This document shows, piece by piece, positions 1 through 64,000 of a DNA stretch of 64,000 bases. The position numbers and the translations under genes are program-made. Each line of letters begins with the position of its first letter. Positions within the stretch are counted from its first letter, which is position 1. Under the pieces are notes generated by a model, which was not told the DNA's origin, did no database searches, and saw nothing but the letters and a program-made list of their open reading frames with translations. Source of the DNA: Mya arenaria (lineage: Eukaryota; Mollusca; Bivalvia; Myida; Myidae); NCBI RefSeq assembly GCF_026914265.1, contig NC_069127.1, forward strand, positions 23,574,637-23,638,636, given 5' to 3'.

Positions 1-150
1 AAGCATTAAAACACAGGATTTACCTTTCCAATAAAACCAAACTCGATTTACACAGACAGAAATTATGCCAAGCGTAACAACTCGACCATCTAAGACAAGC
101 TTCAAGATAGACCTGGTAAATACAATAGCAAGAACTGGGCCATCCCCCAG

Positions 151-1597
151 GTGTACGGGACTGATATAAAATAACATTATCTGGATATATTTCTTGTTTT
201 TATGTTATCTTACAGACAATATGCTTAAACCTGGAATCCCGATCAGAATAACTACCCACTTTTTGTACAAAACAATTTCTATGTGAAGGGTCTGCCATAT
301 CAAAAATCATAAAATAAATCTGTGAACATACAGTTATTTGGACTAACTCGAGACAGAAGAAATGTCAAAATAATAAAAAAGTATCGATGATCACTCATTA
401 TCATAGCTACCCCATTAGATACACTGTGTGACATCCAAAAATTATTAACGATAGCACAACCATGAAATATGAGCTGCAGTTACAGTAGTCGAAATTAACA
501 CAGGCCCAGTGTACGCGAAAACACGTCGGACAGTGCCGGTAGATTTTCAAACTGTCCGTCGTATCTTCAAAGAACGTAGGACAGAATTGTCTGACATTTA
601 TGTTTGGGTTAAACTGATATCCAAGGTTGAAATATTCATCGCGTATGAAACCTTTGACAGCTGTTATTTTAACTGGATGTTTATACTCCTAATCTGTGTA
701 GTATGCATGCGCAACAGATAGGACTAAACTGCGGCTTCCCGGTAATTCATGAAAAGAAGTAACTTACCATGTAAACCAGTATTGCCAAATTAATTTTAAA
801 CTATAACAGCTTCTTTATAAGTCATGGATAATGAACATGTTTTAACAAGTTAGTTTAAAAGTTTAATAAACAGTTTTTGTTCTAATGCAATTAATGGAAC
901 ATTTTCGACGAAACGATATTGCAGTGTAATATCTCAGTTCCGCACTTTAAACATGCTGTCACGAGAAATTCTTGCGTCAATGGGAATGAGGTCATAGCCT
1001 CGTTATTAGTCTCTTTGGAGATGTAAACAAGTATGTTAGGGTTAAAATATATAACTGGGGCTAAACCCGATAGAAAACAGCCCGATAGTGAAAAAGTAAA
1101 TCCTTTCAAAGTAACAAGGCACTTCTCTGAGAATTGGACAATCAGCAGGCCTTGGCTACATTATAACCACATATTAGAAAAAATGTCCTGCTGATTATGG
1201 ATATTGTGTAAATCAAAAGGACACAATTGTTTCTTGATACAACCATGGGAAAGGTCATTAGGTAATACAACCTATTTCATTCTTTACATGTCTTCTGAAA
1301 AATGTCCTACGTAACATGAAAATGTCCTGCTTAAATTATAAAGACGTCATACAAAATGTCCACCGTGTCCAAAATGTTTTCGCGTACACTGCAAGCCCAC
1401 TAGTCCAAATAATTGTACGTTGACGGATTTTTTTTTAGATTTTTGATATGGCAAATCCTTCACGTACAAATTGTTTAGTATCAAAAGTGGGTAGTTGTTC
1501 CGATCAGGATTCCGGGTTAAAGCATATAGCGTCTATAAAATATCATAAAAACAAGAAATATTACCAGATAATGTTATTTTATATTAGTTCCGTAGAC
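151..1597. mobile_element. Non-autonomous element with long imperfect terminal inverted repeats
   Basis: The sequence at 151-365 reappears, inverted, at about 1400-1597, with roughly four bases in five matching by eye (shared blocks include AAAATAACATTATCTGG and CAACTACCCACTTTT in the right arm's complement). The homology resumes deeper inside: the GTGTACGCGAAAACA block near 510 is mirrored near 1375-1390, so the left arm carries about 130 extra bases (366-502). The interior has only short open frames (for example 509-721) with nothing recognisable. No clear target-site duplication was found, so the superfamily is unknown. Confidence 0.6.
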
Positions 1598-3453
1598 AAA
1601 AAATAAATATCCAACTTATAATTGAGTTTGACGGCTTTTCTTCATTTCATTCTGTCAAAACATAACGATATATACATGAAGGGCACCTGCAAGGCTTCAG
1701 GGCACAGTTTTAAATCGCTCGGAACATTTCGGCCATGGCCGAGTTGTTACGATTGTATAAGGAGGTCTATCTCGATGCTTTGTCGGAGGAGGCCGAGTTA
1801 TTACGATTGTATCGAGTTGTTCCCTTCGCATAATTGTTTTCTGTGTCAGTCAACTTTCGTTTTATTGGAAAGGTAAACAACTTGTTTTAATGCATTAAAT
1901 GCTTATTTAGTGCAAAATAGCATTTCACTTACATGGTAAAATATAAATATAACTCTTTATGATCAATTTCTACCATAAAATACTTCACTTAAAACAATTT
2001 CAATATTTTAAAAACACCCCAGTTTTTTGCACATTCCCGTTTAGACGTTAGGGATTGGAAGAATCCTGTATCACACGTCTAATATTTTAGACTACAAGCC
2101 CACTAGCCCTGCACTGGTAAAAGTTTCGGGCTAGCTCAAATTCTGAATTTTATATAGCAGGGATTGTTTAAAAATTTGATGCCAAGCAAAAGTATAAGAA
2201 TTCAGGCTTGTTCATCCAAAAGTCTAAATGACTGCAGTAATTAAACTTAAATGTGAACATTGTCTGTGTGCTTCATCAGTGTTTTGTTTTAACGAGAAGA
2301 TGCTTTTAACGACGCTCAGCGTGTGCTTATCAAACGGAAACGATTTTGCTTACCTAAAATGTCAACTGCAGAATCTGCGCATTTCGTTCACGCATTTCAT
2401 GAAGCCAACCGCCCAAAGCTGCTTCTAAAGGAACAGTTGTTGATAGAATGGACGTTAATATATACATGACTTCCTGTTCTTCTGGTTCCACGCCCTGTAC
2501 TTTTAGTCAAAACGTCCGTACAAAAAAATGGATTTTTCGGGTTGGTGTAAAAGACTGGACGGACCAGACCAATTCCGGATCAACGGAAAATTCCGTACCA
2601 GTCCGGAAATCGTCCGGATTAAAATATTTTAGTTTTCACCGTGTACTGTACGTTTTTCTATTATTGAAATACAAAAAATGATAATGATGATTTATTTATA
2701 TGTTAGGGTTCACTGTATAATTTTTGTTCTATTCGTATGTAACGGTTAAAATATAACTATTTTCATAACACTTCTTTACAGGTAGTGGATATATTATGTT
2801 TAAATTAATTGAGAGCTGTCATTTAACAATACAGTTAAAGAACTCATGCCCATTCGTAGCTTGCACCAAATGTTTACCTCATTGCCTTCGCCACGATCAG
2901 CAATAACAGCTAGACTATGTTACTTGTAAGATTGTACTTAATATCAGTATATAAAGTGTTAAGATGGATCTTTGTATAAAGTTATTAAACACCTGCATTT
3001 TCATTAAATTACAAATATGCTTCTTCTGTGCCGTCAAACAAATGTCATATGAAAACATTTGCCTATATTTTATTCATTTGTTAGCGTTGCATGATTCTTA
3101 TTTTAAGAATCTGTAACTGTAATTAATGCCCTTCTTACTTAGATGATATTAACAACGTCAAATGGACTGCAGGGGCGTGAAAAATACCTAAGATATAGTA
3201 TGTTCACGTTTTTCAGTGGCAATATTGGTTTACTTAACTTGTTTGCGAATCATAAATTTATTCCGAGTACTAGTAACAAACAACAACAAAAATGCTGACT
3301 GGGCCACTGACAATACTATTTAGCTAAACTCATATATTTTTATTATCATTATAAATGGGCATACAAATTTTAAAAGGTGTTGTTGTTTTAAAACATTAGT
3401 TTTATAACAATAATCACATTTTCTATCATATCTAGGTTTATTCAAGAAAGATA
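1598..3453. other. Intergenic stretch with a repeat related to 25.75-25.99 kb
   Basis: No gene is seen here. The part from about 2285 to 2545 is a diverged relative of 25750-25990: both contain AGTGTGCTTA-type and TTTCGTTCA-type blocks, then GTCAAAACGTC before a run of A. It is therefore a dispersed repeat of unknown class. The short open frames (1622-1876, 2228-2428, 2448-2681) show no domain and lie partly in this repeat. Confidence 0.4.
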
Positions 3454-3601
3454 ACACACCAGTGAGGGTCATATGATATTATAAGGACCGGCCAGTCAGC
3501 CAACGAAGGTGTATATGGACCGAGGCGTTAGCCTAGGTCCATTCACCTTCGGGGACTGACTCGCCGGTCCTTATAATGCCATATGGCCCGAAGTGGTGTC
3601 T
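3454..3601. repeat. 150-bp near-perfect hairpin (foldback)
   Basis: The arms 3454-3523 and 3533-3601 are inverted copies. Matching blocks include ATTATAAGGACCGGC against GCCGGTCCTTATAAT, CGAAGGTG against CACCTTCG, and TGGACC against GGTCCA. The loop core GGCGTTAGCC is itself palindromic. This is most likely a small foldback MITE. A hairpin RNA precursor cannot be excluded from sequence alone. Confidence 0.75.
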
Positions 3602-5263
3602 AAATATTTCTTATAGTATACCGAACACTTTATATTACGAACCAATCATTTTAAAGCACTATAGATTTGTTTTTGTTTTTTAACATAGCTTGGTATAATG
3701 ACCTTTTAACTAATATTATTTGACGTACTATCCCAAAGATAAGTGCATCCAAGATCATGCAACGCGTACTTATATACACATTTGAACAGAAGACACTTTA
3801 ATATTCAAAGTACATGTAACTGAATATTTAAAACATCTCAAATCGATAGGTTTGTACCAATATCTTAGTTTTCTCTTAACGCACAGGATCTAAAGATTAG
3901 TTTACCCATTACTCGGCCATTTTTATCGAAAACAACCTCTGATGTACGATTTACATACTCAAAAAGTGGTAGTTTTTAGCAGTTAAAATTTATGACTTAA
4001 CTTGGCAAACTGCGTATGTACATATGTCTGTCTTGGTTCGAACCCACAACCTCTCGACAGAAAGGCGGGTGTGTTTCGAATCTTAAAATTTCGGGAGGTC
4101 CTTTTCCTAACCCGAGGACCATATAAGGGTATTTCAACAAATACCATCCTTACACGTAAATGTATTTTATGATACAATGCAATATCAAATTTACAACTGT
4201 ATTTAAGACTAGAGAAATGAAACCATATCCAATATATATTCAGAGCTGTGTGACCGCTCTAGATGTCATTCATAGCAGGTTTCGCGGCATTTTGGGTATA
4301 AAAATTCGCCTTTGGCGAATATCCCATCAACCGATGGGGATGTGACGGGGTCAGGCCATAATGCAGCGCGGGCAGACCTTTATAAACCCAACAACAACAA
4401 CAACAACAACAGGGTCTTTGGCCTGATCTGTCACCCAGTCGATTGGTAGATTTGCTGAAGCAGCTGTTAGCAAGAGATCTTAATAAATGTTAGAACTGAA
4501 GATCCATAAAAACATTTGGCTGAACATTTCTGCTTTTCTATATTTTGAACAGTGCAAACACTTATTCCAGATGCTTTGATGAAATAATATAACTGGTTAA
4601 CTAGATAATTATCGTGTAACCAGTTATCTATAGATACATTAGTAAAACTGGTTATGCTTTGCGAATTTCACTTAGTGCCGTAAGATAACCTGCTAACGTT
4701 TGTGAATTGTTTCATGTAAACCACTAAGTTTTTCGCGATAATTATCCAGCTATAGAGTTACTGTATATTCGCAAAACATTTAAACGGCAAGATAACTATT
4801 ATAGGTCTAAAAAGTGGCTTGAAAGTGCACAGCTGTACACTCTAACAGGTTGACTAGTTCATGGTTTGCGAATTCCGGCCCACTTCATATATAAGTAGCA
4901 AAATAACTTATTAACTAGACAAGATTACTGTTACCACTTATCTATAAAAGCATTTTTACTTTTAGCAGTAACTGGTTTTCAGTTAAATTTTCGAATTCCA
5001 CTTACAAAATAGTCAAGAAAAATTTAATTCAAGATCCAGTAGATTGTTTCCAAGTTCTTTGATTTTACTCTGACTTTCTTTAAGTAGGAAAAGCAGTACG
5101 TCCTGTTTGCCAATGTGTTTTTTACTTTACAGTCGAACCCCGTTGGTTCGAACTCATAGGGACCGGAGAAAAGACCTCGAGCCTCGCATAATTCGTGCCA
5201 AGCGGGAGCTCATACCTTCAGTATTAAACAGGTCCTTAACATAAACATTCATTCCATGTTATT
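3602..5263. other. Intergenic debris: MITE end, tRNA-like piece, SINE tail, pogo-like fragment
   Basis: No gene is seen. 3912-3975 matches the terminal repeat of the MITE at 34302-34606 (shared CTCGGCCATTTTTATCGAAA). 4030-4080 on the minus strand contains a B-box-like GGTTCGAACC. About 4230-4412 ends with the same 3' sequence as the complete SINE at 34.7-35.1 kb (GCCATAATGCAGC and GGGCAGACCTT), followed by a (CAA)n tail. 5133-5240 begins with CAGTCGAACCCCGTTGG, the terminal motif also seen at 54834. Confidence 0.5.
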
Positions 5264-5688
5264 CAGTGTGTGTATACCACGTGATAAATTACGTCATATA
5301 TGCTACGTCGGAAGGCAATATTTTGCTTAAAATAAAGACTAAAATCAAAGATAGCTTTTCGCTTACTACACCATTTTAAAGGAAACAGGTGATTAGTTTC
5401 ATCAAACACTTCGACAAACCTGTTTCCAAAACAATGTTTTAACAGTGCTCCGTCAGACGGCCGTATCGTGAAAAGGTTTGTCGAAGTGTTATAAGAAACC
5501 AAACCCTCAATCAAAATTTGGAAAAAGACCGAAGGCGGGGCTCCGTAAGCGGCATAGACTGCGCTATATTTCATTAAAAATGGTAAAGAAAATGAAGTTA
5601 TCATTGTTTGAAGTCTTCAATCGAAGCAAAATATTGCCTTCCGACGTAGCATTTATGACGCAATTTATCACGTGGTATACACACACTG
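5264..5688. mobile_element. Foldback MITE with GTGTGTATACCACGTG ends
   Basis: The ends are inverted repeats of about 60 bp running from CAGTGTGTGTATACCACGTG to the block GCAATATTTTGC. A second inner inverted pair brackets the centre (AACACTTCGACAAACC against GGTTTGTCGAAGTGTT). One-sided relatives lie near 21.32-21.64 kb and at 46983-47155 inside malic enzyme intron 12. The open frames 5263-5604 and 5478-5720 fall entirely inside this element and are not genes. Confidence 0.75.
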
Positions 5689-5929
5689 TTAATCTGGACA
5701 ATGGATGTCGCCACCGTTAATGACATTGTATTCTGAAATATTTGACAGCGACCATGGTGAAGACATAAATGAGTTAATTATTTGTGACAAGTCACATGAT
5801 TTTTGGGCCATACAAGCCTTTTGAGTGTAACCGAGATACAAGTTATTCCCGACTGCACTATTCTTAGGAAAAATGCTAAAGAGAAAATTAAAAAAAAACA
5901 CAACATTTTAAAAGACAATATTATGCGAT

Positions 5930-6222
5930 AAAGCGTGAAAACTAGTGATATTAGACTGCTGACAAAACATCAGAACGCAGATTTTCATATTCATGTTCAA
6001 AATTTCGAGGTTTTATGCATTTTTTTAAACCGTTAGTAATTTTTTGAAACCGTTAGTAACGCTTTGTGTCATAAAACATTAATTTTCGAACGGAAATATG
6101 AAAATCTGCGATCTGACCTTTTGTCAGTAGTCTTATATCGCCAGGTTTGCAGATATTTACGCAAAAATTCCAAGACAAAAAAAGTTGTCAAAACGGTAAC
6201 TCTGTGAGAGTGTAGCTCTAAA
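5930..6222. mobile_element. Foldback MITE, AGCTGCACTCTCACAG family, partial
   Basis: This is a palindromic copy sharing ATTAATTTTCGAACGGAAAT, GTCAGTAGTCTTATATCGCC and a CTGTGAGAGTGTAGCT end with the fuller copies at 27957-28325 and 59713-60072. The left terminal repeat is not recognisable. Confidence 0.6.
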
Positions 6223-6454
6223 AGAATCAATAACTATGCAATAATCAATATACTCAATTATGGCATTTCAAAGTATTACAAAAACCAACATATTTCAAAA
6301 GCAATCTATTATGTATTTGAAATTATAAATACCCGATTTTTTATAGCTTGTTAGGGCAGTAAACACATGTTTGTTCCGTTCCGTTTCGTTCCGTTCCGCA
6401 AAGTATAAATAGCTTGTTAGGACGGTAAAGACATTAGAATCTCTGTTTTCAATT

Positions 6455-6460
6455 TTTATT
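6455..6460 (-). promoter_or_regulatory. Candidate polyadenylation signal for the 1,642-aa gene
   Basis: AATAAA on the minus strand lies about 500 bases past the stop codon at 6959. It is a good hexamer, but such hexamers are frequent in AT-rich DNA, so the assignment is tentative. Confidence 0.3.
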
Positions 6461-6958
6461 AATGCATAGCCTTGATCTCTACAAATAAGCATACAGTTTA
6501 AATTCAAATATAAAACGTGTTATTGCATTTAAATACAAACAATTAAAAGCAATCAAAGTATACCAATATTCATAGTATCGAAGTAACTTGGATTTACATA
6601 CGATACACCATACTACACTGGCGTCACAATAAAATACTCAATGAAATTCGTCTACTTAAATTGATAAATCAAGTAAAACTACCAGAAGGAGCATATTATG
6701 TTCATGTTTTTCCACACAATTGAAAAAAGTCAATTTTATACTAACATCATACTAACATTAATTAACAAACATTCCGAAAGACAGATTATTCAGAAGCAAA
6801 ATTTGCAACCGATTTTTGAAGAGTCCGTTTGTTCGAGAATGTTTTTTGACGTGTATAATGAAGTTACGCACTCAATTTCTCTCGCTTAAGCGAAATCTTT
6901 TTTTAAGACCTCATAGTTAAAGAAATCGTCAACGATCCGGGTTGAACTTGTGTTACCC

Positions 6959-9900
6959 TTAGTCGGAGTCCGAACCAGTTCGTGCCTTCTTTCTTGAAGC
7001 GAGGTTCGATATACCTTGAGTGCACCGTCGCTTTTTCCCACAGTTGGAATCATACTTAGTTCTTTGTGTGTCAATAGTTGAATCAATGTTCTCCAGACTG
7101 ACTACACATTTCATCTGAAACCTCTTTTTATCACAGTCAATATTACTTGCATCTGTAGCATCACTAGCAAATGTGGATATAGTTGCGGTATTCACTGTGC
7201 CATCAGAGGCACCGTTGTTCGTATCATTAGGCGTTTCTTTTGAGCATTTTTTGTTCACACAGACATTACTTCTAGAAAACACTGATTCGCAAGTACTAGA
7301 ATCCTTTGGATCCGATAAAATACATTCCACACCTTCTACCATCCTTTTGTCCGCCGTTGGATTGAAATCTCTATTCATAGCTCTGGTCACCTGACTGATA
7401 CTACCAATCATATTTAAAATAACATATGTCTTCACAACAACCGAGTGGCAGCTAAACACACTAAAAGCTGGAACTAAGACAACAAACACTTTGAAGCAGC
7501 CCTTCTGCATAAAAGAACAGTCTTCTACCAATGGCCTATGATATTTATCCACCGGCAAAAATACTAAGAGAATATTTCCATCTCTGTCTTGAGCACTGAC
7601 AACTTGTGGACAAAATTTTCCCTTTATACAACTAGGTACTTGTAGTTGCTTCCATTGTTCCCGTGCACAATCACTCATCTTTACTGATGCAGCATGCAAA
7701 TCGTACCTAAATCCACCCTTTATTTCCTGGTCTTGTCTACGCTCGATAATAAGTAAGGGTTCCGTCAATTGCGTTTCACTTGGGAGTTGTACTGTTTTGG
7801 CGCGTTGTACTGTTTTGGTGCAACTCTTAAATGCCTTTACCATTATTTTATTATCATCGAACTTTATACAGTTGATGACTTGTCTGCAACGGCATTTAAT
7901 CAACTTCATCATTTGTCTCAATAACATTTCACTCTTATTCATGGTCATAAGTGACCAACTCCGCTCATGAAGTCTATGCAAGGATGTGAAGGAGTCGAGT
8001 GTTACAGGGTACAAAATGTCTGAGAAAGCATACTGAAACTCTGAGATAGGTACCTTGTCCATCAATTCAGCCATTACATCTGGTTTAAAAAATGCGCCAA
8101 CTATTAAAAAGTGACTTCTATACTTTTCATTCGATACTTCATAGTACCAATCCAAAGCAAAGTCATTTTCACCACTTACACAAGCACTCAATAACAAATC
8201 CGCTTCTTCTAAAACCTGAGATGTGGTCGAATAATTGTCCAAGGGCTTTAACCACCATGGTGAGATATCATGTGGGCGAAATATATCAAAGCCATGACAA
8301 TTCTCTTTTAAGGCATCTTGACTCGTTAATTTCAGAGACATGTTTTTGCCCTTGCTTGCATTGTTCTGCGATGAACGCCTTAACAAGTTGTCTGTATGTT
8401 TAACCCGTTCAGCTTCACTGTGGCTTTCAAAACCGTACAAATTTGGTTCATGAGTTGATTCCCTAGAAGGTGTACATTTCACATCATCAGTTATATTGTC
8501 TGATGAAAATTCCTTTGGACTTTTGCCTTCAGTGACAGTGCTGTCTATCTTTGATTCGGACAAGAAATATCTACCAACAGGTTGATGGACTTTTAAACCA
8601 GATGTTTCAATATCGGGCCCAGTTTTAAGCGTTTTTCTGAGCAATTGCAGCGTTTCTCTATCTGAACAACTGTCACTACTTGAAATCAGTGTTTCATGAA
8701 CAGCTGACGCCAGATCAACTTGATTTTCATTACTGTTTTCAAAAGCAACCTCAACTCCTTCCAAAGATGTGTCTTCTGTTTTGCCATCTATAGCTCTGCT
8801 CACAGCACCAGTATCTTCAATCAAACTTAACACAGTGTAGGTTTTCTCGACAATTGAATAGCAATTGAACACGCTAAAAACTGGAACGAATACAATATAA
8901 ACCTTGGTACAGCCATTTTGCATAAAGCAGCAACCTTTGACCAATGGCCTATGAAATTTATCCACTGGAAGAAATATTAAGCGGATAGAGTCGCCTTTAT
9001 CTCGAGCACTGACAACTTGTGGACACATTGTTTTCTTTAGTCCTAATTTGGACAATCGTTTCCAGTTTTCCTGTAAAAAATCACTATTCTTTACCGATGC
9101 AAAATGCAAATTGTATCTCCATCCGCCTTGAATATTATTTTCTGCTCTACGTTCAACTATGAGTAAGGGTTCCAACAAATCTCCTCTTTCTGGAAATTGC
9201 ATTATTGTGCCTGGACAATCAACCATCACTTTATCTTCACTTAATTTAATATAAGAGAATACTTTCGACACATGCCAGGACCTTGACGTAATGTACTTTC
9301 TCAATAAAACTGCATGTTTATTTTCTGTCACTAGAAACCACTTCCGATGAAACATTCTAAACAACGATATCAACGACGATGAACTGAATAATCCAGGGTA
9401 AACCACTTCCGAGAAAACATACTGGAACTCAGAGCTTGACACCTTGTTCTTCAACAAAGCTAGAACATCAGGTTTATCAAATTTGTCAACTTTAAGCACT
9501 TGACTTTGATGTTTTTCACCCGATTCCTCAAACCACCAATCCAAAGCAAGCTCATGTCCATAATCTATACACACATTAAATAAAACCTCGTCTTCAAAGA
9601 AAACCTGGGATGTGTTCAATTCATTTAGCATTTGTAGTTTACCACGTTTCCAGATCTTAGGTGAGCGAAATATGCTAAAGTCTATCGATGTTGAAGTTTC
9701 TTTTGCATTTGCTTTGATGAGTCTGGAGGCAAAATTTGTACCCATGGTTTTTTTCTTCTGGTCCAAAGAAACCTTTGATGAACAGATATCTTTAGACTTA
9801 TCGAGTTGACTTGGTTTCGCAATCCCTTCAACAGATTTAGCAACTTTTCTAGTTGCATTTGGTATTTGTTTTTTGTCATTCGTTTCAGTAACCTGTTGTT

Positions 9901-11887
9901 GTTTAACAGTACCAGTACTTTCTGATCCCACTTGTTTTGTTTTTTGAAGAGTTTCAGTGTTATCATTGTTGCTGTAAGGTGATGACACTATAGCATGTGT
10001 TCTATGGAAAAACTTCATCGGATTTCTAAAAGAAACATCTTTTTCTACCAACATTGAACTTGTGTCCTGAATACTGTTAGCACAAGAGGTTTGCGAGTTT
10101 GCATAACTGTGACTGACAGCAGAAGTAGGCTGGGAAATTGCTACATTACATGGAGCAGATCTTGCCAACTTAATACAAGGTTTGTGAGTATAAACTTGAT
10201 TTGATTGGACTGTACAATTTCCACCAAGTGAAACAAGTTGTGAGGTAATGCTTTTGGTAGGTAAAGTCGAAACTGGGTTGACCCATCGCAAATCAGATTT
10301 TGGTGAACGCGTAACTTCAATAACTGCTTTTGGTGGATCTCTTGCTGAATGGACTGTTGAAGTACTGCGCGGACTGGTAAGTAAGTATCCTAACAACTTT
10401 GGTCTCTGAAGGTTTTGTTGTGACGCATTACCCTTTGTAAATATATCATCAATGCGTGTAATGCGTGCACTATTGATATTTCTAGATGCAATTCTACTAG
10501 TACCAGGTATTTGGCTGTCTCCTGATGATGCTGATGACACATCTTCAACATTTGAGGCTTCTGTTTCAGGAAAACTGGCTACACAACCTACATGTGACAT
10601 CATTGCACCTTGACAGGAGACTGGCAATGCTTTTTTGGGTAGACGGTCAGCGTTAGATTCAGGGCATTGTTTTGTAAAACGTGTGGAAACTATTGCGTGT
10701 GGTGAATGTAAATAAATCGACGGTCCTGGCATTCTTGTGGGTTCATGTTGTTCTTGGAGCAGATCATTTGATACAAGAGGTGATTGTTCTTTTTTTACAG
10801 TTTCTTCACATGAAACCGATGGACTGACAGTGCCGTCAAGAGATGCGCATGTTTGGAAAGACCATGCTGTTTGTTGTAAAGCTGTGGACGTCTGGTTGGT
10901 TGGCACTAAAACGTTTCTATTACCAGTGTGTCCAGCCGTTGAATGTAGATTTCTCTGCTCTGAAAAAGGAATTGATGTTGGTTGATTTTTAAATGTAGAG
11001 TTTCCTTTCGTAGCCGAAGGAATGCCTTGCTCCAACAAGTATCTGATATTCGGGGTACCTGAACACCCTGTTAGTACTTTTGAAGTTTGTGTTCTAGGCT
11101 CTGATTCAATATCTGGTTTAACATCTTGTAATTCCTCACTAAGAGTTCTTACCATTCCAATTGAAAATATGGCCTTTGAATTGGTACTTTCTGGCTTAGG
11201 ATCAGATTTCAAATATTGAATAGCTCTGTTTGCACTGCAGCCTTCTTGATGAATGTCATTCAAGTCTTGTAGGTTCGGTTTAATATCAATAGCTGGTCCC
11301 TGATTAATTCCAAGGAAGTTATCCAATTCAGGTTTGATTTCAATATCTGATTCTTCATTGGTTCCATCAGTAAACCCATGAATGGTAACACTAGGGGAGT
11401 TTGGTCTGATATCCAGGTCAGAAAAAATAGAACTACTTTCTTGAGCAGTGTCACTATGATCATCACTTATATCTCTTCTTTCTTCTTTCATTACATCAAC
11501 ACTGCCAAACACCTCTGATTGTATAGCTCCAAGTGCATTTACATAGCCATTTGTCACACCTGGCATTTTGTCAAGCAGTTCAATGTTAGCATTGTCTTCT
11601 TTGGTCACTGTTAAACAATGATTATAAAAATTTGATGTAAAAAGATTTACACTTGCACCTGACAAAGTTCCAGGCTGATCAACGTTAACTAATCGCTCTG
11701 AATCAGTAACGGTTGTCTCTAATGGTTCAACTTTAAGCAAATTCAATCTCTGTCCATTTTCTGTGTTCTTAAATTGCTGGGAAATATTTGCGTAAAGATG
11801 AACAGGCCTGACATCGTCACACGCCGCCTGATGGGTTTCATTGTGTACGGTCTCACCAATGCGGAACAAATTCTTCTCCGACATCAT
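6959..11887 (-). CDS. Large probable nuclear protein with two copies of an unrecognised ~300-residue domain
   Basis: This is an uninterrupted 1,642-residue open frame; I do not recognise the family. Residues 1-740 are Ser/Thr/Gln-rich, low in hydrophobic order, and contain sumoylation-type motifs (LKVE 51, MKEE 133, IKPE 184, VKPD 256, VKKE 364). Residues about 738-1033 and 1201-1504 are diverged copies of one domain. Shared blocks are SEFQY.FS....YP, EPLLI.ERR, GG.RY.LH.ASVK.SD, CPQVVSA.D, FLPVDK.HRPLV, C.FMQ.GC.KV and FSVF.C.S. An acidic Ser-rich linker separates them. The C-terminus has a bipartite basic signal (KKRR 1618-1621, RKKAR 1632-1636), which suggests the nucleus. The first ATG (11887) lacks a purine at -3; the second (11884) has A there and may be the one used. 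An in-frame TGA precedes both. The length and internal domain duplication argue strongly for a real gene. The function is unknown. Confidence 0.85.
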   Translation of the reverse strand: MMSEKNLFRIGETVHNETHQAACDDVRPVHLYANISQQFKNTENGQRLNLLKVEPLETTVTDSERLVNVDQPGTLSGASVNLFTSNFYNHCLTVTKEDNANIELLDKMPGVTNGYVNALGAIQSEVFGSVDVMKEERRDISDDHSDTAQESSSIFSDLDIRPNSPSVTIHGFTDGTNEESDIEIKPELDNFLGINQGPAIDIKPNLQDLNDIHQEGCSANRAIQYLKSDPKPESTNSKAIFSIGMVRTLSEELQDVKPDIESEPRTQTSKVLTGCSGTPNIRYLLEQGIPSATKGNSTFKNQPTSIPFSEQRNLHSTAGHTGNRNVLVPTNQTSTALQQTAWSFQTCASLDGTVSPSVSCEETVKKEQSPLVSNDLLQEQHEPTRMPGPSIYLHSPHAIVSTRFTKQCPESNADRLPKKALPVSCQGAMMSHVGCVASFPETEASNVEDVSSASSGDSQIPGTSRIASRNINSARITRIDDIFTKGNASQQNLQRPKLLGYLLTSPRSTSTVHSARDPPKAVIEVTRSPKSDLRWVNPVSTLPTKSITSQLVSLGGNCTVQSNQVYTHKPCIKLARSAPCNVAISQPTSAVSHSYANSQTSCANSIQDTSSMLVEKDVSFRNPMKFFHRTHAIVSSPYSNNDNTETLQKTKQVGSESTGTVKQQQVTETNDKKQIPNATRKVAKSVEGIAKPSQLDKSKDICSSKVSLDQKKKTMGTNFASRLIKANAKETSTSIDFSIFRSPKIWKRGKLQMLNELNTSQVFFEDEVLFNVCIDYGHELALDWWFEESGEKHQSQVLKVDKFDKPDVLALLKNKVSSSEFQYVFSEVVYPGLFSSSSLISLFRMFHRKWFLVTENKHAVLLRKYITSRSWHVSKVFSYIKLSEDKVMVDCPGTIMQFPERGDLLEPLLIVERRAENNIQGGWRYNLHFASVKNSDFLQENWKRLSKLGLKKTMCPQVVSARDKGDSIRLIFLPVDKFHRPLVKGCCFMQNGCTKVYIVFVPVFSVFNCYSIVEKTYTVLSLIEDTGAVSRAIDGKTEDTSLEGVEVAFENSNENQVDLASAVHETLISSSDSCSDRETLQLLRKTLKTGPDIETSGLKVHQPVGRYFLSESKIDSTVTEGKSPKEFSSDNITDDVKCTPSRESTHEPNLYGFESHSEAERVKHTDNLLRRSSQNNASKGKNMSLKLTSQDALKENCHGFDIFRPHDISPWWLKPLDNYSTTSQVLEEADLLLSACVSGENDFALDWYYEVSNEKYRSHFLIVGAFFKPDVMAELMDKVPISEFQYAFSDILYPVTLDSFTSLHRLHERSWSLMTMNKSEMLLRQMMKLIKCRCRQVINCIKFDDNKIMVKAFKSCTKTVQRAKTVQLPSETQLTEPLLIIERRQDQEIKGGFRYDLHAASVKMSDCAREQWKQLQVPSCIKGKFCPQVVSAQDRDGNILLVFLPVDKYHRPLVEDCSFMQKGCFKVFVVLVPAFSVFSCHSVVVKTYVILNMIGSISQVTRAMNRDFNPTADKRMVEGVECILSDPKDSSTCESVFSRSNVCVNKKCSKETPNDTNNGASDGTVNTATISTFASDATDASNIDCDKKRFQMKCVVSLENIDSTIDTQRTKYDSNCGKKRRCTQGISNLASRKKARTGSDSD

Positions 11888-11892
11888 GTAAA

Positions 11893-11910
11893 TTAATCAG
11901 ATGACATCAT
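11893..11910 (-). promoter_or_regulatory. Five-codon uORF (MMSSD) ahead of the large gene
   Basis: An ATG-ATG pair opens a five-codon frame that ends in TAA five bases before the main ATG. It starts like the main protein (MMS), so the leader looks like a small local echo of the start region. Such a short uORF this close to the main start could lower or condition translation; that is inference from position only. Confidence 0.4.
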
Positions 11911-11925
11911 GGATGTTCAACGCCA

Positions 11926-11927
11926 CT
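11926..11927 (-). other. Likely 3' splice site of a 5'-UTR intron
   Basis: On the minus strand, ACATTTTTCAG lies 38 bases before the first ATG and has the form of a polypyrimidine tract plus acceptor. If used, the gene has an untranslated first exon further upstream (above 11.93 kb) and a single large coding exon. The upstream exon and promoter were not identified. Confidence 0.45.
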
Positions 11928-12141
11928 GAAAAATGTAATTTATAATATGTATGTACTAAACATTTAAATCCACACCTTTAACAAAATGAATGAGTTTTTT
12001 GTGTATGATAATGCAACAAGAGAATAAACTACATGTAACTCGACTATTGTCAAATACTGAAGTGTTTTAGAAATCAAATCACAACATTTTGTGTTTTTTC
12101 CCATATTTGTATACAAGGTCCAAATGTCATTGCTGTAGATT

Positions 12142-13051
12142 AAACAAGAGCTGTCACAGAGACAACGTGCTCGACTATTCCGCTGCTTTTCAGTGTAAGG
12201 ATTGAAACGTTTTGGCGTAACATGCATGGATCACTGTTAGATTAGATTACAATGCAATACATGATGTGCCGAGATAGTAACATAAATGTGGTGAAATACA
12301 AAATTTTAACCACAATTTCTAAGTCTAATAATAAAGAGCCAAAATTTGCAAAATACAGTTATCTGACTTGGTTATTCAATAAGGTTGGGTGGCTGAATAC
12401 CATTGAATAAAGACTCAAGTAGTTGCTGAGATTATTATTATATGTGTGCTAACATGCAAGACCTTAACCAGAATTTCTAAGTCCCATAATAAAGTGGCAA
12501 AAATTATATCATAAAGATAGAGTAATCTTACTTGATGAAATAAGAAGGTTAAATGGTTGGGAGCCTGTGTGAGGTATTGACTCAAAAGTGGTTAGTATAG
12601 TATAGATGCAAAACCTTTACCAGAATTTCTATGTCGAATTATAAAAAGGAGCCATAATTTGAATTTAGTGCAAACTAGAGTTATCTTACTAGATGATTTA
12701 AGTAGATTGGATGGTTGAGTACCACTGTTTAAAGTCTCAATGCAATACATCAAGAAGTTGCTGAGATATTAGTTGCTGAGATATTAACCTATGTGTGCTT
12801 ACATGCAAAATCTTAACCAGAATTTCAAAGTCAAGTAATAAATAATAAAGGCCCATAATTTGCATAATATTCAAAAAAGTGTTCCTTAATTTATTTAGTA
12901 GGTTAGATAGTTGGGAATACATATCTAAAGTTCCAATGCAATACCTTATATATTGCTGAGATATTGTCTTAAATATGGTTACATGCAAAATGTGACAACG
13001 ATGCTTGGGTGAGTAGTAAAGCTCTCCTTATTCTTCGAAAGTCAAGCTTAA
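12142..13051. mobile_element. Helitron-like (HINE-type) non-autonomous element with tandem core
   Basis: The element opens with AACAAGAGCTGTCACAGAG and a GCTCGACTATTC block. It closes with TTCTTCGAAAGTCAAGCTTAA, whose complement echoes that opening block (subterminal inverted repeat). The core is a series of diverged repeats with TGCAATACATCAAG, GTTGCTGAGATATTAA and TTAACCAGAATTTC. A fuller copy is at 16847-17946. The class is inferred from the subterminal repeats, tandem core and lack of coding; no Rep/helicase is present. Confidence 0.5.
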
Positions 13052-13148
13052 GAAGGTCAAGATCACAGCCAAGGCCATCCAATGACAATGTAAATGTTTG
13101 TTTGAAAAAATGTACACATATTCCTAATGGCATTGCTGTAGGTTAACA

Positions 13149-13555
13149 AGAGGCCCAAAAGGGCCTATGCTCTACTGGCTGGGTTCATGTGGTCAACATC
13201 ACTGTTTACGAAAAGAATCAACCCCTTATGGGTATCTGAATACTCGAAACTGAAGACTGTATCATGTTCGCAAGCATTTATTACACAATAGTATTTTTTT
13301 ATACTATCAAGGCCCATAATCTAATCATTTTTAAGCCCATTATCTTGGCATGCATAGGCATATCTTGCTGGTTTTCGAAAGGAACCAAGTTGTAATGGAT
13401 ATGTAGATACTGTATAGGTTTCATCAATATACAATAAAAACTGAAGGCTGTATCGTGTTAATGAGAAATTGTTTACAGACGCACGGACGCACATACTACG
13501 TACACATTACCATCGCATAAGCTCTTCTGGCTATCATATGAGGCTACATACAAAC
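13149..13555. mobile_element. Non-autonomous element starting AACAAGAGGCCCAAAAGGG
   Basis: The 5' end matches 15796 (AACAAGAGGCCCAA). The 3' part (GACGCACGGACGCACATAC, then ACCATCGCATAAGCTCTTCT) matches 18210-18270. It thus looks like an uninterrupted short relative of the composite at 15796-18287. Confidence 0.45.
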
Positions 13556-14290
13556 AAGAGATGTTTGTCAAGGATTATTTGGACAATTGAATGAAATATG
13601 CATGGACCAAAACGACAGCTAATTTGTCAATGACATTTGATGCCTTTGAGGCAGTTTTAAGATTACATTAGATTGTATGACCATTCAAAGTGTGAGGATA
13701 GTAGGTACAGTTTTTAATCATGTTCAGATGATGACTGATATTTGCAGATAAAATGTATCCTCTTAGGTGCAAGGAATAAGTAAATATGACAAAATGTTAA
13801 TGATAAATATTGAGTTATGACCATTACCTTTAACTCTATGACCTCAAAATCCATAGGAGTCACAAACTGGTCACCCGAAACTTAAATGTCAAGTTTGAGG
13901 GTCATAGGTACAGGCATTGTCAAGTTTTACACAGACAAGCCTTTGAGTTCAAGGTCACTGTGACCTTGACCTTTGATCCAGTGACCCCTTAAATCTAAAG
14001 GATCATCTACAGGTCAGGCCCGCCCCCAGAGTCAAGTTTGATGGCCATGGGCGCAGGCATTGTCGAGTTATCATTTGAAGAACATTTCCACATTCAAGGT
14101 CACTGTGACCTTGACCTTTGACACAATGACTCCTAATACCCATTGGGGTCATCTACTAGTCAGGCCCAGCCTCTATGTCAAGCTTTGGCCTACTGCCCGA
14201 CCAACCTACGGACTGACCGACAGACCGACCGACATGTGCAAAGCAATAATATATAAGGGGGGGGGGGGCTTTTTTGCTAAGGCAGACTGT
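13556..14290. repeat. GACCTTTGAC-rich repeat element ending in poly-G
   Basis: The element begins ACAAGAGATGTTTGTCAAGG, contains two units with AAGGTCACTGTGACCTTGAC (13950 and 14096), then a (CCGA)-type run, ACATGTGCAAAGCAATA and a G-tract at 14259-14268. The same order occurs at 18510-19890. Confidence 0.55.
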
Positions 14291-15491
14291 ATGTGTCGCT
14301 AATAGTTCAAAACAATAACTGTATTGTATCTTTAAAATGTTTTGCACTTGGTACTCTGAATTGTATTCACTCATCTGCAGATAGAGTTAGGATTCCTTAT
14401 CATTGAAGTACTGTTTTGTACTTGGGGTTTAACTAATAGCTTAATTATGATCATTTGTTTCATTATTTTGTTTCATTATTAAGTTCCATAAGTAAATGTA
14501 TAATTTGATAAGATCCACGTTTTACTTTATTCAGCATTGTTGGCATGACAGAGAGGCTGTGCATGCAAACTGGTTTAAACCACCAGACTGAGTAAATTTA
14601 CATTTTACTGACCATTCCAAAGCGGGACCTAACAATCCTTGATAATCTCACCTAGCAGTATATTTGCACTGTGTTGTTTGTGAAGTCTTCTGCTTTTGTT
14701 CAATGTTTCTTGTTTGAGATATTTTTGTTTTTGTGTTGTATGCCTTTGGCATTTTCCCTGTGCCATTAAATGGGGTCAATGTTTTAACTTTAGGCTACTG
14801 AGCTTGTTTCTGTAGTTTCCATATAAATGTGTGTAAGAAGCTTGTGAACCTAAAGGCCTTGGCCAGTATTGACCCATGTATGATGCTTCATTGAGCATAT
14901 CCGTTTAGGCCTAGTGATTCGTTGGGACAAGATTTTTTTTATGTTTTTTACATAAGTCCATGGGGAACATGGGATCCCTGAGGCTTGGCCTGTTTTGACC
15001 CCATGGGGGTAAATGGGTAAAGGGCCATAATATGATTCTATGTACAAACTTAATAGGGTCTGCAGGGCCTTTTCTGCCATTTTGGGAAAAAGAATGATTT
15101 AATAGCATGTCGAATGAACCTGAGTACAGGAAGAAAGACTTCCATAAAAAATAATTTAAAAAATCTTTTCACTGATTTTTTCTAATGATTTGGGAAAATA
15201 TCAACTACATTTTGCTTTGGGAATGGGTCCGGCTATGGGTCCGATTTGGTATCATAGAAAAAGGCCTGGTGTGGGCCTCGTGGATTTCAAATATTTCCCT
15301 ATTTATAAGTATGTAAGAAACTTTTGGTGGGGCCAATTTTGATCCAGGGGTAGAAATGGAAATGGTTATCTACGAGATTTTGAATGTGACCTTTGACCTA
15401 ATGACCACAAAAACAATATGGCTTTTCTTATTGGTCAAGGCAACCTATTGCTATTAAATATTAAATAGTCATTGGTAAAACCTTTATAACC
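14291..15491. other. Intergenic, repeat-like, no gene
   Basis: Nothing coding is supported. 14850-15110 has the style of a dispersed mollusc repeat (GTCCATGGGGAACATGGG, TTTTGACCCCATGGGGG) and recurs weakly at 16500-16720. A perfect DR1-type site, TGACCTTTGACCT, lies at 15387-15399. Confidence 0.35.
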
Positions 15492-15795
15492 GTGCTTCCA
15501 TTAAAGGAAGTTTGGAAGTATGTTACCCCCTAGAAATGGGTTAAAACTCCAAAATTGATTCTTTTGAAGTACAAAATTCTATAATATTGAAGAAAACTTA
15601 AAAGCTTGGTAGTTCAAAATATCAACACCATTTGACAATATTATTTTTATGTTCACAATTTCAATCAGTTTTAGGGTTGTTGTTTTTTTAAATAAAACCA
15701 ATTATTATAATATAAGTATATGAATTTTGCCAACCAATTATTATAATATAAGTATATGAATTTAGCAAACTATTTGATTTTTAATATACTTGTTA

Positions 15796-18287
15796 AACAA
15801 GAGGCCCAAGACGGGCTAATGATTCACTGGCACAGCTCTTGTGATCATTTTCAATCCAGAGCATGTACAATATGTATGGGTAAAAGGCAACAAACATATA
15901 GTCCATGTTTTGTGTTTGGGTTACCGGAAAATGTGGCATGTTCAACTTTTGAGGACAGAAAGTGTTGTAAGCAGATCATTTGCATGAACTATTTAAATAT
16001 GTGCCAAGTAAAAGTCATCTGACAAAAAATTGCTTTCAAAACTCTCCTCGTGGTCAAATTCCATTTCTATAGCTTTAAAAATAACTAGAGATTGCATTCT
16101 TGAAAAAAGCCCTTGTCTCCCCTATTGTGAGGTTGTAGCTGAGAAAAATTAAATTATGAACATGAAATTTGTAATTTTGGACTGTAAACGAACCAACAGT
16201 GAGGTTTGGTTAATTCACCCATATTAAATAGTGAACATCTACTGTGACTGTGACCTTTGACTTACTGATCTCAAAATCAATAGGGGTCATCTATTAGTCA
16301 TGACCAACTAGCACTCAGAGTATGAAGTTCCTGGGTGCAAGCGTTCTTTATTTATTGAGCGGAAACCATTCATGAGCTTCAGGTCACCGCCAACATATCG
16401 TCTTTTTAACTTAAGGTAACCTTGACCTTTGAACTTTTGATCTCAAAATCAATAGGGGTCATCTACTAGTCATGAACAACTAGCATACCAAGTATGAAGT
16501 TCCTGCGTCTAAGCTAAGCCAGTTTTGACCCCAAAGGCATAATTTGAACAACCATGGTAGCAGACCACTTAATTGTGCCTTATTCAAAATAGCAAGTGTC
16601 TGCATAGCTGGTTCAGACAAAAAGATTTTTAAACATTCTAAATTTAAGTATGGTATACCAAACCTATGAACCGCGGGGGGTGGCCAGTTATGATCCCAGG
16701 GGCATAACTTGAACAAACATTTACAAGCAATTTTGTTTAGATGAATGCACGAACTACAGACAATTTGGCCATTAGAGCTAAAAAATGGCTTTTGGCCTTT
16801 CATCAAGAACAATGCAGAGTAATTCACAAAATCAACTGCAAAACCAACAAGAGCTGTGACAGAGACAGCGCGCTCGATTATTCTGCCGCTTTTCAGTGTA
16901 TGGATTGAAAAGTTTTGGATGCATGGATCACTGTTAGATTAGATTACAATTCAATACATGATGTGCTGAGAAATTAACATAAAGGTGGTTACATGGAAAA
17001 TTTCAACCAGAATTTTTAAGTCTAATAATAAAGGGCCATTATCTGCAAAATACAGTTATCTATCTTGGTTATTCAATTTCGTTGGGTGGTTGAGTACCAT
17101 TGTAACTATAAAGTCTCAATGCAATACATCAAGTAGTTGCTGAGATATTATCCGGACCAGAATGTCTAAGTCGCATAATAAAGGGAAACAAATTATATAT
17201 TTATGAAAGATAGAGTTATCTCACTTGATTAAAGAAGAAAGCTAAATGGTTGGGAGCCCGTGTGTAAAGTTTCAATGCAATACATGATGTATTTGCTGAG
17301 GTATTGACTTAAAGTGGTTACAATTGCAAAACCTTAACCAAAATGTCTATGTCAAGTAAAAAAGGGGCTATTATTTGAATTAAATGAAAAGTAGAGTTAT
17401 TAAACTTGGTTAATTAAGTAGGCTGGATGGATGAGTACCATCGTATAAAGTTTCAGTGTAATACCTCAAGTAGTTGCTTAGATATAAACCTATGTGTGCT
17501 TACACGCAAAACCTTAACCAGAATGTCTAGGTCGAAAAATAAAGGCCTAATATTTGCATTAAATGCAAAGTAGAGTTACCTAATTTAGTTAATTAAGTAG
17601 GTTGGATGGTAGAGTACCATTGTATCAAGTCTCAATGCAATACATCAAGTTGTTGCTGAGATATTAACCTATGTGTGCTTACACTCAAAACCTTAACCAG
17701 AATGTGCTAGTCGAATAATAAAGGCCTATTTTTTGCATTAAATGCAAACTAGAGTTATCTAACTTGGTCAATTAAGTAGGTTGGATGGCTAAGTACAATT
17801 GTATCAAGTCTCAATGCAATACCTCAAGTAGTTGCTGAGATATTAACCTATGTGTGCTTGCACGCAAAACCTTAACCAAGGTGTGACGCCGACGTTTGGG
17901 TGAGTAGTATAGCTCTCAATATTCTTGAATAGTCAAGCTTAAAAGCAAGTTGTCTCCCTTTAATAATAGTCTTGACATTACATGTAAACTTGGCTTAAAA
18001 TAGATTTCGCTCATGTAGATTTGGCTTAAACTAGGTTAACTAAAAATAGCTTTTTTTAGGGCCCATAATCTAGGCATGCATTGGCAGTTCTGGCTGGTTT
18101 TTGAAAGGAACCAAGCTCTGTGTATGGATATCTAGATACTATACAATTTTTATCAAGATACAATCGAAACTGAAGACAGTATCGTGTTTACAATTGTTTA
18201 CAGATGTACTGACACATGCACGGACGCACATACAACATACTAATTACCATCGCATAAGCTCTTCTAGCATTTGGCGAGAAGAGCTAA
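15796..18287. mobile_element. Helitron-like composite inserted into a MITE
   Basis: The boundaries are set by comparison with the uninterrupted MITE at 43.65-44.05 kb. The insert starts AACAAGAGGCCCAAGACGGG and ends with the hairpin AGCTCTTCT...AGAAGAGCT followed by AA, so its last four bases are CTAA. That fits the Helitron rule of a terminal hairpin plus CTRR. No target duplication is evident, which also fits. A second element (16847-17946) is nested inside. Confidence 0.55.
16847..17946. mobile_element. HINE-type element with ~180-bp tandem core, nested
   Basis: It begins AACAAGAGCTGTGACAGAGA and GCTCGATTATTC, and ends TTGAATAGTCAAGCTTAA. Core units start at TCAATGC-type motifs at 17116, 17272, 17453, 17632 and 17811, giving spacings of 156, 181, 179 and 179. 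It is the longer sibling of 12142-13051. No protein is encoded. Confidence 0.55.
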
Positions 18288-18509
18288 CAATAGTTGAAAG
18301 AGTTATTGTATTCAGGAGACTTAAACATCAACATTGAATTGTAAAACTTCCAAAATTGATTAACAGAAATTTCATACTTCCAGTTTCAAATTCTTAATGG
18401 AAGCCCTGCCTTTTATTTAAAGTTTTTAAATTAAACTATAATTGGCAAACAATTTAAACAACTGATCAATTAACACCTTTTTTTCAAATGGGGGCATTTT
18501 AATTCTACA

Positions 18510-19890
18510 ACAAGATATGTTTGTCAAACATTATGCCCCCTGAGCGCCATGTTGTCGTGAATTTTTGGACAATTGAATAAAATATGCATGGACCGAAATT
18601 CCAGCTGAATTGACCTGTTGAGTCATCTACAGGTCACACCCACAACCTTCATGTCAAGCTTGACAGTCATGTGTGCAAGCATTACCCAGTTATCACTCTT
18701 AACCTGATGACTACAAAATCAGGGGTCATCTACTGATCACATCCAACCTTCATGTCAAGTTTGAGGGCCATAGGTGAAGGCATTGTTAAGTTATCACTCG
18801 TTTAAGGTCATTGTGACCTTCACCTTTGACCTGATGACTTCAAAATAACTAGTATGAGGTCCCTGGGTCAAAGCGTTCTCAAGTTATTGATCGGAAACCG
18901 TTTTTCATGTTAAGGTCACACTGACCTTGACCTTTGACCCACTGACCTCAAAATCAATAGGGTTCATCTGCTGGTCATGACCAATACACCTACCAAGTAT
19001 GAGGTTCCTGGGTCAAAGCGTTCTCAAGTTATTGATCGGAAACCGTTTTTCATATAAAGGTCACACTGACCTTGACCTTTGAACCACTGACCTCAAAATC
19101 AATAGGGTTCATCTGCTGGTGATGACCAATACACATACCAAGTATGAGGTCCCTCGGTCAAAGCGTTCTCAAGTTATTGATCGGAAACCATTTGGTATTC
19201 CGACCGACCGACAGACAGACAGACCGACCGACCGACCGACCGACCGACCGACATGTGCAAAACAATATACCCCACTTTTTTCAAAAGGGGGCATAAATAT
19301 CAGACTCTTGTACTTATTAGAAGGAAAAAATAAAATATGGACAATCAGAAAATCTTTTTTCAGCTTACAGTCACACTGACCTTGACCTTTGACCCACTGA
19401 CCTCAAAATCAATAGGGTTCATCTGCTGGTCATGACCAATAAGCCTACCTAGTATGAGGTCCCTGGGTCAAAGCGTTCTCAAGTTATTGATCGGAAACCG
19501 TTTTTCATGTTAAGGTCACACTGACCTTGACCTTTGACCCACTGACCTCAAAATCAATAGGGTTCATCTGCTGGTCATGACCAATAAGCCTACCTAGTAT
19601 GAGGTCCCTGGGTCAAAGCGTTCTCAAGTTATTGATCGGAAACCGTTTTTCATGTTAAGGTCACACTGACCTTGACCTTTGACCCACTGACCTCAAAATC
19701 AATAGGGTTCATCTGCTGGTGATGACCAATACACATACCAAGTATGAGGTCCCTCGGTCAAAGCGTTCTCAAGTTATTGATCGGAAACCATTTGGTATTC
19801 CGACCGACCGACAGACAGACAGACAGACAGACAGACCGACCGACATGTGCAAAACAATATACCCCACTTTTTTCAAAAGGGGGCATAATA
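18510..19890. repeat. Element with 145-bp tandem units and a recent 600-bp internal duplication
   Basis: Units carrying AAGGTCACACTGACCTTGAC start at 18912, 19057, 19512 and 19657 (145-bp period). The block from about 18901 to 19290 recurs at 19501-19890 almost base for base, an offset of exactly 600, so it is a recent duplication. Each end has a (CCGA/CAGA)n run (19201-19250, 19801-19843), then ACATGTGCAAAACAATATAC and CTTTTTTCAAAAGGGGGCAT. The open frames 19119-19379 and 19719-19973 are products of this repeat. Confidence 0.75.
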
Positions 19891-20652
19891 AACTTGACCA
19901 GTACACCACTCACCTTATACATGTAATTGTTTTGGTGAGAGAAATTGACTCAAGACACCTTTTCTGCCTCTGAAAGAATAAGATTTTTTCACTTAAGGCA
20001 AATCATTACATTACAGTTCATGTACATGTACTGTTCACTTAATATGTAAAGGTGTACACAGCATAAAAAGATCAAATAAACATCACTTTTTTGTGACTAC
20101 ATGTATATATCATTTTGATGAGATTGTTCATTGTAAACAATGCAAAATCAAATAAATTATACAACACTTAGTTATCTTCTTCACTTTGAAATAAGAGTTG
20201 AACTACTCTGTATTGGATAATCTAATACATGTATTACAAAAGCGATGCAAAACTCCCAATATACATCAGTTACGTTTAATAAGATGTTGTTTTTTTTAAA
20301 ACATGTTCACATTTCAGCACCCTGCTGTTTGATGTTATATCTTCCTTTTTTTCAATATTTACTTGGGTCTCGGAAAAAGCAGGAACTGTCTAATGGCACC
20401 TTCGAATCTTGACAGTTAATAACATTAAACAAATATATAAGTGGTATTTCTGCACCTGAATTCACCGAAATGAGATTTTAATAAAACATAAATAAAGTCG
20501 TTACAATCGTATCTTGACCCCCGTTCTTCATTTCCATCACTGATTTTGGTAATAGAAAGCATGATTCTCAGAATTTTATGTCAGATTTGTTTACTGTTCT
20601 CACATTTTATCAACAATAAGTGAATAATTAAGTCACTAAGTCTGGAAGCATT

Positions 20653-22210
20653 TAAAGCTGCACTCTCACAGATTGAATGTTTTGCCATTTTTTAATTTGT
20701 TATGGGCTTGGAGTGAGCCAATTTATGCAAAAATTCATGTAAACCATATAAGACTGCTTACTAAAATTAGATCACAGATTTTTATATTTAAGGTAAAAAA
20801 ATTGATGTTTTATGCATTTTTCTTAAACCGTTTAGTAGGGTTAAACCAAAAACCATATCTATATTTTCTTTGGCCTACAAAAGTAAGGTCTTCAATATTG
20901 AAGATTCTTGAGTCTCGACTCAGATGAAGGCAATGAATAACAACTACCTTCTATGAATAATTGATCAAAATCAAAATGATCTTATAAAAATGTTGTTATT
21001 CTTTGGATATTAATCAAAGATGAATTTCACTTTCCATGTTGATGCTCTTAGAAATATAAGAAATATATAAAGAAATACTTTTTGTTTAGCCATCGCAGTC
21101 AGTGTATTAATACGTCCAGTTATTAAATTTAACAAACAGAATAGAACTTCTATAATCACATATTTTTGTTAAAAAGTCCCTTGAAGTAAGATCAGGCTTA
21201 CTAAATCAGTGAATGTAAACCACGGATGAAGTGCATTCCTATAATCCCCTCCCCACTCCATGACAGGGCATTAACAAAGGGCAGTCTATGCTGCTTAAAG
21301 AGCACGCCCTTCGTTTAATTACCACAGTTTGATAAAGTGATTAGTTTTATCAAACACTTTGACAAACGTGTTTCCAATATAATGTTTTGACAGTGCTCCG
21401 TCAGACAGTCATTTTATGAAAAGGTTTGTAGAAGTGTTTCAAGAAACTAAACTCTCAATCAAACTCTGGTAAAAGACCGAAGGCAGGACTCCGTAAGCGT
21501 TGTAGACTAAGCTATGTTTCATTTAAAATTGTGAAGAAATAGTGAAGTTATCTTTGTTTAATGTATTCATTCGAAGCAAGATATTGCCTTCGACGTAGCA
21601 TTTATGAAGCAATTTATCACTTGGTATACACACACTTAAAATGTCAATATTTAATCACATTTATAAGTCATTTTTACCTTCTCATTGATTATTTATATAT
21701 TTTTTTCCACATATATGTATGTTGTAATGTGTAATTATTTTTGTTTGTTATAACATTGTTAATACATATTGAGAAATTGTGTTAAAATATGTTTGTGTTG
21801 TGATGAATTATGACTTTTTGTCAAAATATTGTCTGTGACTGTCTTATATTCAAAAATTAAACAAGAAATCAGTGTAAGAATTTTAACATTGCTACACATG
21901 TACATGTAAGTATAGATAATTTTTAATTCTTACATACACTGCTACATGTATGTGTTCAGTAAACATGACTGCGGCTAATGTTTGCTGTTTGGTTCCTGCT
22001 ACAATGTATGAGCTGCGTTGCAACAGTGATTCAAAACAAAACAGTTTGATAATGTCTTAGATTCTTCTGAGTTTCTGAATATGAAAAACTGCAATCTGAT
22101 TTTGGTCATAAGTCTTATATCACTGGTTTCCATAATTTTTTACATAAATCTGCACAATCCAAGACAAAAAAGTTGTCAAACCCTTCAATCTGTGAGAGTG
22201 CAGCTGTAAA
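20653..22210. mobile_element. AGCTGCACTCTCACAG foldback MITE, interrupted
   Basis: The left half is at 20653-20870 and the right half at about 22060-22210; both match 27957-28325 and 59713-60072. The roughly 1.2 kb between them includes a one-sided copy of the 5264-5688 MITE (about 21320-21640) and AT-rich filler. Confidence 0.6.
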
Positions 22211-22429
22211 CTTCTCACAATATATGGACAATAATTAATTGGTAAAGTGGATTTGCCTTACATGATTGTGTAATGAAGGTTAAGAATATGTGACATTAAT
22301 GTAACAAATCATTACAATGTAGAACGTCTGACCGTGAAAAGAGACCAGGTGCCATAGGTTAAACAAAGACAGGTTATTTTTTAAGCTTTTTTCCTCATTT
22401 AAAGACCAAAGTTTCTTATCTTGTCAATT

Positions 22430-22665
22430 ATGCACCAGTCAATTGTAACCACGGCCCCCCAGGTCCAGGGATATACCAGGGATAGCCGGGGAAATGGGCA
22501 ATGTTTTTACCTTCTGCAGTGCTGGGTAAATGTGATGATTTTGTCTTTACACCATATTAGCAGGGATTGGGCCTTACCTAAGGTCCCTTAGGTGCAGGGG
22601 CATTTGAAAGGGATTTTACCATCAGCTCATCCCTGCAGGGCAGAAATTTACCTGGGCTCAATCTT
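22430..22665. mobile_element. Truncated relative of the TGCACCAGTCAATTG MITE
   Basis: It starts ATTA-TGCACCAGTCAATTGTAACC and runs colinear with the left half of the complete copy at 38815-39201 (shared GGGATA, TTTTTACCTTC and CAGTGC.GGGT blocks). No matching right end is seen. Confidence 0.5.
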
Positions 22666-24123
22666 CAGAAAAAAATCCAAATAAAAAAATAATAATAAAA
22701 AAATGTTTTTTTTAATTTAGAAAGTCTTTTTACATGCACTGGTTTATTTTCAACATCCTAATAAATTATGCGATGTAAAGTTTTTTTGATAATTGAACTC
22801 GGGCATCATTGATTTGCATCACATTCAGATATCTGTATGAAATATTATCTGTCATGATCCATTTATTGCAATAGATAAACCCAAGGATTGATATTTCAAC
22901 CATTTTGGGTCTTTTAAGGGGAAATAAACTAATATAAAATCATTTCCTAATTCGCAGGAGACTAGACAGCTTTTTCTTTGAACTGTAAAATTTCCTAATT
23001 TCAGCATTTTCCTGACACAAAATTCCCAAAATGTCTAGGGTCTTTTTCCCAAATTGAGCAGAAAAAGCCTTGAGCAGATTCATAAAATGTTGTATTTTTT
23101 ATTTTTCAGGGTCAAGACTGATTTTACTGCATATATATATAATTAAAGCAAGCCAGGGGCGTTGTTTGGGATCTGCATCATACTTCCAAGTCTCTGTGGT
23201 CAATCTGTGAGAGTGCAGCTTAAAGTCTTACCAGAAGTTGCTTTAAACAGCACATACTAAAGTGCTGACAAGTAAGCTGACGATATAGAAATAGAACAGA
23301 GTTGCTGACCAATTGCTGACCATATAGCCAAAGAAGGAGATAAATTAAAAAAAGTTTTGGAATTAAAGGTTTTCAAGACTTATTTTGTTTAATTTATTTT
23401 ATATACTCCTTATAGTGTAGTATAAACGGATGTCTGTGTATTTTTTTTTGAAAATGGCATTTCATTGAAATGAATCAAGTTATATTTTTTTGCTGGTACA
23501 TGTATGTTGAAAATATCGTGTATTTAATTACTTTTTAAGGTGTTTCATTTACAATTGTTTGAAAGCAATTATAATAATTGTGAATTAAGCTTTAAATGTT
23601 AGCCTCACTACCAGTGAAAAACTATCTGCACTTAATCAAAGAACGATCAAAAGAATATTATCATATTATCATGTAATATGTGTAGTTACAAATCCTTAAA
23701 ACTAATTGTGACTTGTTTAGTGCATATATATAGCATAATAAAATATTCATATGATGCAAATAAATAAAGCATGAATCATGAATGGCAAAATGAGTGTAAT
23801 CTTCTCATTTTTATTAATTATTTGTTCATTAACTTGTATAGTCAAAATCATGTTAAAGAATGAATGCTAACACTGTGCCACAATTAAGTTGTCACATTTC
23901 GCACCAAGCCTCTCAGGGTGTTGATTTGTTGTACATGGTCATTATATTTCATGGTCCAGTGCTGCGCATATAGATGACCAAGTACTGCCTCATTCAGAAT
24001 TTACTGATGAATTTCTTAGCTGACCAATGTAACATATAGGGAACCTCGACGCAAACTTTAACATAAATTCCAAGTAGAAAAAGGGGCATAATTTTGTCAA
24101 AATGCTTGATAGAGTTACCTCCT

Positions 24124-25251
24124 CAGGGTTCCCTCTGGCGATCGCCATTGTCGCCATTTGCGACAAAATCGCAAAAGTGGCAACAACTTTTCAAATTTGG
24201 CAAATTTATGGCGACAACCTTTTTTTTCTAAAATATTTTCTTAAAATGACGTAAGTGGTGCCCATTCGGCCTGCATGATAATCGATTCCGTCACTGTCAT
24301 AAATCAAGCGCATCTGCTGGTGCGACAACAAACATTAATCCGATAATTAGGGCGAGCAGTCACGGCCCAGTCAGCACCTCGCTAATTATTGCAGAATTTT
24401 ATTGCTTTCAGGGATAAACAATGACATCCTTTAACTGTTATGTCTCTTATAAGGCTATTAGCAAACAATTTTTATATTAATATTTAGCTCTACAGCTTTG
24501 TTGTTGCGTAATTATCGTGTTAGTTTTAAAAATGCAAATCATAGAATTTTATGTTGTCGGAAAGTCACGTGATATGCAACTTTCGTAATGACATTTACAT
24601 GCTAAGAATAGATTTGCTTTAGGTTTTGTCGCAATTTGTAATTGCTATAAATGCAGCATACTAAGGGTTCAAACAGATCAACAGAAATCATTGGGTAAGC
24701 TTACAAATAAATAGAATTAATCCCATTTGATTAAGGCTTGTAATAAGTTGGCTGGAGTAAAGAGTAGGTAGACGAATTTCTATTAGGAAAGTTATGGCCC
24801 TAGTTTGACAATGTATATTTCTTTGAGTTTTCATTTATTTTAAATTTATCTCATAATTTCACAATTGTATTCTTTAATTATGACACTATTGTATGCAGGC
24901 ATTAGACTGAAATCAACATATTGATGTTAATGTCACATTTTTTGCAATATTTTCATATTTTTTTTTATTTATATACTAGTCCATATACAATGTATATTTT
25001 GTCAATAGAATAACAATTTGCTAATATCTTGTGCTTCATGTACAACAAAATGTTATGTTTTTGCACGACAATGTGCTAATTAAATGCAATTTAAGGCTCT
25101 TAAAATGCTTAAACCCCATGATCTTCATCCTTGGCCCCCAAAAGGGCGCTGCCCTAGACCCGTAAGGGGGCCTTTTGCGACCCCCCCTTAACCCCCCCCC
25201 CCCCCCGCGAAAAAAGTGGCGATAACTTTTTAGAACCCAGGGGGAACCCTG
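24124..25251. mobile_element. hAT-like non-autonomous element with CAGGGTTCCC ends, nested
   Basis: The termini CAGGGTTCCCTCTGG and CCAGGGGGAACCCTG are inverted repeats, with inner blocks (TGGCGA..., AAAAGTGGC) also mirrored. It interrupts a repeat whose unbroken sister runs through 25330-25560 (TTACCTCCTCCTGTGTACAG there). The flanks TACCTCCT and CTCCTCCT are compatible with an 8-bp hAT duplication that has diverged or lies in a small CCT repeat. Confidence 0.6.
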
Positions 25252-25575
25252 CTCCTCCTGTGTACAGGTTGGGGGGCATGATGGTGAACAAGTGTGCAAA
25301 GTTTCAAAGCCAGATGTCAATGGACTTTGAAAATATTTGAGGTGGTACGCACACTTTAACGTAAATTCTTAGTAGAAAAAGGGGCATAATTTTGTCAAAA
25401 TGCTTGATAGATTTACCTCCTCCTGTGTACAGGTTTGGGGCATGATGGTGAACAAGTGTGCAAAGTTTCAAATCCATATGTCAATGGACTTTGAAAATAT
25501 TGAGGTTGTACACAAACTCTTACAAAAACGTTTTACATAACATACGCAGACGCCGATGCTCGGGTGACTAGGATA
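25252..25575. repeat. Tandem-unit repeat ending in a GAGCTAAA hairpin (Helitron-like end)
   Basis: Two units share AAAAAGGGGCATAATTTTGTC and GGTGAACAAGTGTGCAAAG; one unit is split by the element at 24124-25251. The 3' end GATAGCTCTCCTTATTCTTA then GTCGAGCTAAA is the same type of end as at 13000-13051 and 17890-17946. Confidence 0.45.
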
Positions 25576-25746
25576 GCTCTCCTTATTCTTAGAAAAGTCG
25601 AGCTAAAAATAAAAAAAAACCTTAAAATTTCAATAATATTTTTTTTTCCACCTTTGTCTATATGGTCAGCAATTGGTCAGCAAGTCTCCTCTATTTCTAT
25701 ATCGTCAGCTAATCGGTCAGCACTTTAGCACGACCCGCTTTAAACA

Positions 25747-27455
25747 ATGCTAAGAGTGTGCTTACTAAACAGAAACATGTTTGCTTACCGAATATCCCGA
25801 TTGCGCAAGATATGCATGACCTGTACATTTCGTTCATTGCATTTTATATGGCTGAAAGCGTCGGACATAAAGCTACATTGTACTGCTAGAATTTGTAAGT
25901 TATTTTCGTATTTCCTGGTTCTCGGCTTTGTAGTTTATTGTAATAGTCAAAACGTCTATACCATTAACGGATTTTACGTTTTAATACAAAAAAATAATTA
26001 GTGTATAATGAGTATGGGGGTTGTCAGGTCATTTCAAAGCTTCGTAGCTTTCAACAGTTTTCTATCACTGTTTCACGGTCAGAAAAGGCTCACAACACAG
26101 TACATTACTAGGGGATCATGTGATTGGCGTTTGATAGGATGTATATAAGGGGCACAGCAATTTGACATTCGGCCGGCCCGTTCTCACAGCCAAAATAATT
26201 TAATTGGTTTGAGATGCTGGGGGAGGGGGTCCCCCTTCCAATTTTATTAATATCTAGTTCGAAATGGTGCATGTCGAGCGTATGTAATTACTTTCCTCAT
26301 CCGATATTAACAATAATAGTAAACTTTGAAGATTTAACGGGGGGGGGGGCTCCAACTCCCTAAAACCGCTATTGCATTTCCATTACTGCATATAAGCTTC
26401 TTACAAGGTGGGTAGGGGGTGATGTGGTAAATATGCTGTCCGCAAATGAACTATTTTCGATCTGCGTAATCCCAAATTGACCTTAGCTACGCGCCTGTAT
26501 GTCATGTGTATTAAACATGTTTTATGATATATTGCTAAGAAATCATTTCGACCGACCATAACCTAAAACCACCAGTGTAATGTACTTAAAACAGTCGTGG
26601 ACAGATCAAATGATACTCATGCTTCAGTTTGGTTTTAATTGATTTGTTCCATCACATCACAAAATATATGCATGTTGCACTGTCATCTCATTGAAATTCT
26701 ACTGAATATTGATATTTGTCCAAGTTTTTTTTCCATTTACTACTTGTTTTAATGAAATTTGATTTATTGAATTTATCATCCGAACCTGAGACGCTATTCT
26801 AAAGATAAGTAATGACTTTGCACACGTCAAAGGTTACGTTGCACGTGCCCTTGTTTTTGATAATGCGAAATACTAGTGTGGTCGACTCCATAGCATGCAC
26901 AAAAGATTTACCATTTATTAGACAGTTTAAACAGTTTATTTTAACAATGCATATATAGAAATAATGTCCACGAATATACATATGAAAAATGTATTCATTC
27001 ACAAGCGGCCAAGAAATCACAACAAAAATCACAATATATAAAAAATAGGAAAATCATTGGACAGAATCCCAAAATCCCAAACAAAAATATTCGTAAATAT
27101 AAATAATATATAATAATTAATAATCAATAATAAAAAAGAAAGCGATAGCGAAAGGATAGTGTGTTTAAAAGTTGATTTTGTGGATGTACATATTCTAGTC
27201 AATTTATGATAGTAATAGAACACATTTCTTAATTTGAAAGTCTAATGAAAAAGCATGGCTAAATTTCTATTTAATTTAACATTATTTGACTGCATTATAT
27301 GTTTGGTTGTGGCATTAACATATTTTTTTATGAAAAGACATTAATTTACGCCTTATTGGGGGTTACATGCAAGATCTTGACTTTTTGAGTATTGAAATCA
27401 TCGCAATGATAAAAAGTGTTTTAGTACATGTAGTTGCTACTGTTGTCTGTCAGTT
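25747..27455. other. Intergenic, no gene seen
   Basis: 25750-25990 is a diverged relative of 2285-2545. A G-tract lies at 26340-26348, and a fragment resembling a CTACGCGCCTG transposon end lies near 26490. The rest is AT-rich. I see no clear polyadenylation hexamer for the OAS gene within the first 100 bases below its stop. Confidence 0.35.
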
Positions 27456-30400
27456 TTACTGCCAACGGTTGCGCGTATTACGAAGCTGACACAGAAGCGG
27501 TTTACGTAACCAGGCGCGTGCTTCCATGGCAACGTCTTCCCAGTCCCACGCGGTGTCGAACAGGCCGTGGTACATGTCGTTGTATGGATTGGTCGGGTCC
27601 ATTATGTACGGCGGGGATCTAAATAAAAATACAACAGATTGGTATTGGCAGATCATCTTAGTTCGTTAGATATGTACATTATGGAAGTTTATGAAGTTTA
27701 ATTATACGATAATGCGATATTTTTTTCGATGTCATTTGGAATTGTGTTGGCATGTGTGTTGGTTGGTAAAGGAACATCATCTTAGTCAGTTACATTTGTC
27801 GCGAACTCCGCGAATACTGTTTTTAAAACATTTATATCTTTGTATAATTGATAGTTCATGTGGAATATTATGTTAAATAATTATAACTTTGATCTTTGGT
27901 AGCTAAAAATAACGTATACTGTTTGTATTGCTCCGGTGTATTTTTTCGTCATGCCAGCTGCACTCTCACAGATTGAACGTTTAGACAACTTTTGTTTGTT
28001 TTTTTTTGTCTTGGAACGAGCCAATTTTTTCGAAAATGCATGTAAACTAGTTATATAAGACTGCTGACAAAAATTAGATCGCAGATTTTTATATTTAAGT
28101 TCAATAATGATGTTGTATGCTGTTGTATGCATTTTTCTTAAACCGTTACTAACGGTTTAAGCCATAAAACATTAATTTTCGAACGGAAATACGAAAATCT
28201 GCAATCTGATCTTTTGTCAGCAGTCTTATATCACTGGTTTGCAAATATTTAAGCAAAAATTAACTCATTCCAAGACCAACCTTAAAACAGTTGTCAAAAC
28301 GGTAAATCTGTGAGAGTTCAGCTTTAATCTTTTTGTTTACTTTATTTGTTTGCACCGTTGAGGTTTTACATAACGGCTCTCACCGGCGCCATTGCTCCGT
28401 TAGCATGTACTTCCATGTTTCCCGCAATCCTCCTGCATTTCATGTGTAGTTGGCGGGAATAATTAGTATATAAATCGGCGCGCAAGTTGTACCATAGAGA
28501 TCATTATAATTGGACCTACCGGACTTACATTTATCAGTTTATATTGGATTAAAAAGGTGTTTAAAATATATATTTGGACTTTTACTAAATATTGGTGGTT
28601 ATACAGAAATATACCTTTGTGGCTAATTTTGTGTACGAATAAAAGGGAAATTCAAGTAAGAACAAATTCTAAATGTGTTTTGGGGATCTCTCAACTCCGG
28701 TGTGGCAAGTTCGGGGCCTAATAAAATGAAACTTCTCCACAACATTATGGAAATGTATGAATTGTTTGATTATACTTTTGTGATGTAATTTGAAATTGTG
28801 TTCGAATGAGTGCGGACGTGCATACTGTTTCGCACCTAGGACCAATTAGGCTACGTGCCAGTCAACTGTGGCTATATACAGGGGCGTAGCTAGCCTCTTT
28901 TCATGTCGATTCATAATTGTGCTTAGGGGGATTCATTCTGAGGTTTCTGGGGTGTTTTCTTTTGTACTGGAAAATGGATTTTTTTAGGATTATGTAGTCA
29001 AGTACGCATACTGCAACTTCCGCTGATTTGCTTAGATTGTTTTTGTCAGAATCATGTGGATTCAGCCGCGTACTCGCGTATAGGCTGCTACGCGCCTGAA
29101 TTATGAATTACCTTATCCTTAAAAGTCTTGAGGAGTACTTCATCTGATCAGGAAATGTTGCCTTCAGCTGCTGGTGCTCCACCAACAACGTCAGCACCGC
29201 GTGCAGAGCATGTGCCATGTTAAAACTTTCCGGTTTGCCAGCTTGGTTCCACGCATGTAAGATAACCAACTCCAGTGTGTATGAACTAGGCCACTTCCTG
29301 TTTTTGACTGACTACAATTTCAAACAAAATCTATATAAGAGTTTTTCGGAGAAAAAAATGGTATTCCGGGGTTAGAATGATTCTTCATCTACGGAATAAA
29401 TTGTTTTCCCTCTTGTGGCGGGGTTCCCATATATATAATATTCACTTTTTTTCTCGTAAAATGTTAGGATTCGCTTGGATGCACACTGTTTTACACATTA
29501 TTAAACGTTGTATTTATAAAACTACATGTATACACAAATAGTGATGTACACACATGTTTTGTAAAACGCATGGTCTTCGTTATTGGTAACCATTGGCCTG
29601 TCCTGTACTGTCCTTGCCCTTCATGGAACAAGTCGCTGCCCTTAATGCACTAGTCAATTGCACCACGCCCCCCCCCCACACCTGGAAGTTAAAAACACGG
29701 CCCATTTCCCCGGCTATACCCGGTATACCCCTGACCTGGGGCAGGGGGGGGGTAGTTACAATTGACTGGTGCATAATAATACCTTCATTTTGACGTCCTC
29801 CCAGTATTTTATAATGCGAATCAGGTCCTTGACCTTGGCGGGGAGAGCTTTGATGATCTCCACTTGCAGTGGTCCTAAGGTCACGGAATATTCGTGAATA
29901 TTGGCACCAGGGCGGGACATCTTGTCGTAGATTTCTTTTGGTATAACACCTGGAGGGTACAGATATATAGTTTAAAACAAACACACAGCAATCAAAATCG
30001 TAAAACAAAATTACACTATGCGTCTAACCTCGTAACCGCATGTCACCCCCGAGGCAACTATTACTATTATCATTCTTTGCCGAAAATAGCTGAGAGTAAT
30101 CCGATTGATAATTATACAACAAAAGAAGAAGTAGAAGAAGAAGAAGAAGAAGAAAAAGAAGAAGAAGAAGAAGAAGAAGAAGAAGAAGAAGAAGAAGAAG
30201 AAGAAGAAGAAGAAGGAAGAAGAAGGAGAAGGAGAAAAATGTTATTAGTGATATTTCTGCGGTTAATCACCTTAAATAAAATTTATACCGATTTCGAGCA
30301 GATCAACAGCTGGAAGAATGTCCACCGACTGTGTGACGCCCCCTCCCGTGAGCTCCACCTGGACGGAGTAACTTGTGACCCTCTCCAGGCGCGCTTCTCC

Positions 30401-30871
30401 GTATCTCACTAGGTAGGTCTGGAGTTCGGCTAGGAGCGCCTTAATGTCCTTGAGCAAGGCTTCAACGTCGGTGTACGCCGCTAACATCAGCACGAGGTCT
30501 ATGTCCGACTTTCCACGGACCGCTGTGCCCTTTCCCAATGACCCAGACTAATCGTGGTGTGGAAAAATGCAAATAACTCACAAAACTGTGGATATGAATA
30601 TAAATAAATAAAAATCCCTATTTCTACACTTATTCTTTTTTACGGTATGCCGGTGTAACGTTGTAAACTGACCCCCATAGAATAATGACCCCCCGGTCAT
30701 TATTTTATATAGAATAATGACCCCTTTCTATAAAATACTGACACCCCTTATAAAATAATGACCCCCCGATTTTATCTATAAAATATTGACCCCCACCTAA
30801 CCTATTACTAACATACTCTATGTCATTTCAAGTCACTGTCGTGTTTCTATTGCTTATATTTGTTGTTGTTG

Positions 30872-30911
<40 letters not shown>

Positions 30912-33900
30912 GTCTACAGCTGACACAACAGCAGTATATATGACTTAGATATACCTACGTCGTTTTAAGGTTACTATAAACTATTTGTATTTATTTACAA
31001 ACAATTCTTACTATTTTCCTATTTCTAACTTATTCTTTCTTATCTATTCACTTAAAATAAATGTACTAAGTCTTAAAATTGAGTAATTGAGAACATAGAT
31101 ATTATGGGTAGAATCTTAGCTTACACCAAATTTTATTTAAAGTTAGGGATGAATGTGGACACCGTCCCTCGACAAGCACGTGTTTATGGTTTGAAGAGAT
31201 TTTGATGGAAAAAACTTGTTATGGGCGGGGTTTGAACCCAGGACCTGTGGATCCGAAGTCCGCCTCCCGTCCTCTTAGTGACATTTTATGAAATTTCCGA
31301 TTGACAACAGACTTATATCATTTGTTTCCTTTGTCAAGAGCATCCGAATGTTGTTTTTGAAAATAATATAGCGAAAAAAAAGAAGCCATTTTTACTCCAG
31401 ATACTTCAATTTTTCATTAATTGTTAGTACGAAACAGCCCTTTGCTAAACAAAAAAGGAATATAAAAGATCTGAATCGTACAAAATGAAGGAGAGGTGTC
31501 CTTGTATATGAATACCAAATATCAGGGCAATACGATATCTTTACTTTTCGACCATTATTACGTCGACTGACGTCAAAGAAGACAGGCAAGCCACCTTAAT
31601 ACACTCTATTGATCGAATTCCGGTAGCATAACGCATCTTAAAAAAAAACAGCTATATATCGGTTGAGGCCGATGTTGTTGTTGTTGTTGTTGTTATATCC
31701 CAGTTTTATGACCCTCCCACCTCTTTACGTGGTGTGGACATACCAGCTTTACATGGTGGAGGAAGGCACCAAAGGGATATTGTGTCTCTACGATGACATT
31801 GTGGTGTGGACATAACCAGTTTTACATGGTGAAGGAAGGCACCAAAGGGATATTGTGTCTCTACGATGACATTGTGGTGTGGACATACCAGCTTTACATG
31901 GTGGAGGAAGGCACCAAAGGGATATTGTGTCTCTACGATGACATTGTGGTGTGGACATACCAGCTTTACATGGTGGAGGAAGGCACCAAAGGGATATTGT
32001 GTCTCTACGATGACATTGTGGTGTGGACATACCAGCTTTACATGGTGGAGGAAGGCACCAAAGGGATATTGTGTCTCTACGATGACATTGTGGTGTGGAC
32101 ATAACCAGCTTTACATGGTGGAGGAAGGCACCAAAGGGATATTGTGTCTCTACGATGACATTGTGGTGTGGACATACCAGCTTTACATGATGGAGGTAGA
32201 CCCCAGGTGCCTCTCCGGGCAATTTTTAACTGGGTAGAACCACCGACGCTAGCTAGCTGGTTAGCTTCCTCAAGATCTTGACCGTGAGCCTCGGTGGCGC
32301 AATGATAGCGCGCTTGCTTATTAAAGCGTATAAGTCTCGCCAAAGGGATATTGTGTCGCCGTATCAAACCTTTGCCAATAGAAACAGATGACCTAATGGA
32401 ATGGGGATACATAAAGGAATCCTTTTGCAACTTGAAACCCCTGCAACTTTCAAGGTACACGGTAGAACAAACTTAGAACATAGATCACGAAACCCTTGCT
32501 TTAAAGGTGCATGACTTTTTGGTTAGAACATGGTATAGATCTAAATCATTTTGTTACCTATAAAGGTATCATGCTTCAAGTATTTCAACAGGCGTAAGTT
32601 TTATTTTCCAAGATTTTTCCAAGATTCGTTGAGGTAGTACCTTTAAGAGCCTAGTAACTTTGTGACATCGCATAATGTAACGCATACATGTATATAATTA
32701 TTAATTTACCTTCTGTACAATGTAGTGTAAGCATTCTAGAACTTATAGTAACGGTAATTTTGTCAGAAATTTTAGAAGAAACATCATTTTGTTATTGCAT
32801 CCTACATGCTGCACTAATTTCGTTATAGCATTGGTTCGCGGGCTCATTACGAAAAAATGCTATTGAAGGTAAACTAGTTCATTTTCTGGAGTGCAAGAAT
32901 GTAAAAAGGCAATTCATACGTGGAAAAGCACATTGTTTTATGCCACCCCTGAAAGTGATGTCAAATACCCTTAACCTTCTTTATGTCACCTATATATCAC
33001 TCATAATATATACCTCCAAAAATAGGCGAAACGGGTGTGGGGTAGCATAGTGGTTTTATTACCTGTGACGCTCCTCGTCGTTAAAAAATTATTCAAATTT
33101 CAGTATATTGTTGAAGAGACATCCTTTTTGGATTTAGGGTATTTGTGTCACTTCTCAGGCGTTTTTAAGTAGTAAACGTAAACAATTATATCAATATAAG
33201 CCATAAAATATGCGTATCGGTTGTGGGGAAGTCCCATGTTTTATGACCTGTGACGCCCATGACAATAAGATGTTGTTCGAATTTAAGGGCCACAACTCCC
33301 GAACAGGTGGAGCAAATCATTTTTTTCTTTCTGAACAACTAGGCATTGGTAGTAGTAATCCCTATAAGTTTGAATCAATTCCGTCCAATAATGAATGAAG
33401 AGTTGCGGTCACAAAAAAATATTGCTCGTACGCAGCACGGACGCACGCACGGACGGGTGTCATTGCCATATTCTCCTCCGATGCCTATAATGTTGTAAGT
33501 GTACCTTGGATGGGTTAAGGTTTGGGTTAGGGGGTCGTTATTCTATAGGGGGGCACAATTCTTTGTGAGGGTCATTTTTTTACGTGTGGGGGAGTCATAA
33601 TATTATGACCCCCCGGTCATAATATTTTGACCGGGGAGTCACTATTCTATATAAAATAATGACCGGGGGGTCATTATTCTATGGGGGTCAGTTTACAACG
33701 TTACACCGGCATCGGTCGCGCATTTTCCATTACTCAATTAACTGTTCGTTCGACCGATCATTTGTGCCAGCGATGTAATCGAGTTTTAATTAATAACGGT
33801 GTTAATTGATTACAGATGAAATAATTGCCATACCTTAACAACACGACGTGGTCGTAGCCTGCCTGACACGTTGTTCTGCAGGAAGTGGACCAATCTGTCA

Positions 33901-34001
33901 ACGATGGTGTTACAACTGGTTTGAAATACCGTATCCGGTCGCACATATCTGTCTATGAATCCATTCAACTCCCTCTCTGATCCAACAGAGTAAACATCCA
34001 T
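27456..34001 (-). CDS. OAS: 2'-5'-oligoadenylate synthase (five exons, complete, 318 aa)
   Basis: Coding exons (minus strand): 34001-33834, 30547-30289, 29949-29783, 29311-29112 and 27618-27456. All introns are GT-AG, and the phases (0, 1, 0, 2) join without gaps to give 318 residues. OAS enzymes make 2'-5'-linked oligoadenylates from ATP; in vertebrates dsRNA triggers this and the product activates RNase L. Family marks seen: the nucleotidyltransferase loop GSLGKGTAVRGKSD at 58-71; catalytic Asp71 and Asp73 (DID) and Asp132 in SVDILPAVD; YSVTLGPLQ and KVKDLIRIIKYW in exon 3; YTLELVILHAWNQAG in exon 4; PYIMDPTNPYND and MEARAWL in exon 5. No CFK oligomerisation motif is visible near the C-terminus and no extra domain follows. 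It is cytosolic by family, as no signal peptide is seen. The catalytic triad is complete. Whether it needs dsRNA cannot be told; some invertebrate OAS proteins do not. Confidence 0.93.
27957..28325. mobile_element. Complete foldback MITE in OAS intron 4
   Basis: The ends are AGCTGCACTCTCACAG and CTGTGAGAGTTCAGCT. Nearly the whole element is palindromic around AAACCGTTACTAACGGTTTA (about 28140-28160). Other copies are at 5930, 20653 and 59713. Confidence 0.8.
28879..29098. mobile_element. Short hAT-like MITE in OAS intron 4
   Basis: The ends CAGGGGCGTAGCTAGCC and GGCTGCTACGCGCCTG resemble those of the larger hAT relic at 39268-41149. The flanking 8-mers do not match, so the insertion is old or the boundary is imprecise. 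Confidence 0.5.
29646..29773. mobile_element. 128-bp MITE with TAA duplication, beside an OAS splice donor
   Basis: TGCACTAGTCAATTG and CAATTGACTGGTGCA are its inverted ends, flanked by TAA on both sides (29643-29645 and 29774-29776). A TWA duplication is characteristic of PIF/Harbinger elements. On the transcribed strand it starts at intron base 10 of OAS intron 3. Confidence 0.8.
30120..30236. repeat. (GAA)n microsatellite in OAS intron 2
   Basis: This is a run of GAA/GGA triplets on the plus strand, so a long pyrimidine tract in the transcript. It lies about 55 bases below the exon 2 donor. The Glu-rich open frame over it (29894-30412) is not a gene. Confidence 0.9.
31200..31275 (-). other. 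tRNA-like fragment (SINE head relic)
   Basis: On the minus strand, GGTTCAAACCC (B-box consensus) follows an anticodon-like region with CGGACTTCGGATCC. No credible acceptor stem closes it, so it is read as a tRNA-derived relic rather than a working tRNA gene. Confidence 0.35.
31729..32200. repeat. 72/73-bp minisatellite, about 6.5 copies
   Basis: Units begin GTGGTGTGGACATA at 31729, 31801, 31874, 31946, 32018, 32090 and 32163, and are nearly identical. Because 72 is a multiple of three, frames stay open on both strands (31788-32222, 31793-32104, 31866-32237); these are by-products. The array lies inside the 30647-33712 element. Confidence 0.95.
32285..32345 (+). other. tRNA-like fragment with A-box
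   Basis: GGTGGCGCAATGATAGCGCG resembles the D-arm and A-box of a tRNA. The 3' half with a B-box is missing. It is a relic, probably a SINE head. Confidence 0.3.
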
Positions 34002-34119
34002 TTTAATGTTTCAAATTTTGAAGCTTAATACATGCACAATAACTTATCTGTAACAGCTGTTTTGATATGACATCGAAACTTGTGACTTGAGATAAAGTGT
34101 GTGTTTTTTTTCTATTTCT

Positions 34120-34131
34120 GAAAATAGAAAC
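34120..34131 (+). promoter_or_regulatory. Weak interferon-response-like motif upstream of OAS
   Basis: GAAAATAGAAAC lies 119 bases upstream of the OAS start codon. It resembles IRF sites (GAAANNGAAA) but has a 3-base rather than 2-base gap. Position is the main argument; by chance alone such a motif is not rare. Confidence 0.2.
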
Positions 34132-34301
34132 AGATTCAGGGGTGTAGCAGCATCCTTTCTAAAAATCGTAACAATATGCTTTTTTGCGTTTGGCCATTTA
34201 CAAACTACATGTTTATAATTATAACTAAGACACATAATATGTATAATGTCGAAAAAAAACGTTATCACAATAAAAATATATACATTCAGCAATGGGCGTG
34301 G

Positions 34302-34606
34302 CATTTGGAACTCCTCGGCCATTTTTATCGAAAACAACCTCGGATGTATGTCGGTACATCTGTTTAAGTAGTTTTGAATTATATCATAATGAAATGTAGT
34401 GCTTACGATTTGTATTTTTATCTAAGTAATGTGTAGTGATTGCCAGTGAAGTATTCCCAAGAGTTAAGTCATAAAGTTTAACTGCTAAATAAAATTACTA
34501 CGCGATCTACTTGCAGCGGACTTAAACGTTCCGCTTTTTGAGTATGTAAACCGTCCAAATACATCCGGGCTTGTTTTCGATAAAAATGGCCGAGGAGCTC
34601 CGAATG
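34302..34606. mobile_element. MITE 300 bp upstream of OAS
   Basis: The inverted ends CTCCTCGGCCATTTTTATCG and CGATAAAAATGGCCGAGGAG run for about 45 bp and end in CATTTGGA and TCCGAATG. A single end of the same family lies at 3912-3975. The element occupies what should be proximal promoter DNA for OAS. Confidence 0.7.
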
Positions 34607-34648
34607 TGAGCGTGGTTGGCACAATTCAATATAAGATGAGCATTTGAT

Positions 34649-35119
34649 ACATGTATATTGGCCCTAGTGGTTAAGACGTCCGCCTACGGAGCGGTAAGTC
34701 GTGGGTTCGATTTTGGCCCCCGTCATACCGAAAGACGTAAACAGTTGGTACAAGTAGCTTCCTTGTCTGGCGCTCGGCATTTAAGGGGTAGTGCTTGGAA
34801 AAGTGGTGTACTCAGTACTGGTTCAACCCAGGAACGTTGTATCCCGTGTATCGGTGCTTTACACCGGGCACGTTAAAGAACCAAGAGGCCTCTTCGCAAA
34901 GAGCTAGGGTATCTTGTATATCACTCTGTTTCTTCAAGTCTTCCGATGTCTGGATTCGACTGCGAATTGCTGTCACTTCTATCTCATGTCACCTATGGCA
35001 TTTAAAACACAATTTAAGTCGTGATGGCGTCACGGCGGGGTCGAGCCATAATGCAGCCAATGGACGCGGGCAGACCTTGATTAAATCAAATAAACAAACA
35101 AACAACATGTATATTGGCC
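34649..35119 (+). mobile_element. Complete tRNA-derived SINE with 15-bp target duplication
   Basis: ACATGTATATTGGCC at 34649-34663 is repeated exactly at 35105-35119. The head has an A-box (TAGTGGTTAAGACG, 34665) and a B-box (GGTTCGATT, 34704-34712), which together make an RNA polymerase III promoter. The 3' end is GAGCCATAATGCAGCC, then GGGCAGACCTTGATTAAATC and an (ACAA)n tail. The perfect duplication suggests a fairly recent LINE-driven insertion. The frames 34658-34876 and 34795-35139 are inside it. Confidence 0.85.
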
Positions 35120-38100
35120 AAAATACATGTCTCCCATAAAGATTATAAAGCTAAAGTATTGAATTATATTTGCATACAATAGAATATCAATTGTATTCCA
35201 ATCGAAAAATAAAAAATCGAGACAAAGAAAACACTGTTGAAGTACCATCAACTACATTCGATATGGGATAGCAAGTTAAGCCTACCCTACCTCGTTTAAC
35301 GCCCGTAAGCTTTTAAATAGATTATAATAGAATTTCAGAAAATGTTTTCCAAACGTTGCTTACCAGTTACTCATTGGAAAGTTCTACCTGGGAAACCAGT
35401 TGCAGCTACTTTCGGTTTCAGGGTAGTTAAAATCAGGACAGTATTTAATATGTACATACATATATCTATTTGTTAAGTAAAAATCGGTGATAATTAAAGA
35501 GCCCCCCCCCCCTCCACTTAAAGTTGTTACGCCGTATTCAGGGGCTTTATGTAGAGTACATGGAGTGCAAGAGGGCGGTGCACGGTACGCAGGAACTCAA
35601 AATTATTCGGTGTACACGTCTATGAAAACATATGCTGGATTCGGGTATAAAGCGAGTAGTCAGTACGCAAGGGGAGGGTGGGGAGGGAATGTTACACACC
35701 AAACCAGGCCATTCTCGTTCCCCAGAGTGATGATACTATGCGTACCATCACGTTCGAACCTCTGATGAATGAGAATGGTTAAGGCATGATCGGTAGAAAC
35801 TGAAGTTGCGTCAATTCGAGGTCCAACGTAAAAAATTTTTTTTTTTCTAAATTCAAGGTTTTATTAGACAAGAAAATATGAAATATAAGTAATTATTCGT
35901 ATAAAGTAAACTTATTCTCCACGGACCCTAACTGATCGTAGTCTGCATTCTTTTTTACCGATCATAATTTAGCGCAGATAAACGAATAGTAAATACATTT
36001 CCCGGCAGCTTCCACGTTTCATGGTCGTGGGTCAGAAGGCAATTGTCGTCTGAAATAATTTGAATACTACTCGATGAAGATCAGCTTTCGTTTAATAATA
36101 GCCGAGCGTGTCCCGATTGACCGAGAGGAAATGCACAGATCTCAATTGTTGTAGCTACTGCATGCAGGTCAAGGTCACGCTTGTGACAATGGTAGAAGAT
36201 CCGTTCCATCTCCAATATTTATCTTAATTTGAATTGGATTGGCCAAGAAGTTCGCCAACATTCAATCGACTTGAAAAGTTCACGACCGACACATTCAGCA
36301 AACTTGGTTGATGACCACTTTGAATGATTGACTTGAACATGGTGATCAAACAAAAACGAAGGTGAAAACATTAATATGTGAAGGTATATAATTCATCGAT
36401 CTGAATCGATATATATATTTTGATTAAGAAACGTTCTATATATATATATATATATATATATAGATATATATATACATAGTATATATAGTATATATATATT
36501 ACTATTCATTAGTATGAATGATATCATAATTATACTTTTTTCAAATAAATAAATATCGGTATTTTGATTAAGAAACGTTCTGACATCAGATATAATAATA
36601 TTGTTAGAATAAATGTTTTAATGTTGAAGTTGGACCTACGTTAGAATTGTTGATACTTCTATCCTTATTACACATTTTGCTCGCTTCTCTGAATAAGATA
36701 TAAGATGCTTCAATGGTATTAGGGTCAACCCGATTACAACAGATCGAACTCGATGTCCGTTCTTTGTGATGGACTTATGACACATGCATTCAGACCAGTC
36801 AGGACAACATTAACGCTTTTAGACGAAGTTTCTACGGCTTTACTTACAAATATAATTTGAACATGATCGTGATACGGCTTCAGAATTTGTGTTTAAGATA
36901 ATAAACATTAATAAATTTGAATAGTTTACGCATTGATGGGAAAATATTGGTTTTGTTTCGAAAGAAAAATTGGATGTTAATACTAAATTGTTATGATTAA
37001 CTGTAATAAAAAAGACCAAAAAATACTCAAACCACCGATTTAAGTTTAAGTGTCTATATGAAATGATGAAAACCATCGGACGTAAATGTAAGGAAACTGC
37101 TATAAAATGGGAACCGAGGAGGCGCGTCCGCAAGGTGGTGTTGCCGCTGCTGAAGTTCGGATGTATGCTGTGTATGGATATTATGAAGAGGAGGAACGGG
37201 CGTCGACATCGTCTACTAACTTCAGAATACGGGAAGGTATGTATATACACATATGGCTATAAATTTGTGGACAGCCCGATTAAGAAATAGTTAGGAGACC
37301 TGAATTAAAAGCGAACGGACTCTATTTAACCATTAAGATTTTAATTGAGGTAATTTAACTGACTATGAATACAACCTGATTGGCTGACACATTGTGAACG
37401 CAAAATTTGATGCAGGGATTGTGTTTCTGATAGGTTGCATTGGGCGGACCTATAAACAACCACGAAAGTTGAAATTCTTTATGATAAAGGCTAGTTCTTA
37501 ATGTTTGCTTATCTGCAATTGTATTGGCTGTAAATGCAGGTTGCATTCTAAGCAGCAGATACACATTAAGTTGTGAATTGAGATACAGTGAGGACAAGCC
37601 ACTTTGCATAATGACATTTCCATGGAAGTGCCTTTTCCCGTTAATTATTATGCCGTTATCAAATTCGTCAAAAACGCATTCAACGAAAAAATATATACTA
37701 GTAGTCAGTTTAAAGTATCATATCATCTCGTATGTATAGTGTCATTACCTGATAAAGAGTATATAAAAATCCTGTTAATGCAAGTTTTCATCTCATATGC
37801 ATTCATTATTGGCGCCGCACTGAAGTGCGCGCCTATTATAGAATGGGAATTTATTTTAGTTAGTGGTAGGAGCGGTTTTTAAGTTGGTTGACAGTTGGGT
37901 TTTACTGTTATTTTATAATGATTAAAAAATGCAAATGGGTGGCGATTGCATGGATGTTAAAAATGCTTTTTATGGTTGAATAGATAGTCTTCAATTTATC
38001 TTCAAAACATTATTTCGGAAGAACGACAAATAAGTTAAATAACTATTCCCGATTCGTTTACGTTTACCGAGTGGTTACCTGAAATATCTGAAATATCATG

Positions 38101-38811
38101 TGCTGGAAATGTAAAATGTGTGGACCGGTAATTATGTGAATGGGAACAATTATGTTTTATGTTGTTTTGTTATGTTTACTGCATTGATTAACCATGAGGT
38201 AATCTTTTTTCTTTAATCTAATCGATATTGGAATTATATGTTCACCTAACTTTATTTGTTAATGTGTTGAAGGTGACATTAGTAAAATTTTATTACAATT
38301 GTCCCCGAGTTGTAACACATACCGGATGTTGCTATTTTTAGAACCAGAAGGTATTTCCCCGCTATTCATAGGTCAGTCATGGAATTTCTACATCGTAGCA
38401 GTTGGAAACTCGGGTGATGATTTTATCATGAATATACGTTTAAAATTAGTAAACACTCAAAGTGCACACTGACAGTTGATTACGATACACCTAACAATTT
38501 GAGTCATTACAGTAAAGCATAGATTTTAAGTGAATTATACGCGTAAGAGAAGATTTTCTGTCGAAAAAACGAATGTCAACAATCGGCATGGAACTGGGAT
38601 ATTCGTATCAAAGGGCTATGTATGTAAGTATCTTTGAGTAGTTTTGTACGTTGATGTGTTCAAAAATGTTTGTTTTTTAATTTATCTTTGGAATTCTTAA
38701 ATCATTTTTATTTGCTAAATGTTAAGACAGCGTGTAAATATTTTTACATACATGTACTATAATTATATAGTTGTTCCGGGATATTATTATAAATATACAT
38801 GTTACATCTAC
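35120..38811. other. Intergenic, no gene seen
   Basis: AT-rich DNA with a C-tract (35504-35512), an A/T dinucleotide microsatellite (36436-36500) and several short open frames (35487-35765, 36840-37250, 37063-37290) that show no domain and no splice-supported extension. Confidence 0.35.
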
Positions 38812-38814
38812 TTA

Positions 38815-39201
38815 TGCACCAGTCAATTGTAACCACGCCCCCCCCCCCCAGGTCGGGGGGATAGCGGGGGAAAAGGACCGTGTTTTTACCTTCGAGGTGT
38901 CCCCACAGTGCCGGGTGAATGCGGTGGTGGGGCATGGTTACTTTGACTTTCGGTCCAGCCAACTCCAGGTAAAATCCTCGTCCTGCGAGGACGAACTGAT
39001 GGTCAAATCCCTGCCATATGCCCCCGCACCCAAGGGAGCCTAGGTAAGGCATATTGCCCGCTATATTTTGCTCGAAGACAAAACCACCGCATTCACCCGG
39101 CACTGCAGGGCCACCTTAAAGGTAAAAACACAGCCCGTTTCCCTGGCTATCCCCGACATAACCTCGGACCTGGGGGGCCATGGTTACAATTGACTGGTGC
39201 A
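38815..39201. mobile_element. 387-bp Harbinger-type MITE with TTA duplication
   Basis: The inverted ends TGCACCAGTCAATTGTAACC and GGTTACAATTGACTGGTGCA are flanked by TTA on both sides (38812-38814 and 39202-39204). It is the fullest copy of the family also seen at 22430 and 29646. The frames 38744-39103 and 38771-39043 are inside it. Confidence 0.8.
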
Positions 39202-39267
39202 TTATGTACATGTTTCATATTTTAAATGTACTTATGCACATTATTTATGTATATGATATGAGTATGT

Positions 39268-41149
39268 CAGGGGCGTAGCTTGACGAAAATGTATGTGTAG
39301 GCCACGTTTTAGGGAGCCCGGGGACATCCTCCCCACCACCCGAAAATTTTGCTTAGCTAGGTGATTGTAGGTGCGTTTTGGCGTATATTTCGTTGTTGTA
39401 AAAACATTAAAGAAAGCAACAAAATCATTATGCTTTACCTTAAATTATTTGTGTACGTATTTTAGCTACAGAAGACAGGCCATAGAAGTAAAACATTGTT
39501 TTTATTAATTAAATTTCACTCAATATTGATGCATTTTGTTGCAAAAATCAAAGTTAATCATATGTGTATTTGCACAAACAATGCCATATATATATATTAT
39601 GTCGCTTTCTACTGCACAGTTGACTTTCCGGGATCATTAACAGAACTCTAGCTTCCGGCATTTTCGCGACGCAAACACATTGATGACATCTAAAATCATG
39701 CTCTTGTGGCTGTGGATTAGGGCCAAGTATCACAACCTGTCGCTTTTCATTGTCGTTTGCAGGAAGTTTTTTTCATTCGTTTCCTTCCACTAAACGACCT
39801 TTCAGAAGAGGCTGATGTAGGTGGCATAGTAAGAAGAACCTTGAGTATTGTAAATATGCTAGGATACAAGTCCTTGTTGGTCTGCTTCGTGGTCTCTTGT
39901 AGTCTAGATAAACTTGCGGCTGCGATGCTCCATCTCACATTCCATTCTGTTTTAAATGTGTCAAATGTTTTGTGGCAATCAGGGGCCTTAGCAGCATAAA
40001 TTGATGGCAGCATGTCGTCCTGCAAAATTTCCAGTTTTGGAGGCAATAAATGTTGTGCACTGTATCTGTCTTTGAAGACATTGTACAAAGGTTATTCTGA
40101 AGTAGTCAGATGGTGTTTGCATCTCAGGATTTGCTCTTTTTTGCTGTCGACCAACTTTTCTTGGCATTGATGGTTGAATGTCGAAGCCTGAGCTTATATC
40201 CGTTACTTTCATGTACAGTTCATTCTACACATCAGGATTAGCCCTCCAGTCATTGCACAATTTGAAAATGACGTTTGTTTCTTCAACAGCGTGTAGTAGA
40301 TCATTGCATTCCCTCTGAAGAAGTTTTGTCAGGTTCATGGTAGTACCCAATGTGTTGCGCCACTACAAGTGAGATAATGAATTCAAAGCGCAGTACAGCG
40401 GACAAATACTGGCCGGCCTTCTCGTCTCCGTCTTCATTAATAGTTTCAAGTGCGTGTACCACTACGAGGAACGCATTTTGGAACGTTTCGAGTGCGTCCA
40501 CACGACTGATTCATCGTGTCCCACGTAACGAGCGAAGCTTAGTGCGCTGGTTCATTTCCTCTTTCGTTTCGACTTCTCTAGAAAGCTCGTCCTGAAACGC
40601 TGCTAGACGATTGCTGAAAAATTGAACAAGAATCCAATGTCCTGAACTGTGTCCATCATAGTTCCGACACTCGGGTGGAAACTGGTACTGGAGGCATGAT
40701 TGCCAAGTTCTTTCTAGCAGTTGTTGTTTGGTATCTTTATCTATTGAAGTCAAAGTGAGACTATCGAAATCAGGATACGTAGGACTATGTTCGGCAATAT
40801 TGGCACCAGACCGTTTACAATTTCAAATAATAAAGCGCCTGCAAACTTATACTAAGCCGATTGGAATTGTTTAATGTAAGGCGTCAACGCGCAGTCTACT
40901 GGTATGCAACTTTCGATAAATTATATACGGAACATTAATGTCGTGTGAAAATTTAGAGCAAAGGAAAACGATATATTTGAAATACCAGGTTTCCGATATA
41001 TTAAAGCGCATTTGTCGGAATTTCATATTTTAGCTCCTCACCCTCCTATGCTTCAGTTTTTATTGCAGATTTGGCATTTATTTTTTTTCGGTTTTTTTGA
41101 AAAATGTGTAGGCCGCGGCCTACACGGCCTATAGGAAGCTACGCCCCTG
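39268..41149 (-). mobile_element. Decayed hAT transposon with transposase remnants
   Basis: The ends CAGGGGCGTAGCTT and AAGCTACGCCCCTG are inverted repeats typical of hAT. The flanking 8-mers GAGTATGT and TATAATGT match at five of eight positions. On the minus strand, three separate open blocks read as a ZMYM/P52rIPK-type hAT transposase: 40753-40511 (FPPECRNYDGHSSGHW), 40501-40301 (LSAVLRFEFIISLVV) and 40088-39747. The last holds the hAT C-terminal dimerisation motif (YPSIFTILKVLLTMPPTSAS then SERSFS). Frame changes and stops separate the blocks, so it is inactive. Confidence 0.85.
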
Positions 41150-41815
41150 TATAATGTAATCTTTTATTTGATTGTTTTATCTAAGAACAATATTAGACTT
41201 AAAATTTTGTTTAAAAATGATGTGTTTTGGTATGTGACCTATTTTTAACATAACATAATACATGAACATATCCATTATTTGTTTACAAACTGCATATTTT
41301 CAAAATAAACCTGTAAGAAAAGACATACATGGTTTCGGGCTGGAAGCCACGACAGCTTTGACACTAGCGACGTTCATTTGCTTGGTGTAGGTCTCGTTAA
41401 AACCCGTACTGTTGTGAATTATTTTCAACCATATGCACAACTACACATTTGTGCTTGCCAATTTACTCTTGGCTAAAACGGATATTAGTGCAGAATGTAT
41501 AATTGGTACATGTGCATTTGTCTTTCACAGTTGTAGTTTCTGCCGGTTGATAATCAGAAGTCTAATTTCTTTCAGGTAGGAAAATGACTGAATATTACTA
41601 AGTCAACAAATTGGGGTTATGAAGAATTCCAGCCTGCATTAAATACTATGTTGGATCATTGAGACAGATTTGACATCCATGTCATCCACAAGGCAGTCAC
41701 ATCTGATAGAGATGATGTGAGTATTTCATATAAAACATATTTGAGTTGGTGTTTGTTGTTTTATAAACTCACTGTATTCAATAATCAACTGGTGGTGGTG
41801 GTGGTGGTGATGACA

Positions 41816-41859
<44 letters not shown>

Positions 41860-43650
41860 TTTTATTGATAAATTTAGTAATTTTCTTTATATATTATCTA
41901 CATGTATGTATCAGCTTGTTGGGTTTTTTTTCAAATAATGTCGAGAAATATTAGACTGTTTATATTTTATTTTGTATATGTATGGCAGTATTATTATCTA
42001 TACTAATAAGTTAGAAAGGCTTTTAAAGTACATTTTTTTCCTTTACAGCACTAAACATTCTAGATGGGTAAAGAACCTGAAGGGGCATAAAAACCAAATC
42101 AGCATTGACTCAGCATTGAGTATTTATCATCTGTGCACACACTACAAGTACAAACGCATGGGAACAGACCAAACTTCAAATGTTGAAGAGTGAAGACTTA
42201 TTGTGAAAAATTCTAAATGTAAGAATACCATTGACAAAATTAAACAAATAGACATCGATTACCTACAGAGACTGTTTACATGTTATAATATTAAAAAGAC
42301 AAATTAGTTGAGAACTTTCACTCTGACATTTTTGGAGGGGCATTACCGCCTACATGTACATAGTGTTCTTGTTTCTTTACATATTTTAATTTGAAAGTAC
42401 ATTCATTGTTTTTAAATCTGATTCTGAGTTAGTATCATATGTAAAATTCATTTATTTGAATGATTACATTTTATGAATAAGTCCAATAAAGCTTTATCAA
42501 TTTTTACAAGAAAAGGGTTGATTTTTAAGCATTTTATTAGCTATAAAAATGTATGGTTACATGACATTATGTATATTTTCTTCAAAATTGAACGGTAAAC
42601 TATCATAAATTGTCTTTTAAATTGTTCATTAGACATCATAGAAAATATTTAAAATGATTTCAGCAGGTTGTCTTATTATTAATTATTTTTTATGAATTTA
42701 TAAAACTGCTTTATATTTTCAAACATCGAAATACTGCTCTGTTCAGAAGACTCACAAGATCAATCAAAATGATTTTTTGCATGTGTATCAATAATGTTGT
42801 TCGGTTGAACTTATGTTTTCTGTAAACTGAAGTTTATTTCACCAGAAACTGTTGTGTTTATTTCATAAGCTCTGATAATGTGAAACAAAAATCAAATATA
42901 GACAAAATATTTACTTTTTGCTCTTTGTAGCCCTTGGAGTTTAAGTGGGTTAAGGTTGGGTGTAATGAAACTTAAATAACTTTAATTCACGGTAAAATAT
43001 CTTCAACATTTGGATAAAAGTCCCATAGTGTACCTTGATAATAACTATGTTGTCGGTGAAAGCTTTTATTAAAGTGTGTATAACTTAAATACCTTAATTC
43101 AGTTTAAATAATTATGGCCTTTAATAATTTTTGTTTTCATATAGATTTCCTGTTATATTGATCTTTGTAAATTTTGTTGCTGTTTTGTATTATGTACAAT
43201 TACTACTTCTATTTCCTAACTTAATTTTTTTGTCTCATTTGTCAAATTGAATTGGTACATATTTCATATAAAGTGAAAAAAACACACACTATTTTTAAAG
43301 ATGCACTCTTACTCCCAAATAAGACTTATCACAATTAATATTATTGTTTTGATTTTTCAAAATGGGTTGATAGATGTCAACAACAATGTTTCTAATGAAG
43401 GATTTTGAGTTCAATTTGCTAATAAGAATGAACATAAAACATGGTTTTTCTGCCTTGTGATACTATAGAAGACCACAGTAAATCTTTTAGCAATCACCAA
43501 TCATTTAATATTTGTCATGCTTTCTGCTATTATAAACAGGGTCACAAGCTTGTTATAAATCAGTAAACAATATTTCAGTAAATGCATTATTTAGTAAGTA
43601 GTTATTGTTTTATCAGTCAATTTGATGTGTGTTATAAATACAATTATATG
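41150..43650. other. Intergenic, no gene seen
   Basis: AT-rich. A (GGT)n-(GAT)n microsatellite at 41789-41857 produces a Met-rich open frame that is not a gene. Nothing else is recognisable. Confidence 0.35.
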
Positions 43651-44054
43651 CAGGGCTTCCATTAAAGGAAATATATTACTCCTTAGAAATGGGTTAAAAC
43701 TTTCAAAATTGATTTCTAGGAAGTACAAAAACTTCCATAATTTTGAAGAAAACCACCAAAGTAGAAAGCTTGGAAGTTTAAAATATTCAAACCTTGTGTC
43801 AATATTACTTTAATGGTCACAATTTCAATCAGTCTTATGATAAAATAAAATAAAATGATTTATTATAATATAAGTCTTTGAATTTGGCAAGTTAAAGTTA
43901 CAAATTACTTGATTTTTAACATTCTAATTGAAAAATAGTGGAAAAAGATATTGTATTCGGGAGATTTTAACTTCCACATTTCAGTGTTAAACTTCCAAAA
44001 TTGATGGACAGGAAGTTTATACTTCCAGTTTCAAATTCTTAATGGAAGCTTTGT
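43651..44054. mobile_element. Intact MITE of the CTTCCATTAA family
   Basis: It runs from CAGGGCTTCCATTAA to TTAATGGAAGCTTTG. Inner blocks AAACTTTCAAAATTGAT and AACTTCCAAAATTGAT also pair, so much of the element folds back. It serves as the reference for the interrupted copy at 15492-18408. Confidence 0.75.
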
Positions 44055-44127
44055 GATATGTATTGATTTCAAATAAGAGTTTCACTTTAAAGATGCTCAT
44101 TTAAAGATAATGAACAGACACACAAAA

Positions 44128-44480
44128 ACTAGACACATTTGATACTAATTGTATGAATGATTATTGTTTAGGTGACCTCTGATTTGTTTTGGAGATATTC
44201 ATAAATGGGTGTTATTCTTTGTTGTCTTCAGTTTCTTATACATTTAAGGATTTTTATAATTGCTTTTCTGATATATATTAATTTAATGCAAATGAAAACA
44301 CACTTTAAAGTAGACACATTTGATACTAATTATATAAATGATTATTGTTTACATGTACTCTGATTTGTTATGAAGATATTCATAAAGGGGTGTTCTTCAT
44401 GTTATTATACATTTTGGACTTGATTTAGTATTGCTTTTCTGGTATATCTTCATTTAATACACAAAGTATCACTTTCACAC
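44128..44480. repeat. Two-copy tandem duplication, ~190 bp
   Basis: Both copies share ACACATTTGATACTAATT, GATTATTGTTTA, CTCTGATTTGTT and TATTGCTTTTCTG-type blocks in the same order. They are diverged and AT-rich, with no coding content. Confidence 0.6.
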
Positions 44481-46557
44481 ATTGTTTACTATTATTTTGT
44501 GCATATTTGGCCTATTTATGCTTATATGTGCATTGTTGTATTTCAAAACCTTTGTGAAAAATAGAAACAGTTATTTCTTTCATACATAGTCTGATACATA
44601 TTCAGTTTGTATGCATTATATTTATCATATTTAAAACATTTGCCATTGTCCTATAAGACACATGCTATTTTTGTGTTAATATCACTATGAACTAAAAACA
44701 TCCATTTTCAACTCTTCTTTACCATGTAAATGGAGAAGTTAACATAATAACTCCATGCATTGACCAGTTTTTATGCAATTTGTCCAATTTCATACATTTT
44801 AGTATTATTAAACAGCTAAAACAAGGTATGTTATGTTATAAATACATTTCATCTAGTAAACAATGTTCTCTTTTTATATAACAGTTCAATAATTATGTTC
44901 TTTTTATGTTTGTAACTTTCATACGAAATGATAATGTTTATTAAAGTACTACAAAAATGGTTATTTCATGTCACTTTTTCATGATGAATTCCCCATATAA
45001 TCAAGAAACTTATTCTTCCCTTCAAGTTGTCATTCCAGTATGGTGACTTTGCCCGTTCCCCCTAAATGATTAGAACTGCAGTGTACAAGAACAATAACTC
45101 TATTTCAGCGAATTGCAAGAGTTATTCCCTTTGTTCCTTTTCCTGTCCGTAGCATAACAAGAAAACTACTTTTTGGAATTTCATTAAACATCACTTAATG
45201 GTAAAGCACAACAAGAGGAAGTGCAGTGCACAATGACTATAGCTGTATTTCAGCTAATTACAGAATTATTGCCCTTTGCCTCTTTTTCTTGACCAGAGCA
45301 TTACTTTCAAAATACTCATGATATTGAAGCACCATAATCTGTCGTGTTCATTAATGTACCACACCCCTAATGAAATGTTCAACTTAAAACTCTACAATTT
45401 CAATGCTTTAGCCTATGTTGTTAAGCAGAATACTACAAATATTTTGAGAATTTCATGGATGCGGTTCGATGCATTGTAATATGCTTGTTGGCCTTGACAT
45501 TCCTTGTTTTTCAACATATAACAAATGCATAAACTATTAAACGGCGCCCTTTGATGCTTTGCATCAATGGTCTTTCTTGTGTATATATTTAATATGTACA
45601 AAACCTTTTCCTGGAGGTTACATTGGGAATAATGTGATTATTTATTATTCTGTTTGATTGTGTGTGTTATAAATGTGTCAACTGCCGTACATTTAAAACA
45701 TGCCATGTTTGAATTTAATTAGTCATCTTGTTTGTACATGGTACATGTTTGTGCTAGGTAAGTGCTTCTCTAAAATAATGGAGAATAAAAACAACAATTT
45801 TAACCAACGGCCCGTGGTTTAAAATCCCTAAAATAAGAAACAGTAAGGATCCGTAATTTCCTGAAATAACCAAGGGTTCCATAAATATGACCCCCCCCCC
45901 ATATTTTATCGTTGCATCCATAAATATTTGACCGTTAAATTCATGGGTGCATTCATTACAATATGTATGGTAAATTTATGAGCGCAACGTATATACATGC
46001 ATGAATGCACCGATAAAATATGGACGAACCATAATATATTGTGTACGAAAGAGTCAAAGGGTCCGTAGTTGGCTGGTAATTTCTTAAAATGGTTCTCCCT
46101 AGCGGTTGAAGATGGTGGGAATTGAGTTAAAGCAATGTAATAAGAATTTAATATTCAATTTAATATATAAATGCAATAAAACGAAAATAAAACTAGTAAA
46201 ATGTATATGATAGAAGTCTGAGTAAACGCTTATAACATAAATCTAATTTATACAAATGAATTCACTGTTTCGGTGCATTTTTATACTATAAATGTTTTTC
46301 TTAAATAATTCAACATTTAACATTCTCAATTTCAATACATAACTAAACAGCTGTGCTTTTTTACAAAGAATCTATAAGTAAAAAAATACCAAAACTTCAT
46401 TTCTTGATGTATTAATAAAGTTTACACTCATGTAAACCCTTAACAAGATAGGCATTTCCTACAAATATTTAACAAAGACGCTTTTTAAAATCAATATTTG
46501 ACAACAAACAAAATTCATTTACTCATTCAAATTACTCTACAAAATAAAGCCCCTTTT
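44481..46557. other. Intergenic, with a two-unit repeat; 3' flank of malic enzyme
   Basis: 45075-45300 holds two diverged units (GCAGTGTACAAGAACAATAA and GTGCAGTGCACAATGACTAT, each followed by TATTTCAGC). A C-tract lies at 45892-45900. Candidate ATTAAA signals on the minus strand occur near 46149 and 46161, about 400 bases below the malic enzyme stop; their use is unproven. Confidence 0.35.
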
Positions 46558-58997
<12,440 letters not shown>

Positions 58998-59712
58998 GTC
59001 AAGTATCCGACTCAAGTGAGAACTAAATGAAATAGACAGTGACCAAAATGGTGTAGGCGTGCGAAGGGAGATTACTCGAGCTTAGCGAAAGAGGAATGTC
59101 GCTCTGGTGTGTGTCGAAATATCTAGGGTTTCGTTTGTTCGCAAATTGAGCGCCTTATCAAATGACAATATCGTTTTGCTTATGCAATTGGCAATAGCAA
59201 TTTAAGTGAATCATTAAAATGTTGCGTTTTAATTCGCTTACGCTTATTTCGAATAAAACAACATGAATACTTGTCAATCAACATTGTTTTTACAAATTCT
59301 TTAGGTTTCTGCACAGCGTGCTAAATAAATACTAGCATTTCTTGAAAATCAATAATCAGTCAGATCAATTAAACTTTTTTTCACATACTCTTTATCCAGC
59401 CCCGGATGATACGTCTGTGAGTGTTTTCTTCCCGCCATTCTGCCTCTATTCCGCCGTGAAAGCGTTACTTGAACTCCGCCGTCGACGTATATGTCCGTCA
59501 GTAGACGTAAATGAACCCTGTTACGTAGCAGATTTGAGACGTTCAGTGATATCAGAGACATAATACAGGTACAATTACTTTGAAATCATGATCTGTTGGA
59601 TCTTTAAAAGACCAACACAGCTTTAGTACCATAACGACGTCAAATATTGACGCTACGTTTAATTATGACGTCACATTGACGTTTGCTAAACATGACTTAT
59701 TAAACAGCATAA
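58998..59712. other. 5' flank of malic enzyme; no second gene seen
   Basis: This must contain the promoter and 5' UTR of the minus-strand malic enzyme gene. No TATA box or clear upstream exon could be fixed. Overlapping frames on both strands at 59342-59563 show no domain. Confidence 0.3.
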
Positions 59713-60072
59713 AAGCTGCACTCTCACAGTCACAGATTTGCCGTTTTGGCAGCTTTTTTATTTTTTGTCTTGGAACGAGCAATTTTTTGCGTAAATATCA
59801 GCTTACCAGTTATATAAGACTGCTGACAAAAAATCAGATCGTAGATTTTTATATTTCCATTCCAAAATTTATGTTTTATGGCTTAGAGCGTTACTGGCGG
59901 TATAAGAAAAATGCATAAAACATCAATTTTTGAACTTAAATATGAAAATCTGCAATCGGATTTTTTCTCAGCAGTCTTTTTTTCATGGTTTCCATGCATT
60001 TTCGCATAAATTGGCTCGTTCCAAGACAACAAAAAAAGTTGTCATAAGGTTGTATCTGTGAGAGTGCAGCTT
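59713..60072. mobile_element. Complete foldback MITE, AGCTGCACTCTCACAG family
   Basis: The inverted ends AAGCTGCACTCTCACAG and CTGTGAGAGTGCAGCTT enclose mirrored blocks: TATAAGACTGCTGACAAAAA against TTTTTTCTCAGCAGTC, and TTATGGCTTAGAGCG near the centre. The frame 59676-59918 falls mostly within it. Confidence 0.8.
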
Positions 60073-63000
60073 AACAATTACTGAATTAGGAAATTACCTG
60101 AGTAGTTTGGTCCACAGCACCTGTTAATTATTTCGCTTGTCGATATAGGTTCCTGCTCGATGTTATTTGGATGGTAATGAAAATATATTTCTAACGGTGC
60201 TCTTATATATCCGTGATTTAAAAATCCAGAGCGCCGTCATTATTCGCTTCACATATTTTCACCAATGATGTTGCCCTGGAAATTTGCAAATCATGGGTTT
60301 TATTTCCTCGTGTTTTACTGATCAATCCTGTGTACTCTAACATTTAGTACAAAGATGATGTTATCTGTCCAATGAGTTCACAGTAATTCCACGACGTCTG
60401 ACGTATATTTTTCACCATGAACGTATTTAACAGTGTCCACCTATGACCGTCTTGTATTGAGAAAAAGTTCATTTGCCCATGCTCTGGAATCAATAGGTTG
60501 TTAATACGGGACTTTGTACTGATTTCAAACCATACATTTTAAGGTTCATGGAGAGTTCATAAAAATGTTGTATTATTGTTTTGACCATTGTGAAAAGAAA
60601 TGCATATTATAAGATAGTGTGTACTTTATTGGAAATAAAAGATAAGGATTATAGGATTATAGCATGACTATTGCCGATATTTGAATGTCCACATACGAGT
60701 CAATAGTTTTGTTTTTAAAATATATGAATCATAACAACACTTGTATGCAGTAACAGTTTTAAGAATAATTATATAACGGACAGGTTTTTTAGGACGTGTC
60801 ACGAACAAATACAAATTCCTAAATAATAAAACTCTTTGTGCTGTATACAAGGGAAATAAGCCAAGGAAGACGTTCACGCGAAGCATGCAGTTTACTTCCC
60901 TTGTATTTACTACTTGTGTGATAAGTGTGACCCTTTTAAATAAATGCATACTATAATTATTATGGCGATTTAACAAGTGGTCTGTCACTACCCTCGCCCG
61001 CACCAATGACACAAACACTTATTATAATCCTTACTCTTACTTATATAAGAATATATTGGGGTATTTAAATAAAGTTTGAACCAAAGACGGATGGTGGACC
61101 ACGCTCTCAACGTGAACAGTGAAAGAGGCAACAGTGACAGCAGTTTAGACTGTTCAAATATCAGTGTGTGTGTGTGTGGGGGGGGGGGGGTACTGCCCGC
61201 ATTTATAGTCGAGAGGGGTGCATTTTGGGTATATTCTATTCCTTTTTTCTCCTTGATACTGACATAAAAAGTTTACATGGACAATTTAAGGGTGTGGCGC
61301 ACTCCCCCAGGATCCGCTAGTGAATAAAATGTTTAACTGTTTAACTTAAGTATATTGTTCAAACCTTCTGCACTGCGTGTTATCGAATACCACAAAGCAG
61401 ACTACTTGAAGATCTTACGATACTGTTCGAAACAAAACAACTTTCTATTTAATATAGCATTTAAAACAATCAATACAAGTTCACCTTACAAGACAACGAA
61501 AGCGTGGACAAGAATGGGGCCTTTCATAAATTCTTTGGTACACTTTTTTGTGCGAATACTATTATGAGTAACGCCAATATATGGTATCATTATTAGGCTT
61601 ATTATAGCTAGTATAGACACATGAAACAAAATAACAATAGCATGTGCAAATCGTTGAACAATTACAGGCATATACATAATATACAATAAAAATTACATAA
61701 AAGGACAGTGAAAAATGGTGTACACGGTCAGTCCAGCTTTTTCATTTCGGAGTGAGGAGATCCCATTTAGAATCAGAATAAGCGTGTCAGCGAGGGATCA
61801 TAAAACGTTTGTAAGTACATGTACTGTTTTTATTTCTACTTTCTTCTTTAAAGATTTCATATATCACGCTGTTCACCTTTTCGCACTGGATCGCTCTGAT
61901 CGACATGATTTTAGGTCGGTCAAGGCCTTGACGTTAGAGGAGATGTATTTTAGGTCCCCCCACCACCTCCCCCAAAACACTCGGAATCCAAACAAATTAT
62001 TTTGTTCAACAATGGCCCATTCAATTTTGATAATCTTATTGCAAATACATGGTTATAGATGATCTTAAGAATTGAGTTGTTTTTTGGTTGAATTTTAATA
62101 AATGACCCTAACTGTTTCGACCAATGAGTGCGACGACAATAAATTATGAGAGACCAAGCGGCTCTAAAGTGCTAAATCAACAACAGTAAAACACAAAATG
62201 TAGCTACAGATGCGGATTCATGGCTTTAGCTGTATATCTATAACTACAGCTGTATTTCCAAATACAGCATACAGCTGTAAATGTTTAGCTGTAGCTGTAT
62301 CTATACACAGCTGCATCTATAAAGCGAATACAATAACATAAATAACAGTTCTATTTTTAGTTATAGCGGTAAATGCTATAAATATATAATACAACAGTCC
62401 GTTGTAAATATACAGCTACAGCTGTATTTTTGACGCCAACGTATAGCTACTGCTGTATTTTATATTCTAACAGCTATAGTATACATATAGAGCTATAAAT
62501 ACACGGCTGCATCTATATTTGTTTGGTCACTTTTCAGGGGATGGTCCAGGAATTGACGTTAGAGGGGGCTTTACTTAAGTGCACAGCCTTTTGACATTCG
62601 CCCCAACCTTGAAACTGAACTTAACTAGTTTAAAATGTTGGCAGGGGTGTTTGGATGTTCTTCCTGAAGAACATTTCTTTTAGTCTGAAATGGTGTATTT
62701 TGAGGGTATTTGATTTACTTTTTTCACTCCGATAATGACATAAAAAGTAAGCTTTTTAGGGGGATTTTAGGGGGAGCCCGGTGCGCCTCCTCCCTCCCTT
62801 CCCTGGACTCCCGCTTTTGCTTTTGGCATATTGTAACGTTTTAGCCATATATGCTTATGATGCTAAGTTAGCATCCATTTATCGTTCATCATGATTTATT
62901 GATTCATCATGGGACTGTCTTTGTGTTTTCTGCGGCACCTTTTATGTAGACCTAAAATAAAAGTGTAGTTTTTTCACAGAAAAATCAAGAATCAAGAAAA

Positions 63001-64000
63001 GTGTGTATATCTATCTACTATATAATCATTCAGATTGTTTAGTACCTACACTTTGTGCCAAATCCGTAATCATAAATATCTAGTCTTACCGACGGTGAAC
63101 ATTTATTGTATTACAGATCATAATCATGCACAAATTAAAAGATATCATGCTGATAATATATTCACGATTAGAAATACAATAAGGGTTGCATATGGATTAA
63201 CATTATTTGGATATATACAATATGTATTTATTTATTTATGAATTTATTATATTGCAAATTAAAATGGTGTGATCTTTTGCTCTGCTTATTTAATAAAAAA
63301 AAGTAAAAACATGCCAAAATTGTGATATGACGTATGCAATCAGATATGTTCTTACTTCTGAAGGTGTTCATGAATCACGATTGTTTTATAATTAATTATT
63401 TTATTTCATGTCACAAACTACTATTCAAATGACAGCCATCTAAAAAAGTTAACTACCAATAAATTTATACGTTATCACTTTTTTCTCGCCCATGTCAAAT
63501 TTAAATAGCTGTAAGTACAGCCGACATGGAAAAGAAAAAAAACTGTGTGTGTTTTTGTTCAAGTATATTTATTAAAGAGACACTTACAGAGAGCCATTAA
63601 TGATGAAAATAACAAAATCTGCCTAGCAATTGATGAGTAAGAGGAAAAACGACCACGTAGTGTTTATTTAACATTCTAAAAATCTTCGATCAATTCGATC
63701 ATTAAACTAAACAGTACACGATTATATTTTAGCATGTATTGGAAATATTTAAGAAAGGGAATTAGGTATATCATTATAAATACATTTAAGCGGCTTAGGT
63801 GATATTCAATTATTGAAATTTGTGATATTTTCAGTAACCTATTCGTATTTACTTGATCTAATAATACGGTTCGTGTAATGCACCATTGGAATACATAGAA
63901 CATGTATGGAGTAAGCACAACAGTAACTCAGCACGTGCTTTCAGTCAAGCGTTTGGATGAGTGACATATCCCGGGAAATATGGATGATTCTGTGACAGTT
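60073..64000. other. Intergenic, no gene seen
   Basis: AT-rich with a GT/G-tract at 61160-61189 and a palindrome-rich array at 62195-62520 (listed separately). The longest frames (60668-61018, 61715-62062) have no recognisable domain, no plausible splice partners and biased AT composition, so no gene is called. Confidence 0.35.
62195..62520. repeat. Degenerate array of TACAGCTGTA-type palindromes
   Basis: TACAGCTGTA or near relatives (TAGCTGTA, ACAGCTGCAT, TACAGCAGT) recur more than a dozen times in about 325 bases with irregular spacing and interspersed TATA-rich filler. CAGCTG is an E-box core, but the irregular decay looks like a degraded simple repeat. Confidence 0.6.

Follow-up and report, generated by a model that had tools for sequence, protein, structure and literature searches.

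A repeated domain without a named family in three tandem genes of the soft-shell clam Mya arenaria

Results

The window, a 64-kb stretch of the soft-shell clam genome, carries on its minus strand a gene, here called pC, whose reading frame runs from an ATG at 11887 to a stop codon at 6959-6961 and encodes 1,642 residues with no internal stop (Table 1). The next-longest open frame in the window has 177 codons, and in a first-order Markov control (30 sequences of 64 kb each) the longest frame did not exceed 188 codons. A first-pass annotation of this DNA had described the gene as an uninterrupted 4.9-kb exon. This holds for the coding sequence, which forms one exon, but probably not for the gene as a whole, which is likely to have an intron 5' of the ATG: in all three paralogues (pA, pB and pC, see below) the sequence ATTTTTCAG or ATTTTACAG, which resembles a splice acceptor, precedes the ATG at the aligned position. 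In pC, where 38 bases separate the putative acceptor from the ATG, an in-frame TGA (11897-11899) stands between the two and the open frame starts at 11896, so that the coding part is a single exon and the intron, which probably exists upstream of it, would fall in the 5' UTR. The stop is also present there in pB, whose open frame starts just 5' of the first ATG; in pA the open frame continues upstream beyond the acceptor-like site, and a coding exon before that site is therefore possible in this gene. The acceptor-like site shared by all three genes suggests a 5' UTR intron. pC also has a five-codon upstream frame (11893-11910, minus strand, ATG at 11910), located 3' of the putative acceptor and 5' of the main ATG.

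Elsewhere in the window, a malic enzyme gene (46561-54366, minus strand) was recognized by four exon-like frames matching Pfam Malic_M and malic, three of them over the cut-off and one below; these frames have among them a satellite (49964-53487) in which a 56-base unit recurs about 63 times. A hAT transposase C-terminal dimerisation region was found at 39750-40091 (minus strand, E 2e-7). The exon-like frame at 30275-30547 (minus strand), which we take to be of oligoadenylate-synthase type, matched the nucleotidyltransferase family NTP_transf_2 weakly (E 0.0037, under the cut-off). At 18851-19193 and 19356-19793 there are 145-base units in tandem that carry AGGTCA-type half sites, and an AGGTCA-rich sequence 5' of pB matches the sequence 5' of pA (73% over 102 bases).

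Table 1. Features of pC and of its two paralogues. Positions are those of the window, except for those prefixed C6, which refer to contig 6.
Feature	Residues	Position	Strand	Basis
pC coding sequence, one open frame	1,642 + stop	6959..11887	-	frame reading
CAG of putative splice acceptor		11926..11928	-	alignment of the three paralogues
Head, probably disordered	1 to ~735	9683..11887	-	composition; omega 0.71-0.86
SUMO-consensus-like LKVE (LKFE in pB, without the lysine in pA)	51-54	11726..11737	-	motif, paralogue alignment
SUMO-consensus-like MKEE (VKEE in pB, VKVE in pA)	133-136	11480..11491	-	motif, paralogue alignment
SUMO-consensus-like IKPE (IKPE in pA, IKPY in pB)	184-187	11327..11338	-	motif, paralogue alignment
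SUMO-consensus-like VKKE	364-367	10787..10798	-	motif
Domain copy A	738-1033	8789..9676	-	self-alignment, seven-copy alignment
C-terminal two thirds of copy A, modelled alpha+beta unit	841-1035	8783..9367	-	AlphaFold2, pLDDT 68, pTM 0.72
Linker	1034-1200	8288..8788	-	head-like composition
Domain copy B	1201-1504	7376..8287	-	self-alignment, seven-copy alignment
Tail	1505-1642	6962..7375	-	paralogue comparison, composition
Basic C-terminus KKR ... RKKxRTxSxSD, NLS-like, kept in three paralogues		6962..7036	-	paralogue comparison
pA, two domain copies	1,666 (frame)	C6:23535745-23540742	same as pC	genome search
pB, three domain copies		C6:23558797-23564754	same as pC	genome search
Extra linker copy in pA head	~344-409 of the 1,666-residue frame		-	score against shuffles

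The genome (1.216 Gb in 18 contigs; the published soft-shell clam genome is given as 1.22 Gb and 17 chromosomes, PMC10663159) was searched with two single domain copies and with a majority sequence, and the best candidates were scored. pC proved to be one of three intact tandem paralogues lying on the same strand of contig 6 within about 51 kb, with two, three and two domain copies in pA, pB and pC, respectively, and all seven copies were recovered. The three queries yielded one, four and no further matches, all with E of 0.4 or weaker, and these five (E 0.4-8.8), every one of which contains stops, were taken as noise. Locus L031 is the least certain in this respect, as it reached 9.9 bits against the seven-copy profile, with an E value (computed over just the few loci retrieved) of 0.0035, just within the HMMER inclusion line; the four others did not exceed 6.8 bits. 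The head of the protein as sole query found, among the best candidates scored, the same three genes and no others. We regard pA, pB and pC as a tandem family of intact, clustered genes, to which the best candidates scored elsewhere in the genome add no further member. Two overlapping frames between pA and pB (locus L010, C6:23554433-23557854, plus strand) presumably belong to a non-LTR retrotransposon.

The first-pass annotation had noticed that residues of about 738-1033 and 1201-1504 of pC align along their length with strongly kept blocks. These two stretches (copies A and B of a domain of about 300 residues) share 46% identity over 289 columns (252 bits, E 1e-87), and wider stretches around them gave a local score of 663, whereas none of 300 shuffles scored above 51. 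In the seven-copy alignment each of the named blocks is present and holds invariant residues, although some letters vary, and such residues occur also in the first third of the domain (for example the S, E, F and Y of the SEFQY block). The duplication had further been called old, and the tree of the seven copies (midpoint root, remaining forks within both groups drawn open) agrees, as one split, with support of 100/99, has the first copy of each gene on one side and the four later copies on the other; among the latter, pB2 and pB3 are paired (99/97). Because the first copies split from the later ones, the simplest rooting would place a two-copy gene before the gene multiplication, and the internal duplication is thus most simply read as older than the gene duplications. 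The simplest reading of the third pB copy would be a gain after the gene duplications; dS (which, like dN, was computed by NG86 with our own script) is 0.18 between pB2 and pB3, compared with 0.45-0.83 for copies from different genes. In addition, the head of pA contains a second copy of the pre-domain linker with no domain behind it (score 147, maximum of 67 in 1,000 shuffles). The piece after it resembles the post-domain linker weakly (45, shuffle maximum 56), and the extra linker may be the scar of an excised domain copy.

Library searches gave no confident match of either copy to a named family, in line with the first-pass reading of a probably folded unit of no recognizable kind. No Pfam family passed its cut-off, the best matches being the Folliculin N-terminal family (PF11704, E 0.027) and ATP-grasp_4 (PF13535, E 0.048); over the whole protein these two reached 13.3 and 13.7 bits, short of their cut-offs of 23.3 and 27, and each of them matched one of the seven copies; membership in either was rejected, the gathering score not being reached. 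NCBIfam gave no curated-score match, PHROGs nothing better than E 0.096, PADLOC (defence systems), searched with two of the proteins, no match at E 1 or better, and PDB sequence searches short or chance-like matches only. In the PDB profile search, designed kelch-like SAKe proteins (E 0.00013 and 0.0019) were presumed to reflect a chance GG-x-R-Y motif match, because the best-matching stretch is 31 positions long and no stretch passes by itself, and there were weak matches to transposases over 53-55 positions (2ezk, E 0.032; 4fcy, E 0.42). Scans relying on short peptide patterns confirmed no relative in viral contigs (searched with the alignment and two single copies) or in prokaryote genomes, and membership in a virus or mobile-element family was not supported, as these scans of viral contigs, the PHROGs search and the comparison with viral models yielded no confirmed relative. 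No title on this domain family stood among the papers listed in literature searches, which for a family without a searchable name is no proof of absence. The domain can be called undescribed only in the sense that it is absent from the libraries searched (Pfam, NCBIfam, PHROGs, PADLOC and PDB).

Structure was predicted with AlphaFold2 for the third pB copy (314 residues; mean pLDDT 50, with only one of five models above 34) and for 195 residues of copy A (mean pLDDT 68, pTM 0.72; of the five models, two lie above 67 and the others at 32-47), two runs that are not independent because the same seven sequences were used. Both models present the same order of elements in the C-terminal two thirds, namely helices, two short strands, a long strand pair, a helix, a strand pair, two strands and helices. 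The expectation of similar predicted folds was thus borne out for this part of the domain and in different copies, but at modest pLDDT and with no resolved fold for the first third. Foldseek, which on models of this confidence may overlook true matches, found none at E <=0.001 in PDB (best 0.62 and 0.37) or among viral models (best 0.077).

By eye, the order EPLLI.ERR ... GGYRY ... CPQVV ... RPLVK.C recalls the Rel homology domain (PF00554; NF-kB/Rel/NFAT), whose signature we take to be P...E-R ... G-x-R-Y, followed by P-Q-V ... L-V-K-x-C. We compared the domain in both directions with the genome's own Rel-type loci (PF00554), of which two located elsewhere pass the Pfam cut-off and one, NFAT-like, falls below it, and with solved relatives from PDB. 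Only three of the seven copies scored against the Rel/NF-kB profile (0.1, -0.6 and -0.8 bits), and these scores were equalled or exceeded by 35, 65 and 89 of 300 shuffles each. In the reverse direction (Rel sequences against the domain profile), five of seven scored, at -2.8 to -3.6 bits, with 71-109 of 200 shuffles equal or better. The positive control, which applies to the forward direction only, was the genome's NFAT piece, with 8.8 bits against the Rel/NF-kB profile, a value reached by none of 500 shuffles. In hhalign comparisons nothing appeared at the Rel-like place. No solved Rel structure stood among the best 50 of 218 and the best 50 of 492 Foldseek matches to the models, which are of low or modest confidence. 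We rejected a diverged Rel homology domain because the copies did no better than shuffles in both directions, while the NFAT piece rose above them in the forward one.

The domain is fast-evolving under purifying selection. Copies from different genes have reached dN of 0.19-0.42 at the dS given above, and in six between-gene pairs omega was 0.42-0.55, every upper 95% bootstrap bound being below 1; point values over all 21 pairs, within-gene pairs included, were 0.41-0.68. When two pairs were split, omega was 0.44 and 0.38 in the C-terminal part compared with 0.74 and 0.59 in the N-terminal one, with overlapping bounds, and in one of the two N-terminal parts the upper bound of 1.32 allows neutrality, as does that of pB2/pB3 (0.68; 0.43-1.12). 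In the head, omega between paralogues was 0.71-0.86 (0.74-0.96 under a different alignment); of the three pairs, only pA/pC had an upper bound above 1 (1.05). The tails gave 0.51, 0.71 (pB/pC) and 1.10 (pA/pB), of which the last two are indistinct from 1. We regard the genes as real, related and under selection. Since three long frames were kept open despite much change and the domain is under purifying selection, they probably encode working, fast-changing proteins rather than relics.

The head of pC had been noted as looking disordered, and its composition points the same way, since order-promoting residues make up only 0.26 of the head (a cut of 729 residues), compared with 0.42-0.43 of the two domains, and S, P, Q, N, T and G make up 0.44 of it, compared with 0.27. 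Protein alignments of the heads show 18-20 runs of gaps for each pair, which, like the omega values above, is as expected of disordered sequence. Counted with a motif picked after the heads had been seen, SUMO-type motifs number 4, 5 and 4 in the three heads, where shuffles average 0.51-0.55 (P 0.0004-0.0026), pC having 4 against a mean of 0.55. At the other end of the protein, the basic C-terminus kept in the three paralogues, in which S/D residues come after the basic stretch, is a putative nuclear localisation signal.

Discussion

Taxonomically restricted, tandem-duplicated orphan gene families are a recognised kind, and the trio resembles them in its lack of library matches, its clustered intact copies and its fast evolution. 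It differs from them in its large repeated unit and in a copy number that varies among neighbouring genes, and lineage restriction is here only possible; we read pA, pB and pC as a real, fast-evolving and perhaps lineage-restricted family. As to the role of the proteins, the excess of SUMO-type motifs, the kept basic C-terminus and the repeated folded units on linkers suggest a nuclear, multivalent scaffold with a SUMO-motif head and repeated binding domains, which we put forward tentatively as the best reading. In such a protein, several motifs for SUMO-type attachment would be located in the long flexible head, flexible linkers would hold the two or three copies of a single folded alpha+beta domain, and the basic tail would take the protein to the nucleus. 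SUMO on the head might then regulate partners, and the repeated domain might bind one kind of ligand several times, with the copy number setting the avidity. The order of duplication, the nuclear location, the use of SUMO and ligand binding are what we infer, the SUMO and nuclear parts from short motifs; the Foldseek search of PDB and viral models returned no fold match to back the binding.

Quite possibly, if at somewhat less than an even chance, the domain belongs to a known fold or family from which it has diverged very far, such as a beta-sandwich that binds DNA or peptides, and the protein acts accordingly. The rate of change (dN 0.19-0.42 at dS 0.45-0.83) could mask its relatives, the models were built from only seven sequences, and the order of elements in both is beta-rich; yet Pfam holds no family over its cut-off, Foldseek gave no match at its threshold (even if models of such confidence may miss true ones) and the sole concrete candidate, the Rel homology domain, failed. 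We consider it rather unlikely that the domain is instead a globular unit with its own fold, restricted to clams or molluscs and copied within and between the genes of a fast-evolving family of nuclear regulators in which the number of binding units can be adjusted.

A conflict with pathogens or mates, in which the genes would encode fast-evolving immune or reproductive proteins and the repeated domain would be the recognition surface, would account for tandem genes, variable copy number and high omega. It sits poorly with a conserved C-terminus that is basic and nuclear-looking and with omega below 1 over the whole domain in between-gene pairs, and is in our opinion unlikely. The uninterrupted 4.9-kb coding frame, the orphan status, the presumed retrotransposon frame between two paralogues and the weak transposase profile matches (2ezk and 4fcy) would rather recall a domesticated virus or transposon protein, captured as a gene with one coding exon and then duplicated in tandem. 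The short-peptide-pattern scans of viral contigs and prokaryote genomes, however, confirmed no relative, PHROGs and viral models offered no match of weight (best E 0.096 in the former, no fold match in the latter), no further genome copies were found, and all three genes have an acceptor-like site 5' of the ATG, which together make this origin quite improbable.

As it stands, this is an orphan family without an assigned function. The soft-shell clam is also studied for transmissible cancer (PMC10663159), and an unnamed, nuclear-looking gene family in such an animal is worth naming. If it is true that the domain lacks relatives outside molluscs, it would be a clear-cut example of a large folded unit that originated in one lineage or diverged there past recognition, and the seven copies, whose grouping is known, would then make its change over time testable.
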